Shown here in pieces: positions 1-64,000 of a stretch of 64,000 bases of DNA; the first letter of the stretch is position 1; the number at the start of each line of letters is the position of its first letter. The DNA is from an uncultured Acidimicrobiales bacterium. Lineage in GTDB: Bacteria; Actinomycetota; Acidimicrobiia; Acidimicrobiales; SHLQ01. The translations under genes were made by a program, and so were the position numbers. The DNA lies in contig CALJDK010000068.1 in assembly GCA_938023735.1 (NCBI GenBank), forward strand, positions 1-64,000, read 5' to 3'. A model generated the notes under the pieces. That model searched no databases. It had not been told where the DNA came from and worked only from the letters and a program-made list of their open reading frames with translations.

Positions 1-257
1 GCCTCGCCGTCATGCCCATCGGCGACCCAGCGGGCCCATGCGTGTTCAAGAAAATCGATGTAGGCCGGGTCGTGAACCTTCTCGACAACATGTCGTTGCA
101 AAGGGTCGGGCGCGACAAACTGGTGTCGACCACCGGCCGCAAGGACATCCTTGACAATACGCGCCCGCTCCGGTCCTTCCCAGGAAAGCACCAACTCACT
201 GCCATCGAGCTCGAGACAGTGGTGGGAGACATGGGCGTCGTCGGCAACAATAAGCAT
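1..257 (-). CDS. Acetylpolyamine amidohydrolase-like (histone deacetylase family), N-terminal fragment
   Basis: The reverse strand from ATG at 257 is open to the window edge (85 codons). The translation begins MLIVADDAHVSHH, then a short polar stretch, then EKVHDPAYIDFLEHAW. This is the pattern of the N-terminus of class II HDAC-like acetylpolyamine amidohydrolases, where an early strand and the H-D-xxY-xxFL segment precede the catalytic core. Family enzymes remove acetyl groups from acetylputrescine, acetylspermidine and similar amines with a zinc site; that core lies outside the window and cannot be checked. The gene is divergent from the flavin oxidase at 333, with 75 bp between starts, and this fits a polyamine-use locus. 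Identification rests on a short N-terminal match. Confidence 0.65.
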   Translation of the reverse strand, partial: MLIVADDAHVSHHCLELDGSELVLSWEGPERARIVKDVLAAGGRHQFVAPDPLQRHVVEKVHDPAYIDFLEHAWARWVADGHDGE

Positions 258-332
258 CGACTTCGAAGTCCTTCCGTGCGGCTTCCGGCTTCCAGAGGGT
301 AGCCAAGAGCGCGTCCGACGTAGGGTTCGATC

Positions 333-1709
333 GTGACCGACTATCGCTCCCGATCGCTTTGGCTCGAACAACAACCTGACTCGCTCGAACCCCGAGCCAG
401 CCTTGACGGCGACACGCAGGTCGATGTGGCCATCGTCGGTGGCGGCTACACCGGCCTCTGGGTGGCGTACTACCTGCTGGTTGCCGACCCGTCGCTGCGA
501 GTTCTTGTCATCGAACGCGACATCGTTGGCTTTGGGGCATCGGGCCGCAATGGCGGATGGGTGACCGCCGAGCTCGTGGGCGGCTACGACGCGGCGAAAG
601 CTGCCCGCGACCACGAGTCGGCCATTCGATTGATGCATGCCGGGATCGACGCGGTTGACGAAATCGGTCGGGTGGCGGTGTTCGAAGGCATCGACTGTCA
701 CTTTCACAAAGGTGGCACTGTCCGCGTGGCGCGAAATCAACCGCAGCTTGAACGTCAGCGCGCCGATGTTGCGCGACGTCACCAGCTCGGGTTCGCCGAC
801 ACCGACGTTCGGTTGCTCGACGCACAAGAAGCGAGCGCCAACGTCAACGCAACCGACGTACTCGGCGGCGTGTTCTTTTCGGCCTGCGCCCGCGTACAGC
901 CGGCAAACCTGGCGCGCGGCCTGGCCGAGGCTGTGGAGCGTCGCGGCGGACGAATCGTCGAGGGCACGGCCGCATGTTCGATCGAAGCAGGCAGCGTTCG
1001 AACGAATTCTGGGAGTGTCTCGGCCGAAATCGTCATCCGAGCGACCGAGGGCTACACCGCGCAACTCGGCGGCGGTGCTCGACGCCTGGCTCCGCTCTTC
1101 TCGCTGATGGTGGCTACCGAGCCGCTCCCCGCAACTACATGGAATGAACTGGGCCTTCGCAACATGCAAACCTTCGCCGATGAACGACATGCGGTAATCT
1201 ACGGACAGCGCACCCACGACGGCCGCATCGCCTTCGGCGGTAACGGCACACGCTACGGCTACGGGTCGAAGATCGACGAGGCGATGGAGCAAGATGCAGC
1301 GCTCCACGGTGAGATCATCGACACGCTCACCGAGATGTTTCCGGTGCTTCGCGGCGTGGAGTTCACGCACCGTTGGGGTGGTCCGCTCGGGGAGCCTCGC
1401 GACGGATACGCCTCGGTTGGCCTTGACCGAAAGTCGGGCATTGGTTGGGCTGGAGGGCATAGCGGGAAAGGCCTGGCCGCTTCAAACCTGCAGGGCCGGA
1501 CGTTGGCTGATCTCATCACCGAGCAGGCCACCGACATCACCACACTCCCTTGGGTGAACCGGCAGTTTCGCGATTGGGAGCCCGAGCCATTTCGTTCGGC
1601 CACGATCAACAGCCGGCTCAGCGCCAGGAAAAGGGCCGACAAACAAGAAGCCAGAACCGCCAAGCCCGCAAAGACACCAAGGCTTTCCTATCGACGTTCG
1701 TCGATTTGA
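333..1709 (+). CDS. FAD-dependent amine oxidoreductase (DAO/PuuB-like)
   Basis: A 458-residue flavoprotein starting at GTG. Residues 31-41 (DVAIVGGGYTG) are the dinucleotide-binding Rossmann motif of the D-amino-acid-oxidase superfamily, and GASGRNGGW at about 68-76 is the second flavin-contact motif. Near the C-terminus GWAGGHSGKGLAAS is the usual closing FAD-contact loop. Closest in style are gamma-glutamylputrescine oxidases (PuuB), which oxidise a primary or gamma-glutamylated amine to an aldehyde with H2O2 release. The divergent acetylpolyamine amidohydrolase and the PuuD-like hydrolase at 6864 support polyamine catabolism, but substrate is inferred. The last 30 residues are a Lys/Arg-rich tail beyond the fold. 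The stop codon overlaps a strong hairpin. Confidence 0.82.
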   Translation: MTDYRSRSLWLEQQPDSLEPRASLDGDTQVDVAIVGGGYTGLWVAYYLLVADPSLRVLVIERDIVGFGASGRNGGWVTAELVGGYDAAKAARDHESAIRLMHAGIDAVDEIGRVAVFEGIDCHFHKGGTVRVARNQPQLERQRADVARRHQLGFADTDVRLLDAQEASANVNATDVLGGVFFSACARVQPANLARGLAEAVERRGGRIVEGTAACSIEAGSVRTNSGSVSAEIVIRATEGYTAQLGGGARRLAPLFSLMVATEPLPATTWNELGLRNMQTFADERHAVIYGQRTHDGRIAFGGNGTRYGYGSKIDEAMEQDAALHGEIIDTLTEMFPVLRGVEFTHRWGGPLGEPRDGYASVGLDRKSGIGWAGGHSGKGLAASNLQGRTLADLITEQATDITTLPWVNRQFRDWEPEPFRSATINSRLSARKRADKQEARTAKPAKTPRLSYRRSSI

Positions 1710-1748
1710 ATAGGGTGTCTGGAACCCTATTCCGGAACACTATTCCGG
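1708..1748. terminator. Tandem hairpins between convergent genes
   Basis: Two consecutive perfect hairpins sit between the convergent stops. GAATAGGGT (1708-1716) pairs with ACCCTATTC (1724-1732) across a 7-nt loop, and CCGGAA (1732-1737) pairs with TTCCGG (1743-1748) across a 5-nt loop. The first begins inside the TGA stop of the flavoprotein; the second overlaps the 3' end of the CoA-transferase. No clean T-run follows, so a bidirectional terminator or 3'-end stabiliser is inferred. The first loop and its flanks contain GGTGTCTGGAACC (1714-1726), a member of the dispersed 13-bp palindrome family. Confidence 0.55.
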
Positions 1749-3161
1749 TTGCCAGGTTGGAGGGCTTTGGCCGGGGCGTTCTGGTCCTACAGTCCAGCTG
1801 CCTGATTGGCCCGCAATCGTTCCGGGTTGGCTCATGTGTTTGAGGCGCCCAAAGGGGGAATCGCGCTCGACTTGGTAGTCGGCTACGTCGGCCGACGTCG
1901 GAATCGGCACCTCAAGACCTCCGTCTACTCGACCCATCGCTTCCAGCCATCGCCCGGTTCGAGCAAGCACAACCTCGATGTCGAAGCCAGCGCCCGAGGA
2001 CAGCCGATCGGTAAGCGAACGAACGACACCTGCGGCCAACAAGTAACCACTGGCATAGTCGAGCAGCTGGCAAGGAAGTGGTGTCGGTGAGTCGGTGCCG
2101 GCAGCAAGCATCCCTTCGTGGGCGATACCCGATGCGGTCTGAGTTATCGAGTCGAACCCTCGTCGCCCGCCCCACGGCCCGGTGCTTCCAAACGCTGAAA
2201 GTTCGGCGATGACCACATCGGGGCGCACCGCACGAAGCGCCCGGTTGTCGATGCCTAAGTCAGCCAACGATCCGGGCCGAAACGCAGTGAGAACCACGTC
2301 GGCCGACGCAGCAAGATCCAAGAGCACCGAGCGTCCGGCGTCGGAGCGGAGGTCGATATGAGTGAATCGTTTGCCGACCGACGTCAGAGCGACGCTGAGC
2401 TCGTGGCTCGCCAATCCGTCGGCACCGACTCGGAGCACCTCGGCACCAAAGGCGGCCATCGTGCGAGCCGCAACGGGTCCGGCCAGGATTCGAGTGAGGT
2501 CGAGCACGCGCACGCCGTCCAGAGGCGCTCCAACTCGTGGCTCGGCCGCGGCCGGGCCAGACGGGTTGGCTCCATCGCTGACCGGGCGAGCTGTGCGCGC
2601 CAGCGGCGGCGTGGCGCCAAGGTGTTTCGCGTGGGGATGCTCGCGCCACTCGTCGAGCGACCGCAGCGCCGAACAGATGCCGTCGTAGCCGACGATGAGA
2701 TCTTCGACATCAAGGCGGTGCCGGCGAGCCAAATTGGTCTCGACCTGTTGGCGTGACGCGTCGGCTGGAAGACCGAGTGCTTCGAGTGCCCGAGCCGCAT
2801 GGTGGGGGAAATTGGCGTGGATCTGAACGAACCCATCGGCCGTTGCGTAGTACCCGGACAGGTCGGCCCACACCTGTGGGCTCTCACCGTCGACCAACAC
2901 ATGTTTCTCATCGCGAAACGACCACGTGGCATGTCGGCTGTCGACGACGACCGGCAACACGTCGCTGCCGCGTCGAACCGAATCGAACTCAGCGATAGCC
3001 AGCAGCGCCGACCCGACAACTCCGGTAGCGGTGGCCGTGACGTCAAAGACGGAGGGCAACACCTGCGGTGGTCCTTCGAAGGTGAGTGCGTCGATCGAAC
3101 CGGCAGAACCACCCGCCAGTTCCCAAACCTCCGAGGCAACCTCTGTCGCTGTAGTCATCAT
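1740..3161 (-). CDS. CaiB/BaiF class III CoA-transferase family protein
   Basis: A 473-residue protein. The centre carries the family hallmark GVRVLDLTRILAGPVAARTM, then FGAEVLRV, and later VLDLAASADVVLTAFRPGSL and VVIAELSAFGSTGPW. These are typical of formyl-CoA transferase/CaiB-type enzymes, which move CoA between carboxylates through an Asp-linked anhydride. About 200 N-terminal residues before the core are a degenerate half-domain (ATWSFRDEKHVLVDGESPQVW), so the protein looks like a two-lobe member. The catalytic Asp is not obvious by eye. It starts 5 nt after the stop of the 224-aa gene upstream, so the two are probably cotranscribed. CaiB-type enzymes act on carnitine derivatives, which would suit this region, but the substrate is unknown. 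Confidence 0.8.
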   Translation of the reverse strand: MMTTATEVASEVWELAGGSAGSIDALTFEGPPQVLPSVFDVTATATGVVGSALLAIAEFDSVRRGSDVLPVVVDSRHATWSFRDEKHVLVDGESPQVWADLSGYYATADGFVQIHANFPHHAARALEALGLPADASRQQVETNLARRHRLDVEDLIVGYDGICSALRSLDEWREHPHAKHLGATPPLARTARPVSDGANPSGPAAAEPRVGAPLDGVRVLDLTRILAGPVAARTMAAFGAEVLRVGADGLASHELSVALTSVGKRFTHIDLRSDAGRSVLLDLAASADVVLTAFRPGSLADLGIDNRALRAVRPDVVIAELSAFGSTGPWGGRRGFDSITQTASGIAHEGMLAAGTDSPTPLPCQLLDYASGYLLAAGVVRSLTDRLSSGAGFDIEVVLARTGRWLEAMGRVDGGLEVPIPTSADVADYQVERDSPFGRLKHMSQPGTIAGQSGSWTVGPERPGQSPPTWQPE

Positions 3162-3166
3162 TGCTG

Positions 3167-3841
3167 CTAGCTCACAAGCCGGTGAAGTATTCCGGCCTTC
3201 GTGCGACCGGTTTCCTTAAACACCCCAAGCGGGCGGAAGCAGTACGCCATTCGCTGGGCAACATCGCGATTCACTCCGGCCAGCCGAGCCAGGTCGGCGG
3301 TGGTGAAGTCGTCGGGAAGACCATCGGGTAGCAGTCGACGAAGATCGTCGACGGTTTCGAACCGCTCGGTGCCCTTCACCTCGCGAAGGACCCGGTCGAT
3401 GGTTCGAAAACCACCGCGACCGCGCCTGGCCTTCGGGTCGTGCACCTGATGCTTGGTGACCGAGACCAACACAACATCGAGGGTGAGGCCGGGGTGATCA
3501 AGCAGTGTCGGCATGCTCACCAGCTCGTCGAAGAGGCTGTACACCGAACCCTTCTTTGGCGACCGACGCTCCTTGGCGCCGGGTTTCGCTAGCCAGGTCT
3601 CCACCGCCACGGGGTACACCAGAACCACTCGATACTGGTCGAGCAAGGTGTCGAGCTTGCGACCCATCGCCCCAAACGAACTGGTTTGGATCTCGATGAG
3701 TAGGTCGTCGCGCCGAATGTCGATCACAAAGCCATCGAGCGGCACTTCAAACTCGTCGCCCGGTTCCGAGTAGCGAACCTTGAGCGCCGCGTGCAGTGAG
3801 CCCTCGTTGAGGGTTCCGATGTGCGGGGGCTTGGCGCTCAC
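3167..3841 (-). CDS. Conserved hypothetical protein, possible PD-(D/E)xK nuclease-like domain
   Basis: 224 residues starting at GTG (GTGAGCGCC). I do not recognise a named family. Residues about 30-60 read PLDGFVIDIRRDDLLIEIQT, an Asp in one strand followed by E-x-Q in the next. That arrangement resembles PD-(D/E)xK nuclease folds with an E-x-Q variant. LDTLLDQYRVVLVYPV follows as a helix and a strand. The C-terminal 80 residues (FTTADLARLAGVNRDVAQRM ... LGVFKETGRTKAGILHRL) look like a winged helix-turn-helix. The gene lies 5 nt upstream of the CoA-transferase start and is divergent from the FAH-family gene. A DNA- or RNA-related role is possible; no activity should be assumed. Confidence 0.7.
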   Translation of the reverse strand: MSAKPPHIGTLNEGSLHAALKVRYSEPGDEFEVPLDGFVIDIRRDDLLIEIQTSSFGAMGRKLDTLLDQYRVVLVYPVAVETWLAKPGAKERRSPKKGSVYSLFDELVSMPTLLDHPGLTLDVVLVSVTKHQVHDPKARRGRGGFRTIDRVLREVKGTERFETVDDLRRLLPDGLPDDFTTADLARLAGVNRDVAQRMAYCFRPLGVFKETGRTKAGILHRLVS

Positions 3842-3878
3842 ACGGTCACGGTACTGGCCTCGACGCTACGATCGGCGC

Positions 3879-4694
3879 ATGAAACTCACAACGATCCGCT
3901 ACGACGGCGCCACCATGGCCGGGCGCATCGACGGCGACGAGATCGTTCTGCTCGATCACGCCGATGTCGGCGACCTCCTCCGAGTTGGCGCCGACCCAAG
4001 CCGCGGCGGCCGAACCATCCCGCTCGCCGGCGCGAACTTTGCTCCGCTCATCACCGCACCCGACAAGATCGTGTGTGTTGGCGTGAACTACGCCGATCAC
4101 ATTGCCGAGATGGGACGGCAGCCACCAACCGCCCCGACCTACTTCTCAAAGTTTCGGCGCTCCCTCATTGGGGCCGACGACCCAATCGCACTTCCGCCGG
4201 TAGACATCTCGACCCACGTCGACTGGGAAGTCGAACTCTGCATCGTCATTGGGCGACCAGTTCGTCATGCAACACCCGCCGAAGCGCTGGCTGCGATTGC
4301 CGGCTACACCATCTTCAACGACGTTTCAGTGCGCGACTGGCAGCGACGAACCAGCCAGTTCCTGGCCGGAAAGTCCTTCGAGGGAACAACCCCGGTAGGG
4401 CCTTGGATGGTCACCACCGACGAGTTGGGCGACGGCAGCGGCCTGGCAATCTCCAGCTCGGTCGATGGGGTCATCAAACAATCCAGCAACACTCGTGAAC
4501 TCGAGTTCGATGTGGTCGACATCGTTGTTGACCTCAGCAAAATCACCACCCTTGACCCGGGCGACATCATCGCTACTGGAACGCCTGGTGGTGTTGGGGC
4601 GGCACGCACGCCACCCGAATGGTTGACCGACGGCCGCGTGGTTTCCTGCACCATCGAAGGCATAGGAACTCTCGAAAACGTGTGCCGTCTGTAG
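3879..4694 (+). CDS. Fumarylacetoacetate hydrolase (FAH) family protein
   Basis: 271 residues from the ATG of MKLTTIRYDG. The frame is open further upstream, but that part overlaps the neighbouring gene and has no family similarity. KIVCVGVNYADHIAEMG opens the catalytic domain. THVDWEVELCIVIG supplies the metal-binding acidic residues, and YTIFNDVSVRDWQRR, GKSFEGTTPVGPW and LDPGDIIATGTPGGVG are standard FAH-superfamily blocks. Members hydrolyse or decarboxylate acylpyruvates and related beta-diketo acids with Mg2+ or Mn2+, often at the end of aromatic or sugar-acid pathways. The specific substrate is not evident from the neighbours. Confidence 0.9.
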   Translation: MKLTTIRYDGATMAGRIDGDEIVLLDHADVGDLLRVGADPSRGGRTIPLAGANFAPLITAPDKIVCVGVNYADHIAEMGRQPPTAPTYFSKFRRSLIGADDPIALPPVDISTHVDWEVELCIVIGRPVRHATPAEALAAIAGYTIFNDVSVRDWQRRTSQFLAGKSFEGTTPVGPWMVTTDELGDGSGLAISSSVDGVIKQSSNTRELEFDVVDIVVDLSKITTLDPGDIIATGTPGGVGAARTPPEWLTDGRVVSCTIEGIGTLENVCRL

Positions 4695-4709
4695 CTGGCT
4701 CGCTGTAGC

Positions 4710-4729
4710 AGCGGGTCAGCTCACCCGCT
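4710..4729. terminator. Hairpin between convergent FAH-family and FMN oxidase genes
   Basis: AGCGGGT (4710-4716) pairs perfectly with ACCCGCT (4723-4729) over a CAGCTC loop. The stem covers the stop codon of the reverse-strand FMN oxidase and lies 16 nt after the FAH-family stop, so it can end or protect both transcripts. No U-tract is present. Confidence 0.45.
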
Positions 4730-5882
4730 CGGAAAGCTGATCGAGTCGCTCGCAGCCGGTTTGGTGCATGACATTCACCAGGTCTTCGTGCAGCACGTCG
4801 AAGGCGTGGGCCGGGCCGTCGACCCCGAGGGCACCGAGGCCGTACATGAAGGCCCGACCGCAGAACACAAACGACGCACCCAAGGCGATGGCGCGGGCCA
4901 CGTCAAGCCCCGACCTCACACCGCTATCGAACAACACGGGAATCTGGCTGCCGACCCGTTCGACAACGTGAGGGAGCGCTTCGATCGACGCCACCGAGCC
5001 GTCGAGTTGGCGGCCGCCATGGTTCGATACCACCACTGCATCGGCGCCGGTTTCGACCGCCCGCTCAGCATCGTCGGGGTTCATGAGCCCTTTCACCACA
5101 AGCGGCCCATCCCAAAGCTCGCGCACCGACGCGAGGTAGTCCCACGACAACGTGCCACCAAGGTTGGCGCCAACGAACCCGGCGGTCTTCGCCATCGTCG
5201 CTTCATCGATATAGCTCTCGAGGCCCTTGAATCGAGGCAGCCCTGAACGCAGTGTTTCGATCGACCATGCTGGCCGAACCGCGGCCCGAGCGATAAGGGC
5301 CGGACCGATCTTGGGTGGCACTCGAACCCGGGCCTTGCGCTGACGCTCTCGACGGCTTGCGGCTGGCACATCGGCGGTCACAACCAGGGTCGTGAATCCC
5401 GAATCCTTGGCGCGACTGATGAGGTCGTCGCGAACCTGGTGGTCACGAGGCGGGTACAGCTGAAACCACCCCATGCCACCAGCCACTGGCCCGGCAACCT
5501 CTGGCTTCTCGGTACCGACCGTGCTCAACACGTAGGGAATCGTCTTGGTCGCAGCCATAGAAGCCAGCGCCAGGTCGGCTCCCGGCCAAATCAGGCTGGT
5601 GAGTCCAACGGGCGCAATACCGATTGGGGCGGCGTAGGTGGTGCCGAAGAGTTCGGTCTCGGTGCTCGGATGAAGTTCGCCACGAAGGAGCCGGGGCACG
5701 AAGGTGACCTGGCGGAGAGCCTCGATGTTTCGATCGCGGGCCTGCTCGGCACCGGTGCCGCTGTCGAGGTACTCCCAGGCGAAATGAGGAATTCGCCAGC
5801 GGGCTCGACGTTGAAGGTCGGCGATGGCCGGATACCGATCCATGAGGTCTGCTCGCACTTCACCAGTGTCCCACGGCGCCAT
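4716..5882 (-). CDS. FMN-dependent alpha-hydroxy-acid oxidase/dehydrogenase
   Basis: 388 residues. [12 protein letters not shown] near residue 38, [15 protein letters not shown], and the catalytic block [13 protein letters not shown] with its active-site His and Arg define the (S)-2-hydroxyacid oxidase family (glycolate oxidase, lactate oxidase/dehydrogenase, mandelate dehydrogenase). [20 protein letters not shown] is the phosphate-binding end of the TIM barrel. The enzyme oxidises an L-2-hydroxyacid to a 2-oxoacid via FMN. Exact substrate cannot be told. The upstream ATG at 5882 is used; a second ATG at 5843 ([10 protein letters not shown]) is an alternative. Confidence 0.88.
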
Positions 5883-5914
5883 GTGTGGCGAGAAGTGAGC
5901 ACCTCAGCTCCGCC

Positions 5915-6748
5915 TTAGGCGTACAGATATCTTCCATAGCCAACGGAGTCGAGCGCTTCGGCGAGCTCGTCGTAGTTGGCAACATCGTGGCGCAACGTTG
6001 TTCTGTTGATACGCCGCAGGTTGGTGTGAACCTCAACGGGCGGAACGCCAAGCGCTTCGAAGATCCGGTTCAGTGAGCGTTGCTGTTTTGCGGCGTCGGC
6101 AAGGTCGGCTTCATAGGACACATGCAGGTGCGGGAGATCCTGAAGCACGGCGGCCTCTTGACGGCGAAACTTCTCGCGCTGCTGCATCTCGTGAACGACC
6201 AGTTCGACCGGCACGTATTCTTTCTCGCGCTTCGCCCGCAGATCGATGTCGGTCGTGGCCTGATACATCTGTCGCTGCTCGGCCAAGACCGCCGAGAGTG
6301 AGTGCCGAAGCAGGTTCTCGCGCTCGATGTGGATGATGGTCCATCCGTTGCGATGGAGTCGGCGCATGAACTGGCGAGGATCTGCTTCTTGGGTCTCGCT
6401 TAGCTGGTAGATCTTGGCTTTGAAGCCATACACCGGCGCCTTGCAGAGTCGACTCTTGCCATCGGCATACCGGGCGGGCCATCGCAGCTTGTAGAAGAAC
6501 AGCTCATCGTCGCAGTACACATCTGGGCTGGAGTTGAGCAGGTCGACAAGAAGCGTGCTGCCGGTGCGACCCTGACCAAAGATAATGAACTTTCGTTTCG
6601 CGGACTCACCGCCCAAGAGCGAGCGTGTGTACACGGGGTACTGCAGCGACTTCATCGCGACGTTTTTGACACGTTCGCTCCGCAGGTATTCGCTACCTGG
6701 AATTCCGGCCACTTTGTCTTTGAATTGTCGGGGGAAGGGGTACGCCAT
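5915..6748 (-). CDS. Sulfotransferase family protein
   Basis: 277 residues. KRKFIIFGQGRTGSTLLVDLL at about 50-70 is the PAPS 5'-phosphosulfate-binding loop (RTGSTLL). WTIIHIERENLLRHSLSAVLA at about 135-155 matches the 3'-phosphate-binding block (R-x7-S-x2), in which a conserved Arg and Ser contact PAP. Such enzymes sulfate carbohydrates, lipids or small hydroxyl compounds. The arylsulfatase at 8652 is nearby, but no direct link is shown. The gene is divergent from the PuuD-like hydrolase. The acceptor is unknown. Confidence 0.8.
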   Translation of the reverse strand: MAYPFPRQFKDKVAGIPGSEYLRSERVKNVAMKSLQYPVYTRSLLGGESAKRKFIIFGQGRTGSTLLVDLLNSSPDVYCDDELFFYKLRWPARYADGKSRLCKAPVYGFKAKIYQLSETQEADPRQFMRRLHRNGWTIIHIERENLLRHSLSAVLAEQRQMYQATTDIDLRAKREKEYVPVELVVHEMQQREKFRRQEAAVLQDLPHLHVSYEADLADAAKQQRSLNRIFEALGVPPVEVHTNLRRINRTTLRHDVANYDELAEALDSVGYGRYLYA

Positions 6749-6863
6749 CTAGGAATCCTGTCGGGTGCCCGCGACGAAGAAGTTGAATGACCGAATCATG
6801 TTACCCAGACCTTATGGGCGCACTCTGATCACCACGTGGACCACTACCGCTACTCTGCGTGAC

Positions 6864-7559
6864 ATGAAGCCCCTTATTGGTCTGCCAGGGTCGCAAACGC
6901 TCGCGGCCAACCTGTCGGGAAACCTCCCGGTACTCGATACGCACAAGATCGACGTGTACTACTCGCTGTATGCCCGGGCGGTCGTCGACGCCGGTGGTTT
7001 GCCGGTGCATCTGCCACTCGATGTCGATCCACGGGAATTTGTCGAGCGACTCGATGGCATCCTGCTGACCGGCGGCGCCGATATCAACCCTTCGCAGTAC
7101 GGCCACAAGGTCGATGGGTCGGTCGACATCGACGACCTTCGCGACGAGCTCGAACTGCAACTTCTCGATGGCGCCATCGAGCTGAACGTGCCGGTTCTTG
7201 GCATCTGTCGCGGACTCCAGGTCATCAACGTGCACGCTGGCGGCACGCTTCACCAGCACGTGCCGTCGCATACCTTTCATGACGACGATGGCAGCGCCAC
7301 CGTGCACGAAGTGAACTTCGAGTTAGCCACCACGCTGGGTGGAATCTACGGCGCCCGTCACGACGTGAACTCGCTGCATCATCAGAGCATCGATGTGGTC
7401 GGCGACAATCTTGTGGTGGCTGGCCGGAGCCCCGATGGCTCGATCGAAGCAATCGAACGAAGCGACTCGCCGGTCATCGCCGTGCAGTGGCACCCCGAAA
7501 TGTTGCCGACCCGACCAACCGACCCGGTGTTCCGGTGGCTGGTGGAAGCATCGACGTAG
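6864..7559 (+). CDS. Gamma-glutamyl-gamma-aminobutyrate hydrolase-like class I glutamine amidotransferase (PuuD-like)
   Basis: 231 residues from ATG at 6864 (MKPLIGLPG); the open frame upstream lacks similarity. The nucleophile Cys115 lies in LGICRGLQVIN. GILLTGGADINP is the oxyanion-side loop, SLHHQSI is the expected following block, and the catalytic His and Glu are in AVQWHPE. This is the peptidase C26 family. PuuD cleaves gamma-Glu-GABA to glutamate and GABA in putrescine use. The PuuB-like oxidase at 333 and the acetylpolyamine amidohydrolase at 1 support that role, although they are not in the same operon. Confidence 0.87.
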   Translation: MKPLIGLPGSQTLAANLSGNLPVLDTHKIDVYYSLYARAVVDAGGLPVHLPLDVDPREFVERLDGILLTGGADINPSQYGHKVDGSVDIDDLRDELELQLLDGAIELNVPVLGICRGLQVINVHAGGTLHQHVPSHTFHDDDGSATVHEVNFELATTLGGIYGARHDVNSLHHQSIDVVGDNLVVAGRSPDGSIEAIERSDSPVIAVQWHPEMLPTRPTDPVFRWLVEAST

Positions 7560-7563
7560 CCGG

Positions 7564-8001
7564 TTAGCCGAGGTGCGTCAGTAGCGCATCGAGCGCAAGA
7601 CGGTAGCTGTCGCGCCCAAAGCCACACACCACGCCCAGACACATTGCGCTCAGGTAGGAGTGGTGGCGAAACTCTTCGCGGGCGTGCACGTTTGAGAGGT
7701 GCGTTTCGATAACCGGAAGCTCAACCGCGGCAATCGCGTCGCGCAGCGCAATGCTCGTGTGGGTATAGGCCCCGGGGTTGAAAACCACGCCAGCCGCCCA
7801 ACTACGGGCATCGTGAAGCGTGTCGACCAACGTTCCTTCGCTGTTGGACTGCACGTCGCGGATCTCGGCTCCTCGATCGGCGGCTTGGGTACGAAGATCG
7901 GCGACGATGTCGTCGAGGGTGTCGGTTCCGTAGGTCTCGGGTTCGCGGGTTCCGAGCAGGTTCAGATTGGGACCGTTGAGCACAAGGATCGTATGAGCCA
8001 T
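7564..8001 (-). CDS. aroQ: 3-dehydroquinate dehydratase, type II
   Basis: 145 residues, normal for the type II enzyme. [21 protein letters not shown] holds the flexible active-site loop with catalytic Arg19 and Tyr24. [20 protein letters not shown] and ETHLSN (active-site His) follow in the standard order. It dehydrates 3-dehydroquinate to 3-dehydroshikimate in the shikimate pathway. It is divergent from aroK, with 54 bp between starts, so this is a small aromatic-biosynthesis pair with separate promoters. Confidence 0.95.
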
Positions 8002-8055
8002 GCCTTTGAGGATATGGGGATCCCGACGCCGAGCGTCCGCCTATTGTTGCGTGCG

Positions 8056-8610
8056 ATGGATTTCACCGACGATGGCAGCCAGGCCCGCAGCGCCGACAAT
8101 GTGGTGCTCACCGGGTTCATGGGCACGGGGAAATCGACGGTGGGTCGCATCCTGGCCGGTCTTCTCGGCTACGAGTTTGTTGACACCGATACCGTCATCG
8201 AAGATCTCCACGGGCCAATTCCCGACATCTTCGCTGCGCACGGAGAAGCCGTGTTTCGCGAGTTTGAGCTTGCCGTTGCCGAAGACCTGGCTCGACGAAA
8301 CCAGCAGGTCATCGGCACCGGAGGCGGTCTGATGTTGCAGCCAAACGCGGCAAGAGCGCTCGATGCAACCGGCACGGTTTTCTGTCTTGTCGCATCGGTT
8401 GACACCATTCTCGAACGGGTTATGGGGCAACAAGCCGAGCCGGACTCGCCTGAGGTTCAGCGGCCACTCCTTGCCGGCGATGACCCCAAGCAACGCATCA
8501 CCGAACTTCTCACCACCCGCAAGGCGCAGTACGACCAATTCACCCAGGTCGAAACCGAAGGTCGCACCCCCAATGAGGTCGCTGCCGAGATCGTGCTGCT
8601 CCTGGGCTAA
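8056..8610 (+). CDS. aroK: Shikimate kinase
   Basis: 184 residues. The ATG at 8056 is preferred because the family N-terminus begins just before the P-loop; upstream codons overlap aroQ in antisense. GFMGTGKST (20-28) is the Walker A motif, followed by FVDTDTVIED (the DxD that binds Mg and shikimate) and VIGTGGGLML (GGG shikimate-binding motif). RPLLAGDDPKQRI forms the lid with its Arg. It phosphorylates shikimate with ATP. It sits divergent from aroQ; the remaining pathway genes are not in the window. Confidence 0.93.
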   Translation: MDFTDDGSQARSADNVVLTGFMGTGKSTVGRILAGLLGYEFVDTDTVIEDLHGPIPDIFAAHGEAVFREFELAVAEDLARRNQQVIGTGGGLMLQPNAARALDATGTVFCLVASVDTILERVMGQQAEPDSPEVQRPLLAGDDPKQRITELLTTRKAQYDQFTQVETEGRTPNEVAAEIVLLLG

Positions 8611-8651
8611 CGCTCTCGCTCCGCCGAGTTCTGCCCGATAGTTTGCGAGCC

Positions 8652-10895
8652 ATGACCACGAGCTTTGACGGCACGATCGGCGAGACGGTGGCCGACTCCA
8701 CACCCCACTGGCCGGCGCCAGTTACGCCACCCACCGGCGCTCCCAACATTTTGATCATGATGCTCGACGACGTGGGCTTCGCCGATTTCGGTTGCTACGG
8801 CTCTGAGATCGCCACGCCCAACATCGATGCGCTTGCCGCGAAGGGCATCAAGTTCAGCGGGTTCCACACCACCGCCATGTGCTCCACGACCCGCGCCTCG
8901 TTGCACACCGGCCGCAACCACCACTCGGTCGGCATGGGCTGTTTGGCTAACTTTGATTCGGGGTTCCCGGGGTATCGAGGGAAGATTGCTGCCGACGCTC
9001 CGACCTTGGCCGAGATGCTCGCCCCCCACGGATACCGCAACTACTACGTGGGTAAGTGGCACTGCACCCCGCTCACCCAAACTGGCCCAACCGGCCCGTT
9101 CGATGGCTGGCCGCTCGGGCGCGGCTTCGACCGGTTCTATGGATTCCTCGACGCCGAAACCGATCAGTACTCGCCCGAGCTGGTTCGCGACAACAGCCAC
9201 ATCAGTGCCCCCGGCAATTACGAATCCGGCTATCACTTCACCGAGGACATGTTCGACAACGCCGTCGCGTACCTCAAAGGCCACGTGGCGGCCTTGCCCA
9301 ACACACCGTGGATGATGATGGCGATGCCCGGAGCCTGCCACGCTCCCCATCAGGCGCCTCGCGAACTCATCGAGAAGTACGACGCGATCTTCTCGAAGGG
9401 GTGGGACCAAACCCGCGAAGACCGACTCGCGAACCAGATCAGGCTTGGCATCGTGCCCGAAGGCACCGGACTCCCCGACCGCAACGCAATGGTGAACCCG
9501 TGGGCCCAGCACTCCCCCGACGAGCAACGGCTGTTCACCCGACTCAAAGCCGCCTATGCGGCGATGTTGGAGCACGCCGACCTGCACTTCGGTCGCCTGG
9601 TCGACTTTCTCGAGCAAAGTGGCCAGCTCGACAACACGATGGTCCTGGTGCTGTCCGACAACGGTGCCAGCCAGGAAGGCGGGCCCGAAGGATTCGTGAA
9701 CGCTATGGCTCCTTTCAACATGGTGCCCGAGTTGATGGAGCAGAAGATCGCCCGCATCGGCGACATTGGCGGGCCCGACACCCATAGCAACTTCCCCTGG
9801 GGATGGGCGATGGCGGCCAACACACCACTGAAGCGATACAAACAAAACACCCACGGCGGCGGGGTGCGCGATCCATTAGTTATCTCGGGACCGGGCGTCG
9901 AAACCCACGCCGTGCGCCACAACTTCTGCCACGTCGCCGACATAGCGCCCACGGTTCTCGACATGGTCGGGCTCGCCCACCCCGAAGGGCTTGAAGGAAC
10001 CAGCTTTGCCAGCGTGCTCAACGCCGAAGCCACGACGCCGAAATCCGTGCAGTACTTCGAGATGTTCGGACACCGCGGGATCTGGCACGAGGGCTGGAAG
10101 GCGGTGGCCTACCACCAACCGGGGACATCGTTCGACGACGATCAGTGGGAGCTGTACGACCTCACCACCGACTTCAACGAAGTGCACGACAAGGCAGCGT
10201 CAGAGTCCGAACGGCTCACCAGCATGATCGAACTTTGGTGGGAGGAAGCCAAGGCCAACCAGGTTCTCCCCCTCGATGACACCTTCGGGGAGCGGTTCGC
10301 AGAGAACGCCGAACGGCACCGCGCCGGACGAACTCACTACACCTTCTGGAACGGCGTCGGTCACGTGCCGTCCGAGGTCGCGCCCGACCTCCGCAGCCGC
10401 AGCTACACCATCGAGGCGACCGTCGAGATTCCCGAAGGTGGGGCCGAAGGTGTTCTCATCGCCCACGGCGATGCAACGTGCGGGTACTCACTGTTCGTGC
10501 GCGATGGACGACTCGTGCACGATCTCAACATTGGCGGCACGCACCAGGTGGTTGAATCCACATCCGACGTTCCACGCGGTCCGTGCACCCTGGGCTTTCG
10601 TATGCAGCGCCAGAAAGACGGCGGAGCGATCCCGGCAGGCCAAGGAACGCTGCTCATCAACGGCGAACCAGCGGGAACGATGCACACCGAGCAGGTGTTC
10701 TGGTTGATGGTTTCATGGTCGGGTCTCGACGTGGGTTTCGACCGGGGAACCACGGTGGCCGACTACGACCGAACCGGCCGCTTCATGGGCCCGTACCGGT
10801 TCACCGGCACGCTCGAGAAGGTCACCGTCAATCTCGACGACGATCAAGAACTCGACCACCAAGCTGCGGCCGACGCCCACGTGGCGCGCGACTAA
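8652..10895 (+). CDS. Arylsulfatase (sulfatase family)
   Basis: 747 residues. The ATG at 8652 is chosen over a TTG three codons upstream. NILIMMLDDVGFADFGCYG carries the metal-binding Asp pair. TTAMCSTTRASLHTGRN is the formylglycine region, with Cys77 as the residue to be modified. YVGKWH, VLVLSDNGAS and KQNTHGGG supply further metal and sulfate contacts. The C-terminal 180 residues form a beta-rich domain typical of the 750-aa arylsulfatases. No signal peptide is seen, so the enzyme is probably cytoplasmic. The usual Pro two residues after the Cys is Thr here. It hydrolyses sulfate esters; the substrate is unknown. Confidence 0.9.
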   Translation: MTTSFDGTIGETVADSTPHWPAPVTPPTGAPNILIMMLDDVGFADFGCYGSEIATPNIDALAAKGIKFSGFHTTAMCSTTRASLHTGRNHHSVGMGCLANFDSGFPGYRGKIAADAPTLAEMLAPHGYRNYYVGKWHCTPLTQTGPTGPFDGWPLGRGFDRFYGFLDAETDQYSPELVRDNSHISAPGNYESGYHFTEDMFDNAVAYLKGHVAALPNTPWMMMAMPGACHAPHQAPRELIEKYDAIFSKGWDQTREDRLANQIRLGIVPEGTGLPDRNAMVNPWAQHSPDEQRLFTRLKAAYAAMLEHADLHFGRLVDFLEQSGQLDNTMVLVLSDNGASQEGGPEGFVNAMAPFNMVPELMEQKIARIGDIGGPDTHSNFPWGWAMAANTPLKRYKQNTHGGGVRDPLVISGPGVETHAVRHNFCHVADIAPTVLDMVGLAHPEGLEGTSFASVLNAEATTPKSVQYFEMFGHRGIWHEGWKAVAYHQPGTSFDDDQWELYDLTTDFNEVHDKAASESERLTSMIELWWEEAKANQVLPLDDTFGERFAENAERHRAGRTHYTFWNGVGHVPSEVAPDLRSRSYTIEATVEIPEGGAEGVLIAHGDATCGYSLFVRDGRLVHDLNIGGTHQVVESTSDVPRGPCTLGFRMQRQKDGGAIPAGQGTLLINGEPAGTMHTEQVFWLMVSWSGLDVGFDRGTTVADYDRTGRFMGPYRFTGTLEKVTVNLDDDQELDHQAAADAHVARD

Positions 10896-10913
10896 CGCAA
10901 GACTGGTAGCCGT

Positions 10914-11753
10914 ATGCTCACCCTCTTGTTTTTGCACGCCCACCCCGACGACGAATCGATCCTCACCGGCGAAACGATGGTCAAAGCTCACCGACAGGGA
11001 CACCGCGTTCTCGCGGCGTTCGCCACCCGAGGCGACGCTGGCGAAACCGCACAGGACCTTGGCGGGCAAACCCTTGGCGAGCGACGCGAACAAGAAGTCC
11101 GTCTGGCGTGCGAAGCGCTTGGGGTCGACCGTGTGCTGTTTCTCGAATACGACGACTCGGGCATGGCCGATACCGAAACCACCAAGAACCCCAAGGCATT
11201 CTGTAACGCCAACCTCGAGGAAGTAACCGCCCGTTTGGCCATCGCGTTGGTGAACGAGCGCGTCGACATCGTGGTTGGCTACGACCGCAATGGCACCTAT
11301 GGCCACCCCGATCACATCCAGATCCATCATGCGGCACATCACGCCGCGCCAGCGCTCAGGGCTTCGTGGGTTCTCGATGCCACTTACAGCCGCGAGTTCC
11401 TGGCCAGCCTTGACGACAGCGGTTACGGCGAGGTCGACGAGAACTTCGCGTCACCGCACGACGAACTCACCCACTTTGTCGAGGGCGCCGACCTGTTCGC
11501 GGCAAAGCTCGAGGCACTCAAGTTTCACACCAGCCAAACTCCCGACGACTGGAACCCTGACGATCCCGAGCAGGTCGTAGGCTTCGCCAAACAGTTCGGC
11601 ACCGAGTGGTACATCGCCACCCCGGTCCCCGGCGACACCGGCGACACCGGCAACAATGGCGACAATGAGCCCCCGCCCCTCGAACCACTCTTCACCCCCA
11701 AAGATGAATGGTCAGGCGCCCCGCCACCCTTCACCCCCACCCAAACGAAATAG
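10914..11753 (+). CDS. PIG-L/LmbE family deacetylase
   Basis: 279 residues. LLFLHAHPDDESILTGETM at the N-terminus is the zinc-binding A-H-P-D-D motif, and YGHPDHIQIHHAAHHA supplies the second metal His cluster. Family members remove acetyl groups from GlcNAc-linked substrates, for example MshB in mycothiol synthesis and MCA, which cleaves mycothiol S-conjugates. The size is close to the MshB/MCA group and mycothiol enzymes are expected in actinobacteria, but assignment within the family is not possible by eye. The last 50 residues are a low-complexity acidic and Pro-rich tail (GDTGDTGNNGDNEPPP). It begins 18 nt after the sulfatase stop, so the two are likely cotranscribed. Confidence 0.85.
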   Translation: MLTLLFLHAHPDDESILTGETMVKAHRQGHRVLAAFATRGDAGETAQDLGGQTLGERREQEVRLACEALGVDRVLFLEYDDSGMADTETTKNPKAFCNANLEEVTARLAIALVNERVDIVVGYDRNGTYGHPDHIQIHHAAHHAAPALRASWVLDATYSREFLASLDDSGYGEVDENFASPHDELTHFVEGADLFAAKLEALKFHTSQTPDDWNPDDPEQVVGFAKQFGTEWYIATPVPGDTGDTGNNGDNEPPPLEPLFTPKDEWSGAPPPFTPTQTK

Positions 11754-11759
11754 GTTCCG

Positions 11760-11828
11760 CGACACAGGTGTCAGACACGAGTGTCGCGATTCCTTACTCC
11801 TCGACACAGGTGTCAGACACGAGTGTCG
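11760..11828. repeat. Two copies of a double-palindrome repeat (GACAC type)
   Basis: Two near-identical units at 11760-11786 and 11802-11828 lie between convergent genes. Each is CGACAC-AG-GTGTC, a single A, then GACAC-GA-GTGTCG: two 12-bp palindromes side by side that together form a larger inverted repeat. The shared TTACTCCT after each unit shows that the pair is a direct duplication of about 42 bp. The core GGTGTCAGACACG (11767-11779 and 11809-11821) belongs to the dispersed 13-bp palindrome family. Related copies lie at 12278 and 50197. Confidence 0.8.
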
Positions 11829-11834
11829 CGGTTC

Positions 11835-12236
11835 TTACTCCTGGGCGAGGGCGTTGATGCCTTCGAGGTTTACCCACGACTGCTTATCGTCACACCAGGC
11901 TTGAACATCGGGGGTGATGTCGGATGTGTCATCGAGGGTGCCGACCTTGATGGCCACCACACCTTCGCTTCCCAAGAGCTCCGACACGATCGGTGAACCG
12001 CAGCTCCCGCAGAACTTGCGGTTGACGTAGACCGCGTCGCCCGTGCGGCCTCGGTCTTCATAGAGCGCCATCTCGCCGTTCACCTTTAGCTGGCTTTCAT
12101 GCGCCACAAAGTTGGTCGAGAACGCTCCACCGCTCTGCCGCTGACAATGCTCGCAATGGCAAACAGCAACGGCGAGCTGATCGCCTTCGATTTCGTACGT
12201 GATGTTGCCGCACAAGCAGCTTCCGGTTCGAGTCAT
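11835..12236 (-). CDS. GFA-family zinc protein (glutathione-dependent formaldehyde-activating-like)
   Basis: 133 residues from the ATG at 12236 (MTRTGSCLCG); an upstream ATG seven codons away is possible but not needed. Zinc ligands are Cys7 and Cys9 (CLC), Cys26, Cys28 and Cys31 (CHCEHC) and the later KFCGSCGSP pair, the complete GFA/Mis18-like pattern. The founding member was proposed to speed formaldehyde-glutathione adduct formation, but most family members have unknown roles. In a region with several demethylating oxidases that make formaldehyde, a detoxifying role is attractive but unproven. Confidence 0.85.
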   Translation of the reverse strand: MTRTGSCLCGNITYEIEGDQLAVAVCHCEHCQRQSGGAFSTNFVAHESQLKVNGEMALYEDRGRTGDAVYVNRKFCGSCGSPIVSELLGSEGVVAIKVGTLDDTSDITPDVQAWCDDKQSWVNLEGINALAQE

Positions 12237-12277
12237 GAAATCGAACCTAGCGTTCAACCCCGTTCAGAACCCAACGT

Positions 12278-12302
12278 GACACTGGTGTCAGACACGAGTG
12301 TC
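12278..12302. repeat. Single copy of the GACAC double-palindrome repeat
   Basis: GACAC-TG-GTGTC, a single A, then GACAC-GA-GTGTC, the same architecture as the units at 11760 and 11802 with one change in the first spacer. It lies between the aminotransferase stop (12318) and the GFA start (12236) on the reverse strand. Confidence 0.75.
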
Positions 12303-12317
12303 GGAACCCTCTTTCGA

Positions 12318-13442
12318 TTAGAGGTTGGCGAGGGTGTCTTTGAGGCTGGCTGCGGTGCGATCGACGTTGTGGAGTTTGTCGAGGCCGAAGAGCCCGATGC
12401 GGAAGGTTTGGTAGTCGTCGCGCTCGCCGACCGACAGCGGCACGCCACCGGCGATCTGCATTCCTTGGGCAGCGAACTTCTTGCCCGACTTGATGTCGGG
12501 ATCAGACGTGTAGCTCACCACAACACCCGGTGCCTCAAAGCCCGGCGCAGCCACGCTGGGGAAGCCAGCCGCAGCGAGAACTTCGCGGGCCTTGTTTCCC
12601 AGTTCGACCTGCTCGGCCATGACCTTGTCGAACCCGTACTGCTCGGTCTCGAGCATGACGTCGCGGAACCCGCGGAGCGCATCGGTGGGCATCGTGGCGT
12701 GGTACGCGTGACCGCCACCTTCATAGGCCGCCATGATGTCGCGCCACTTCTTCAGGTCGCAGGCAAAGCTGGAGCTGGTGGTGGTTTCGAGAACTTCGAC
12801 TGCCCGATCGCTCATCATCACCAAGCCGCTGCACGGCGATGCGCTCCAGCCCTTTTGTGGTGCGCTGATGAGCACGTCGACTCCGGTTGCGGTCATATCG
12901 ACCCAGATGGTGCCCGACGCGATGCAATCGAGAACAAAGAGTCCGCCCACTGCGTGCACCGCTTCGGCAACCGCAACCAGGTAGTCGTCGGGAAGGATCA
13001 TCCCGGCCGAGGTTTCGACGTGCGGCGCAAACACCACATCGGGCTTCTCGGCCGCGATCGTGGCCACCACTTCGTCGATGGGTGCCGGTTGAAACGGCGA
13101 CTGGGTTTCGTCGGCAAGCTGGCGGGCCATGAGCACGGTTGACGACGCAGGAATGTCGCCCATCTCAAAGATTTGGGTCCAGCGGTACGAGAACCATCCA
13201 TTGCGAATGACCAGCGTTTTCTTGCCCGAAGCGAACTGACGGGCCACCGCCTCCATGCCGAACGTGCCGCTACCGGGAACAACCGCTACTGCCGACGCCG
13301 AGTACACGCCCTTCAGGATGCGTGAGATGTCGTTCATCACGCCCTGGAACGAACCACTCATGTGATTGAGCGCTCGGTCGGAATAGACCACCGAGTATTC
13401 GAGCAGGCCGTCGGGGTCGATATCGGGCAGTAGCGCAGTCAT
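12318..13442 (-). CDS. Class V aminotransferase (alanine/serine-glyoxylate type)
   Basis: 374 residues. VVPGSGTFGMEAVARQF (about 54-70) is the PLP-phosphate region, TSAGMI is the following substrate loop, and VLDCIASGTIWVDM carries the Asp that pairs with the pyridine nitrogen. Lys197 in SAPQKGWSASPCSG is the Schiff-base lysine. The family includes alanine-glyoxylate and serine-pyruvate transaminases and related 2-aminoethylphosphonate enzymes. It starts 11 nt after the stop of the flavoprotein upstream, in a run DddP-like, flavoprotein, aminotransferase that looks like one operon. A role in handling glycine or glyoxylate from methylated amine breakdown is plausible; the substrate is inferred. 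Confidence 0.88.
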   Translation of the reverse strand: MTALLPDIDPDGLLEYSVVYSDRALNHMSGSFQGVMNDISRILKGVYSASAVAVVPGSGTFGMEAVARQFASGKKTLVIRNGWFSYRWTQIFEMGDIPASSTVLMARQLADETQSPFQPAPIDEVVATIAAEKPDVVFAPHVETSAGMILPDDYLVAVAEAVHAVGGLFVLDCIASGTIWVDMTATGVDVLISAPQKGWSASPCSGLVMMSDRAVEVLETTTSSSFACDLKKWRDIMAAYEGGGHAYHATMPTDALRGFRDVMLETEQYGFDKVMAEQVELGNKAREVLAAAGFPSVAAPGFEAPGVVVSYTSDPDIKSGKKFAAQGMQIAGGVPLSVGERDDYQTFRIGLFGLDKLHNVDRTAASLKDTLANL

Positions 13443-13453
13443 GAGGCCAGAAG

Positions 13454-14776
13454 TTAGCCGAAGACGTTCATATGGGTGTCTTCCGGAACGACCCGGTTGC
13501 GGGTGAATGTTCCGAGATCTATTTCGAGGCCCGTGTACTTCCCGGTGACCACCAGTGGCTCATCATCGTGGTCGTGTCCAGCTTCGACGGCGACGATCAG
13601 TTCGGCCATTGCGTGACCGGCCACGGCAGCGTTTTTGAACTGGTTGCCGCTGGTTCCGATGGCTACATAGAAGCCATCGAGATCGGTGCGGTCATAGATG
13701 GGCAGCCAGTCGGGCGTGGCGTCGTACATCGATACCAAGCCACTCTTGCGTTGCGGAATTGGAAGCCCTTTGATGCGGCGCGAGGTACGCAGGCCGTGCA
13801 ATTGGAAGCCATCTTCGGAAAGCACGTCGTCGTTGGTGTCGGGGTTGTCGACCCACTCGAGTTCGTCGCAGTCGGGCTCGGCGTTGCCTACCAACACGTT
13901 GTTGCCCCGCTCGCCCCGGAAATATACGCCGGTATCGGTATCGCCGATCATCACGCCGTCGGCGTCGTAGTCGACGCCGTCGGGCGCCGGGTAGATGTAG
14001 ACCTCGCGGCGGAGAGCACGGGACGACCTGGCCATCGAGTCGAGCACGCCGGCCATCTCGTTGAGCCGGCGGGCATAGGGGCCGCCAACATTGACCACGA
14101 TGGGAGCCGAGATCTGCTCGCCGTCGTCGACGGTGACGCCGCACACTCGCCCATCGGCGCGGTCGATTGCGGCAACGGTGGTGTTGTAACGGAACTCGGC
14201 ACCGGCAGCGATGGCCGCCGTGGCCAGGTTGAGCGCGCTGAGCTGCGGGTCGCTGATATAGCCTGAGTTTGGCGAGAGAATGAGACCGTCGTGAACGGCA
14301 GTGGGCTCACCCCAGAACGAGTTGTCGACGTCATCGAGCGCCGCCGGCGGGCCGAAGATTCGAAGATCGAGAAACGGCAGCCGCTCCTCGGCTTCATCGA
14401 AGGTGAGGTCCTCGTAGGGAATCCCGAGCTTCTCCCAATGGGGAAGGAACTTCACGTGGTGACCGTTTGGAGTCTTCGGCATCACCATTGGCTGTTCGAC
14501 AAACTCGGCGTACTCCTGGTCGCCGATGTCACCGACATGGTTCTTCCAGTCGGTCCAGTAGCGGTACCCCTCGTACGCCATCGCGACGCCAGCTTCAGTG
14601 GAGTAGGTGAACCGCACAATGGCGGACGAACTGGACGTTGAGCCGTAACCCGCTGTGGGGAGCTTGTCGACCGTCAGGGTCCGCAGACCACGGCGAGTCA
14701 GCTCGAGCGCAACACCCGTGCCGATAACGCCGGCACCAATAACGATGGCGTCGTAGTCATGCGTTTCAGAAGTCAT
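13454..14776 (-). CDS. FAD-dependent oxidoreductase, DAO/sarcosine oxidase beta-like
   Basis: 440 residues. DYDAIVIGAGVIGTGVALEL (about 7-26) is the FAD-binding GxGxxG. GYGSTSSSSAIVRFTYS at about 43-59 is the second flavin loop, like SoxB/DMGDH (G-S-S-x3-R). GGPYARRLNEMAGV and LPIYDRTDLDGFYVAIGTSGNQFKNA complete the fold. Enzymes of this type oxidise N-methyl or secondary amino acids. The gene lies 22 nt downstream of the DddP-like gene and 11 nt upstream of the aminotransferase, so all three are probably transcribed together. I cannot name its substrate. Confidence 0.85.
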   Translation of the reverse strand: MTSETHDYDAIVIGAGVIGTGVALELTRRGLRTLTVDKLPTAGYGSTSSSSAIVRFTYSTEAGVAMAYEGYRYWTDWKNHVGDIGDQEYAEFVEQPMVMPKTPNGHHVKFLPHWEKLGIPYEDLTFDEAEERLPFLDLRIFGPPAALDDVDNSFWGEPTAVHDGLILSPNSGYISDPQLSALNLATAAIAAGAEFRYNTTVAAIDRADGRVCGVTVDDGEQISAPIVVNVGGPYARRLNEMAGVLDSMARSSRALRREVYIYPAPDGVDYDADGVMIGDTDTGVYFRGERGNNVLVGNAEPDCDELEWVDNPDTNDDVLSEDGFQLHGLRTSRRIKGLPIPQRKSGLVSMYDATPDWLPIYDRTDLDGFYVAIGTSGNQFKNAAVAGHAMAELIVAVEAGHDHDDEPLVVTGKYTGLEIDLGTFTRNRVVPEDTHMNVFG

Positions 14777-14798
14777 GAATGAATCAGATCAGACGTTG

Positions 14799-16121
14799 TC
14801 AGCAAAGGTCTAGTGGGAACGACGAAAGTTGCTCGGGGCCTGATTCGGTTACCAGATACTGCTCTTCGAGCTTGATGCCTTCGCCACCGAACCTTGAGCC
14901 CACGAAGGCTTCGGTGGTGAGCACCATGCCGGGCTCGAGGACCCCATCGAATCCCGACTCTTCCCACATGTGGGGGAACAGGATTTCGGGGTACTCATCG
15001 CATTGGCCGACACCGTGGTAGGCCACGCAATAGTGGCGATACTCCTCGACCGACGGAAACCACAGTTCGTGGGTGAGATCGCCGAAGGTCTTGCCGGCGG
15101 TAAGCAGTTGGGAGTTGTGCTCAATCTGGTGACGAGCCAGGTCGTACACCCTCTGCTGAGCCGCAGAGGGCGTGCCGTCGCCAGCCAGCCACGAGCGCGA
15201 GATGTCGCACATCATTCCGTAGGCGCCGACCAAATCGGTGTCGTAGGCCACGATGTCGCCATCTTCGATGATGCGGCTACTGGCTTCTTGCATCCACGGG
15301 TTGGTGCGTGGCCCCGACGACAAGATCTGGGTCTCGATCCACTCGCCGCCCCGCTTGATATTGCCCGCGTGAAGCATGGCCCAAACCTCGCGCTCGGTCA
15401 TGCCTGGGGTCAGCGCATCGCGCATCTCGCCCATGGCCGACTCACAGGCGTGCACTGCGCACTTCATGGCCTTGATCTCGTCAGAGCTTTTGATTCGCCG
15501 TGCGAGTTCCATCATCTCGAGGCCGTTGCCGACCGTGACCCCGCCGGCCTCAAGAAGCTGAAACTCCTGATAGCCCAAATAGTCGACAGCGATTTTGGGA
15601 TTCGGACCGCAGTGCTCCCCGATGACACTGAGCATCTCAGCCGACCACTTCCGCGCCTTCTCCTCGTAGCGGGAACCGGCGATGAAGTAGATCGAGCTGA
15701 CCGCTGGACGAACCTCCTGTACATGGGGGTTGTGCGCCGAGAGGAAATCGCACTCGAAGAACTCCCACACGATGAGCGACCCGTCGACTCCAACCCAGCA
15801 ATAGCGCGACGGATTGTGGCTCACCCAAACCTGCATGTTGGTGGAGTCGGTGGCGTAGCGAATGTTCATGGGGTCAGAAAGAATCGCGCCCTCGTACCCC
15901 ATCGCCGCCATCTGACTTCGAACCCGGCCGAGTCGGTAGTCACGAATTGCGGCGGTGTCGGGCAGCGAAAGACCATCGGCAATCCACTCGGCTTCGAGCG
16001 CCGCACCAGGGCCGAGCACCAGGTGATGGTTCTCAGCACCAGCCGCTCGGATGTCGTCGGGAAGGTCGGACTGAGTCTCGGTGGTAACGCCAGCCATGCT
16101 GGCCAGGATCTTTCCCGTCAT
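14799..16121 (-). CDS. dddP: DddP-like M24-family metalloenzyme (candidate DMSP lyase)
   Basis: 440 residues from ATG at 16121, which has GGGGGAA 5 nt upstream; roseobacter DddP is about 447 residues. From memory of roseobacter DddP, the blocks NIRYATDSTNMQVW, IKRGGEWIET, SGPRTNPW and YDTDLVGAYG align almost without gaps. The metal ligands reported for DddP correspond to Asp294, Asp296, Asp306, His369, Glu404 and Glu419 here. The catalytic Asp corresponds to Asp375 (GQCDEYP) and the substrate Tyr to Tyr364. DddP cleaves dimethylsulfoniopropionate to DMS and acrylate. Creatinase-type and prolidase-type M24 enzymes are the alternatives, but they lack this set. It heads a likely operon with a flavoprotein and an aminotransferase. 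Family placement is firm; activity is inferred. Confidence 0.78.
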   Translation of the reverse strand: MTGKILASMAGVTTETQSDLPDDIRAAGAENHHLVLGPGAALEAEWIADGLSLPDTAAIRDYRLGRVRSQMAAMGYEGAILSDPMNIRYATDSTNMQVWVSHNPSRYCWVGVDGSLIVWEFFECDFLSAHNPHVQEVRPAVSSIYFIAGSRYEEKARKWSAEMLSVIGEHCGPNPKIAVDYLGYQEFQLLEAGGVTVGNGLEMMELARRIKSSDEIKAMKCAVHACESAMGEMRDALTPGMTEREVWAMLHAGNIKRGGEWIETQILSSGPRTNPWMQEASSRIIEDGDIVAYDTDLVGAYGMMCDISRSWLAGDGTPSAAQQRVYDLARHQIEHNSQLLTAGKTFGDLTHELWFPSVEEYRHYCVAYHGVGQCDEYPEILFPHMWEESGFDGVLEPGMVLTTEAFVGSRFGGEGIKLEEQYLVTESGPEQLSSFPLDLC

Positions 16122-16185
16122 CGGTGTTCCCCCACGTGTTGGCACGGGCAAAACCTCACCCGCAGGTCGTCGCCACATCGTACTG

Positions 16186-16201
16186 CTGGACGACCGTCCA
16201 G
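16186..16201. promoter_or_regulatory. Palindromic operator candidate upstream of the DddP-like gene
   Basis: CTGGACGACCGTCCAG: six perfect base pairs (CTGGAC/GTCCAG) around GACC, 65 bp upstream of the DddP-like ATG. A near copy, CTGGACGATCGCCCAG, lies 35 bp upstream of the TauD-family oxygenase (49192). The GGACG-NN-CGTCC form resembles TetR-type operators, which is an inference. The 228-bp gap to the divergent surface-protein gene contains this site and otherwise nothing I can name. Confidence 0.45.
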
Positions 16202-16349
16202 TCGATACCCCAGCGACCGTTTTGAATGACTTTCGCCAGCTCAAAGGCCCTTTTTGACATCACTTTTGACCGTCTAAAACCGCCAGCTGTGCGACCGATG
16301 GACCTCTCGCTCCACCGCTTATTCGGTCACAAATCGAAAGATCCCCTCA

Positions 16350-19300
16350 ATGATGAAGAACACCCGTGGGTTCGCTGTCGTACTCCTTCTTGCGCTCTTC
16401 GCCGCAAACCTTGCCTTCGGACGGACTGCGTTGTCCGCTCCGTCCGATGCGCCCGTTACGGGCGTGTTCTTCATCGACTACGACCGCGATGGCGTGATCG
16501 ACCCCGGCGAATTTGCGTCGGATTCTGACCCGGCCTTCCCACCGAATGGCATCGAGGTCACCGCCTACGATTCAGCCGGCAATTCATCGGCCGGCACCAT
16601 CATCGCCGGAACACCTCCGACGTTCTCGGTATCGGCGGCACCACTGGTGGGTACCCAATACCGCCTGGAATTCGCGCTGGACCCCGCCGACCTGGCAGCG
16701 GGATGGACCGAGACCTTCCGGGGCGCCGACTCGGCGTCGTCGACGCAGTTCGTCACCGCTGGAGATGAAGCATCGTTTGGAATCACCCCACCATCAAGCT
16801 GTCCGGCCGATGCCGAAGGCTCCACCCACGGAAAGCTCTGGACCACCTGTTTCGTCAACGGCGACCGCGACGCTGGCGGCCCCCAAGAAGTTCTTGTCGG
16901 CCTCAACTACGACACCACCGGTTCCGTCGAAGCAATCGGTTTCAAAGGCGACGGAAACAACGCCACCAACTCCTCGGCCGAACTCGGAAGCGTATGGGGT
17001 GTCGCGTACGACGAGTGGGACTCGACACTGTTCACCTCGGCACTCCTGAAGCGACAAAGCGACCTCGGCAGCGAAGGACTCGACGGCCTCTACTGGGCGA
17101 CGTATCCATCAGGATCCTGGAACAGCGTTTCTCTTGACTCACTTGGCGGACCAAGCTTTGGAACCGAGCCGGCACGCGACATCGAAGGCACCTCGTTCGA
17201 TAGCCCGTTCTATGACATCGAAGCCTTTGGCGACGTAGCCCGCATCGGCATCGGCGACATCGACCTGACCCCCGACGGCCAGACGCTCCTCGTCGCCAAC
17301 CTTGCTGCGAAGGCAATCAACGTTTACGACGTCAGTAACGCGCCAGCCGGAAGCGACCCGGTATTCCTGCGCAGCATCCCCGTGCCAAACCCGGGCTGCT
17401 CCGACACGGCCAACCCCGGCGACTACGAGATCTGGGCGATCTCGGCAATCGATGGCAACACCGCCTACGCCGGAGCCGTCTGCACGGCTGAAAACTCCGC
17501 CGTTGGCGCCTCGGACCTTGAGGCCCACGTGATCAACGTGAACCTCTCGGGATCGGCCGGACCATCCTTGCTCACCATCCCGCTCGACTACGCCCGCGGC
17601 TGCGCCGGCACCTTCGATGGCGTTTGCCTCGACCCCGCCGGAAACGGCGCATTCGCCGTCTGGGACGACGTGTACGACGGCTTCCTCGAAGACGACAGCC
17701 CGGTGTTCAGCGATATCGAGATCGCAGGCGACGGGAGTCTGGTGCTTGGCTTCTTCAGCCGGGAATCCCATCAGGTTGGCGCCGGAAACTACCCACCGAT
17801 CGACGGCCAAACGTGGCTCGCCAAGACCAACGCCTCGGGCGAAATTCTTCACGCCTGCAACGTGTCCGGTGACCCGCACACCCCCTCGTGGGTTCTTGAA
17901 GGACCAGCTGGATCCTCCTGCGATGCCCACAACAACTTTCCCGACCCCACGGGTGGAGACCTCACCGACGGTGCCGTTCACGCCGGCCCGGGCGGATTCG
18001 CCGAATGGTATGGCGATGACCGCCGTACCTACGTGACCGGCAACTCCTCGTCGATTCGAAGCGGTCACACCGAAACCACGCTTGGCGGGTTGTACGTAAA
18101 TCCCTACTTCGACGAAGTTGTGACCTCGTCGATGGACGCCTTTGGTTGGTACACCGGCGGCCTCGCCTGGATGTCGACAACTACCGGTCAACGCTCCAAC
18201 CAGATCGACCTGTACAGCGGCGAGACCGATACCGGTTACCTCGGTAAGGCCGCCGGCATCGGTGACGTCGAAGGCTGCTACCTGCCAATGGAGATCGGTG
18301 ACCGAGTGTGGCTCGACCTCGACGGCGACGGCATCCAAGACCCGAACGAGACGCCACTTGCTGGTGTGACCGTGGTGCTCCGCAACGCCGCAGGCACCGT
18401 GCTCGGGGTTGCCACGACCGACGCAACCGGCCACTACGTGTTTGATTCGAGCGACGGCATCGATGCCACCACCTCCTACATGATCTCGATCGAACCATCG
18501 ACCAACACCACGCCTCTACCGGGTGGATATACAAACGCCGATCTGACGCCAACCATCCAGAACGCTGGTTCGCCAGTCCACGACTCCAACGCTGATGCCG
18601 ATGGCAAGATCACCTTCGTCACCGGTGAGGCCGGTACGAACGATCACAGCCTTGACGCTGGCTTTCAGCTGCCGACCCCGGAGCCGACGACAACCGTTCC
18701 CCCGACCACCGAAGCCCCGTCAACCACGGCTCCAGCGACCACGGTGGCGTCAACAACTGTTCCCCCCACGACGACTCCGGCAACCACAGTTCCCGTGACT
18801 ACCACTGAAGCTCCGTCGACCACCGTTGCGGAGACGACCACGGTTCCTCCAACCACGACTCCCCCAACGACGACTCCTCCAACGACGGAACCGCCGGCGA
18901 CCACGGAACCGCCGACAACCGAAGCTCCCGCAACCACTGCTCCCCTAACGACCGAGGCACCGACAACCACCGTCGAGGCGACAACGATTCCCCCGACCAC
19001 TGTTCCCCCGACCACTGTTCCCCCGACCACGACTCCTGCCACCACGGTTGCGCCAACCACGGAGCCGCCTGCGACGACTGCGGCACCGACCACGGCACCT
19101 CCCGAAACAGTCCCTCCCGAGACTACGGCCGCACCAACCACGGTTCTTCCAACAACGGTGCCCCCCACCACGGCACCTCCGGTTGTCACCACCGTGCCCG
19201 TAGTTACTGCGCCTCCGCCACCACCGCCGGCGACCGTGCCACCAACAGCACCGCCGACGATCCCTCCAACTACAGCACCTCCAGAGACGGCACCACCAAG

Positions 19301-20444
19301 CACGACAGTTCCACCCGTCGATAGCGATCCGCTCTACAGCCTCGGAAGCCTTGTGTGGTCCGACCTCGACAACGACGGCATCGTCGACCCCGGCGAATCC
19401 GGCATTGCCAACGTCACCCTCGAGTTGTTCTGCGATGAGGACGGCGATGGCCACCCCGACGACGCCAACAACGACGGCGTGGTCAATAGCCTCGATGCCC
19501 TCGAAAGCACAACCACCGACAGCACGGGAAGCTACATGTTCATGGGTCTCGCTCCATGCGACTACGTGGTCGGTATTCCGCCCGCCGAATGGGATGAAGA
19601 GTTGGCCTCGCATCTCTCATCAGACCCGACCAGCGCAACCCCCAACGACGATGTCGACAACGACGACAACGGAGTCCCGGCTCCAAACGGTTACGTGTTC
19701 TCGGGCATCCTCTCGCTCGGCGGACAAGAGCCGACCAGCGATGATCCCGCCGACGCTCCCGATACTTTCAGCAACAAGTCGGTCGACTTCGGGTTCTGGC
19801 AACCAAACTTCGACCTGGCATTGCGGAAAACGCTGGCTGACGGAACCAACTCAAGCCCAATCGGTTTGGGACAGACCGTCACCTTCACCATCTCGATACT
19901 CAACCAGGGCGACGTCCCCGCAACCGGCATCGGCATCATCGACTACATCCCAGCCGGACTTGGGCTTGTGGATTCTGATTGGACGCTCGACGCCGACGGC
20001 AACGCCATCATCACCCTGCTCGGGCCGCTGGCACCGGGTGCGACGACCACCGTCGACATCGATCTGCGGGTTGAAACCACGGCTCCCGGATTCTTCAGGA
20101 ACACCGCCGAGATCACCGGTGCCACACCCACCACCGCCGACGGCTCGGCCGAACTCGTCACCCCCACCGGCGATCCCATTGCCGACGTCGACTCCATCCC
20201 GGATGCCATCAACGCTGATGCGCTTGCCGACGATCAAGTCGATGCCAACCCAAGCACCGGCGACGAGGACGACCACGACCTGGCCGTGTTGAACCTTGCC
20301 AACCCAGCGCAACCATCACTTCTGGCCTTCACCGGCCTCGAGCCCCAAGCACTGCTCCGAGCAGCAATACTTCTGATCCTTCTCGGCGTGGTCCTTCTTC
20401 AAGGCCCAAGCGCAGCCCGAAAGCCGACTAAGCAAGAGCACTAG
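16350..20444 (+). CDS. Large cell-wall-anchored surface protein with SdrD-B-like and DUF11 domains
   Basis: 1364 residues. A signal peptide (MMKNTRGFAVVLLLALFAANLAFG) is followed by an SdrD-B-like domain (GVFFIDYDRDGVIDPGE) and a long propeller-like region at about 150-640 (LTPDGQTLLVANLAAKAINVY). A second SdrD-B domain at about 647 (EIGDRVWLDLDGDGIQDPNE) and a Thr/Pro linker (about 773-990) come next. Then there is a third SdrD-B domain with DxDxDG calcium loops at about 994 and a DUF11 domain at about 1155. The C-terminus has LAFTG (about 1325), a hydrophobic segment and a basic tail. LAxTG is the class E sortase signal of actinobacteria, so wall anchoring is expected. The stop codon shares CTAG with the convergent Rieske gene. 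No sortase is in the window. Confidence 0.85.
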   Translation: MMKNTRGFAVVLLLALFAANLAFGRTALSAPSDAPVTGVFFIDYDRDGVIDPGEFASDSDPAFPPNGIEVTAYDSAGNSSAGTIIAGTPPTFSVSAAPLVGTQYRLEFALDPADLAAGWTETFRGADSASSTQFVTAGDEASFGITPPSSCPADAEGSTHGKLWTTCFVNGDRDAGGPQEVLVGLNYDTTGSVEAIGFKGDGNNATNSSAELGSVWGVAYDEWDSTLFTSALLKRQSDLGSEGLDGLYWATYPSGSWNSVSLDSLGGPSFGTEPARDIEGTSFDSPFYDIEAFGDVARIGIGDIDLTPDGQTLLVANLAAKAINVYDVSNAPAGSDPVFLRSIPVPNPGCSDTANPGDYEIWAISAIDGNTAYAGAVCTAENSAVGASDLEAHVINVNLSGSAGPSLLTIPLDYARGCAGTFDGVCLDPAGNGAFAVWDDVYDGFLEDDSPVFSDIEIAGDGSLVLGFFSRESHQVGAGNYPPIDGQTWLAKTNASGEILHACNVSGDPHTPSWVLEGPAGSSCDAHNNFPDPTGGDLTDGAVHAGPGGFAEWYGDDRRTYVTGNSSSIRSGHTETTLGGLYVNPYFDEVVTSSMDAFGWYTGGLAWMSTTTGQRSNQIDLYSGETDTGYLGKAAGIGDVEGCYLPMEIGDRVWLDLDGDGIQDPNETPLAGVTVVLRNAAGTVLGVATTDATGHYVFDSSDGIDATTSYMISIEPSTNTTPLPGGYTNADLTPTIQNAGSPVHDSNADADGKITFVTGEAGTNDHSLDAGFQLPTPEPTTTVPPTTEAPSTTAPATTVASTTVPPTTTPATTVPVTTTEAPSTTVAETTTVPPTTTPPTTTPPTTEPPATTEPPTTEAPATTAPLTTEAPTTTVEATTIPPTTVPPTTVPPTTTPATTVAPTTEPPATTAAPTTAPPETVPPETTAAPTTVLPTTVPPTTAPPVVTTVPVVTAPPPPPPATVPPTAPPTIPPTTAPPETAPPSTTVPPVDSDPLYSLGSLVWSDLDNDGIVDPGESGIANVTLELFCDEDGDGHPDDANNDGVVNSLDALESTTTDSTGSYMFMGLAPCDYVVGIPPAEWDEELASHLSSDPTSATPNDDVDNDDNGVPAPNGYVFSGILSLGGQEPTSDDPADAPDTFSNKSVDFGFWQPNFDLALRKTLADGTNSSPIGLGQTVTFTISILNQGDVPATGIGIIDYIPAGLGLVDSDWTLDADGNAIITLLGPLAPGATTTVDIDLRVETTAPGFFRNTAEITGATPTTADGSAELVTPTGDPIADVDSIPDAINADALADDQVDANPSTGDEDDHDLAVLNLANPAQPSLLAFTGLEPQALLRAAILLILLGVVLLQGPSAARKPTKQEH
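18670..19320 (+). repeat. Thr/Pro-rich degenerate repeat tract
   Basis: About 650 bp coding for imperfect TTVPPTT, TTEAPxTT and TTxPPTT units, with short direct repeats such as CCCCCGACCACTGTT in tandem near 18990-19030. It serves as an extended, probably glycosylated, wall-spanning spacer of the surface protein. The repeats make this a likely site of length variation and assembly error. Confidence 0.85.
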
Positions 20445-21703
20445 GGCGTATCGATAGCTGCCGGAACAGGATTGGCCCCGGCGCCAAACTGATCGTCGGC
20501 GTTTCCGACCCGGTCGCCGCTGGGGATCACAAGGTCCTTCATCGACTCGAGTGTCATATGGTCGGCCAACATGTTTTGAAAGCGGTGAAGCGGTTCTTCG
20601 AAGCGGGGTGCCAGCGGCCCGGCTGGCACCGCGCCTCGGGTGAGACCTCGCTGACCGGCCTCGACGATTCCCACGTCTTCGTTGTTGACATCGATCCAAA
20701 AGTCGATGGTCGGCTTCATGGCCTCTTCGCCGGCATCAGCATTGGACGGCGGCACGAGAAGGGTCCAGGTCTCGTTGGTGAGTCCCGGTGCTTGCGGGTC
20801 GAGACGCATCATCCACACATGGTTCGGTAGCACCGACAACAACACGTTTGGGAAGATCGCGGCGAACCTACTCGACACCGCATCAGACTCGTCGAGCCCA
20901 TCTGCGGCTGGCATAGCCAACCAATCGTCTCGCTCATCGCTCGACACCGGCGTGGTCGTTTGCCCGCAGTACATGCCCGAACCCTGATACCGGTAGTGAT
21001 CGTCAACCCGCGACACCTTGGCAAGCTCGGGATGCACCCAGGCCAGGTGGTAATACTCCTGGAAGTTTTCCGAGACGAGCTTCCAGTTGGCGTTGATGGT
21101 GATCTCGCCCTCGGCCCGCTTTACCCACGACTCAAGCCCGTACCCCGCCATTCGTTCGGGAAGGTCGCCAAGCCACACATCGAGTTCGGGGGTGTCGGCG
21201 TCGAGGCACACAAAGAGCAACACGCCCCAGGTATCGACCCGAACGCTTACCAGCGGAAAATCGTCCTTGTCGAAATCGTCTCGTGGCACCTCATCGAAGA
21301 ACGGCGTGGACACCAACGTGCCGTCGAGGTTGTACCCCCACCGGTGATACGGGCACCGGATGGTGTTGGCCACGTCGCAGTCCGACGACGCCAGTTCGGT
21401 GCCACGGTGCCGACACGAGTTCAGAAAGCCGCGCACCACACCATCGTTGCCTCGGGTGATGATGACCGATCGCGAACCAACCTCGCGCACCAACATGCGC
21501 CCGGGCTTGGCAACGTCAGCAGCGATGCCGACACACACCCAGGCACGCTCGAAGACCCGCTCGTTCTCGACGGCAAAGAAGTCGGTGTCGGTGTAAGCCG
21601 CGGGGTCGAGGCCCGTCGACCGACGCAACGTAGCCCGGGTGCCCTGCCACTGCTCGGTCTGGGTCCACGATGATGACGTACCGCTCGGAGAGCTCCGGAT
21701 CAT
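20441..21703 (-). CDS. Rieske non-haem iron oxygenase, alpha subunit (glycine betaine/stachydrine-demethylase-like)
   Basis: 420 residues. The ATG at 21703 overlaps the IclR stop by 4 nt (ATGA); the longer open frame upstream is IclR in another frame. The Rieske cluster ligands are Cys97, His99 (CRHRGTEL), Cys117 and His120 (CPYHRWGY). The catalytic domain has NWKLVSENFQEYYH with the following H (VHPEL), the two iron His ligands, and a later NNEDVGIVEAGQRG bridge region. This layout is typical of enzymes that demethylate quaternary amines (GbcA, carnitine and proline-betaine oxygenases) and less so of aromatic dioxygenases. No reductase partner is adjacent. Substrate is inferred from family and neighbourhood. 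Confidence 0.88.
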   Translation of the reverse strand: MIRSSPSGTSSSWTQTEQWQGTRATLRRSTGLDPAAYTDTDFFAVENERVFERAWVCVGIAADVAKPGRMLVREVGSRSVIITRGNDGVVRGFLNSCRHRGTELASSDCDVANTIRCPYHRWGYNLDGTLVSTPFFDEVPRDDFDKDDFPLVSVRVDTWGVLLFVCLDADTPELDVWLGDLPERMAGYGLESWVKRAEGEITINANWKLVSENFQEYYHLAWVHPELAKVSRVDDHYRYQGSGMYCGQTTTPVSSDERDDWLAMPAADGLDESDAVSSRFAAIFPNVLLSVLPNHVWMMRLDPQAPGLTNETWTLLVPPSNADAGEEAMKPTIDFWIDVNNEDVGIVEAGQRGLTRGAVPAGPLAPRFEEPLHRFQNMLADHMTLESMKDLVIPSGDRVGNADDQFGAGANPVPAAIDTP

Positions 21704-22485
21704 GCCTGTTTCGCGACAGCGGACGGCTCGACGTAGCCAAGGTCCTCGGAGATATCGATGGCGACATGAGCCACGCGGTTGGCGACCCACGTAGCCGAAC
21801 CCTTGCCGGTCTTGTTGGTCGATGGGTACCGGTATGACGGACCGTAGGTGTAGAGCGCAGCCACAGGATTGCCGAGCTCGTTCAGTATGGGTGCGGCAAC
21901 GCTTGATAGCCCGTCGACAAACTCGCCGTGGGTCCAGAACGTCTTGCCGTTGCGAAGAAGCTCGAGCCGCTTTCGCACAACCGACGGCACAAGGATGGTG
22001 CGTTCGGTGCATTTGGTGAGTGGCTTGCTGAGGTAGTCGTCGACCTCTTCGTCTCGCCAGAACGCCATGGTGACCAATCCGGAACAGCCAGCATGAATGG
22101 GTACCTCGGTGCCGGTCCAGTCTTCGGCTCGGACCGGCTTGTCACCGTCGACCTGGTCGACGGTGATGGTGCTTACGCCCGAAGGGATCGACAAGGCAAC
22201 GGCCTCGCCCAGTTCTTCGGCCAGCCGAGACATATGGTGCTTGGCGATCGAGCGCACGTCGCTGCCTGCTGATGGTCCGGCGATCGACACGATCGAGGGG
22301 CCGATGCGGTACACGCCTCGAGCATCGCGGCAGACAGCGCCGTGTTGTTCAAGGGTGCCAAGCAACCGCGATGTGGTACTGGTTGGAAGTTGAACTCGAC
22401 CCGATACATCGACAAGCCCACCTGGCTTATGACCGACTGCATCGAGGATGGAAAGCGCACGTTCGACGCTTTTAACTCCAGGCAT
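21700..22485 (-). CDS. IclR-family transcriptional regulator
   Basis: 261 residues. VKSVERALSILDAVGHKPGG and LPTSTTSRLLGTLEQHGAV form the N-terminal winged helix. The C-terminal effector domain has GEAVALSIPSG, IHAGCSGLVTMAF and SVAAPILNELGNPVAALYTYGP. The gene overlaps the Rieske oxygenase by 4 nt, so it almost certainly controls that enzyme and its own operon. A degenerate palindrome 24 bp upstream of the start is a candidate site. The IclR effector would probably be the oxygenase substrate or product. Confidence 0.9.
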   Translation of the reverse strand: MPGVKSVERALSILDAVGHKPGGLVDVSGRVQLPTSTTSRLLGTLEQHGAVCRDARGVYRIGPSIVSIAGPSAGSDVRSIAKHHMSRLAEELGEAVALSIPSGVSTITVDQVDGDKPVRAEDWTGTEVPIHAGCSGLVTMAFWRDEEVDDYLSKPLTKCTERTILVPSVVRKRLELLRNGKTFWTHGEFVDGLSSVAAPILNELGNPVAALYTYGPSYRYPSTNKTGKGSATWVANRVAHVAIDISEDLGYVEPSAVAKQA

Positions 22486-22508
22486 AGTGAAGATCTTTCG
22501 ACGTTAGA

Positions 22509-22532
22509 GTTGCTAACACCATTGTTACCAAC
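22509..22532. promoter_or_regulatory. Candidate IclR operator
   Basis: GTTGCTAAC (22509-22517) and GTTACCAAC (22524-22532) form an inverted repeat with one mismatch and a 6-nt spacer, 24 bp upstream of the iclR start. A further GTTGCCAAC half-site follows near 22541. Position and symmetry suit autoregulation; the rest of this 142-bp gap shows nothing else. Confidence 0.4.
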
Positions 22533-22627
22533 GTCACAAGGTTGCCAACAACCGGGACCGAACGCCAACCGTTCCCATCTAGTGGGAACATCACACTTCG
22601 GCTTCTTCGGCTTCTCCTACTCGCCTA

Positions 22628-23242
22628 CTACTTCTTCCTGTTCTTCGTGCCGGCCTGGTTGCCCTCGTTCTTAGCGGCCTTCAAAGCAGCGCGCCGTTCA
22701 CGTAGCGCCGCCAAGGCATCGGCACTATCGAGGTCGGCAACCGACCGGGGCAGGGCGTCGGCAAAGTCTCCGGCAATCGTCTCCCACCCCGCTGGCTGCT
22801 TCCCAAACCGTTTCGCGAGCAAAGCGACGAAGATCTTGACCTTTTCATCGCCGTAGCCGGGCAAGTCCAACAATCGGTCGCGCAAGGTCTCTGCCGAACG
22901 CACGCCGCGCCATATCGCCGCGGCGTCGCCGTCGTAGTGCTCGACGATGTACTCGCAAAGCGCTTGAAGGCGGCCGCCCATCGACTTTGGAAACCGGTGA
23001 AGCGCGGGCTTGGTTGCCACGATGGCCAGAAACTCGTCGGGGTCCATCTGGGCGATACGTCGAGCGTCGAGGTCGCCGCCTAACCGCTCGGCCAACCGAA
23101 AGGGGCCCAGAAACGCCAGCTCGATAGCGATCTGCTGGTCGAGCAACATTCCGATAAGCAGTGCTAGCGGGTCACGGTTCAGAAGCGCATCGGCCTCGTG
23201 ATTGCCCGTCACCCAGAGCGTTCCGGTTCGTTTTGCGGTCAT
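22628..23242 (-). CDS. HhH-GPD family DNA glycosylase-like protein
   Basis: 204 residues. LALLIGMLLDQQIAIELAF is the first glycosylase helix pair. LLDLPGYGDEKVKIFVALLAKRFG is the helix-hairpin-helix with its G-Y-G turn, which binds the DNA backbone. The family excises damaged bases. The expected catalytic Asp after the hairpin is not obvious; GWETIAGDFADALP may supply it. This small actinobacterial group is usually annotated only as HhH-GPD base-excision protein, with no defined lesion. The C-terminus is Lys/Ala-rich. Confidence 0.82.
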   Translation of the reverse strand: MTAKRTGTLWVTGNHEADALLNRDPLALLIGMLLDQQIAIELAFLGPFRLAERLGGDLDARRIAQMDPDEFLAIVATKPALHRFPKSMGGRLQALCEYIVEHYDGDAAAIWRGVRSAETLRDRLLDLPGYGDEKVKIFVALLAKRFGKQPAGWETIAGDFADALPRSVADLDSADALAALRERRAALKAAKNEGNQAGTKNRKK

Positions 23243-23308
23243 ACGCCGGTGACCCTAACGCACCCAAACAGCAGGCCATGGGCAACTGTGCCCCGCTACG
23301 ATTGGGCT

Positions 23309-24052
23309 ATGTCGGGGGCACACGATCACGGTCATGGACACAGCAAAGAACACAGCCATATGGTGCACGAGCATCGTGGCGTGCAGGGTGGCCAGGCACG
23401 GGCTGCCGTGTTTGGTGTGAGCGACGGGTTGGTGTCGAATGTGGCGCTCATCCTTGGTGTGGCCGCCGCTGGCTCCGAAGCCGACACGGTCATTCTGGCG
23501 GGTCTTACCGGCCTGCTTGCCGGCGCTGCCTCGATGGCGGCCGGCGAATACGTATCGGTCAAAGCCCAGGCCGAGTTGGTTGAGCGCGAGATCGAAATCG
23601 AACGCGTCTCCATCGCCCAAGATCCCGAGATGGAAACACGCGAGCTCGCAGCGATCTATCGAAAGCGCGGACTCGACACGAACGAAGCCAACACGCTTGC
23701 GTCGGCCATCATGGCCGACCCCGACATTGCGCTCGATGTGCACGCTCGAGAAGAGCTCGGCATCGACCCCGACGAAACGGGTGACCCGGCCGGAGCCGCG
23801 ATCGCCTCGTTCGCCGCGTTCACTATCGGTGCCGTGCTGCCGTTAATCCCTTGGTTCTTCCTCGAAGGCGCCGTTGCCACCATCTTGTCGGTGGCGGTCG
23901 GCATCGTCGCGTCCGCAATAGTCGGGGTCATCCTAGCGAGCTTCACAAAGCGCTCGGCAGTTCGCACCGCCGCCCGTCAAGTGGGTTTCGCCGCCGCAGC
24001 ATGCCTGCTCACCTTCGCCATCGGCTCACTGTTCGGCGCGACGGTTACCTGA
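23309..24052 (+). CDS. VIT1/CCC1-family membrane transporter
   Basis: 247 residues from ATG at 23309; the frame upstream overlaps the glycosylase gene. The N-terminus is His-rich (GAHDHGHGHSKEHSHM), a possible metal-binding tail. VFGVSDGLVSNVALILGVAAAG and GLLAGAASMAAGEYVSVKAQ are the hallmark first helices of the vacuolar iron transporter family. A Glu-rich helix (about 80-110) follows, then helices ending in FAIGSLFGA. Family members move Fe2+ or Mn2+ across membranes. Direction and metal in this organism are inferred only. Confidence 0.88.
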   Translation: MSGAHDHGHGHSKEHSHMVHEHRGVQGGQARAAVFGVSDGLVSNVALILGVAAAGSEADTVILAGLTGLLAGAASMAAGEYVSVKAQAELVEREIEIERVSIAQDPEMETRELAAIYRKRGLDTNEANTLASAIMADPDIALDVHAREELGIDPDETGDPAGAAIASFAAFTIGAVLPLIPWFFLEGAVATILSVAVGIVASAIVGVILASFTKRSAVRTAARQVGFAAAACLLTFAIGSLFGATVT

Positions 24053-24054
24053 AA

Positions 24055-24606
24055 CTACGCGCCTAACGCTGCGCTGATTTCGGCGATGGTTGCGGCCTCG
24101 CCCTCGCCGACCTGCTCGCCGCCGATTCCGAGGAAGCCGCCCTCTTTGGCCGCATTGGCCACGGCGTTCGCCACGCTCATTACCCACTCGCGGTACTCGG
24201 AGGCTTCGGCTTCCGAGGCTTGCGAGGCGAGAAGCTCATTGGCCCGTGCCGCCTCGGCAACCGCATGCGCGGCCATATCGTCCTTCGAGGAAATTCCGGC
24301 AGCCTTCAACCGCTCGACCTGCTCGTCGCGCATGGCCTTGGCGGCCTCCATTGCTTCCTCGCGGTCTTCGAAGTGGGGAAGCACCGACCGGATGATCTCG
24401 TTGTCGGGATAGTCCTTGGCGCCAGCCGCTGCCGCCTTGGCGTTGGCAAACATTTCTTTCACGGTGCCGACGGCGCCGTTCTTGGACGAGAACGCAACCG
24501 CCGAGCCGACGATGGTCGGCAACATGGTGAGCAGCATCTGGTCGTCTTCGCTGAATCGTCGAGCGGTGCTTGCGGTGCCTTCGGGGGTATCGGGGGTGTT
24601 CGACAT
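24055..24606 (-). CDS. Hypothetical protein, Ala-rich, helical
   Basis: 183 residues from the ATG at 24606, which has AGGAG 6 nt upstream. I do not recognise the family. The sequence is soluble, acidic and mostly helical: LLTMLPTIVGSAVAFSSKNG, EMFANAKAAAAGAKDYPDNE, then REWVMSVANAVANAAKEGGFLGIGGEQVGEGE. The end pattern (GGFLGIGGEQVSEGE) recalls a family of bacterial stress-related proteins of unknown role. It is convergent with the VIT-family gene, with only 2 nt between stops. Confidence 0.7.
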   Translation of the reverse strand: MSNTPDTPEGTASTARRFSEDDQMLLTMLPTIVGSAVAFSSKNGAVGTVKEMFANAKAAAAGAKDYPDNEIIRSVLPHFEDREEAMEAAKAMRDEQVERLKAAGISSKDDMAAHAVAEAARANELLASQASEAEASEYREWVMSVANAVANAAKEGGFLGIGGEQVGEGEAATIAEISAALGA

Positions 24607-24660
24607 AGGGGCTCCTAAGTGGGGGTAGGGGTTGTCGAATCGCATTCTAGCGGACAGCGA

Positions 24661-25557
24661 TCAGCCGAACAGCTCGACCACCAGGTCAAGCCCGCGCGAT
24701 ACCTTGCGAACGTTCTCGCCTTGGCGCCGGAGTAACATCAAACGAACCACCGCAGCCGAGTCGCGAATCTCGATATAGCGAAGCTCGGGCGGTTGAAAGG
24801 TACGCACCCCGGCCGGCACGACGGCAACGCCTTCGCCAGCCGCCACCAAACCGAGGATCGACGTGTACTCGGTGGCCTCGATAATTGGCGCATAGCCAAC
24901 CCCAACCGCCGCAAACATACCCACCAACTCGGCATGCAGCGTGGGCGATACCAGCCGGTCAAAACCAATGAAGTTCTCGCCCTCGAGCCGGCGAAGCGTG
25001 GTGGTGGCCTGTTCGGAAAGCCGATGCCCCGAAGGCACCGCCAGGTACAACTGCTCGCGCAGCATCTCGACAGCCGCGATGTTGGCTCCGTCACCCATCG
25101 TTCGACCGATACCGAGGTCGATCTCGCCTGCCAGAAGCGCCGCATGCTGTTGGTCCGACGACAAGCTTCGAAGTTCGAAGTCGACATCGGGCCATCGCTT
25201 GCGATACTCCCGAAGGAACCGGGGCATCACCTCATACGCCGAGGAGTCCACGAAGCCAAGATGCAGGGTTCCGCCTTCACCCGACCGGTGGTCGTCGAGA
25301 AACCGGTCGACGGAATCGGCGGTCGCCAGCAGACGGCGCGCCTGCACCAAGAAGGCGGCCCCAGCATCGGTAAGGGTGACCCGTCGGGTGCTGCGATCGA
25401 ACAGCACAAGCGACAGGTCATCCTCGAGCCGACGAATCTGCTGACTCAGCGGTGGCTGAGCCATATGCAGCCGCTCGGCCGCACGGCCAAAGTGCAACTC
25501 CTCGGCCACGGTGACGAAGTAACGGAGCCGTCGCAGATTCAGCTCGGATTGCCGCAT
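24661..25557 (-). CDS. LysR-family transcriptional regulator
   Basis: 298 residues from ATG at 25557 (MRQSELNLRRLRYF), preferred over an ATG 12 codons upstream. LRYFVTVAEELHFGRAAERL and QPPLSQQIRRLEDDLSLVLF are the winged-helix DNA-binding domain. DAGAAFLVQARRLL leads into the effector domain (LHLGFVDSSAYEVMPRFLREY). It is divergent from soxB with 81 bp between starts and a LysR-type inverted repeat in between, so control of sarcosine oxidase expression is the obvious role. Its effector is unknown. Confidence 0.9.
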   Translation of the reverse strand: MRQSELNLRRLRYFVTVAEELHFGRAAERLHMAQPPLSQQIRRLEDDLSLVLFDRSTRRVTLTDAGAAFLVQARRLLATADSVDRFLDDHRSGEGGTLHLGFVDSSAYEVMPRFLREYRKRWPDVDFELRSLSSDQQHAALLAGEIDLGIGRTMGDGANIAAVEMLREQLYLAVPSGHRLSEQATTTLRRLEGENFIGFDRLVSPTLHAELVGMFAAVGVGYAPIIEATEYTSILGLVAAGEGVAVVPAGVRTFQPPELRYIEIRDSAAVVRLMLLRRQGENVRKVSRGLDLVVELFG

Positions 25558-25578
25558 AATCAATTCATAGTACTTCGA

Positions 25579-25601
25579 TATCAATGGAACCAATATTGAT
25601 A
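25579..25601. promoter_or_regulatory. LysR box between lysR and soxB
   Basis: TATCAAT (25579-25585) and ATTGATA (25595-25601) are a perfect inverted repeat with a 9-nt spacer. This contains the LysR T-N11-A signature and is AT-rich against a GC-rich background. It is 22 bp from the lysR start and 38 bp from the soxB start. Confidence 0.6.
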
Positions 25602-25638
25602 CTTCACCATCTAACCCGACGCTCGTAGGCTGAGCCGC

Positions 25639-27024
25639 ATGACCACTTTCCGACAGTTCATGTCGTCGTCATCGCTCAGCACCGTCAAAGACGCAGGCAC
25701 CAGCGCCATCGACTCCTTGAAGAAGGCCAAGAGCGACCCCTCGAAACCCCCCCGCTATTCGGCCGCCGGCCTCCTGGTAAAGGGCGCAAAATCCGAGGAG
25801 TGGCCGCGCGTATGGCGCGAACACGACCTCAAGAAATCCTACGACGTCGTTATCATCGGCGGAGGAGTCCACGGGCTAGCCACCGCCTACTACCTCGCCA
25901 CCAACCACGGCATCACCAACGTGGCCGTGCTCGACAAGGCCTACCTGGGCAGCGGTGGCTCGGGCCGAAACACTGCCATCGTGCGCTCGAACTACCTCAC
26001 CCCCGAAGGTGTGGCGTTCTACGACCGATCCCTCTCGCTCTACAACACGATGTCGAGCGATCTCAACCTCAACGTGATGTTCAGCGAACGCGGCCACATG
26101 ACCCTGGCCCACACCGACAGCGCCCTGCGCACCATGCGATGGCGGGCCGAGGTCAACAAGCTGCAGAACATCAACAGCTCGGTCATCGACCCCCAGGAAG
26201 TAAAGAAGCTCGCCCCAAGCCTCGACGTTTCACCCAACACCCGCTACCCCATTCAAGGAGCGCTCTATCACCCGCCCGGCGGCACGATCCGTCACGACGC
26301 TGTGGTGTGGGGCTACGCCCGCGGCGCCGATCACCGTGGCGTCGAGATGCACCAGCAGACCGAGGTACTCGACATCATGGTCGAGGGCGGCGAAGGCCCC
26401 GACGGCAAGGGTCGGGGCGGCAAAGTCACCGGCGTCAAGACCAACCGGGGCGATATCTCAGCACCCATCGTCGTCAACTGCACCGCCGGCTGGGCCACTC
26501 TTATCTCCGACATGGCCGGCGTGAAGTTGCCCATCAACACCCACCCTCTGCAGGCTGCGGTAACCGAACCGGTCAAGGTCTTCCTGCCCACCGTTGTGGT
26601 GTCGGGCTCGCTGCACGTGTACGTCAGCCAAACCGATCGTGGCGAACTCGTCTTCGGCGCATCGGTCGATCCGTTCGCCACCTACTCGATGAAGGGCTCG
26701 CTCGAGTTCACCGAAGAACTCGCCGGACACGTGCTCGAACTCATGCCCAACATCGGCCGCATGCGCCTGCTGCGTCAATGGGCCGGGCTTTGCGACATGA
26801 CCCCCGACTACTCCCCCGTCATGGGCTTCACCCCGGTCGAAGGCTTCCTCTGCGACGTCGGCTGGGGAACCTACGGGTTCAAGGCCGGCCCGGTCTCAGG
26901 CGAACAAATGGCCGAGTGCATCGCCACCCAAGCCGTACCCAAACTCATCGCCCCTTTCGAACTTGCCCGCTTCGAGCGCGGCGACCTGGTTGGCGAAAAA
27001 GGCGCCGCGGCCGTCGGTCACTAG
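25639..27024 (+). CDS. soxB: Sarcosine oxidase, beta subunit
   Basis: 461 residues, about 55 longer at the N-terminus than usual (Lys/Ser-rich stretch before the fold). YDVVIIGGGVHGLATAYYLA (about 68-87) binds FAD. GSGGSGRNTAIVRSNYLTPEG is the second flavin loop and contains the region of the covalent-FMN site in heterotetrameric enzymes. The end, LCDVGWGTYGFKAGPVSGEQMAE, is the closing flavin contact. With the alpha, delta and gamma subunits it oxidises sarcosine to glycine, passing the methyl group to tetrahydrofolate. It is the first gene of soxBDAG, divergent from a LysR regulator. Confidence 0.93.
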   Translation: MTTFRQFMSSSSLSTVKDAGTSAIDSLKKAKSDPSKPPRYSAAGLLVKGAKSEEWPRVWREHDLKKSYDVVIIGGGVHGLATAYYLATNHGITNVAVLDKAYLGSGGSGRNTAIVRSNYLTPEGVAFYDRSLSLYNTMSSDLNLNVMFSERGHMTLAHTDSALRTMRWRAEVNKLQNINSSVIDPQEVKKLAPSLDVSPNTRYPIQGALYHPPGGTIRHDAVVWGYARGADHRGVEMHQQTEVLDIMVEGGEGPDGKGRGGKVTGVKTNRGDISAPIVVNCTAGWATLISDMAGVKLPINTHPLQAAVTEPVKVFLPTVVVSGSLHVYVSQTDRGELVFGASVDPFATYSMKGSLEFTEELAGHVLELMPNIGRMRLLRQWAGLCDMTPDYSPVMGFTPVEGFLCDVGWGTYGFKAGPVSGEQMAECIATQAVPKLIAPFELARFERGDLVGEKGAAAVGH

Positions 27025-27344
27025 ATGTCCTTCTCATTGTCTCAGCCTGTACCTGGCGGCGCTTCGCCCGTGTCTTCTGTGGCTTGGCCTGTACCTGCCG
27101 GCGCTTTGTCGGTACTTCGGGCTTGGCGCCGTGGTGACCGCTTGTGCTTGGACTCGTCGCTCGCACCTGGCGGCGACGCTTCGTTTCTAGCCTGCTCTGA
27201 TCTGAGCTTCGGGGCCCGGATTACTGCACTCCGTGCAGGCCGTTCCAGCGCCACGGAGGCGCTTTTGTCGGCGGCCACTTCGTCTTCTGGCCTCTTATGT
27301 TCGGCACCCGTTCGTTCTCGTTCTCTTTCGAAAGATCCGCTCTC
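27025..27344. other. 320-bp non-coding spacer inside the sox cluster
   Basis: No convincing gene. Three degenerate copies of TACCTGSCGGCG occur near 27049, 27085 and 27164. Two small hairpins follow: TGCAC/GTGCA at 27225-27237 and AGCGCC/GGCGCT at 27248-27264, the latter running into TTTT, so it could act as a weak intercistronic terminator or processing site. The ATG directly after the soxB stop opens a 107-codon frame that runs into soxD, but its Ser/Ala-rich product has no family features. Just before soxD is TCGAAAGATCC, also found before the surface-protein gene. Confidence 0.5.
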
Positions 27345-27701
27345 ATGATGCTTGTTCCTTGTCCGCATTGCGGGCCTCGTAATAACTCTGACCTTCGCTA
27401 TGTTGGCGAATCGCACGCTCGGCCTGACCCGAATGCGGTCACGCCCGAAGAGTGGCGTGCCTACCTCTACTGGGAAGACAACCCAGCCGGGTCGCTGCGC
27501 GAAACCTGGTACTGCCGTGCCGGCTGCCGCCAGTACTTCACGGTTACCCGCAATACCGCCACCAACGAGTTTGAGAATCACCCACTGCCGGGCAACAAGA
27601 CCGGCGCCGTCGACCCGAGTTTCCACTACGTCAGCAGCTCGGTCAGTCCGTCGGTACCAACTACCAGCAACGCTGCCCAAGAAACCGAGACCAACTCATG
27701 A
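27345..27701 (+). CDS. soxD: Sarcosine oxidase, delta subunit
   Basis: 118 residues from the first of two adjacent ATG codons. LVPCPHCGPRN at the N-terminus and WYCRAGCRQYF in the centre provide the zinc-binding cysteines of SoxD. EWRAYLYWEDNPAG and FTVTRNTATNEF are standard blocks. The C-terminal 25 residues are a Ser/Thr tail. SoxD is a small structural subunit of the heterotetramer. It overlaps soxA by 4 nt (ATGA), so it is translationally coupled to it. Confidence 0.93.
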   Translation: MMLVPCPHCGPRNNSDLRYVGESHARPDPNAVTPEEWRAYLYWEDNPAGSLRETWYCRAGCRQYFTVTRNTATNEFENHPLPGNKTGAVDPSFHYVSSSVSPSVPTTSNAAQETETNS

Positions 27702-30544
27702 CGCGTCTTCCTGTACAACCCGGCGAGGTCCTCGATCGCACCAAGTCGCTGAGCTTCGAGTGGAACGGCGAACGTCTCACCGCTTTCGAAGGCGACACCA
27801 TTGCGTCAGCGATCCTGGCCAACGGCAACCGCATCCTTGCTCGAAGCATGAAGTATCACCGGCCGCGAGGACTACTCACGGCTGACTTCTGGGACCCCAA
27901 CGCGTTTGTGCAGGTCGGCGACGACCCCAACGTTCGTTCGGCGCATCGCCTGGTCGAGAACGGCATGGACGTCTCCGCCCAGAACGTGTGGCCGTCGCTC
28001 GACTACGACATCAAGGCCGCCAACGGTGTGGTCGGACGGTTCCTTACCGCCGGCTTCTACTACAAGACCTTCATGAAGCCCGCGAAGCTCTGGCCCGCCT
28101 ACGAAAAGGTGCTGGCCCAGTTCGCGCCCGGCGGCAAGGTCGACCTCACTACGCCGCATATGTACCACGACAAGCGGTACGCCCACCCCGACGTCCTCGT
28201 CGCCGGAGGCGGCCCCGCCGGCATGGCAGCTGCGCTCGGCGCCGCCGAATCGGGCGCCCAGGTCATGCTGGTCGAACACAATCACCACCTCGGCGGATCG
28301 CTCCTCTGGGGATCCGACGCCGACCGCGCCGCCGCAGCCGAACTGGCAGCCGCCGTTACCGCTCACGACAACATCGAAGTACTCATCAACTCCACCGTCA
28401 CCGGACGCTACGAAGACAACTGGTGCTCCATCGCCCAGCGCAGTCACCACATTGCGGTCGAACGCCTCATCAAGGCCCGCGCCAAAATGCTTGTCGTAGC
28501 GCCAGGACTTATCGAACGGCCCTACGTGTTCGCCGGCAACGACAAGCCTGGTGTCATGCTCTCGGGAGCCGCGCAGCGCCTCATCAACATGTACGCCGTG
28601 AAGCCCGGCCAGAGGGCTGTGGTATTCACCGCCAACGCCCACGGCGATAGCACCGTTGCCGACCTTGAACGCGCTGGCATCGACGTTGCCCGAGTGGTCG
28701 ACGCTCGCACCGGCGGCAACGTTGTCGCCGCCAAGGGTGGCTCAAAGTCGGTAGAAGAAGTTGAGCTTGGCGACGGCACCACCGTCGAAGCCGACCTGCT
28801 CATCACCGCCATCGGGTGGACGGCACCGACGTCGTTGCTCAACCTTGCTGGCGATCGTCCGCAGTACGACCCGGCGGCGGCCCGGTTCTTCTCGAGCCAG
28901 CTTCCCGACAACATTCTGGTAACCGGCGGCATCGCCGGCGATGGCACCACCGACCAACTCGTGGCCCACGGCCGAAGCACCGGCCAACACGCGGCCGCAC
29001 GAGCAGAGGTAGTTGCCGCAACCCTTCAAAAGCTCACCACCCGAGCCGCCGACTATGACGGCGACGTGCCCAGCTTCCCCGCCGACAATCGGCAACCTTT
29101 GGGCCGCGACCCGCACCCCGAGCTCTTCCGATCGACCACTCATGGTTTGGTCGACTACAGCGAAGATGTTGGCTCAAAGGACCTGTTCGCAGCAGCCAAG
29201 GAAGGCTACGACTCGGTCGAACTCATCAAACGATTCACCACCGCAACGATGGGTCCCGCACAGGGCAAGCTGGAAACGGTCAACACCGTTGCCGTACTCG
29301 CCGAAGCCCGAGGCGAAACCATCGCCGAGGTCGGCACCACCGTTTGGCGTCCGCCCTACGCCCCGATCACCCTCGGTGCCTTGGGTGGACGAATCTTCGA
29401 ACCAGTTCGCGTTTCGTCAATCCAGCCATGGCACGAAGCCAACCGGGCAACACCGATTCTTGCTGGTCAATGGGTTCGGCCCGAGCACTACGGAAACCCC
29501 GATGCTGAGGTTCGCAATACCCGCGAGAACGTCGGCATCATCGACGTGACCCCTCTCGGCAAGCTCGACCTGCGGGGCGCCGACGTCCCGAAGCTGCTCA
29601 GCATGCTCTACACCAACAAGTGGATGCAGCTGCCCGTTGGCGGCGTTCGCTATGGCGTCATGTGTGCCGAAGACGGCGTGGTCATGGACGATGGCGTCAC
29701 CGGCCACATCGCCGACGATCACTACATCATGACCACCACCAGCTCGGGGGCCGGTGGCGTTTGGGAATGGGCCGAGAACTGGCTGCAGACCGAACACCCC
29801 GACTGGGACGTTCACATCACACCGGTCACCACCGCGTTCACCAGCATCAACGTGGCCGGACCAAAATCACGTGAACTTGTCGCCAAGCTCACCGATGTCG
29901 ATCTCGACCCCGAAGCATTCAAGTACATGCAGGTTCGCACCGGCACCATCGCTGGCGTCGAGAACTGCTTTATGTGGCGCATCGGCTTTACCGGCGAGCT
30001 GTCCTACGAATTGCACGTTCCATCGGGATACGGCCTGCACGTATGGGAGACCCTGCTCGCCGAAGGCGCCGACCTCGGCATCAAGGCGTTCGGGCTCGAA
30101 GCGCAGCGAATCATGCGGCTCGAAAAAGGACACTTCATCGTGGGGCAGGACACCGACGGTCTCACCAAAATGCCCAGCGTTGGCATGAACGGACTCATCA
30201 AGCTCGATAAGGACGACTTTGCCGGCAAGGCCGAACTGGCCGACTCGATCAACCGCACCGACCTCCCGAAGGTAGTGGCCATTCAGACCACCGACCCCAC
30301 GATCGTGCCGTTCGAAGCCAGCCAAATCGTTCGAGCTGGCACCAACGAAATCATCGGCCGCATCACCTCATCGAGAATGTCGCCAACGCTCAACCGCTCG
30401 ATCTGTCTCGGCCAGGTACTGCCCGAGGCTGCCGAGCCAGGAAGCACTCTCACCGTGGTCATGACCTCCGGCGAACGAGTTACCGCCAAAGTCATGGAAC
30501 ACCATGCCCACTACGACCCCGAAGGATCTCGCCTCCGTATCTAA
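27698..30544 (+). CDS. soxA: Sarcosine oxidase, alpha subunit
   Basis: 948 residues, normal length. The N-terminal domain (FEWNGERLTAFEGDTIASAI ... MKYHRPRGLL) is the ferredoxin-like fold lacking the cluster cysteines. DVLVAGGGPAGMAAALGAA (about 166-184) binds NAD, and VTGGIAGDGTTDQLVAHGRS closes the Rossmann part. From about residue 540 (VWRPPYAPITLGAL) the C-terminal half is a GcvT-like folate domain, with IGFTGELSYELHVP and ALGLEAQRIMRLEKGH-like blocks, which binds tetrahydrofolate and captures the methyl group. Together with soxB it yields glycine, H2O2 and 5,10-methylene-THF. Confidence 0.95.
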   Translation: MTRLPVQPGEVLDRTKSLSFEWNGERLTAFEGDTIASAILANGNRILARSMKYHRPRGLLTADFWDPNAFVQVGDDPNVRSAHRLVENGMDVSAQNVWPSLDYDIKAANGVVGRFLTAGFYYKTFMKPAKLWPAYEKVLAQFAPGGKVDLTTPHMYHDKRYAHPDVLVAGGGPAGMAAALGAAESGAQVMLVEHNHHLGGSLLWGSDADRAAAAELAAAVTAHDNIEVLINSTVTGRYEDNWCSIAQRSHHIAVERLIKARAKMLVVAPGLIERPYVFAGNDKPGVMLSGAAQRLINMYAVKPGQRAVVFTANAHGDSTVADLERAGIDVARVVDARTGGNVVAAKGGSKSVEEVELGDGTTVEADLLITAIGWTAPTSLLNLAGDRPQYDPAAARFFSSQLPDNILVTGGIAGDGTTDQLVAHGRSTGQHAAARAEVVAATLQKLTTRAADYDGDVPSFPADNRQPLGRDPHPELFRSTTHGLVDYSEDVGSKDLFAAAKEGYDSVELIKRFTTATMGPAQGKLETVNTVAVLAEARGETIAEVGTTVWRPPYAPITLGALGGRIFEPVRVSSIQPWHEANRATPILAGQWVRPEHYGNPDAEVRNTRENVGIIDVTPLGKLDLRGADVPKLLSMLYTNKWMQLPVGGVRYGVMCAEDGVVMDDGVTGHIADDHYIMTTTSSGAGGVWEWAENWLQTEHPDWDVHITPVTTAFTSINVAGPKSRELVAKLTDVDLDPEAFKYMQVRTGTIAGVENCFMWRIGFTGELSYELHVPSGYGLHVWETLLAEGADLGIKAFGLEAQRIMRLEKGHFIVGQDTDGLTKMPSVGMNGLIKLDKDDFAGKAELADSINRTDLPKVVAIQTTDPTIVPFEASQIVRAGTNEIIGRITSSRMSPTLNRSICLGQVLPEAAEPGSTLTVVMTSGERVTAKVMEHHAHYDPEGSRLRI

Positions 30545-30659
30545 ATGCTCCGCCTCCGGCTCGCACGCTTCGCTATGTCACACCACCCACACCTCGGCCT
30601 CCGCTAGCGCTACGGCACGACTCCAATCATTCATCTTTCTGAATTTCTAGGAATCTCTT

Positions 30660-31211
30660 ATGCCAGACTTCGCGTCTCCTGTTTTGAAGACTTACCCGAC
30701 CGCTATTGGCGAGCAGACGCTCACTGATGTTTCGGCCACCACAAAGGCGCTGGTTCGCGCTCCTCGCGGTAGCGATGCCGCTGCCGAGCTCGGTGTGAAC
30801 TTTGGGTCGAGTCGAGTTGCCGACGGCACCTTGGTTGTCGGCATTCGACCTACCGAATGGCTGGTACTTGGCCCGGCCGACGCCGTGTGGGCTTTCACCG
30901 ACGCCATCGACAGCACCGGTCATGTCAGCAAGGTCGATTTCACGCACGGGCGGGCGCTCTTTCGGATAACCGGAACGCAGAGCGCAAAGGTCCTCGAGAA
31001 GATCTGCAGCCTCGATTGGGCCGACAACATGATGCCCGACGGCGCTGCCACCTCGGCCTCAGTAGCCAAGGTCACCTGTGACATCGTGCGCAACGATGTC
31101 GACGGCGTCCGTTCCTACTTCCTCGCCAGCGATCGATCGTCCGGCCAATACCTCTTCGACGCAATCCTCGACGCCGGCACCGAGTTCGACCTGGGAGTAG
31201 TCCCCGGTTAA
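30660..31211 (+). CDS. soxG: Sarcosine oxidase, gamma subunit
   Basis: 183 residues. SoxG diverges strongly, but the blocks VGIRPTEWLVLGPADAVWAF, VDFTHGRALFRITG and LEKICSLDWADNMMPDGAA are characteristic, and the end (YFLASDRSSGQYLFDAILDAG) matches the family. It is the last gene of the soxBDAG set. A 115-bp spacer separates it from soxA, unlike the usual tight spacing; the spacer has a GC-rich stretch and then an AT-rich TCTTTCTGAATTTCTAGG before the ATG. Confidence 0.88.
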   Translation: MPDFASPVLKTYPTAIGEQTLTDVSATTKALVRAPRGSDAAAELGVNFGSSRVADGTLVVGIRPTEWLVLGPADAVWAFTDAIDSTGHVSKVDFTHGRALFRITGTQSAKVLEKICSLDWADNMMPDGAATSASVAKVTCDIVRNDVDGVRSYFLASDRSSGQYLFDAILDAGTEFDLGVVPG

Positions 31212-31247
31212 GCACACTCAGTGCCAACCCAACCACCCAAAGCGTCC

Positions 31248-31362
31248 GGTACCTGGCACCAAACCCCCCAAAAGGTGCCAGGTACCAAACCCCCGCTTCG
31301 GTGCCAGGAACCTTTTTGCCTCCAGGTGCCAGGAACCTTTTTGCCTGCAGGTTCCAGGCACC
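31248..31362. repeat. Cluster of five 13-bp palindromic repeats (GGTNCCWGGNACC)
   Basis: Copies are GGTACCTGGCACC (31248-31260), GGTGCCAGGTACC (31274-31286), GGTGCCAGGAACC (31300-31312 and 31325-31337) and GGTTCCAGGCACC (31350-31362). Adjacent copies can pair with one another. A direct repeat CCTGAGCGGTCC (31361-31372, 31374-31385) follows. The cluster fills most of the 307-bp gap between the convergent soxG and propeller genes. A second cluster of the same family is at 63378. Confidence 0.85.
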
Positions 31363-31409
31363 TGAGCGGTCCGCCTGAGCGGTCCCGGGCGGTCTGAGCG
31401 AGCAGATTG

Positions 31410-31435
31410 CCCAGGCAAGGTTTCCCTTACCTGGG
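31410..31435. terminator. Hairpin between convergent soxG and propeller gene
   Basis: CCCAGG-C-AAGG (31410-31420) pairs with CCTT-A-CCTGGG (31425-31435) over a TTTC loop with one mismatch, giving ten base pairs. TTCTCC follows on the plus strand. It probably ends the sox transcript. Confidence 0.5.
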
Positions 31436-31518
31436 CTTCTCCTGTCAGCTATGGCGGGAGATCTGCCCTACGTGATGGAACTACGTAGAGGCCAGTGCTC
31501 TGTTTCTTCTGGGCGGCT

Positions 31519-33480
31519 CTATTGGGCGGTTCCGAACCAAACCGGCTGCGGGGTGTCGCTGTTGGCGAGCGACGGATCGTTGGAGAAGACGATCACTCCG
31601 TTCGATCCGACCATCACGCTGTGAGCGCTCAATCCAGGTAGCGGCGTTGCACCGAAGCTCAAACCATCGGGACTGTAAAGCACGATCGAATCAACCGGGT
31701 TGGCTGTCTCGAACTCTTGCCACCTGGAGGCGGTGATGACCACGCCGTAGTCGCCCACATAGACCCGCTCGGCAAAGTAGCCGGCAGTGTCGATGTTGGG
31801 TGCAAGATCTTCCAGAGAAAGCCGCTCGGAGCCGTTCGGTCCACTTCGCACGATGCTCGACTGCTCTTCGGACCAGTCGATGGCGAAGGTCATACCGTTG
31901 ACTGGAATGCGTGGAATTCCGAATGGCCGGGTGGATGTGGTCCACGTAGCTCCGTCATTTGACGAGTACACGGTGGACTCGGGGAAGGCGCTTCCCGCCT
32001 CGTCCTCGGGACCCCACACGCCGTTGAACACGACCCTGAAGGTGCTGCCGTCGTACTCGACGGATTCGAGCCAGCCAGTTTCATCGGGGCCGACGGTCCC
32101 GAGTGCCCGGGATTGGCCATCCGCCACCAGGTAGCCGACCGTTGAGCCGTACCAGCTTGCGGGAACCTCGACACCAAGTTCGGCCCAGGTGGCCGTCTCG
32201 ATCTCGTCATCGCTGAATTCGTCGTCCTGGTAACCGAGAACCTCGCCGCAACCGGAGTTGTCGAGCCAATCCTGATACTCCTGCTCGATTGCTTCGTAGT
32301 CGACCCCGGCAGGGTCGCCCTCCTCGATGGTGGACCAGCGTTCGTTGAAGGTCCGCTCGCTGTCGAGACAGTCGGCATGGGCCTCGCAACCGGTTCCTGA
32401 TGTCCGCAGAGACGCAATCGCATCAGCCCAGTTTTGGTCGTAGATGTTTCTCAGCTGCTCGTTGATTGCTTCCAACCGTGCCATCTGTTCGTCGGAGAAT
32501 TCATCTTCGGATCCGACCGAGTTGTAGATCGCAGTCATCTCTTCCTCGAGGGCTTCAACCTCTGCCGGAAGGTTGGCTTCCAGGTAGCTGTCGATTTCTG
32601 CGGCACACGGCGAGAGTTCGAACTGTCCGGGCACCCATCTGATCCCCTCGATGGTGAGGTCGATGACTTCATCGGATTCGTCGATATCGAGACCCGCTGC
32701 CATCGCAAATTCGATGCCTTCAACCCAGTCGGGTCCGGGGCTGTCGTGGACAATAACGAAGGTTGAACCGTCGGCCGAGGACGACACGATGTTGACTCCG
32801 ACCCATGCAGCAGGATCGTCACCAAATTGTTCGGTGAGGTCGATCGGGGTCCATTGCCAGCTTTCGCCACCATCGGTGGATGAACCAACGGCTGGATTGT
32901 CAGACGTCTTCGTACCCGTGCTGACGGTGTACAGAACATCACCATCGGATGAAAGGCTCGTTATGAACCGGTCGTCAAAGGACGTGTTTGTCCAGGTCGT
33001 GCCATCGAATCGATACAGCGTGTTCGGACGGAACGCCTGGTAGTCGTCGTCGGCAGGCTTACCTGGCGCCGTCGACAACATGTAGTAAGCGTCGCTGGTG
33101 ACAACACCAGTACCGAAGACACCAAAGCCACCTGGGCTCGAGCCCGACGAAACGTCGACAAAGTCAAGCGGAGAACCGGCGAGCGGTTGACCGTCGATAA
33201 CCTCGGCGGGCTCTTCGACTGATTCGGGGAGCTCATCGGTCTGGTCTTCGTCTGCTTCGGTGTTGATGTCGGTCGCCACCGGCGTTCCACCGCGGTCGGA
33301 GTTGGCGATGAAACCTCCGATGCCGAGCAGGACAACCGCTACAACTGCGGTCATGCCAGCCATACGACGCTGGCGCCGCTTGGCAGATCGGTTGGAGATG
33401 TCGTCAACACCGGTCGGTTCGACGCTGATCTGGGCGCCTTGGTTCTGAAGCTCGTGCTTCAATCGGTCATCAAAGTTCAT
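31519..33480 (-). CDS. Membrane-anchored protein with extracytoplasmic propeller-like domain, paired with ECF sigma factor
   Basis: 653 residues. The N-terminal 40 residues (NFDDRLKHELQNQGAQI ... SNRSAKRRQRR) are a short cytoplasmic segment like those of anti-sigma proteins. One membrane helix follows (MTAVVAVVLLGIGGFIA, about 42-58), then an acidic linker and a large outer region with repeated STDGGESWQW-, SNDGATWTTS- and SPDGLSFGA-like blades, typical of sialidase/BNR-type propellers. A coiled, Glu-rich insertion lies at about 300-350. The ATG overlaps the sigma factor stop by 4 nt. I infer a sensor or anti-sigma partner of that sigma factor; no direct zinc anti-sigma motif is present. Confidence 0.75.
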   Translation of the reverse strand: MNFDDRLKHELQNQGAQISVEPTGVDDISNRSAKRRQRRMAGMTAVVAVVLLGIGGFIANSDRGGTPVATDINTEADEDQTDELPESVEEPAEVIDGQPLAGSPLDFVDVSSGSSPGGFGVFGTGVVTSDAYYMLSTAPGKPADDDYQAFRPNTLYRFDGTTWTNTSFDDRFITSLSSDGDVLYTVSTGTKTSDNPAVGSSTDGGESWQWTPIDLTEQFGDDPAAWVGVNIVSSSADGSTFVIVHDSPGPDWVEGIEFAMAAGLDIDESDEVIDLTIEGIRWVPGQFELSPCAAEIDSYLEANLPAEVEALEEEMTAIYNSVGSEDEFSDEQMARLEAINEQLRNIYDQNWADAIASLRTSGTGCEAHADCLDSERTFNERWSTIEEGDPAGVDYEAIEQEYQDWLDNSGCGEVLGYQDDEFSDDEIETATWAELGVEVPASWYGSTVGYLVADGQSRALGTVGPDETGWLESVEYDGSTFRVVFNGVWGPEDEAGSAFPESTVYSSNDGATWTTSTRPFGIPRIPVNGMTFAIDWSEEQSSIVRSGPNGSERLSLEDLAPNIDTAGYFAERVYVGDYGVVITASRWQEFETANPVDSIVLYSPDGLSFGATPLPGLSAHSVMVGSNGVIVFSNDPSLANSDTPQPVWFGTAQ

Positions 33481-34055
33481 GAGTTGTTGCTCTCTGCTTG
33501 TGCATTCTCAGCGCCGGTGTCGGTGCTGGATTGAGGTGCGGTGGGTTGCGTGTCGGGTTCGCCGAGCGTGCTTCGAAGCCGGGTAAGGCCCTCGGAAAGA
33601 CGACTCTTGACCGTGCCTTCGGCAAGGTCGAGTGCTTCGGCGGTTTGTGCGGTTGACCAGTCGAGGAGATAGCGACATACCACGACTGACCGATACTTGA
33701 TGTCGAGACCCTTGAGCGCAGCGTTCAATGCCACGTCGGTCGTTTCGGGGAGCACTGCCTCATCGGCAGACCAGGGCAGTCGCCGGTTTAGCCGGCGGTG
33801 CCAACTGCGACCCCAGTTGAGTCCAACGCGGTACACCCATCCCGATGGATTCGCATACGTCGACACCTGGTGCCAACGGTCGAATGCTCGGGTCATTGCC
33901 TCATCGGTCGCTTCCTGACCCCACCCTGGGTCGCCCAGGGTGATGCTGAGGGCTCGGACGATGGCGGAATAGCGGGCGTCATAGAACGAGGCGAAATCGC
34001 TCTCGCGCAGATCGACGCTCGTGGTGTCTGCACTCTCGGGTTCTGCCGTCGACAT
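33477..34055 (-). CDS. ECF-family RNA polymerase sigma factor
   Basis: 192 residues from ATG at 34055, which has GGAGG 9 nt upstream; two in-frame ATGs further upstream lack this. Region 2 is DFASFYDARYSAIVRALSIT ... DEAMTRAFDRWHQVSTYANP, and YRVGLNWGRSWHRRL closes it. Region 4 is LDIKYRSVVVCRYLLDWSTAQTAEALDLAEGTVKSRLSEGL, a clear helix-turn-helix. The C-terminal 30 residues are disordered. It resembles SigE-type actinobacterial ECFs. Coupled by ATGA to the membrane propeller protein, which probably regulates it. Confidence 0.9.
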   Translation of the reverse strand: MSTAEPESADTTSVDLRESDFASFYDARYSAIVRALSITLGDPGWGQEATDEAMTRAFDRWHQVSTYANPSGWVYRVGLNWGRSWHRRLNRRLPWSADEAVLPETTDVALNAALKGLDIKYRSVVVCRYLLDWSTAQTAEALDLAEGTVKSRLSEGLTRLRSTLGEPDTQPTAPQSSTDTGAENAQAESNNS

Positions 34056-34121
34056 CGACGGCACCTCCAGTAGTAGTTCCATGCCCAATAAAGCGTTGGG
34101 CAGCACATTCGGTTCGGTCGA

Positions 34122-36158
34122 TCAGCAACCTTTTTCAGAAAGTCGTGCGCTTACTGTTGTATCGGCAGGTGAGAGCGCTGCGGCGGCACGCAACGAATCG
34201 CATGCTTCGGCGCGTTGTCCGGCCCGATCTTGAACCTCGGCAAGGTTGATGAGCGGCTCGGTCTTCTCTGGCAGAAGAGCCACCGCCCGCTCGAGTCGGG
34301 CGATCGCCTCAGCCTCGCTGCCGGCCAGGGCAAGCGCAATGCCGTATTCCCCCTGCGTCCTTGGATTATTGGGGTCGATGATATCGAGGTGCTCCAGTGA
34401 TTCAAGCGCCGCCGCGAGACGATCGTCGGATTCGTCAGTGGTTAGGAACCGGGCCAGTTCGAGCTGCAGGGATGCCTGCTCGACCAGTAACGCGGGGTCG
34501 GTGGGCGAAATCGTGAGGCCGTCGTCCAACCGCACGAGCGCGCGCTCGAATCCATCGGGTAGCTCGCGCTGCGCTATCCGGGAGGCAATGAAGTCATACC
34601 GAATCGAGTCGGGGCGAAGGTTGCGCGCCGAGTCGGCCAGATCAAGCGCTTTTGTGTCGCTGGGTTCGCGAACCGCCTTGGCGACCTGCCGGTCGGCCAT
34701 CACGTCGAGTCCTCCGGCGACGAGCGCCACGAATGCCAGCGCGCCGGCCGCCACGGCGCCTGCGTCGAAGGCTGTTTTCGGAATCGTAAGCGCCCAGGGG
34801 TTCGGCTCGGCCGAGCGGTTGGCTCGCGCCACAGCCAGGCCAGAAATAACCCAAAAGAGCGGATCGAGTTCGGCGAGCGGAAACAAAAACAGCTGCTGGA
34901 AGAAGTACGCCAGCGCGGCGATTGCGATGCCGATATCCAGTGCAGTATCGCCGCGAAGTAACCGAAGGCACGCCCCAAGCACGACGGCGATGACGAGCAG
35001 GTAGGCGATGAGTCCGATCCACCCAGCCGCCAACGCCGTGTCGACAAGGGTGTTATGCGCACGGTCGGTGAACACGAGTCGGCCGTAGTCGATGACGTAC
35101 TGCTCGTCGACGAATTCACCGAAACGGGTTCGGTACGCTTCGGGCCCGAGACCCACGAAACCTCCGAGCCTTCCAGCCGACGAGATGGTTCGGAGGCCCA
35201 CCTGCCACTCGTCGGTCCGCCCGGCGATCACCCCGTCGAGGTCGGTAAGGCTCCACGCCCGGCGCCGGAGCGACGGAAGAGCCACCACTCCGATGATCGC
35301 TGCCGCGATCGAGCCGAACATCGCGTTGCGAACGGTCGGCGGGAGCGTCGCGAGCCGACGTCGATTGATGACCAGCGCCGTGAGTATGGCAATGACAAAT
35401 CCAACCCACGCGCCACGCGACTGCGATGCTGCCAACATCACCACCCCGCCCAGTGACGCCAGTGCGCCAAGAGCGCGCTGCCAGGTCGAGTAGCCAGACC
35501 CTGCGGCCAAGGCACCAGCGAGTGGAAGGGCTAGCACGGCCGCGGCGCCTAGGTAGGCGGGCTGGCCGAAGGTGCCGCCGATACGACCACCAGCGAACTC
35601 GCTTGCGAAGCCCCCGACACCTCTCAACTCAAGAAGCCCATAGAGCGCCACTACCACCAGGCTGCCAGCTGTCGCAACGAGCAATGCGTCGGTACTCGGG
35701 GGCTGCGCGGAATCGCCCCGGTCATCGGTTCGACTGAACCACAAAAGCGACGACACGAAGAGCCCGAAGAACAGCAACCAGGTCACCAAACCCAGGTGTC
35801 GGTCGGGTGTTCCGACCACGGCATGCCACCGGTCGTCAGACAGCGCCGACGAGATCGTGAGCGCCCCCAACAGCACGCTCCACCCGATCAACAGGCGAGG
35901 TTCGATCAGCGTTGCCGACGACGACGCAAGCGTGCTCGCGATCACCGCGAGACAAACAACGCTCAGCAGTGCCCAGTGAAGTGGGCCAAACTGGTCCCAG
36001 CCCCATGGGTCCATCACCACCAGAGCAACTACGCTCACCAACGCGAATCTCAAGGTGCCGACCCTACCGGCGGGCTGGCGTATGCCAGTCGCGGCTATTT
36101 TGAAATCGGAGCGATATGGAGAAGGCCGGCTTTGTCGATGTTCAAGTGGTCGACGCAA
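34122..36158 (-). CDS. O-antigen ligase-like membrane protein with TPR region
   Basis: 678 residues with 10 or more membrane helices from about 36 to 450, then a soluble tail. ALAAGWIGLIAYLLVIAVVL and RAHNTLVDTALAAG (the R-x-H-N motif of the Wzy_C loop) mark the O-antigen ligase/polymerase superfamily. The tail from about 490 has tetratricopeptide-like helices (LVEQASLQLELARFL, NPRTQGEYGIALALAGSEAEAIARLERAV). Such proteins join or polymerise glycans on the outer face of the membrane. In a monoderm actinobacterium the acceptor is not lipid A and remains unknown. The start is uncertain because the first 35 residues are Arg-rich and may be untranslated. Confidence 0.78.
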   Translation of the reverse strand: MRRPLEHRQSRPSPYRSDFKIAATGIRQPAGRVGTLRFALVSVVALVVMDPWGWDQFGPLHWALLSVVCLAVIASTLASSSATLIEPRLLIGWSVLLGALTISSALSDDRWHAVVGTPDRHLGLVTWLLFFGLFVSSLLWFSRTDDRGDSAQPPSTDALLVATAGSLVVVALYGLLELRGVGGFASEFAGGRIGGTFGQPAYLGAAAVLALPLAGALAAGSGYSTWQRALGALASLGGVVMLAASQSRGAWVGFVIAILTALVINRRRLATLPPTVRNAMFGSIAAAIIGVVALPSLRRRAWSLTDLDGVIAGRTDEWQVGLRTISSAGRLGGFVGLGPEAYRTRFGEFVDEQYVIDYGRLVFTDRAHNTLVDTALAAGWIGLIAYLLVIAVVLGACLRLLRGDTALDIGIAIAALAYFFQQLFLFPLAELDPLFWVISGLAVARANRSAEPNPWALTIPKTAFDAGAVAAGALAFVALVAGGLDVMADRQVAKAVREPSDTKALDLADSARNLRPDSIRYDFIASRIAQRELPDGFERALVRLDDGLTISPTDPALLVEQASLQLELARFLTTDESDDRLAAALESLEHLDIIDPNNPRTQGEYGIALALAGSEAEAIARLERAVALLPEKTEPLINLAEVQDRAGQRAEACDSLRAAAALSPADTTVSARLSEKGC

Positions 36159-36238
36159 ACCCCCAACTCGTCACGGCATTGGCCGTCTGCCCCTAGGCTC
36201 CACCTTTCGCCAAGCGGCTTAGGTACGCCCCCTTCTTC

Positions 36239-37540
36239 ATGACCACCGACCCTGCCGCGCCGCACCGCGAGCCGACCGAGATCGAGCGACCTTTTCAAGG
36301 TTGGCGGATGCTCGGCTTCGCGACCGCCGCGCTGATCCTTACCGTTCCCGGCCAAACCATCGGTGTGTCGTCGTTCATCGACCACATGATCGAAGACCTC
36401 GATGCGAGCCGGTCGCAAATTTCGGCTGCCTACCTCATCGGCACCCTCACCGCCTCGACCGCCATGCCTTCGGTTGGCCGTTGGGTCGACCGTAAGGGGA
36501 TCAGCCACACCATGACCATCGTGGGTGCGGCCTTTGCGGTGGCCATCGCCTTTACCGGCTTTGCGCAGAACATTTGGATGGCGGGCCTGGCATTTGTTGG
36601 CCTCCGCATGTTTGGGCAGGGGTCACTTTCGCTCATCGGCGACACCACCATCTCGCTGTGGTTTCAAGAAAAGCGGGGCCGTGCCTTCGCTATCGCTATG
36701 ACCACGACGTCGGGACTCATGGCGCTTAGCCCGCTCGTGATCTCGGCGCTCATCGCCGGCATTGGTTGGCGTCAATCCTGGTGGGTTCTGGCCGCGTTCA
36801 TTGCGCTCACGGTGGTACCGATGGCGCGCTTTCTCATCATCGACCGCCCGTCGAGCATCGGCCAGATTCCCGACGGAATCGCCGGAATGGCCGTGGAAGA
36901 CTTCGTCCCCCAACGTTCGTTCACCTTAAGCGAAGCTCGACGCACTGCCGGTTTCTGGGGCCTACTCGCCATCATGGCCCTAGCGTCGGCGTTGTCGACC
37001 GCGCTCACGTTCCACAACGTCTCCGTCATGGCCGAAGGTGGCCTTAGTGAAAACGAGGCGGCACGTATCTTTATCCCGCTCAGCGTTGGTGCGATTTCTG
37101 CCAGCTTCGTGGTGGGCTGGCTCACCGACCGAATCACACCTCGCGCGCTTCTACCTCTGGCACCGTTGGCGTTCGCCGGCGCTTCGTTGCTTGGCACCAT
37201 TGTCGAACCCGGCGGAGCCGCTCTGCTTTACGGCCTGGCACTCGGTCTGGCCGGTGGCACGGTGCGGGCACTTAGCAGCGCCCTGTTCCCAAAGTGGTTC
37301 GGCACCGACCACATCGGCTCGATCAAAGGGGTCGCACAAACCGTGTCGGTGGCGGCTTCGGCCATCGGCCCGTTGTTGCTCTCGTTGGGCAATGACCTCA
37401 GCAACGGCTATTACCCGTCGCTTCGGGTTGCCGCCGGAATCAGCGTCGCCATTGCAGTGTCCACGTTGCTCGTGAAGAACCCCGACGGCGAGACGGCACC
37501 GGAACCAGTTCAACCGAAACCGGCCGAACGCTTCACCTAA
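36239..37540 (+). CDS. MFS transporter (OxlT/NarK-like)
   Basis: 433 residues, about 12 predicted membrane helices. SVGRWVDRKGISHTM between helices 2 and 3 is the MFS loop motif (G-x3-D-R-x-G). MFGQGSLSLIGDTTISLWFQEKRGRAFAI and the second-half GWLTDRITPRALL repeat the pattern. The family of this shape carries organic anions such as oxalate/formate or monocarboxylates. A cytoplasmic tail rich in Pro/Glu ends the protein. Substrate unknown. Confidence 0.87.
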   Translation: MTTDPAAPHREPTEIERPFQGWRMLGFATAALILTVPGQTIGVSSFIDHMIEDLDASRSQISAAYLIGTLTASTAMPSVGRWVDRKGISHTMTIVGAAFAVAIAFTGFAQNIWMAGLAFVGLRMFGQGSLSLIGDTTISLWFQEKRGRAFAIAMTTTSGLMALSPLVISALIAGIGWRQSWWVLAAFIALTVVPMARFLIIDRPSSIGQIPDGIAGMAVEDFVPQRSFTLSEARRTAGFWGLLAIMALASALSTALTFHNVSVMAEGGLSENEAARIFIPLSVGAISASFVVGWLTDRITPRALLPLAPLAFAGASLLGTIVEPGGAALLYGLALGLAGGTVRALSSALFPKWFGTDHIGSIKGVAQTVSVAASAIGPLLLSLGNDLSNGYYPSLRVAAGISVAIAVSTLLVKNPDGETAPEPVQPKPAERFT

Positions 37541-37595
37541 TCGCTCTGTATCGACTACACATGTCGTGGAATCTTTCTGAAAGCGAGAATATCTC

Positions 37596-38096
37596 ATGGC
37601 TCAAATCACTCTTGGCGGAAACGCCGTTACCACCGCTGGCGATGTGCCGTCCGCAGGCAGCGCCGCTCCCGACTTCACCCTTACCGGTGGCGATCTCAGC
37701 GCCGTCAGCAAGGCCGACTTCGCCGGAAAGAACGTTGTGCTCAACATCTTCCCGAGCGTCGACACCCCGACGTGTGCAACCAGCGTCCGCACCTTCAACG
37801 AGCGGGCCGCCGGCCTCGACAACACTGCTGTGCTTTGCGTTTCGGCCGACCTGCCGTTTGCCCAGGGCCGCTTCTGCGGATCCGAAGGCCTCGAGAACGT
37901 CTCGACCGCTTCCACCTTCAAGAACCCCGAGTTCCTCGAGAACTTCGGTGTTGCGATGACCGACGGAAAGCTCGAAGGCCTTTGCGCCCGCGCCGTCGTG
38001 GTTATGAACGGTGAAGGACAGGTCGTCCACAGCGAACTCGTCAGCGAAATCGCCGACGAACCCAACTACGACGCCGCCCTCGGCGCGATCTCCTAG
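37596..38096 (+). CDS. tpx: Thiol peroxidase (atypical 2-Cys peroxiredoxin)
   Basis: 166 residues, typical length. The peroxidatic Cys60 is in the motif VDTPTCATSVR and the resolving Cys94 in GRFCGSEG. APDFTLTGGDLSAV opens the thioredoxin fold and LCARAVVVMNGEGQVVHSELV closes it. It reduces H2O2 and alkyl hydroperoxides with thioredoxin as donor. Several H2O2-releasing flavin oxidases in this window make such activity relevant. The leader TCTTTCTGAAAGCGAGAATATCTC precedes the ATG. Confidence 0.95.
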   Translation: MAQITLGGNAVTTAGDVPSAGSAAPDFTLTGGDLSAVSKADFAGKNVVLNIFPSVDTPTCATSVRTFNERAAGLDNTAVLCVSADLPFAQGRFCGSEGLENVSTASTFKNPEFLENFGVAMTDGKLEGLCARAVVVMNGEGQVVHSELVSEIADEPNYDAALGAIS

Positions 38097-38179
38097 ATCG
38101 CTCGCCAGACAACAAACCAGGCTGTGCGCTGCGAGCCGCTCCGTGCGGAACGGGCGGCCGCAGGGCAGCGGTTGCCCTT

Positions 38180-39622
38180 CTAGTCGAAGGGTGGGGCCTG
38201 TAGTTGGAACACTGCGCCGTCGTCGTTGCAGGATCCGCTGTCGCTGTTGAAGTACACCCGGGTGAAGTCTTTGCTGGGCACGGCCAGCGGTTTGGTCCAG
38301 GTGGACTCGGCGCAGCTGTAGGTATGGGCCAGGTTGACGATTCGCCCGTCGGGGAGCATCTCGACCGCCATCACCTTGTCGCAGGTCCAGGCGCCTTCGG
38401 TCTTGCAATCCGACGTCGACACCACCACCCATCCCGGCCTGTCGAATGCCTGGCCGGAAATATTCATCGACGTGCTGCCCGCCTCGAACACGTTGAAGAT
38501 TCGGGTGCGTCGCAGCGTTTCGAGGTCGATCGACAGTAGCCACCCGGCATCGTCATCGGGGCCGAAGTCGATCACCACGAATGCCTCCGACCCGTCTGCT
38601 GCGAGGGCGAAATCACCGTTGTCGTTGCCCACGGTTAGTTGACGCTCGGCCCCGAACTGACGGTCGTAGATGAACGTTGCGTCGGCGTACGCGACCAGCA
38701 CGAAATCGCCCGAGGGCGACACCGATACGTAATCGACAGCGCCGGAATCGGTGCGTAACGAAGCCCGACCCACCACCAGTTGCTCATCGAGGTCGTAGCT
38801 GAGCACGCCAAGCGGTTGACCGTCGGCATCGTCGATGATCCAAGCGTGCAGCGACCCGTCAGCATTTGGACCACCCTGTTCGCGGGTGCTCATGCGGTGA
38901 CCATCGGACCACAACATGGCGTCGAATTCGACGTTGCGGACCCTCCCAGCGATATCGGTGATGATCTCGGTAGACCCAGTCAGCACATTGGTTTCCAAGA
39001 GTCGAAGGAGTTCGCCCTCGGCGTCGGGGTTTGGCAGGTAGCGCAGTAACTCGGGGTTGGTTGGATGCCAGTGTGGTTCCGACAGCAAGGCCACCTCGAC
39101 CGCACGAACCAGTTCGCCACTTTGGCGATCGGTGACCCGATATCCGTCGGTGCCGTGATAGGTGAGCACAAGCGAACCGTCGGCGTTCTCGATGGCCCGG
39201 TTGGCCGACGCAATAACGTCGAAGCGGGTGCCGGCGGCCGTGGTGAACTGCCGCACCTCGGTGCCATAGGCCGGATCATTGGCCCATTCAAGGAGCCCGG
39301 CGGTTACGAAACCATCGGCGGACGGCGGGGTGGCGTCTTGCCCGAAGATTGCCTCGGGTTCAATGATTTCTGAGGTGTCGTCAACGAGGGATGTCTCGGG
39401 CGCTGGGTCGCCCTCCTCGGCCACTGGGGTGCGAATGTTCTGCGCATCGTCGGCACGGGTTGCGGCGAACACCCCGCCGATCACCAACAAAAGCGCGGCG
39501 GCAACGGCAGGTGTTTTGCGGCGAGTGGGCTTGAACGCGGGCACCGCAACGTCATCGAGGCCCGCCGCCAGGTTGGCCGACGCCGTGTGAAGCTCGGTTT
39601 CGATCTTGAGGTTGTCGTTCAT
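38180..39622 (-). CDS. Membrane-anchored propeller protein paired with ECF sigma factor
   Basis: 480 residues: a short cytoplasmic start (MNDNLKIETELHTASANLAA), one membrane helix (TPAVAAALLLVIGGVFAATRA, about 34-54), an acidic linker, then a propeller-like domain with repeated blades (DGSLVLTYHGTDGYRVTDRQ, PEWV-like H-PTNPELLRY, WLLSIDLETLRRTRIFNV). Five cysteines near the C-terminus could form disulfides. The propeller is paralogous to the 419-aa secreted protein at 40214 (shared DRPGWVVVST and FTRVYFNSD). It overlaps the sigma factor stop by 4 nt (ATGA). Probable sensor or anti-sigma partner, inferred from context. Confidence 0.75.
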   Translation of the reverse strand: MNDNLKIETELHTASANLAAGLDDVAVPAFKPTRRKTPAVAAALLLVIGGVFAATRADDAQNIRTPVAEEGDPAPETSLVDDTSEIIEPEAIFGQDATPPSADGFVTAGLLEWANDPAYGTEVRQFTTAAGTRFDVIASANRAIENADGSLVLTYHGTDGYRVTDRQSGELVRAVEVALLSEPHWHPTNPELLRYLPNPDAEGELLRLLETNVLTGSTEIITDIAGRVRNVEFDAMLWSDGHRMSTREQGGPNADGSLHAWIIDDADGQPLGVLSYDLDEQLVVGRASLRTDSGAVDYVSVSPSGDFVLVAYADATFIYDRQFGAERQLTVGNDNGDFALAADGSEAFVVIDFGPDDDAGWLLSIDLETLRRTRIFNVFEAGSTSMNISGQAFDRPGWVVVSTSDCKTEGAWTCDKVMAVEMLPDGRIVNLAHTYSCAESTWTKPLAVPSKDFTRVYFNSDSGSCNDDGAVFQLQAPPFD

Positions 39623-40182
39623 GAGCTGGTGTTCTCTTCTGGCGATTCGTCGGAGGCGTTGAAGGCTTCGAGGTGCTGGGCCAAGGCCGCACGACCTCGC
39701 TTGAGGTGGGTCTTTACCGTTTCGTCACTGCAGCCAAGAATTTCGGCAATATCGGAGCGAGGTAAGTCGTCCCAGTAGTGCAGGGCGATGGCTTGTGATT
39801 GGCGCTCGGGAAGTTTGCGCACCGCCTCCCACACCTCGAGGCTTCGCTCGGTGGGTTCGACCTGCACGTCGGCTCGAGTACCAAGCCGCAGCAGGGCTTT
39901 CGCCTCGGCCCGCAGCTTGCGGCGGCGACTCGAACTCTTGTTCACCATCACTCGTCGAACCCAGGCACCCGGCTTTTCGTAGCCGCCGATCGTGGCCCAT
40001 TTGCGATGCGCTTCGGTAAGCGCCTCTTGGCACAAGTCTTCGGCTGGGCCCTGCGCACCGGTGAGCACAAACGCCAGGCCAAGCAGCTTGCGATAGTCGC
40101 GCTGGTAGTACTGCTCGAAGGTCTCCGTCGTGCGGAGTAGCGGCTCTGCGGGAGCGCCGACGACGTCGTTCACCACGATCAT
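39619..40182 (-). CDS. ECF-family RNA polymerase sigma factor
   Basis: 187 residues. Region 2: FEQYYQRDYRKLLGLAFVLT, DLCQEALTEAHRKWATIGGY. Region 4: ERQSQAIALHYWDDLPRSDIAEILGCSDETVKTHLKRG, with the helix-turn-helix in the last 20 positions. It is a second sigma-propeller pair in the window, joined to its partner by ATGA. Between the two regions KSSSRRRKLRAEAKALLRLG is a basic linker. Targets unknown; the upstream secreted paralogue at 40214 could be one. Confidence 0.9.
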   Translation of the reverse strand: MIVVNDVVGAPAEPLLRTTETFEQYYQRDYRKLLGLAFVLTGAQGPAEDLCQEALTEAHRKWATIGGYEKPGAWVRRVMVNKSSSRRRKLRAEAKALLRLGTRADVQVEPTERSLEVWEAVRKLPERQSQAIALHYWDDLPRSDIAEILGCSDETVKTHLKRGRAALAQHLEAFNASDESPEENTSS

Positions 40183-40213
40183 TGTGGCAAACCCCGTCCC
40201 AAGTTATGCATAG

Positions 40214-41473
40214 CTAGCGGAACCGCCTGGTCGACGGCACCCTGAGCAGGTACACCTCGGCGTCGGTGCCACAAGACCCACCATCGCTGTTGAAGTACAC
40301 CCGGGTGAACGATCGGTTCACCACGGCGTGGGGTTCGGTCCAGTACTCGTCGCCACAGTTGTAGGTGTGGGCAAGGTTGAGAACCCGGCCACCGTCGACC
40401 ATCTCAACCGCCATCACCTTCTCGCATGTCCACGCTCCCGGCTCTTTGCAGTTGTAGGTGGACACCACCACCCACCCGGGACGGTCGTAACCCTTGCCCG
40501 AGATATGGACCGACGTGTTGGCGTCGTCGTACACATCAAAGATTCGGGCTCGTTCGAGCGTGTCGAGATCGATCGACACCAGCCAACCGGCGTCGGGGCC
40601 GGCGCTGAAGTCGATGTAAACGTACGCGTCGCGGCCGTCGGCGTTGAGCGCCAGATCGCTGTGCTCGCCCGTAAGGGTGAGCCTACGAAGATTGGTGAGG
40701 TCGGCGTCGTACACATAGGTGCCATCGTCATAGCCGGCCGCCATGTACGCGCCGGTCACCGATGCCGACACCCAATCGACCGTATGCCCCGCTCGCATCG
40801 GAACCGCGCCCAAAACGTTGTCAGCCTTGAGGTCGTAGGAGACGATGCCCAATTGCCGCTCGCTGGCATCGAACACGATCCAGGCATAGTTCGTGCCGTC
40901 GGCACTGGGAGAACCCTCGGCCCGGTCGGCCAGGTACCGCGCATCGGGCCAGACCCGCTGAATCCGCTCGGTGAGGTCGGCGATGACTTTGGTGCGACCG
41001 TTGCGGACGTTGGTTTGGTAGAGGCGAAGGTCGCCCACCGACGAGTTCGACCCGGCGATATGGCGGATCACGTTGCGATGGGTTGGATGCCACTGCGGTT
41101 CGGCATCGGGGTGAATGTCGAGGATGCGTTTGAGCGTGAGCGTGCGCCGGTTGTAGATGCGATACTCGGCCTCGCCGTGGTAGGTCATAAAGAGGCTGCC
41201 GCGACTGTTCTCAGCCTGACGACGGCTATAGGTGTTGCGATCGAACCGGGTGCCCTCGGCCGAGGTGACTCGTCGAATCCGAGTGCGATACGCCGGGTCG
41301 CGGTACCGCTTGCCGAGCGCCGGCTTGGTCCAGTCAGCCGAAGGAGACGTGGCGTCGGGGCCCCAGGTGAGCTTTGGCGGCGCCGCTCCCTGGGCGTCGC
41401 CGACGAGACCAAGCAGTAGGGCGATCATCGACGCCACGGCCAACACACTCAGCGTTGATCGTTTCGAGTTCAT
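40214..41473 (-). CDS. Secreted propeller protein paralogous to the sigma-linked membrane protein
   Basis: 419 residues from ATG at 41473. The signal peptide is KRSTLSVLAVASMIALLLGLVGDAQG. The mature part is a propeller-like domain sharing many segments with the 480-aa protein at 38180: TSPSADW, YHGEAEYRIYNRRTL, DRPGWVVVSTYNCK, EKVMAVEM, NLAHTYNC, SFTRVYFNSDGGSC. It lacks the cytoplasmic and membrane parts of that protein. It lies upstream of the sigma factor on the same strand with a 31-bp gap, so it is likely cotranscribed. Function unknown; a soluble decoy or ligand-binding form of the sensor is one idea. Confidence 0.75.
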   Translation of the reverse strand: MNSKRSTLSVLAVASMIALLLGLVGDAQGAAPPKLTWGPDATSPSADWTKPALGKRYRDPAYRTRIRRVTSAEGTRFDRNTYSRRQAENSRGSLFMTYHGEAEYRIYNRRTLTLKRILDIHPDAEPQWHPTHRNVIRHIAGSNSSVGDLRLYQTNVRNGRTKVIADLTERIQRVWPDARYLADRAEGSPSADGTNYAWIVFDASERQLGIVSYDLKADNVLGAVPMRAGHTVDWVSASVTGAYMAAGYDDGTYVYDADLTNLRRLTLTGEHSDLALNADGRDAYVYIDFSAGPDAGWLVSIDLDTLERARIFDVYDDANTSVHISGKGYDRPGWVVVSTYNCKEPGAWTCEKVMAVEMVDGGRVLNLAHTYNCGDEYWTEPHAVVNRSFTRVYFNSDGGSCGTDAEVYLLRVPSTRRFR

Positions 41474-41558
41474 GATGGTTACTCGCCCCAGCACCACCCT
41501 GCGGGGGACACGCCAGCAGCATTCATTGCCGGTTGCGCTGGCCCAGTACCTTGGTGCG

Positions 41559-42326
41559 ATGGATCACGCAAAGCTACAAACCCTTTTCGACCTGACCGGA
41601 CGAACCGCCATCATTACGGGTGGCACTCGGGGAATCGGCCGGGCCATGGCCGAAGGGTTCGTGGCCGCCGGAGCAAACGTTGTGGTGTCGAGCCGCAAAG
41701 CCGATGCCTGTGAAGAAACCGAAGCTCACCTGAAAGGCATGGGCGGCAATGCGCTTGGCATTCCGGCCAACATGGGTGCCCCCGAAACCGGTGAGGCTTT
41801 GGTGGCCGCAGCGGTCGATGCATTCGGCGGAGTCGACATCCTCGTCAACAATGCTGCCAACGCGCTGGCACTTCCCGTTGGTCACCAAACCCCGGAAGGC
41901 TGGACCAAGTCGTTCGATGTCAACCTCCGCGGACCCGCACTGCTCATTCAGGCAGCCACGCCGCAGCTGGCCGAAAGCAACCACGCCAGCATCATCAACG
42001 TCAGCAGCATCGGTGCCTTCATGTTTGCCAACGGCACATCGATGTATGCGTCGATGAAGGCCGCACTTCTGGGGCTCACCCGCTCCTACGCAGCCGAGTT
42101 GGGCACGAAGAACATTCGGGTCAACGCCATCGCCCCGGGAACGGTTGACACCGACATGACACGCAACACCGAGTCGGGGCCCGACGCCATGGCCATGCGC
42201 CAGATCATCGCTCGACCTGCCCACGCCGACGAGATGGTTGGTCCGGCGCTATTCCTGGCCAGCGACGCCTCGAGTTTCGTGACCGGTCAAACCCTCATCG
42301 CCGACGGCGGAATGCATCCGCACTAG
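41559..42326 (+). CDS. Short-chain dehydrogenase/reductase (SDR)
   Basis: 255 residues from ATG at 41559. TGGTRGIGRAMA is the NAD(P)-binding glycine motif, VDILVNNAANA the NNAG-type block, INVSSIGAF the catalytic Ser strand, and YASMK the catalytic Tyr-x3-Lys. RVNAIAPGTVDTDMT and TGQTLIADGG complete a classical SDR. The Arg after the glycine motif (VVSSRKAD) suggests NADP preference. It is convergent with the ABC permease gene and shares the CTAG tetramer as both stop codons. Substrate not evident. Confidence 0.9.
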   Translation: MDHAKLQTLFDLTGRTAIITGGTRGIGRAMAEGFVAAGANVVVSSRKADACEETEAHLKGMGGNALGIPANMGAPETGEALVAAAVDAFGGVDILVNNAANALALPVGHQTPEGWTKSFDVNLRGPALLIQAATPQLAESNHASIINVSSIGAFMFANGTSMYASMKAALLGLTRSYAAELGTKNIRVNAIAPGTVDTDMTRNTESGPDAMAMRQIIARPAHADEMVGPALFLASDASSFVTGQTLIADGGMHPH

Positions 42327-43513
42327 CCGAGGCGCAGAGTTTCGAGCGGTTCGAGTCGGGCTGCCTTCATCGAGGGGTACAGCCCGAACAGAACACTCAC
42401 CAGCATTGCCGCGACGGTAGCCAAAACGATCACCTGCCGGTTGAGGACAACCACAAAATCGTTCAACTCTGCCAAGGCCCAAACGACGGCAACCCCCACC
42501 ACGGCACCGATGACGCCGCCCAGCACGCCCACCGCGATTGCCTCGAGCAGAAACTGGCCGGCGATGGTGGCCCGACTATGGCCGAGCGCTCGCCGAATGC
42601 CGATCTCTCCGGACCTCTGGATGACCGAAATCGACATCACGTTGGCGATACCGACCCCGCCCACGGTGAGGGCAATAACCCCCATGGCAATCGTGAGTAC
42701 GGTCAAGGTCGAATCCACCTGCGACTCGGTTTCGAGCAAATCGGATGGCACCTCGACCCCAACATCCTCGGGACCACCAAGATTGATGACGGTTGGCAGC
42801 ACATCGGCGGTGAGTTCGGTGGCTCCGGGCGACCGAACATAGAGCCGACTCGGCGCCTCGTCCTCGACTCCCCAATCGGCGACTGCGGTGGCCGGTGGAA
42901 TGAACACCGTGGTGTTCAGCGATGGCACCAACTCAACCTTGTCGAGCACTCCCACCACGGCGTAGTTGATGCCGTCGAGCGTGATGGTGCGGACCTCGTT
43001 TCGCTGATAGGCGTATTCCTCGGCCAGTTCGACACCGATAACAGCGGTACGCGCCTCGTTTGCGTTGTCGAAATCGTTCAGCCAGCGGCCCGAAACGACG
43101 TCGACGTCAACGGCCGCGGGCAGCCTGCCGTCGGCAGCGATTACCGGCACGGGAAACGCTTGGTAGAACTCCCGCGAACCTTCAAAGGGCAGCGTGACGA
43201 TGCCCGGAAGCTCGATGACCGCCGAGACGTGCGCCACCGTATCGAGCCGGTCGACCCGCGCTACCGCCTCGACCGGGAGCTTCGGATCTCCTCCGACTCC
43301 ACCGATGGTGTTCTGCGCGGAAACGACGATGAGGTCGGTACCAAGCTCGGCCAGCTTCGACTTGAGATCGCCCTTGCTGCTTTCGCTGAAACCAATGGCC
43401 GCGATGATTGCCGACACGCCCAGAATTGGTCCGAGCATGATGAGCAGCGTTCGCACTTTCCGGGCCGTGAGCCCAGCAATCGAGACACCGACGAGTTCGA
43501 TGAATCGGCTCAT
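42323..43513 (-). CDS. MacB-like ABC transporter permease
   Basis: 396 residues. MSRFIELVGVSIAGLTARKVRTLLIMLG is the first membrane helix with the family N-terminus. The periplasmic MacB core domain spans about 45-260 (TDLIVVSAQN, VSGRWLNDFDNANEARTAVIG). Three helices end the protein in the FtsX fold, with VMSISVIQRSGEIGIRRALGHSR and LFGLYPSMKAARLEPLETLR as typical signatures. It acts with the ATPase next door (4-nt overlap) and the adaptor at 44263 to extrude peptides, lipids or drugs from the outer face of the membrane. Confidence 0.92.
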   Translation of the reverse strand: MSRFIELVGVSIAGLTARKVRTLLIMLGPILGVSAIIAAIGFSESSKGDLKSKLAELGTDLIVVSAQNTIGGVGGDPKLPVEAVARVDRLDTVAHVSAVIELPGIVTLPFEGSREFYQAFPVPVIAADGRLPAAVDVDVVSGRWLNDFDNANEARTAVIGVELAEEYAYQRNEVRTITLDGINYAVVGVLDKVELVPSLNTTVFIPPATAVADWGVEDEAPSRLYVRSPGATELTADVLPTVINLGGPEDVGVEVPSDLLETESQVDSTLTVLTIAMGVIALTVGGVGIANVMSISVIQRSGEIGIRRALGHSRATIAGQFLLEAIAVGVLGGVIGAVVGVAVVWALAELNDFVVVLNRQVIVLATVAAMLVSVLFGLYPSMKAARLEPLETLRLG

Positions 43514-44244
43514 CGGGCGGTACTCGTTTCGTGCACCTGCTGCTCATCGCCCACGATCTGCCCGTCGCGCATGCTGATCTTCCGGTCGGTGAGATCGGCG
43601 ATTTCCAAGTCATGGGTGACGAACACGATCGCCCGATCCGGCGATCGCAGCGACCCAAAAATATCCATCACGTTCGCTGCGTTCTCGGTGTCGAGCGCAC
43701 CGGTCGGCTCATCGGCAAGCACGATGAGCGGCTCGGTGACGATGGCCCGAGCCAACGCAACCCGTTGTTGTTCGCCACCCGACATCTGGATGGGTCGATG
43801 GTCGTATCGCTCGCCAAGCCCAACCTGCTCGAGCGCGCCCATGGCCCGATCGCGTCGATCTCGAGCCTTGATGCCTCGATACAGCAGCGCAGTTTCTACG
43901 TTTCCGAGCGCCGTCAGATGAGGAATCAGGTGAAACTGCTGAAAAACGAACCCGATCGCGTCGCCCCGCAGGCGCGACCGCTCGGTGTCTTCGAGTTGGG
44001 TGGCATCGACACCGCCGATGCGAATCGATCCACTCGTCGGCAGATCGAGGAGTCCGAGCAAACCCAACATGGTGCTCTTGCCCGAACCCGAGGGGCCGAC
44101 GATCGACATGAAGTCGCCGGGCATCACTTTGAGATCGACATCGCGCAGCGCGTGCACCAGCACCTCGACGCCGTACACCCGAGAGACACCGTCGAGTTCG
44201 AGAAGTGCGCCAGATTCTGCGAGTACGTCGGGTGAGGTGGTCAT
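43510..44244 (-). CDS. MacB/LolD-type ABC transporter ATP-binding protein
   Basis: 244 residues. Walker A is GPSGSGKST, the Q-loop lies in FVFQQFHLIPHLTALGNVE, the signature is MSGGEQQRVALARAIV, Walker B is IVLADEPTGALD, and the H-loop is IVFVTHDLE. It belongs to the MacB/LolD group. It overlaps the permease by 4 nt and follows the adaptor by 18 nt, forming an operon lipoprotein-adaptor-ATPase-permease. Confidence 0.95.
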   Translation of the reverse strand: MTTSPDVLAESGALLELDGVSRVYGVEVLVHALRDVDLKVMPGDFMSIVGPSGSGKSTMLGLLGLLDLPTSGSIRIGGVDATQLEDTERSRLRGDAIGFVFQQFHLIPHLTALGNVETALLYRGIKARDRRDRAMGALEQVGLGERYDHRPIQMSGGEQQRVALARAIVTEPLIVLADEPTGALDTENAANVMDIFGSLRSPDRAIVFVTHDLEIADLTDRKISMRDGQIVGDEQQVHETSTAR

Positions 44245-44262
44245 CGGGATGGCGACTCGACC

Positions 44263-47103
44263 CTACGAGTCGACCCGGACAACGATGAGTTCGTCGCCCT
44301 CCAACCCGCGGATGATCTCGACAAAGGCGCCGTCGATGAGGCCGGTCTCGACCTCGACGCGAAGCACTCGACCGTTCTCGCGATCGACCACCCGAACCTG
44401 ATCGATGCCAGACCCGCCCTGGCTGACGGCGGCGATGGGCACCACCACTGCATCGGGGCGCTCGTCGAGAACGACCTCGATGGTCACGACCGCGCCATCG
44501 ACCGCAGCAAACTCATTGTCGACGGCCACAAAACCTTCGTAGGTTTCGCCGCCCGCGGGGTCGACGGTTGGATTCTCGTCGAGGGTGGTGATGATTCCCG
44601 GCGATGTCTGGTCGCCGGCCGCCAGGTTGACCTCGACAACCTGCCCCACAGCAAGCTGCGCTCGCTCGGACGCGCTCACCAGCAACTTCACGGTGAAGTC
44701 GGATTCGGTGAGGCTAAGAATGGGCTGGCCCGGCTGCACCAGGTCACCACCATCGACGGACACGTTGCCGATTCGTGCCGGCCAGTCGCCGACAACCATG
44801 TCGGTGGGCAAGAACACGACGTCGTCGTTGAGGGAGTCGAGCGACACGGTGACCGAGCGTTGTCCGGCGGCCAGCGTGATGGTGCCGGGCAGCGGCGTGA
44901 AATCGACTCCCGGCGTTGCGCTACCGACCACCTGGTAGCTCACCGACGTGGGCTCTACCGGAGCCTGATCGGCCGTGATGGTAAACGACGCGCTGTCGCC
45001 TTCATCGATGGTCCCCCCGCCGGTAATGGTGAGCTCGGGGACATCTTCACTTTCGATGGTGGTGGAGGCTCGGTTCCACAACCCGACGGCGTAGTCGGCG
45101 CCGCCAACCAACTGCAGCGTGACGGTCTTGTCGCCTTCAACAATGTCGTCCTGGCGCGTTTGCACTGGAATCTGGACACTGAGTTGGCCGGGCGGAATCG
45201 TGACCCGACCGGTTGTTTCGCTGAAGTCGACGCCAACCACTGCGCTGCCGGTGTTGTAGGTGTAGAACACGTCGATCGGTTCGGCCGACTCGCTATGCAT
45301 ACGAACGGTGAAGACGGCTGGTTGGCCTTCGAACACCGTCGCCGAATCCGACGACAACTCCACAACAGGAGCACCGCCTCCAGTGGCGCTGGCGCGATCT
45401 TCGATGACGAGCCGGGCGGTATTGAGCGAGCCCACCCGGTAGGTGCCGGCCGAGGGCGCCAGCACGATGATGACCTCTTCGTCACCTTCGGTTATCGCGT
45501 CGGCGATTGTGGTGACCGTGAGTTCGAACTCGGTGGCTCCTGCGGGCAGAACCACCGTGTTGGGAAGCTGAAGATAGTCATCACCGGGGATCGCTGTTCC
45601 GGCAATCTGAAGACTCACGGTCATCGGCTGCTGAAGTGCCTGGTCGGAACGAATGAAGAAGGTGACCGACTTGCCCTCCTTAAACGCTCGGCGGCCGCGC
45701 AGCGTTAGTTCGGGCACATCATCATCAACGATCGTCGATTCAGCGCTGCCGACAGCACCAACTTGATAGTCGGCACCGGGCTCGAGAATGAGGGACAGCG
45801 ACTCGTCCGGCTCAATCAACGTGTCTTGGCGGGTCTGCACGGCGATGGAGAGCACGGTTTGTCCCGGTTGCATCGTTGCGGCGCCGGTTGGGATCGTGAA
45901 GTCTTCGGCGGCTGTTGCGGTGCCACCCAACGTGTACGTGATGTCATAGGCCGTCGCCACCGTGCGGTCGGCGGTGATGACAAAGCTTGCGGGCGCGCCT
46001 TCGGGGGTCACCGCCGACGTTGAAGCCACCGTGAGTAGTGGCACCGTTTGGTCGCCGTCGATCGTGATGGTGGTGGAGTTGAGTGGGCCGAGCACGTATT
46101 GCCCCGCCGCCGATGGAACCAGCGATACGTCGATGGTTTCGTCGCCCTCAACGATGGTGTCGGTGAGGGTGTCGATGACCAGCGAGAACACCGAGGTGTT
46201 TGCGGGAAACACGAATGATGTACCGGGTGCGGTGTAGTCGACACCAGGAAGCGCTGAACCAATTGTGGCGATCGATACCGTGGTGTCGTTTGCGAATTGT
46301 TGGTCGACCTCGAACTGCACGGTGGTCGAGGCGCCTTCGGCCACATTCGCTGGGCCGCTGATGATCGTTATCTCCGGTGGCGTGGCCGGTTGAAAGAACG
46401 CGCCGACGCGTCCGCCGGCCGTTGCGGCATCGACCCGAGGTTGGGGGCTGAAGTCGGGCGAGTTCGACGTGAGCTGGCCCGGCAGCGACCGTTCGTTGCC
46501 GCCGATAACCACCGACGCTCCACTTTGCGCACCCACCGTGTAACCGGTTCCTGGGGCGAGCGATACCGCCAGCGTTTCGGCAACCTCGGTCGTTGTACTT
46601 CCGTAGCGTTGGTCGCGCTGCCACGCATCGAGACCACGAAGCGTTGCATCGGAGAAGACGGTGTCGATGATGCCGACGTCATATCCCTGAGACGAAAGAA
46701 TGTTCTCGAGCTGCTCGACATCGGGACCCTCATCGCCGACGCGAAGCGCTCGGTAGAACGGAAAGTCGGCGTTCACCGCAACAGCGTTTCGGCCATCGAG
46801 GCTGAACAGCACCTGCCCGGGTTCGACGGTGGCACCATCGGCGACGTTGACGACGCCAATGTTTCCGGCGGCGGTAGCAGCGACGGCCTGAAGCTCATCT
46901 CGCCGCAACTCGCCCCGAACTGTCACCTCGTCGCGAAGGGTACGAATGCTGACGTTCTCGGTGACAAGAATCTCCCGATCGGTCGATTCGTCACCGTCAT
47001 CGGAACGGAAGGTATTCCACGCCAGAAGGCCAGCTACGAGAGCGATGAGCACCACCAGCGCGATGATGATGGCGCGACGGCCACCCGATGACAGAAGCGC
47101 CAC
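44263..47103 (-). CDS. Membrane-fusion/adaptor protein with inserted Calx-beta repeats
   Basis: 946 residues. The N-terminal membrane helix (AIIIALVVLIALVAGLLAW) is followed by an adaptor strand set (VTVRGELRRDELQAVAATAA, VNVADGATVEPGQVLFSLDG). A peptidoglycan-binding-like domain follows at about 115-180 (FYRALRVGDEGPDVEQLENILSSQGYD). About five Calx-beta repeats then occupy 240-757, each with a TxxEGDExxxxxL- or VEGDKT-type calcium-binding end. The adaptor resumes with GDLVQPGQPILSLTESDFTVKL and a barrel domain to the end. HlyD/MacA adaptors are normally 350-450 residues, so the insert doubles the size. It is cotranscribed with the ATPase and permease and probably binds Ca2+ outside the cell. 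Confidence 0.85.
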   Translation of the reverse strand: MALLSSGGRRAIIIALVVLIALVAGLLAWNTFRSDDGDESTDREILVTENVSIRTLRDEVTVRGELRRDELQAVAATAAGNIGVVNVADGATVEPGQVLFSLDGRNAVAVNADFPFYRALRVGDEGPDVEQLENILSSQGYDVGIIDTVFSDATLRGLDAWQRDQRYGSTTTEVAETLAVSLAPGTGYTVGAQSGASVVIGGNERSLPGQLTSNSPDFSPQPRVDAATAGGRVGAFFQPATPPEITIISGPANVAEGASTTVQFEVDQQFANDTTVSIATIGSALPGVDYTAPGTSFVFPANTSVFSLVIDTLTDTIVEGDETIDVSLVPSAAGQYVLGPLNSTTITIDGDQTVPLLTVASTSAVTPEGAPASFVITADRTVATAYDITYTLGGTATAAEDFTIPTGAATMQPGQTVLSIAVQTRQDTLIEPDESLSLILEPGADYQVGAVGSAESTIVDDDVPELTLRGRRAFKEGKSVTFFIRSDQALQQPMTVSLQIAGTAIPGDDYLQLPNTVVLPAGATEFELTVTTIADAITEGDEEVIIVLAPSAGTYRVGSLNTARLVIEDRASATGGGAPVVELSSDSATVFEGQPAVFTVRMHSESAEPIDVFYTYNTGSAVVGVDFSETTGRVTIPPGQLSVQIPVQTRQDDIVEGDKTVTLQLVGGADYAVGLWNRASTTIESEDVPELTITGGGTIDEGDSASFTITADQAPVEPTSVSYQVVGSATPGVDFTPLPGTITLAAGQRSVTVSLDSLNDDVVFLPTDMVVGDWPARIGNVSVDGGDLVQPGQPILSLTESDFTVKLLVSASERAQLAVGQVVEVNLAAGDQTSPGIITTLDENPTVDPAGGETYEGFVAVDNEFAAVDGAVVTIEVVLDERPDAVVVPIAAVSQGGSGIDQVRVVDRENGRVLRVEVETGLIDGAFVEIIRGLEGDELIVVRVDS

Positions 47104-47106
47104 CGA

Positions 47107-47847
47107 CTAGTTCCCTTCGAGCAGGTTGTTCTCGGCGATGCAGTCGGTGATCTCGTCGGTATTGATCGACCCGTCGGGCGACGCAAACCCGTCCTGGCTC
47201 GGCTGAAGGAGACCGTCGGAGTTGGGCACCGGATCCTCGATGTCCCATCCCTTGCCCCGCAGGCAGTCGACGACGACAACGAAGGCTTCGTTTCGCTCTT
47301 CGATCTCTTCCGGGGTGAGGTTGGCATCGGCGGCCTGCGACTCCTGGAACGCCTGCTGGATGCCGGTTTCAGTATTGCACTTGATGAGTGCGTCGAGATA
47401 CGCGGGTTGGTTCGACGGCGCGGCAGGGTCTGGGTCCTGGCCGGGGATGCCCATGAACTCGTGCCCTTCTCGGGCCAGACATGCGTTGAACTCGGCGAGC
47501 TTGTCGAGCAGCGCGACAGCGCCGCCATCCTCTTCGGCCAACGGAATCGTGTCGTCGGGAGCCTCATCGGCGTCGGTGCTGGACTCTTCGGAACCCTCTG
47601 CGGCGTCCTCGCTGTCGCTATCTTCCTCGGCGGGTTCTGCGGCGTCATCGAGTTCGACAACTTCGTCGCTATCGGGAAGCTCAATAAGCGTGTCATCGTC
47701 GGCGCTGATGATGAGTGGACCCTCGCTACTGTCGTCGCCTCCACCACAGGCTGCAGCCACCAGTACGAAGACGGCCAGCATGGCTACGAGCAGGCGACGT
47801 CCTGCAAGACCGTGAGGACAAGGCGAAGAGGGTGAACAAACCGGCAT
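47107..47847 (-). CDS. Predicted lipoprotein of the MacAB-like operon
   Basis: 246 residues. The signal segment RRLLVAMLAVFVLVAAACGGG ends in a lipobox (V-A-A-A-C), so Cys34 is probably lipidated. A long acidic stretch (LDDAAEPAEEDSDSEDAAEG) is a flexible spacer. The C-terminal 120 residues contain CLAREGHEF, IKCNTETG, VVDCLRGKGW and ITDCIAENN, with four conserved-looking Cys that could pair. No named family is recognised. Its stop is 3 nt before the adaptor start; it likely works with the exporter on the cell surface. Confidence 0.8.
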   Translation of the reverse strand: MPVCSPSSPCPHGLAGRRLLVAMLAVFVLVAAACGGGDDSSEGPLIISADDDTLIELPDSDEVVELDDAAEPAEEDSDSEDAAEGSEESSTDADEAPDDTIPLAEEDGGAVALLDKLAEFNACLAREGHEFMGIPGQDPDPAAPSNQPAYLDALIKCNTETGIQQAFQESQAADANLTPEEIEERNEAFVVVVDCLRGKGWDIEDPVPNSDGLLQPSQDGFASPDGSINTDEITDCIAENNLLEGN

Positions 47848-47917
47848 GGCTGGGTTTTCCTATCGTGCACCGAATGGCGGAGTAGAGCGCCATAGTAGGT
47901 GAACGAGGCTTGCAGCT

Positions 47918-47933
47918 CCCGTTTACGAACGGG
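47918..47933. terminator. Hairpin after the TauD-like gene
   Basis: CCCGTT-TACG-AACGGG, a perfect 6-bp stem with a 4-nt loop, 40 bp downstream of the reverse-strand oxygenase stop and 70 bp before the lipoprotein start. It lacks a U-tract on the reverse strand, so termination is tentative. Confidence 0.3.
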
Positions 47934-47972
47934 CCTTTCGGCGAGCAGGCGGTCAGCAGGCCCAGCCCTTCG

Positions 47973-49157
47973 CTAACTCGGCGCGGTGTACCGAATGGCC
48001 CCAGTGGTGTTGGTGATCGCTCGGCGAGCCAATCGCCACTTAGCGTCGGGCCCGTCGTGATCGATGTAGCAACCCTGAAGATGACGGCGTCCCTTCGACG
48101 AATCAAACGCCGTGCGGCCGTGCAAGAGGCGGTGATTATCCATGATCATCACGTCGCCGGGTTCCAACAAGAACTTCACCTGGTTGGTGGGGTTGTTCAT
48201 GCGATCGCGCAGCCAGCTACGTCCCCGGTAGAACGCGTCGAGTACGTCGGGATCTTCCGGTGTCACGTAGTCGAGTCGGTGCGAGAACCGAATCTGTTTG
48301 AAATCACCAGCATCATCGAGCTCGAGAATCCGGCTCCGGTTGATGATGACGTCGCTAATCATGTCGTAGCGGAACTCGACATCGACCTCGGTGAGCGCTC
48401 GATACGCCTCGGGGTCAGCTTCGGCCAACTCTTGCGACGCCCCGAAGCCATCGACCAAGGTCGAGTACCCGCCGTCGGTGTCGTTGACCAGACAGTGCAG
48501 CATCTGTAGTCCGGGCACCGGCTTGCGGTATGGACCATCGGAATGCGCGTTGAGATGGATTGGCGTGTACGCCAGGTCGGTCGGGTCGATCTCGGTGACC
48601 ACATCGAAGATCTCGCCGAAGTTGGTGGGCACCAGATTCCCCAGGTGCTGGGCCACCGAGCGAAGGGTGTCGGGTTCGGTGGGCACATTCCGGAGCACAA
48701 AGAACCCATGACGCCAGAAGCTCCCCAGCGCAGCTTCGGTAGCGACGGGATCATCGGTCTGCAGCACCGACCAATCGGCATAAGGAAATGGCGTCAGGCT
48801 GCTGGTCCATGGTTCCCGTTGCGGAATGGCCTCGGGATCATCGAGCCATCCCAGGTCGCCCAGAAGTCGCCCTGCCGGCATCGTGGCTTTGTGGCCATCG
48901 GAGAACTCGAACCGCAGAAACCCACGCTCAATCGCACAATCGACAACTCTGACTCCTCGATCGAGATCGTTGGCGTCGTAGAGCCGTTGCAGGTTGGTGG
49001 CGTCGAGTTGCCCGGGTTCATCGCTACGTTCGCGGAGCCATAGGGGGTGCAATATGGCCTGGTTGTCGCCTGCGGTAACCACGATCCGACTGCCACCTTC
49101 GCGACACTCCAGCGCGACGGGCTCGAGTGTCCCGTGTGCGGTTGATTGAGTCGCCAC
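47973..49157 (-). CDS. Gamma-butyrobetaine/trimethyllysine dioxygenase-like (TauD/TfdA family with DUF971 domain)
   Basis: 394 residues from GTG at 49157, chosen because the DUF971 fold starts soon after and GAGG lies 11 nt upstream; GTG at 49169 and ATG at 49244 are alternatives. The N-terminal DUF971-like domain (LHPLWLRERSDE ... LRFEFSDGHKATMPAGRLL) is the mark of this group. The oxygenase domain has the iron ligands His and Asp in HLNAHSDGPYR and the distal His in NHRLLHGRTAF with the 2-oxoglutarate Arg. These enzymes hydroxylate gamma-butyrobetaine to carnitine or trimethyllysine. Neighbouring betaine genes support this. A palindrome shared with the DddP-like gene lies 35 bp upstream. 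Confidence 0.87.
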   Translation of the reverse strand: MATQSTAHGTLEPVALECREGGSRIVVTAGDNQAILHPLWLRERSDEPGQLDATNLQRLYDANDLDRGVRVVDCAIERGFLRFEFSDGHKATMPAGRLLGDLGWLDDPEAIPQREPWTSSLTPFPYADWSVLQTDDPVATEAALGSFWRHGFFVLRNVPTEPDTLRSVAQHLGNLVPTNFGEIFDVVTEIDPTDLAYTPIHLNAHSDGPYRKPVPGLQMLHCLVNDTDGGYSTLVDGFGASQELAEADPEAYRALTEVDVEFRYDMISDVIINRSRILELDDAGDFKQIRFSHRLDYVTPEDPDVLDAFYRGRSWLRDRMNNPTNQVKFLLEPGDVMIMDNHRLLHGRTAFDSSKGRRHLQGCYIDHDGPDAKWRLARRAITNTTGAIRYTAPS

Positions 49158-49191
49158 GGACAGACACACCTCAAAAGACTCGGACCAGAAA

Positions 49192-49207
49192 CTGGACGAT
49201 CGCCCAG
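49192..49207. promoter_or_regulatory. Palindromic operator candidate upstream of the TauD-like gene
   Basis: CTGGACGATCGCCCAG, one change from a perfect palindrome and 14 of 16 positions identical to the site at 16186. It lies just upstream of the chosen GTG (49157). Common control with the DddP-like operon is inferred. The rest of the 170-bp gap has nothing I can name. Confidence 0.45.
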
Positions 49208-49327
49208 TGCCGGAAAGTGTGCACCCCAACCCGGGCGCGTTCAAGGATAAATTCGCCGATTCCCGCTCTCTGGAAGCCGCCAGGATCAGCGGATGGCAGA
49301 ATATCGCCAGTGCCTATCCGCTGAGTT

Positions 49328-50182
49328 TCAACCTGGGACGCCCAAGGCGTCGACAAACTCGTCGATCAAGGCCGCTACCGCTGCCGACCGCGACCGGGTG
49401 TTGGTGCGAACGACGAAATGCACGTCGGGCAACGTGGGATCCAGACCATCGCGACTCCAGATGCGGTGATCCTGCAGACAGTTGCGCTCGTTCATCACCG
49501 CAACACCGAGGTTGGCCGAAATCGCGGACCATACAGCCACCGAGTTTTCGGCCTCGAACGAGCTGTAGTGGTCGATACCGGCCTCGTTCAACATGTCGAT
49601 CATCACCGGGCGCACAATGCAGTTGTTGCCGTAGGTAATGAGCGGAACGTATTCGCCGCCGTGGTCGCCGTAGCTGGGCGAGCAAACCCATTGGAGTCGA
49701 TCGCTCCAGAGAACCAGATCGCCGTCTTCGGGCTCGAAGGTCTGGATGACCGCAACATCGAGCTCGCCGGCCGCGAGCTGCTGGGAGATGGGCGCGCTCA
49801 GGCCCACCCGGTGGTGCAGGCGAACCATGGGGTGGCGGCGCCGAAAGCCCGACGCCACCTGCGCCATCGCAATGGCCTCAATCTCGTCGTTCGTACCCAG
49901 CTTCACCGTTCCTTCAAGCTGTGACTTATACAGGCTGTCGACGGCCTCGTCGTGCGCGCCCACGATGCGCTCGGCGTGAGAAAGGAGTTCTTTGCCAAAT
50001 TCGGTGAGATGAATCTGGCGCCCTTCGCGAGAAATGAGCGGCGCACCGAGGCGCTCCTCGAGCCGTTTCATCTTCCAGCTCACCGCCGACTGGGTCAGGT
50101 TGAGCTGCGCGGCGGCCTCGGTAAAGCTTCCGGTGGCAACCACCGCCTGAAACATTCGAAGCGATTCAATGTCGAGACGCAC
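49328..50182 (-). CDS. LysR-family transcriptional regulator
   Basis: 284 residues from GTG at 50182 (VRLDIESLRMF), the usual LysR start position; upstream codons cross a palindromic repeat. LRMFQAVVATGSFTEAAAQL and QSAVSWKMKRLEERLGAPLI form the winged helix. LKLGTNDEI-type effector core (TVKLGTNDEIEAIAMAQVA, LDVAVIQTFEP) follows. It is upstream of, and on the same strand as, the carnitine-type oxygenase, so it may regulate it. The GACAC-type repeat ends 15 bp from the start codon and could affect its own expression. Confidence 0.88.
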   Translation of the reverse strand: MRLDIESLRMFQAVVATGSFTEAAAQLNLTQSAVSWKMKRLEERLGAPLISREGRQIHLTEFGKELLSHAERIVGAHDEAVDSLYKSQLEGTVKLGTNDEIEAIAMAQVASGFRRRHPMVRLHHRVGLSAPISQQLAAGELDVAVIQTFEPEDGDLVLWSDRLQWVCSPSYGDHGGEYVPLITYGNNCIVRPVMIDMLNEAGIDHYSSFEAENSVAVWSAISANLGVAVMNERNCLQDHRIWSRDGLDPTLPDVHFVVRTNTRSRSAAVAALIDEFVDALGVPG

Positions 50183-50196
50183 GCACTCAGTGTGCC

Positions 50197-50223
50197 CGAC
50201 ACAGGTGTCAGACACCAGTGTCG
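50197..50223. repeat. GACAC double-palindrome repeat upstream of lysR
   Basis: CGACAC-AG-GTGTC, A, GACAC-CA-GTGTCG, the same unit as at 11760, 11802 and 12278, here with CA in the second spacer. It ends 15 bp upstream of the LysR GTG on the reverse strand, a place where it could act as an operator. Core GGTGTCAGACACC at 50204-50216. Confidence 0.8.
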
Positions 50224-50322
50224 CGCGGCATCCAGCAAACGAGCCGGTGGGCAATTTGGCCTAAGTGCTTAGGTCGAACGGACTACGGCCGATAGGAGAC
50301 GGTCTCGCTTTGGGAGGTCATC

Positions 50323-51261
50323 ATGAACCGCCGTTTTTCAACTGTATGCGTCACGGTCGTTTGCCTGTTGGTAGGAGGGCTACTCGCCACGGTTGCCGGG
50401 TTGTCCACAGCGGCTGGCGCAGTTCCGGCCAAAGGCTCCACAGAGATCGAGGTTCGGCTTCGCGGAACCACCGGTACCGAAACAGCCACGCTCCAGGTTG
50501 GAGCTGTCGAGCTGTTCGCCGGCCAAATCTCGAGCGACTGGATGACCATCGAAGCATCGATATCGTCACGCGCCTCGGGCGCCGTCGAGGTTCTGTTCAC
50601 CAACGACCTCACCTTCGAAGACGGCGACCGCAGCATCGAGGTCGACTACCTGGCCATCGGCGATCAACACATCAAGGCTGACTCGCCCATCGTGTATTCG
50701 GAAGGGGCATACAACGCCCCCAATGGCTGCTCCCCCGGCTTCGTTCAATCGAGCCTTTTGGCGTGCGGTGGAAAGTTTGTGTTCGGCACCCTCGATGAAA
50801 CCGGCACCCTCACACCACCAGTCGACCCGCACGGCAACCAGCGAGGACTCCCGCTGATCTCGGAGGGTGAAATCGACGTTGTAGCTCGCGGCCACGTCGG
50901 TGGCGAACGATTCGAAGTCCGCATCGGTGACACGCTGGTCGCCGAAGCAGCAACCACTCGGTTCTGGCGGACCTACCGCTTCGATATCGATCCAAAAGTT
51001 GCCGCCGGCGATGTATCGGTGAGCTTCATCTCCGACTTCTGGGCGGCATCACCCGACGGCGAAACCAGCTTCGATTCGAACCTCGACGTCGACTACGTAG
51101 CCTTCGCCGGAGCCGAACTTCAGGCCGAAGCAGCGTGGTCGGACGGCACCTACGTGGCAGGCGAAGGTTGTGTTCCCGGCTTTCAGAAGAGCCAAACGTT
51201 GCATTGCAACGGAACGTTTGTCTTCGCGACCACCGACGCCTCATCAGCCGCCACCGAGTAA
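50323..51261 (+). CDS. Secreted protein with two CBM60-like carbohydrate-binding domains
   Basis: 312 residues. Signal peptide NRRFSTVCVTVVCLLVGGLLATVAGLSTAAGA. Two similar halves follow: STEIEVRLRGTTGTETATLQV ... LFTNDLTFEDGDRSIEVDYLAIG ending in GCSPGFVQSSLLACGGKFVF; and DVVARGHVGGERFEVRIGDT ... FISDFWA ... SNLDVDYVAFAG ending in GCVPGFQKSQTLHCNGTFVF. The F-x-ND ... DR-x-xxVDY pattern is that of Ca-dependent xylan-binding modules (CBM36/CBM60). The repeated Cys pair in each half could form a disulfide. No catalytic domain is present, so it is likely a free polysaccharide binder. Confidence 0.75.
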   Translation: MNRRFSTVCVTVVCLLVGGLLATVAGLSTAAGAVPAKGSTEIEVRLRGTTGTETATLQVGAVELFAGQISSDWMTIEASISSRASGAVEVLFTNDLTFEDGDRSIEVDYLAIGDQHIKADSPIVYSEGAYNAPNGCSPGFVQSSLLACGGKFVFGTLDETGTLTPPVDPHGNQRGLPLISEGEIDVVARGHVGGERFEVRIGDTLVAEAATTRFWRTYRFDIDPKVAAGDVSVSFISDFWAASPDGETSFDSNLDVDYVAFAGAELQAEAAWSDGTYVAGEGCVPGFQKSQTLHCNGTFVFATTDASSAATE

Positions 51262-51289
51262 CCGGATAGGCGCGGCGCCGAAATCCAAC

Positions 51290-51302
51290 TACGCTTTACA
51301 AC
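51290..51302 (+). promoter_or_regulatory. Probable leuL promoter -10 element
   Basis: TACGCT (51290-51295) fits the TANNNT -10 consensus and ends 7 nt before the GTG of the leader peptide at 51303. That spacing is the signature of leaderless transcription in actinobacteria. No good -35 was seen near 51267-51273. Confidence 0.4.
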
Positions 51303-51340
51303 GTGTTGACCCGTTTCCTCCTTGCGCTGCGACTTACGAA

Positions 51341-51353
<13 letters not shown>
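51303..51353 (+). CDS. leuL: leuA leader peptide
   Basis: A 16-codon frame, GTG to TGA, coding for MLTRFLLALRLTNPMT: five Leu in 16 residues, with the middle a run F-L-L-A-L-R-L. It ends inside the left arm/loop of the strong hairpin at 51341-51376, upstream of leuA. This is the arrangement of ribosome-mediated attenuation, where scarcity of Leu-tRNA stalls the ribosome in the Leu codons and changes the downstream fold. Leucine leader peptides before leuA are known in actinobacteria. No Shine-Dalgarno is present, which agrees with a leaderless start. Confidence 0.6.
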
Positions 51354-53156
<1,803 letters not shown>

Positions 53157-53211
53157 TCGAACCGATCCGCTTCTTTTCGACCTCGAAACTGCTCGGTTGT
53201 ACATTTCGGGC

Positions 53212-54375
53212 ATGACGTCCGCTTTGCCTGACCCATCCCCTTTTGCCACCAAGCATGCGTCGGGAATGTGGGAAGACAAGTTCGGTGCGATCGGGCCATT
53301 CAAGCCTGGCGAGGGACCTCGGCAGGATCCTCTTGGCGACTTCCCGACGGGCCCGGCCATTGGCGAACGACTTCCTGACATCGTCACCCCGACCCACACG
53401 GGTGACACGCTCGATGTGCACGATGACCGCGGCAAGCGAGCCGCGGTCATCGTGTTCTACCGGTCGGCAGTGTGGTGACCGCCGTGCCGGTCGCAGCTGG
53501 TCGAGCTGCAGGATCACGCCCAGAAATTCGCTGACGCGAACGTCGCCGTCTACGCCCTGAGCTATGACGAGCCCGACGCGCTCGCTGATTACGCCACCCA
53601 ACACCGCGTGTCGTTCCCCCTCCTGTCCGACCCCGACAGTGAAATCATCAAGCGCTTTGGCATCCTCAACACGCTCACCGACCCCGATGATCATCCTTGG
53701 TATGGCATCCCGTTTCCGGGAACCTACGTCATCGATGCCGACGGAATCATCATCGAGAAGTTCTTCGAGTCGAGCTTCATGCTTCGACCATCAGCCGACC
53801 AGTTGCTGCGGGCAGCCCTCGGCAAAAAGGTCGATCTCGCTGCGCCGACGCAACCGAGACACGTCGAAGAAGTCACCTACACGGTCAACTTCGACGGCAC
53901 CGTTCTCAATGCTGGTGTGGTGCGAGATCTCGTTGTTGAGCTACGCGTTCCCGAGGGTTACCACCTGTACGGCAATCCCGTGCCGGAGGGCATGGTGGCC
54001 ACTTCAGTCGAGGTCGATGAACAGGTCGGACTCGTCGTTGAGGCCGCCCAGCTCCCAGCGACGGCTCCGTACACACTGGCCGGCACCGGCGAGACGCTTC
54101 AGGTGTTCGACGGCGATGTCGAGATACGTGTGCCGATTGCTCACATGTCTCGGCCGCTCACCACCAACGACGAAGGCGCTGCGACCCTCACAATCACCGG
54201 GACGGTGCGATGGCAGTCGTGCGATGCCGACGCCTGTCAGCTTCCACAGCGCGAAACCTTTACGCTTCATGTTCCTGCGGCCCGGCATAACACACCCGGC
54301 CACTGGACAAGCGAGGGTTCGAACTTCAAGGAGCACTTCTCCAAGATGCTCGCCCGTCAAACCGGCCAGACCTAA
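53212..54375 (+). CDS. Selenocysteine-containing peroxiredoxin-like protein fused to a DsbD-N-like domain
   Basis: 387 residues if TGA 53476-53478 (codon 89) is read as Sec. Residues about 45-200 form a thioredoxin-fold redoxin domain. The active-site segment is VIVFYRSAVW-U-P-P-C (Sec89, Cys92), matching the FYRSADW-C-P-x-C motif of Cys homologues. Without readthrough the gene splits into a 93-codon and a 255-codon frame, each without a complete domain. The part after the TGA continues the fold directly (RSQLVELQDHA, FPLLSDPDSEI, FGILNTL, GTYVIDADG). From about 215 to 375 is a DsbD-N-like domain (GYHLYGNPVPEG ... RWQSCDADACQLP, Cys337 and Cys342). A SECIS-like hairpin follows the TGA. Role: thiol/seleno-dependent peroxide reduction or disulfide relay; inferred. 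Confidence 0.85.
53493..53509 (+). promoter_or_regulatory. Bacterial SECIS element
   Basis: GCAGCT (53493-53498), loop GGTCG (53499-53503), AGCTGC (53504-53509): a perfect 6-bp stem lying inside the coding sequence. The loop starts 20 nt after the end of the TGA, in the 16-37 nt range reported for bacterial SECIS. The loop begins with GG, and its GGUC matches the SelB-recognised loop of E. coli fdhF as I recall it. Flanking CC (53487-53488) and GG (53511-53512) could extend the stem past a small bulge. Confidence 0.75.
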
Positions 54376-54396
54376 CCACTCGTCACAAAGCGCCGA

Positions 54397-56868
54397 TTAG
54401 CTGCGCATTCGTTGGCCGGTTGGGTCGAAGGGTGGCTCGGTGAGACGGGTTGCCGCTTTGCGTTGCCCGACGATCTCTATTTCGAAGCCCTCGGTTTTGT
54501 CAGCGATCTCGATGGGCACGTAACCCATGGCCATCGACAACTGGCTGTGATGCGCGTATGCACCCGACGTGACCCAGCCAATGACCTTGCCGTCGTGCCA
54601 GATTGGTTCATCGCCGATCGGGTCGGCGGCATCATCGCCAACGCCCGGGTCGACAGAAAACAACACCAGCTTGCGAGCAGGGCCCGCATCGGCAACGGCC
54701 GCTGCGGCGTCGCGGCCAATGAACTCTTTGTCGAGCTTCACCATCCAACCCATGCCCGCCTCGAACGGGTCATAGATAGGGCGATACTCGGTGGCCCAGC
54801 CACCCCAGCCCTTGTCGAAGCGCATCGAGTCGAGGGCCCGGATGCCATACAAGCCAAGCCCATAGTTCTCCCCTGCTTCGACAAGGGTGTCGAAGAGTTG
54901 GGTTTGGTAGCTGGCAGCGCACCACATCTCGTAGCCCAGGTCGCCCGAAAAACTCAGCCGACCCAAAACGACCGGCACTGCGCCGACGTAGGTTTCGCAC
55001 ACGTCGCGGAACGGCATCGCCTGGTTGGAAACATCGAAATCGCACAGCTCGGCCAACAACGCCCGAGAGTTTGGGCCCGCGATCGAGAGACCGGTGAGCT
55101 CAATGCCACAGGTCCGGAAGTGAACCGACCCGTCGCTTGGGAGGTGATCGATAAACCAGCGTTCGTGGTAGCGCTCGGCGGTTCCGGATCCGAACACCAT
55201 GAACCGGTCGCCGGCCAGAGCGGCCACGGTGAAGTCGCCGATGAGCTTGCCGTGCTCGTTGAGCATGGGCGAAAGCGCCATACGACCGACCTTGGGGATG
55301 TTGTTGGCTAGAATGCCATCGAGCCACGCACGAGCATTCGGTCCGCTGAACTCGTACTTGGCGTACCCCGTTGTCTCGACCATGCCCACCGCTGATCGCA
55401 CGGTAGCTACCTCGTCGGCAACGACGGCGAAAGCGTTCGACCGGCGGAACGTTACGTCTTCCTCCGGCGCCTCACCCTCGCGCTGAAACCACAGCGGATA
55501 CTCGAGTCCGTACGCCGCACCAAACACAGCGTTGCGTTCGGCCAACCGGTCATAGATCGGGCTCTTCAGATGACCGCGAGCCGCCGGTAGCTCTTCATTG
55601 GGGAACGAGATTCGGAACCGACGACCGTAGTTTTCGACCACTTTGGCCGCCGTGTACCTGGGGGTCGCCCAGTCGCCGAACCGGGCGTTGTCCATGCCCC
55701 AAACGTCGAAACCCGGGTCGCCTTCGGTCATCCAATTGGCCATCGACAAACCAACGCCGCCGCCCTGGCTCAGCCCAGCCATCACACCGCAGGCCAACCA
55801 GTGGCCGGGTTGGCCCTTCACCGGGCCAATCAACGGGTTGCCATCGGGCGCAAAGGTGAACGGCCCGTTAATGGTCTGCTTCAAACCAACCTCGTTGAAG
55901 ATCGGGAAGTGCTGAAACCCCAGATCGAGGTTGGCCGCGATTCGATCGAGATCGGGCGGCAGAAGTTGCGCGCCAAAGTCCCACGGAGTGGTGTGCGGAG
56001 ACCACGGCACGCCGTTCGGCTCATAGGTGCCAAGAAGCAACCCCTCGCCCTCTTCGCGCATGTAGATCTCGCCACCAAGATCCATCACGTGGAACCCGGG
56101 CAGGCTCGAGGTCTTGCGCCACTCGGCAAGCTCGGGCACGGCCTCGGTGAGGATGTACATATGCTCCATCGCCAAGATCGGAATCTCGAGGCCGGTCATA
56201 CGGCCGACCTCGCGAGCCCACAAGCCACCGGCGTTCACAAAGTGCTCGCAGTGAATGCTGCCAAGGTCTTCGTCGGTTTGGGTGTTGTGCAGATGGATGT
56301 CCCATCCGTCCCGGCTACCTGAGCCACCTCTTGGTGTAATCGCATGAGCCCACGTGTGTTTGTAGATCTCGGCACCGGCCATCTGCGCAGCCTTGGCATA
56401 CGCGTGAGTCACACCGCTCGGGTCGACGTGGCCCTCATGCGCATCGAACAGGGCGCCCTTGAAGAATTTGGGTTCGAGGAACGGCACCATCTCGTGGGCC
56501 TCTTCGGCCGAGATCATGTGCGATTCCATACCCAGGTACTGGGCGCGGGCATTGGCCATCTTGAGGAAGTCGAGCCGCTCGTCAGAGTCGGCCAACACGA
56601 GGCCACCGGTGAGGTGAATGCCGCAGTCCTGGCCGGAGATCTTTTCAATCTCGTGGTACAGCTCGACCGTGTACTTCTGCAGCGCGGCGACGTTGGGGTC
56701 GCCGTTGAGCGTGTGCATGCCACCGGCCGAATGCCAGGTCGACCCGTGCGTGAGCTCGCGTCGCTCGACCATGACCACGTCGGTCCAGCCAGCCTTGGTG
56801 AGGTGATACATCACCGATGCGCCAACCACGCCTCCGCCGATGACGACTACCTGTGCGTGGTCTTTCAT
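54397..56868 (-). CDS. Dimethylglycine dehydrogenase-like FAD/GcvT fusion oxidoreductase
   Basis: 823 residues. VVVIGGGVVGASVMYHL (about 7-23) binds FAD. THGSTWHSAGGMHTL at about 40-54 holds the His that carries covalent FAD in DMGDH and related enzymes. DAHEGHVDPSGVTHAYA is another family block. From about 480 the GcvT-like folate-binding half begins (VGMVETTGYAKYEFSGPNA, GDLGYEMWCAASYQTQL, GIRALDSMRFDKGWGG). Members remove a methyl group from dimethylglycine or sarcosine and transfer it to tetrahydrofolate. The gene follows the MttB homologue through a coupling 22-codon ORF, so the two serve one pathway. Confidence 0.92.
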   Translation of the reverse strand: MKDHAQVVVIGGGVVGASVMYHLTKAGWTDVVMVERRELTHGSTWHSAGGMHTLNGDPNVAALQKYTVELYHEIEKISGQDCGIHLTGGLVLADSDERLDFLKMANARAQYLGMESHMISAEEAHEMVPFLEPKFFKGALFDAHEGHVDPSGVTHAYAKAAQMAGAEIYKHTWAHAITPRGGSGSRDGWDIHLHNTQTDEDLGSIHCEHFVNAGGLWAREVGRMTGLEIPILAMEHMYILTEAVPELAEWRKTSSLPGFHVMDLGGEIYMREEGEGLLLGTYEPNGVPWSPHTTPWDFGAQLLPPDLDRIAANLDLGFQHFPIFNEVGLKQTINGPFTFAPDGNPLIGPVKGQPGHWLACGVMAGLSQGGGVGLSMANWMTEGDPGFDVWGMDNARFGDWATPRYTAAKVVENYGRRFRISFPNEELPAARGHLKSPIYDRLAERNAVFGAAYGLEYPLWFQREGEAPEEDVTFRRSNAFAVVADEVATVRSAVGMVETTGYAKYEFSGPNARAWLDGILANNIPKVGRMALSPMLNEHGKLIGDFTVAALAGDRFMVFGSGTAERYHERWFIDHLPSDGSVHFRTCGIELTGLSIAGPNSRALLAELCDFDVSNQAMPFRDVCETYVGAVPVVLGRLSFSGDLGYEMWCAASYQTQLFDTLVEAGENYGLGLYGIRALDSMRFDKGWGGWATEYRPIYDPFEAGMGWMVKLDKEFIGRDAAAAVADAGPARKLVLFSVDPGVGDDAADPIGDEPIWHDGKVIGWVTSGAYAHHSQLSMAMGYVPIEIADKTEGFEIEIVGQRKAATRLTEPPFDPTGQRMRS

Positions 56869-56933
56869 GATCGTTCCTCAAAGTAGGGCCGCTCGACCGT
56901 CACGGTTTCGTAGTCAAGACCATTCGTTTCCAT
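56865..56933 (-). CDS. 22-codon ORF coupling mttB-like and dimethylglycine dehydrogenase-like genes
   Basis: ATG at 56933 with AAGGGG 7 nt upstream; the product starts METNGLDYET and ends PYFEERS. Its TGA overlaps the ATG of the next gene (ATGA). It fills most of the 74-bp gap between two large operon genes. The acidic peptide has no recognised family. It may be a real microprotein or a translation coupler; a chance ORF is also possible. Confidence 0.4.
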   Translation of the reverse strand: METNGLDYETVTVERPYFEERS

Positions 56934-56942
56934 CGATACCCC

Positions 56943-58472
56943 TTAGTAGTCGGTAGCCACGCCACCCTCGGCGATTCGTCGATCGACGAAGTCTCGCAGT
57001 TCGGCCTCGATCGCGTCGTCGATTGGTGGCTTCTCGTAGTTGGCCAGAATCTCTCTGGCAGTGGCATTAGCCCGGCTCTTGGCATCGGGCGAACCCGCTT
57101 CTTCCCAGGTTTCCCAGTTCCGCCAGTCCGACACCATGGGCGAGTAGAACTCGTTGGTGTAACGAGCCTGGGTGTGCGCTTCGCCAAAGAAATGTCCCGC
57201 TGGGCCGACCTTGGCGATGGCATCGACGGCGAGCGCATCGTCGCTCAGGTCGAGCGGCGCCAGGAAGGTCGACACCATGTTCAGAAGGTCGGCGTCGATG
57301 ACCATCTTTTCGAGGCTTGCGTGCAGTCCACCCTCCATCCATCCGGCGCCGTGCATGATGAAGTTGGCCCCGCCCATGATGGCTCCCCACAGCGCCCATA
57401 CACTCTCGTACCCGGCTTGCGCGTCGATTGCGTTCGAGGCGCTCACGTTCGATGACCGGTACGGCACCTGATACTTACGGGTGAGTTGGCCGCCAATGAG
57501 GCATGCCTTTGCGTACTCGGGCGTTCCGAATGCCGGCGAACCCGATCGCATATCGACATTGCTCGTGAACCCGCCGTACATCACCGGCGCCCCCTTTCGG
57601 ACCACCTGGGTAAACACCAAACCAGCGAGGGCTTCGGCGTTCTGCTGCACCACCGCTCCGCCGATGGTGATGGGCGCCATCGCCCCCGCAAGCGTGAACG
57701 GCGTAATGACGATCACCTGGTTGCGGGCCGACATCTGGATGATGCCTTCCAACATCACGGTGTCGTAGCGAAGCGGCGAACTGGCGTTGATGATGCTCAC
57801 CAAACTTGGCTCGCGCTCGAGGGTTTCGTCGTCGATCCCCCGAGCGATGCGCGCCATCTCGATGCCGTCGAGGTTGCGCTCGCGACTAAGGCTGTAGATG
57901 TGAAAGGCCCGGTCGGTGAGGGTGTGCGCGTCGTAAGCAGCTTCGAGATGACGGATCGATGCGTGAAGGTCGATTGGCTCAACCGGATATCCGGCAAACG
58001 TGTGCACCGAGTTGAGCATCTGACCAAGCCGTAAGAAGTCTTGGAACCCCGCCCGATCGCCGGTGCGTCGTTGCCCATCGAGACCCACGTAGTTGGGGGC
58101 GCTCGCCACCGACGAGTAGCAAATCCAGTTATCGCCGATGCGCAGATCGCGGTTGGGAAGCCGGCCGTGAAGTGTGAACTCCGAAGGGATGTGCGCCATG
58201 TACTCGGCGATCATCTCAGGGTCGAACCGCACCCGCTCGCCGTCTACTCTGGCGCCCGCCCCAGCCAGCATTCGGAGCGCGTCGGGATGGAGAAAGTCGA
58301 TGCCGGTTTCGCTCAGTACCCGCAGTGAAGCCTGGTGTATCGCCTCGAGTTCGTCGTCGCTCACGATGGCCGTTGGCGCCATGAGAAGGCGCGGCTGCGC
58401 AAACGGCGGTTGCTCGGCAACGGGGTTGCGAGTCCGCTTTGTGCGGTCGGCCTTGCGGCGGCGCGCGCTCAT
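56943..58472 (-). CDS. Trimethylamine methyltransferase (MttB) family protein, non-pyrrolysine type
   Basis: 509 residues. ELEAIHQASLRVLSETGIDFLHPDALRML is the N-terminal signature. VIVITPFTLAGAMAPITIGGAVVQQNAEALAGLVFTQVV and PVMYGGFTSNVDMRSGSPAFGTPEYA are core barrel blocks. The region that holds pyrrolysine in methanogen MttB (near GGANFIMHGAGWMEGGLHAS) is read through with ordinary codons and no amber codon. Non-Pyl members include glycine-betaine methyltransferase MtgB, which methylates a corrinoid protein. No corrinoid protein or activator is in the window. It is followed by the DMGDH-like gene, fitting betaine or trimethylamine-type demethylation. Basic Arg/Lys segment at the N-terminus. 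Confidence 0.88.
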   Translation of the reverse strand: MSARRRKADRTKRTRNPVAEQPPFAQPRLLMAPTAIVSDDELEAIHQASLRVLSETGIDFLHPDALRMLAGAGARVDGERVRFDPEMIAEYMAHIPSEFTLHGRLPNRDLRIGDNWICYSSVASAPNYVGLDGQRRTGDRAGFQDFLRLGQMLNSVHTFAGYPVEPIDLHASIRHLEAAYDAHTLTDRAFHIYSLSRERNLDGIEMARIARGIDDETLEREPSLVSIINASSPLRYDTVMLEGIIQMSARNQVIVITPFTLAGAMAPITIGGAVVQQNAEALAGLVFTQVVRKGAPVMYGGFTSNVDMRSGSPAFGTPEYAKACLIGGQLTRKYQVPYRSSNVSASNAIDAQAGYESVWALWGAIMGGANFIMHGAGWMEGGLHASLEKMVIDADLLNMVSTFLAPLDLSDDALAVDAIAKVGPAGHFFGEAHTQARYTNEFYSPMVSDWRNWETWEEAGSPDAKSRANATAREILANYEKPPIDDAIEAELRDFVDRRIAEGGVATDY

Positions 58473-58630
58473 GGGGCAGAAACGTACCTCTGGTCATCGT
58501 CAACAGACCTACTTCAGAGCAGTACTCACAAACCCTCATCCCGCCTGATGGGAAGAACGTGGAGCGGGCATTTTTGGTATGCGGTCGGCTCTGCCAACGA
58601 GTAGCGCCGACGGACCCCTAAGGTCAGAGC

Positions 58631-59548
58631 ATGTGCGGCATTCATACCATCGACGGTGACCCAGTCGGTCACGAGCATCATCACCACACAGGCCCGGTGT
58701 TCTATCCGAGAGCCCGACATAAATCGCGGCGGGCCTTTCTGGGTGATGTCGGCAAAGGCACCATGGCCATGGCGGTCATCACCCCATCGATTCTCGCCGC
58801 CTGCTCGTCCTCCGAACCGGCGGCCAACGTTGCAAACACGGCGGTGTCTGGCACCGAACCACCCGCAACCGTTGCAACAACGGTGGTGTCTGGCACCAAC
58901 GCAGACTCGGCGGTGTCAGGCACCGACGAGGGTTCAACGGACGCTGAGGCGCCAGCGGACGAAGCGTTGCGGTGGGCACGCACCAACCTTGGGTTTGTGT
59001 CGGCATACGTGTTGGCTCGGGGCAACAAGGCAGCGATCGTCGACACCGGCACGGCGGGCAGTGCCGAGGCAATCGGCGAATCGCTCCAATCGCTCGGGCT
59101 GAACTACAACGACGTCGAGCACGTCATCCTCACCCACAACCACGGCGACCACGCCGGTTCGATCGACCAAGTTCTGGCCGCCGCGGTAAACGCCACCGCC
59201 TACGCAGGCGAAGCCGACCTCAACGCGCTGAGCAACGACTCCATCTCCGGTCTGGTTGGCGGCGAAGAGATCTTTGGGTTCGAAACCGTCTGGTCACCCG
59301 GCCATACCGCAGGCCATATGGCAGTTATCGACCATGAAGCCAGCCTGCTCATCGCCGGCGATGCCATCTGGACCGAAGACGGCGGCGTCGCCCTGGGGCC
59401 GGAGCGGTTCAACACCGACACCCCACAGGCACTCGAGTCGGTCAAGACCCTTGCAAGCCTGAGTTTCAACACCCTGCTCGTCGGTCATGGCGACCCCATC
59501 GAAATGAACGCCGACACAGCGTTGGCCGACCTTGCCGCAACGCTCTAA
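58631..59548 (+). CDS. Tat-exported metallo-beta-lactamase-fold hydrolase (lipoprotein-like)
   Basis: 305 residues. SRRAFLGDVGKG (about 33) is a twin-arginine-like signal, and ILAACSSS is a possible lipobox. A Thr/Ala/Gly spacer holds three VSGT repeats (about 72-100). The hydrolase domain has LTHNHGDHAGS (H-x-H-x-D-H zinc motif), PGHTAGHMAV, IAGDAIWTEDGG (bridging Asp) and LVGHGDP (final His). The fold covers glyoxalase II-like thioesterases, lactonases and beta-lactamases; the substrate is unknown. The first 30 residues are His-rich (GHEHHHHTG). The VSGT repeats coincide with copies of the dispersed palindrome. Confidence 0.85.
   Translation: MCGIHTIDGDPVGHEHHHHTGPVFYPRARHKSRRAFLGDVGKGTMAMAVITPSILAACSSSEPAANVANTAVSGTEPPATVATTVVSGTNADSAVSGTDEGSTDAEAPADEALRWARTNLGFVSAYVLARGNKAAIVDTGTAGSAEAIGESLQSLGLNYNDVEHVILTHNHGDHAGSIDQVLAAAVNATAYAGEADLNALSNDSISGLVGGEEIFGFETVWSPGHTAGHMAVIDHEASLLIAGDAIWTEDGGVALGPERFNTDTPQALESVKTLASLSFNTLLVGHGDPIEMNADTALADLAATL
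58843..58924 (+). repeat. Three coding copies of the dispersed 13-bp palindrome
   Basis: GGTGTCTGGCACC at 58843-58855 and 58885-58897 and GGTGTCAGGCACC at 58912-58924. They encode the recurring VSGT of the MBL protein spacer. The same family is otherwise intergenic in this window. Confidence 0.8.
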
Positions 59549-59619
59549 GGCCGCCCTCAGGAAACTCAGCGCCCCGAATCTCATTCGGGCAATCCACAAC
59601 CGGTGATCTAGCCTTCGGC

Positions 59620-60909
59620 GTGGCCGATACTCAGTTCAGCACCGTGTCAGGCGGACCCTCGCCCGATCAGCACGGCGCCATTCAGAAACGCACCATTCGC
59701 GTGCTGATGGTCTCGGTCATCCCTGCAGGCATGAGCTCGGCAGGAGTGTTTCCCGTTACCGCGCCCCTGGCGAAGGACCTTACCGGCAGCGAAACTCTCG
59801 CCGGCTTTACCGCCGCATGCCTCACCGTCGGCGCCGCCGTTGCTGCGGTGCCCATCACCACCTACATGTCGAAGGTTGGCCGGCGTCCCGGACTCCGCAC
59901 CGGTTGGCTCGTTGCCGCGCTCGGAGCGACCGCTGCATTCATCGCAACACTTCTCGAATTCTTTCCCCTGCTCGTCGTCGGCGCCCTCCTGATGGGGACT
60001 GGCAGCGCCACCACGCTCACCGCCCGGTACGCCGCGGCCGACCTGGCCACCGAAGACGCGCGGGCAAAGGCCATTGCGGTCCTGGTGTGGGCGGGCACCT
60101 TCGGCTCGGTGCTTGGACCATCGTTGGCCACCGGCCCGGTCAACGACCTCGGCATCGCTGTCGGGCTTCCCGAACGGAGCGCCGCCTACCTGCTCGCTCT
60201 CATCGGGTTCCTTTCTGCTGCGGTTCTCTCCGAGCGGCTGCTTCGACCAGACCCACTTGTCACCGCTGGCGGTGTGCGCGATGCCGCAGCGAAACAAAAG
60301 GTCCGAATTTCGGAGTCCTTTGCCAAGCTGTGGTCGGTGCCGATGGCTCGGCTTGCGGTACTCGCAATGGCAACCGGTCACGCCGTAATGGTTGGCGTCA
60401 TGACCATGACCCCGATCCATATGGAGAACGGCAATCACGAAGTTCAAATCATCGGGTTCGTTATCTCGCTTCACATCGTGGGCATGTACGCGTTCTCGCC
60501 GGTGGTCGGCTGGTTCGTCGACCGACTCGGCGCGCTCCCGGTAATCGCCGCCGGTGGGGTGTTGCTGTTCATCGGCGCCGAAATGGCCAGCCACACCGAC
60601 CCGGAAGATTCACTCGGGGTGTTCGTGGGGCTCTTCCTGATCGGACTCGGGTGGAGCTGCGGCTTGATCTCGGGAAGCACCCTGCTCACCTCGGCGTTTA
60701 CGAGCGAGGAACGGCCCACAACACAGGGCGCCTCTGACCTCATCATGGTTGCGTCGGGTGCCGCCGCCGGGCTGGTTTCGGGAGCAGTCGTCGAACTCAG
60801 CAGCTACCACGGCCTGGCCCATTGGGCGGGTATCAGCGCTCTGATCCTTCCGGTTGTTGCCGGACTCCTGCTCATTAACCAGCGACGAAATCAGTTCCGC
60901 CCCGCCTGA
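59620..60909 (+). CDS. MFS transporter
   Basis: 429 residues from GTG. Twelve predicted helices: VLMVSVIPAGMSSAGVFPVTAPLAKDL starts helix 1, TYMSKVGRRPGLRTGWL is the loop 2-3 motif, and GWFVDRLGALPVIAAGG is its counterpart in the second half. The fold resembles YitG- and Bcr-like exporters. Substrate unknown. It is convergent with the zinc-ribbon/propeller pair, with 23 bp between stops. Confidence 0.85.
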   Translation: MADTQFSTVSGGPSPDQHGAIQKRTIRVLMVSVIPAGMSSAGVFPVTAPLAKDLTGSETLAGFTAACLTVGAAVAAVPITTYMSKVGRRPGLRTGWLVAALGATAAFIATLLEFFPLLVVGALLMGTGSATTLTARYAAADLATEDARAKAIAVLVWAGTFGSVLGPSLATGPVNDLGIAVGLPERSAAYLLALIGFLSAAVLSERLLRPDPLVTAGGVRDAAAKQKVRISESFAKLWSVPMARLAVLAMATGHAVMVGVMTMTPIHMENGNHEVQIIGFVISLHIVGMYAFSPVVGWFVDRLGALPVIAAGGVLLFIGAEMASHTDPEDSLGVFVGLFLIGLGWSCGLISGSTLLTSAFTSEERPTTQGASDLIMVASGAAAGLVSGAVVELSSYHGLAHWAGISALILPVVAGLLLINQRRNQFRPA

Positions 60910-60932
60910 AGGTAGGGGCCGATCCTGGAGAT

Positions 60933-62012
60933 CTAGCTCGAAAGAACCAGGGCTGGACTGTTGGCCGGCGGAAGCCCGAGAACCCGCAGGTCGAGTCGTG
61001 CCAGCTCGACCCCGTCGGGGTCAGCCACATTGAGCACCCGACCCCGGTTGCTCAGCCAACCGAATCGTGACGAGTCGGCCGTCCAAGCGGCCGGTCCGTC
61101 AGCCTCAACGGTCGTCGAACCAAGATCCGTGCCGACCACCGCTCGCAGCATCCCGGCCTCGTAGCCGAGCAAGCGGCTCCCGTCGGGAGAAAACGAAAAC
61201 TCGCTCCGGCCCGAAAATCCTTCCAGGACTGAATCGGTCTCGGCACCCACCAGGTAGGGCGCACATACCAACTGATCATCACACTGCAGCTCGACCCGAC
61301 GATCGTCGGCTATCGCGATCACCCGGTTCGGTGAAAGCAGCTCAAGACCGTCGCGGGTAAACCGGTACGTTCCACCGTCGGCCGGTATCAGCACCATCCC
61401 AAAGTGGTCGATGGTTTCCAAGCGGCTTCCGACCGGCATGGCCACCGGCTCGCCGACGATCCCACCGTCCAGCGACATGATCATGGCGCTCAGCCGACCC
61501 TCGCCGTTGGAAGGAGCGAACGTGAGATTCACGATCCTCGAAATTTCGGTCGGCGCGGCCACGCCGTATGCCGACAGAATCGTCAAGGCCTGCGGGTTCT
61601 TTGTGTCGACACGGAACGTCTTTTCACCGTTCGAGACAAGGAGCAGGCGGCCGGTCATTCCTAGCGGTTCCAGTTGGGCGGCGAAGACTGTGGCGGCGCC
61701 CGTTTCGAGATCGACGAGCACCAATCCTTCGTTCGACAGGTACGACACGGTTCCCCCCAAACCGGCTGCAGCCTCAACCTCGCGGGTCTCCAGCGGGGTA
61801 AGCGAGATCTCCGAAAGCTCCTCGGCATCGACTGCCGAATCATCCGCCTGCTCATCGGGTTCGACAGACCGGCTCGACCAAAGCCACACCGCCACCGCAA
61901 TCCCTAGAAGTGCTACGGCCACCAACGGAAGGATTCGTGGAAGGCGAGGCCGTGTTGCGACGATGTCCTCGGCGGCGATCGGCTGATCGCAGGTGGGGCA
62001 GATTCTGCTCAC
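60933..62012 (-). CDS. Zinc-ribbon/TM/propeller-like protein (downstream member of a pair)
   Basis: 359 residues from GTG at 62012, which overlaps the upstream gene stop by 4 nt (GTGA). ICPTCDQPI is a short zinc-ribbon-like CxxC knuckle, single in this protein. A membrane helix (LPRILPLVAVALLGIAVAVWLW, about 25-46) and an acidic linker precede a beta-rich outer domain with propeller-like segments: LVLVDLETGAATVFA, RFTRDGLELLSPN, FSPDGSRLLGYEAG, WTADSSRFGWLSN. The protein is paralogous to its neighbour upstream. No function is known; cotranscription and shared design suggest a two-subunit complex. Confidence 0.75.
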   Translation of the reverse strand: MSRICPTCDQPIAAEDIVATRPRLPRILPLVAVALLGIAVAVWLWSSRSVEPDEQADDSAVDAEELSEISLTPLETREVEAAAGLGGTVSYLSNEGLVLVDLETGAATVFAAQLEPLGMTGRLLLVSNGEKTFRVDTKNPQALTILSAYGVAAPTEISRIVNLTFAPSNGEGRLSAMIMSLDGGIVGEPVAMPVGSRLETIDHFGMVLIPADGGTYRFTRDGLELLSPNRVIAIADDRRVELQCDDQLVCAPYLVGAETDSVLEGFSGRSEFSFSPDGSRLLGYEAGMLRAVVGTDLGSTTVEADGPAAWTADSSRFGWLSNRGRVLNVADPDGVELARLDLRVLGLPPANSPALVLSS

Positions 62013-63286
62013 GAAAACACCAACACGTCGTTGCCGGCGCGGTCTGCGGCACCGAGTTCGGACAGGTCGATCGTTTCCGACGACCGGCGCTCCGGGTACA
62101 AAACCTGAAGGCGTGGCTCGTTGGTGAGAGGGTCGAACCACACAGCGAAGGATGAGTCTGGCGCCCACACAATCGAGCCCTTCGGTCGATCATCGAGCCG
62201 CGAAAAGCTCCCGGTTTCCGCATCGAAGGCCACGTCATCATCAGAGTCAGTGCGCAGAATCCATCGACCATTGGGCGAAACCGAAACGGCTCCGGTATCG
62301 CCCGCGAACTCATCGGGGATCTGCTCGTCCTCGCCGGTTTCACGATTGATGAGGTGAGGGTGGCAGACAAAATTGTCACCGCAGCGGATCTCGACCTGAA
62401 AGGTTGCCGTGCCGGCAACGACGCGATGGTCGCTGTATGGCTCGTACCCCTGAATTCCGGCCAGGAAGGTGCTTCCCGTCGGGGGCGATACCAGCGTTCC
62501 CAGCTCGGGAATGTTCACGTAGCTCGAACCCACCGGCACCTCGAGATCGGCCATGAAGAACCCGGCCGACGTGGCAACAAAGAGCCGCTCCCAAACATCA
62601 TCAGGGTCGCCGGTGATCGCGAAGATTCCATCGTCGACCGTGGGCACCAGACGACCACTGTTGGAGAACTGATGGACGGTCAGCTCCTCGCCCTTTCGGA
62701 TGCCGTACGTCGTATCGGCGTTGTTGAGGAGCTGGAATTCGGAGAGTTCGGCCAAATCGCCAAACTGGTCGAAGCTCTGGGGTTCGAACTCTGCGGTCGG
62801 AGCCGTGCCCGCTTCAAGGTCGACCACCACGATGCCGTTTGCCGCAAGGTAGGCAAGACGGTTCGAGCCGATGAGGTCAGCCAGGGCCGCCGACTGCGCA
62901 TCGACGAGCTCGGGTTCGGCGAAAGGTTCGTTGCGATCGAAGGGACCGGCGGTTGTTGGGACCCCTGAGTTAGGTTCACCATCGACAACGTTTCGAGAGC
63001 CATCGTCACCGGTGCTTCCTGCGAGGGGAGAGTTCGAATCGTTCCCGGAGAAGAACAGGAACGCGGCGATAAGAACTGCGGCGAGGCCGAATACAACAAA
63101 CTGGGCCCGGCGGTTCGGCTCGGGCGGAGCAACCGGGCTTTCCGTAGGCTCGCGATTAGAGTCTGACGTCAGCTCAACGTCGAGCACGTCGTGTCTCTCT
63201 CGACCACCGGATTGGTCCACAGATGAGCCTGCTGTCGCCGAGCCACCGGGCATTGTCTGCCCACATGTCTCGCACGATTGATCCAT
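62009..63286 (-). CDS. Zinc-ribbon/TM/propeller-like protein (upstream member of a pair)
   Basis: 425 residues from ATG at 63286 (MDQSCETCGQTMPGGS); a GTG six codons upstream is an alternative. CETCG is the CxxC knuckle. A membrane helix (AQFVVFGLAAVLIAAFLFFS, about 67-86) precedes an outer domain with IVVVDLEAGTAPT, VSVSPNGRWILRTD, VWAPDSSFAVWFD and LQVLYPERRSSET segments and a pair of Cys (CGDNFVCHP). Same design as the 359-aa gene downstream: NNP-like LAY/LxxNGIVVVDLE lines align. Coupled to it by GTGA. Function unknown. Confidence 0.75.
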   Translation of the reverse strand: MDQSCETCGQTMPGGSATAGSSVDQSGGRERHDVLDVELTSDSNREPTESPVAPPEPNRRAQFVVFGLAAVLIAAFLFFSGNDSNSPLAGSTGDDGSRNVVDGEPNSGVPTTAGPFDRNEPFAEPELVDAQSAALADLIGSNRLAYLAANGIVVVDLEAGTAPTAEFEPQSFDQFGDLAELSEFQLLNNADTTYGIRKGEELTVHQFSNSGRLVPTVDDGIFAITGDPDDVWERLFVATSAGFFMADLEVPVGSSYVNIPELGTLVSPPTGSTFLAGIQGYEPYSDHRVVAGTATFQVEIRCGDNFVCHPHLINRETGEDEQIPDEFAGDTGAVSVSPNGRWILRTDSDDDVAFDAETGSFSRLDDRPKGSIVWAPDSSFAVWFDPLTNEPRLQVLYPERRSSETIDLSELGAADRAGNDVLVFS

Positions 63287-63377
63287 CACCTCATGGTGAC
63301 ACAACCACCACCACTACCAACGGCTCCACCACCGCCCACCCGACAACCAAACACCCAAACACCCAAACACCCCACCC

Positions 63378-63467
63378 GGTGCCTGGAACCAGAGGGTCGA
63401 AAGGTACCTGGAACCTTGACCTCTGTTTGGTACCTGGCACCGAAGTGGGGGTTTGGTGCCAGGTACC
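63378..63467. repeat. Cluster of four 13-bp palindromic repeats (GGTNCCWGGNACC)
   Basis: Copies are GGTGCCTGGAACC (63378-63390), GGTACCTGGAACC (63403-63415), GGTACCTGGCACC (63429-63441) and GGTGCCAGGTACC (63455-63467). They sit in the 226-bp gap between the zinc-ribbon pair and the creatinase gene. Just upstream an AAACACCC tandem runs near 63348-63372. The last two copies are identical to the first two at 31248 and 31274. Confidence 0.85.
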
Positions 63468-63512
63468 GGGGGTTTTGTGGTGGCTTGGTCGCTCTAGGTG
63501 GGCTTTGGTGGG

Positions 63513-64000
63513 CTATTTGGGGACGATGTTGTGCTCGGGGCCGTAGGGGAACCCGGTAATGTTCTCGGCGCCATCTTCGGTGATCACCAGAATGTCGTGC
63601 TCTCGGTAACCGCCGGCCCCAGGTTGACCATCGGGGATCATGATCATTGGTTCCATCGACACGACCATGCCGGGCACCAACTCGGTTTCGATGTCTTCAC
63701 GAAGCTCAACGCCTGCCTCACGCCCGTAGTAGTGGCTCAGCACTCCGAAACTATGTCCGTACCCGAATGACCGATACTGCAACAGATCGTGCTGGCGGTA
63801 GATGTCGTTGAGTTCGATAGCGATCTCGTTGCACTTGGCGCCGGGCTTGATCAGGTCCAAGCCCGCTTCGTGAACGTCGACGTTGATCTGCCACAGGCGA
63901 AGATGCTCGTCGCTGGCCGACTCGCAGAACAGCGTGCGTTCGAGCGCGGTGTAGTAGCCAAAGATCATCGGGAAGCAGTTGAGGCTGAGAATGTCGCCAA
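63513..64000 (-). CDS. Creatinase (creatine amidinohydrolase), C-terminal fragment
   Basis: The reverse strand is open from the stop at 63513 to the window edge (about 162 codons). The readable part includes GDILSLNCFPMIFGYYTALE, FGYGHSFGVLSHYYGREAG, GMVVSMEPMIMIPDGQPG, GAGGYREHDILVI and FPYGPEHNI. From memory, this is nearly the same as pseudomonad creatinase at these positions, and it keeps the catalytic His in GYGHSFG. Creatinase hydrolyses creatine to sarcosine and urea, so it feeds soxBDAG at 25639. It is an M24-fold enzyme without a metal requirement. The start and N-terminal half lie outside the window. Confidence 0.88.
   Translation of the reverse strand, partial: GDILSLNCFPMIFGYYTALERTLFCESASDEHLRLWQINVDVHEAGLDLIKPGAKCNEIAIELNDIYRQHDLLQYRSFGYGHSFGVLSHYYGREAGVELREDIETELVPGMVVSMEPMIMIPDGQPGAGGYREHDILVITEDGAENITGFPYGPEHNIVPK

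Follow-up and report, generated by a model that had tools for sequence, protein, structure and literature searches.

A redoxin-like gene in an uncultured Acidimicrobiales bacterium is interrupted by an in-frame TGA, which raises the question of whether the gene is broken or is read through the TGA as a selenoprotein. It was examined in a window (the whole stretch of DNA that was analysed) of 64,000 nucleotides, corresponding to positions 1-64,000 of contig CALJDK010000068.1 in assembly GCA_938023735.1. The main features of the locus are as follows.

53212-54375, plus strand: predicted selenoprotein gene, encoding a Sec-containing redoxin with a DsbD N-terminal-like domain (387 residues and a TAA)
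53359-53754, plus strand: AhpC/TSA redoxin domain on both sides of the TGA, residues 50-181 (Pfam PF00578, E = 1e-28)
53476-53478, plus strand: in-frame TGA, codon 89, putatively read as Sec (TGA at this codon in the window and in 78 of 78 other covering loci)
53485-53487, plus strand: Cys92, the partner of Sec in U-P-P-C
53857-54297, plus strand: DsbD_N-like domain, modelled as all-beta (Pfam match at 53923-54267; PF11412, E = 1e-10)
54220-54237, plus strand: Cys337-x4-Cys342 pair (codons checked)

Reading frame and conservation of the UGA codon

Translation bore out the frame proposed in the first-pass annotation of this DNA: an ATG at 53212 opens it, the TGA at 53476-53478 is its sole interruption, and 298 sense codons follow before a TAA at 54373-54375. 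A mechanical ORF caller breaks the gene into 53197/53212-53478 and 53608-54375, the split into truncated ORFs that had been anticipated. Because the window has a GC content of 62% and chance ORFs are numerous, openness of the frame is weak evidence in itself, and the evidence comes from homology. The single redoxin domain claimed to extend across the TGA was recovered by Pfam only in the read-through protein; the first ORF piece alone has no Pfam match, and the second matches only the end of AhpC-TSA and DsbD_N. AlphaFold2 modelled the full read-through protein with a mean pLDDT of 90.5 and a pTM of 0.89. The local motif is FYRSAVW-U-P-P-C, so that W-U-P-P-C stands as described earlier and the preceding residues, given as FYRSADW, are corrected.

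Relatives were searched for in GTDB with an alignment of the post-UGA part only, and since this query lacks the UGA codon, it introduces no bias towards Sec or Cys at codon 89. TGA was present in 77 of the 77 position-covering loci read, out of 79 loci; addition of L028 and the window brings the number of sequences with TGA to 79. One locus (L132) begins after the TGA position, and another (L121) was read in a first pass and excluded from the alignment set. Homologues thus cross residue 89 and keep the TGA, in answer to the earlier concern that they might end before it. Sec89, Cys92, Cys337 and Cys342 are invariant across the 57 rows of an alignment whose members are as little as ~33% identical to the window protein. 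The UxxC site varies among UPPC, UPWC, UPYC and UPFC.

The first-pass annotation had compared the TGA with a Cys in homologues. This holds for distant, redoxin-only relatives, whereas the close homologues have TGA and no Cys. No full-length Cys form was found either in the GTDB scan, which demands one of two short peptide patterns and would let a Cys form differing there escape, or among 397 Actinomycetota genomes, where the two full-length matches both have TGA and the Cys forms are single redoxin domains (for example the distant relatives L144 and L147). The viral contigs searched contained no relative, and plasmids contained redoxin-domain relatives only, at identities <60%.

The family loci belong to Acidimicrobiia, Gammaproteobacteria and Chloroflexota, apart from a few in bins assigned to Acidobacteriota, Myxococcota and Euryarchaeota, where mis-binning of contigs may be to blame in some cases. 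In the tree, the locus from a Euryarchaeota-labelled bin (L076) falls within the bacterial members of the family and is typical of them; mis-binning of its contig is a likelier explanation than an archaeal origin of the gene. Three loci (L028, L119 and L122) carry an extra in-frame TGA or a frame shift after the Sec codon, and may be genes in decay or the product of faulty assembly.

A second UGA-bearing redoxin family, with the motif FYRGDW-U-PYCNGQLVSY, was also encountered (L145, L146, L149, L150, L151, L153 and L154). Its hosts are Actinomycetota genomes of one family, in which SelA matches are present, and a CAGCTGGTCAGC-like stretch directly follows its UGA.

Predicted decoding signal and selenocysteine machinery

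The sequence following the UGA contains a candidate bacterial SECIS element (bSECIS) and, further downstream, a second conserved stretch.

53493-53509, plus strand: predicted bacterial SECIS hairpin GCAGCU-GGUCG-AGCUGC, 6 bp stem and 5 nt loop (covariation, RNAalifold)
53499-53503, plus strand: SECIS apical loop GGUCG, with G in the first two positions as in the published bSECIS rule (PMC13188914)
53560-53568, plus strand: AGCTATGAC (Ser-Tyr-Asp), codons +28 to +30, with unexplained synonymous conservation of Ser and Asp

According to published rules, a bSECIS has a loop of 3-9 nt, a stem of 4-16 bp and G in the first two loop positions, with the loop lying 16-37 nt after the UGA and an MFE of at most -7.5 kcal/mol (PMC13188914). 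The window hairpin, which starts 14 nt after the UGA and has its loop starting 20 nt after it, with an MFE of -8.9 kcal/mol, fits these rules in loop size, stem, G, distance and MFE. In the relatives, the MFE of the minimal hairpin lies between -10.1 and -5.4 kcal/mol, which in some of them is weaker than the published limit. Rfam gave nothing of use over the locus. The single-sequence folding z-score of the region after the UGA was not significant, and the case for a SECIS therefore rests on covariation and synonymous constraint.

Among 75 distinct sequences, 99.3% of the stem cells are paired, compared with 90.5% in shuffles and at most 39.8% with a slid partner, and the covariation score was matched by 0 of 500 shuffles. 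RNAalifold recovered the identical stem unaided. The synonymous change of Gln CAG to CAA occurs only together with TTG at the paired Leu (8/8; the P values ignore relatedness), in rows from Actinomycetota, Gammaproteobacteria and Chloroflexota, and the outermost stem pair alternates between G-C and C-G. As a fraction of the value expected from the family's codon use, synonymous entropy is 0 to 0.41 at the hairpin codons +6 to +10, compared with near 0.9 at most other conserved codons. Because this hairpin follows the UGA at once, SelB and Sec-tRNA(UCA) would be the factors that decode codon 89, and SelB/SECIS-directed decoding is strongly supported by the sequence patterns.

Ser +28 (AGC/AGT) and Asp +30 (GAC in 65/70) show synonymous conservation similar to that of the SECIS codons, with the same codons in L063-L141, while Tyr +29 between them is synonymously free. 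RNAalifold found no consensus pairing partner for codons +28 to +30. Pairing of +28/+30 with the SECIS loop was considered and rejected, as a loop change of GUC to GUG is uncompensated and RNAalifold gave no such helix.

A selenoprotein gene implies SelA, SelB, SelD and tRNA-Sec in the host, as had been pointed out in the first-pass annotation, and all four were located in the same genome, an Acidimicrobiia-like draft MAG (4.68 Mb, 211 contigs, 91% complete). They are listed by contig and position.

C38:3378-3469: tRNA-Sec, anticodon UCA (71 bits; gathering score 47)
C10:10976-12115: SelA (over cut-off)
C10:12163-13224: SelB, directly after SelA (match to the N-terminal part of the model only, in an open frame of 600 codons)
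C101:2783-3706: SelD, with its own in-frame TGA in the context GAG-U-GCK (L059)

The SelD of this genome is thus itself a predicted selenoprotein, as it is in the 3 other genomes of the genus. Among 59 genomes, made up of the window's own genome and 58 related ones, SelA exceeded the cut-off in 43, providing further evidence for Sec decoding in uncultured Acidimicrobiia. All 6 genomes with a long match to the protein, including the window's own, have SelA over the cut-off and keep the TGA. Eight further genomes encode a UGA-bearing redoxin, and all 8 also have a SelA match, which in one of them (G379) is partial and below the cut-off.

Three readings of the TGA that do without Sec were weighed against these results. 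A sequencing or assembly error, or a pseudogene, in which the real codon would be TGC or TGT, is suggested by the single base that separates TGA from a Cys codon and by the draft state of the MAG, but 78 further loci, drawn from numerous separate assemblies and spanning several phyla, share the TGA at this codon, and the synonymous sites right after it are constrained. As the TGA is shared by orthologues, this explanation is refuted for the family and we hold it to be exceedingly improbable, in keeping with the doubt expressed earlier that a sequencing error or chance stop was involved. If the UGA were a true stop, with a second polypeptide starting from GTG at 53608, the locus would look as ORF callers would annotate it; however, a single domain would be cut in two, conservation runs straight across the stop (W88, the U column, P90, C92 and QLV), and the second ORF would start well past Cys92, all of which makes two separate polypeptides very improbable. 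Reassigned UGA codes occur in some bacteria, and insertion of an ordinary amino acid such as Trp or Gly in this lineage could likewise keep the frame open. Against this, UGA terminates 9 of the 31 long ORFs in the window and many genes of the family itself, which renders genome-wide reassignment unlikely, and a tRNA-Sec with anticodon UCA and the full set of sel genes are present; we give such reassignment or suppression almost no weight. From the combined sequence evidence, we estimate a probability of about 95% that UGA codon 89 is decoded as selenocysteine and that the apparently broken gene is a bacterial selenoprotein.

Domain architecture and relation to known families

The N-terminal domain is of the Bcp/AhpE redoxin type by sequence and predicted fold: PF00578 was matched in all 57 full-length relatives, and the closest solved structures to the predicted fold are Bcp/AhpE peroxiredoxins. 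In alignments to 2cx3 and AhpE, Cys92 occupies the column of the peroxidatic Cys and Sec89 that of the preceding Ser/Thr, which places Sec89 at the position of the attacking Cys of thioredoxin. The earlier description of the gene as peroxiredoxin-like is upheld for the redoxin domain, with the refinement that the peroxidatic position belongs to Cys92 and not to Sec89. The protein resembles Bcp/PrxQ and AhpE in the fold of this domain and in having a Cys at the peroxidatic position, and differs in carrying Sec at their Thr/Ser, a UxxC site and a second domain.

This second, C-terminal domain did not figure in the first-pass annotation. PF11412 was matched in all 57 sequences scanned, with a score of 41.9 bits for the window protein (gathering score 25). 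Modelled alone, the domain reached a pLDDT of 94, and the best PDB matches in Foldseek were E. coli nDsbD (1jpe, 1l6p and 3pfu) and the complex of nDsbD with cDsbD (1vrs); a sequence-profile comparison of the domain gave no match to the PDB. Like nDsbD (DsbD-alpha, PF11412), whose fold it is predicted to adopt, it carries a Cys pair towards its C-terminal end, but it is fused behind a soluble redoxin, and its two Cys residues are separated by four residues, compared with five in E. coli DsbD. The protein is not a full DsbD, which comprises nDsbD, a transmembrane part and a C-terminal thioredoxin domain, as the order here is redoxin followed by the nDsbD-like domain. The matched domains are PF11412 and redoxin-type families only, with no transmembrane part among them, and no signal peptide was obvious by eye at the N terminus.

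Selenoproteins with a UxxC redoxin have been described before. A 2005 study of the Sargasso Sea reported a Prx-like UxxC selenoprotein (PMC1088965), the Global Ocean Sampling study of 2008 listed 225 sequences of Prx-like 1 (pfam00578, UxxC) (PMC2398784), and a 2026 review lists the class as 'Prx-like thiol:disulfide oxidoreductase', its DsbD entry being a rhodanese fusion (PMC13188914). The window protein shares with this class the PF00578 domain, UxxC in place of TxxU and an occurrence in environmental bacteria (PMC1088965, PMC2398784, PMC13188914), but adds the fused DsbD_N-like domain with its invariant Cys pair. Some of the Prx-like 1 reads could belong to the window family. Unknown_3, likewise a UxxC selenoprotein of Prx-like type, also has an additional domain with Cys residues; three Cys including a CxxC are described for it, whereas the window domain has two, as C-x4-C (PMC2398784). 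The SelL-related redox protein NF040769 is also of redoxin type and similar around the active site, but the window protein scores 46.8 bits against a cut-off of 120; none of the NCBIfam models reaches its cut-off on this protein. No description of a redoxin-DsbD_N fusion was found in the literature searched, the coverage of which leaves out most subscription journals; a full-text query for such a fusion brought up the 2026 review alone. As the UxxC class appears in the 2005, 2008 and 2026 papers and the fusion does not, the kind of protein is known, while its architecture seems to be undescribed within this literature.

Since standard annotation splits these genes into two truncated ORFs, a conserved and apparently widespread selenoenzyme family is easily missed. 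Such a compact natural fusion is suited to asking what a thiol relay gains from selenium, and also raises the question of why Cys forms with this architecture were absent among the relatives found.

Possible chemistry and gene neighbourhood

The protein is best read as a UxxC selenoprotein of the Prx-like class, in which Sec89 of U-P-P-C would act as a thioredoxin-type nucleophile, rather than at the peroxidatic position, and Cys92 would resolve. In DsbD, the thioredoxin-like cDsbD hands electrons to nDsbD. By analogy with this transfer, we infer as the most likely mechanism an intramolecular thiol/selenol-disulfide relay between U89/C92 and C337/C342 of the nDsbD-like domain. Such a relay, which would probably operate in the cytoplasm, would end in the reduction of an oxidised protein or of a peroxide. 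The chances that electrons pass between the Sec-redoxin and its fused domain appear to us evenly balanced. We put forward only tentatively the broader proposal of an undescribed, Sec-only architecture in Acidimicrobiia, Gammaproteobacteria, Chloroflexota and others, for which no Cys counterparts are known and in which a soluble UxxC redoxin and its own fused nDsbD-like domain would form a self-contained cytoplasmic selenol/disulfide relay.

The protein might instead contain Sec and be a true peroxidase, with Cys92 as the peroxidatic and Sec89 as the resolving residue, and with the DsbD-like domain serving only to supply electrons. The position of C92 on the peroxidatic Cys of Bcp/AhpE and the peroxiredoxin folds of the nearest solved structures speak for such an enzyme. 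Sec, however, normally serves as the attacking residue, and UxxC is the order seen in thioredoxin-like oxidoreductases. The motif of known Sec-peroxiredoxins is TxxU (PMC1088965), and the window protein does not belong to this group, given the positions of Sec89 and Cys92. We regard a peroxidase of this kind as rather unlikely, and prefer Sec89 as the thioredoxin-type nucleophile.

Inspection of 14 loci revealed no apparent conserved neighbour gene. Downstream of the gene in the window, on the minus strand at 54397-58472, lie two genes, one for a flavoprotein (DAO/GCV_T) of the dimethylglycine/sarcosine dehydrogenase type and one for a methyltransferase of the MTTB family, the latter open without an in-frame TAG. 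The presence of these two genes suggests the use of methylated amines.
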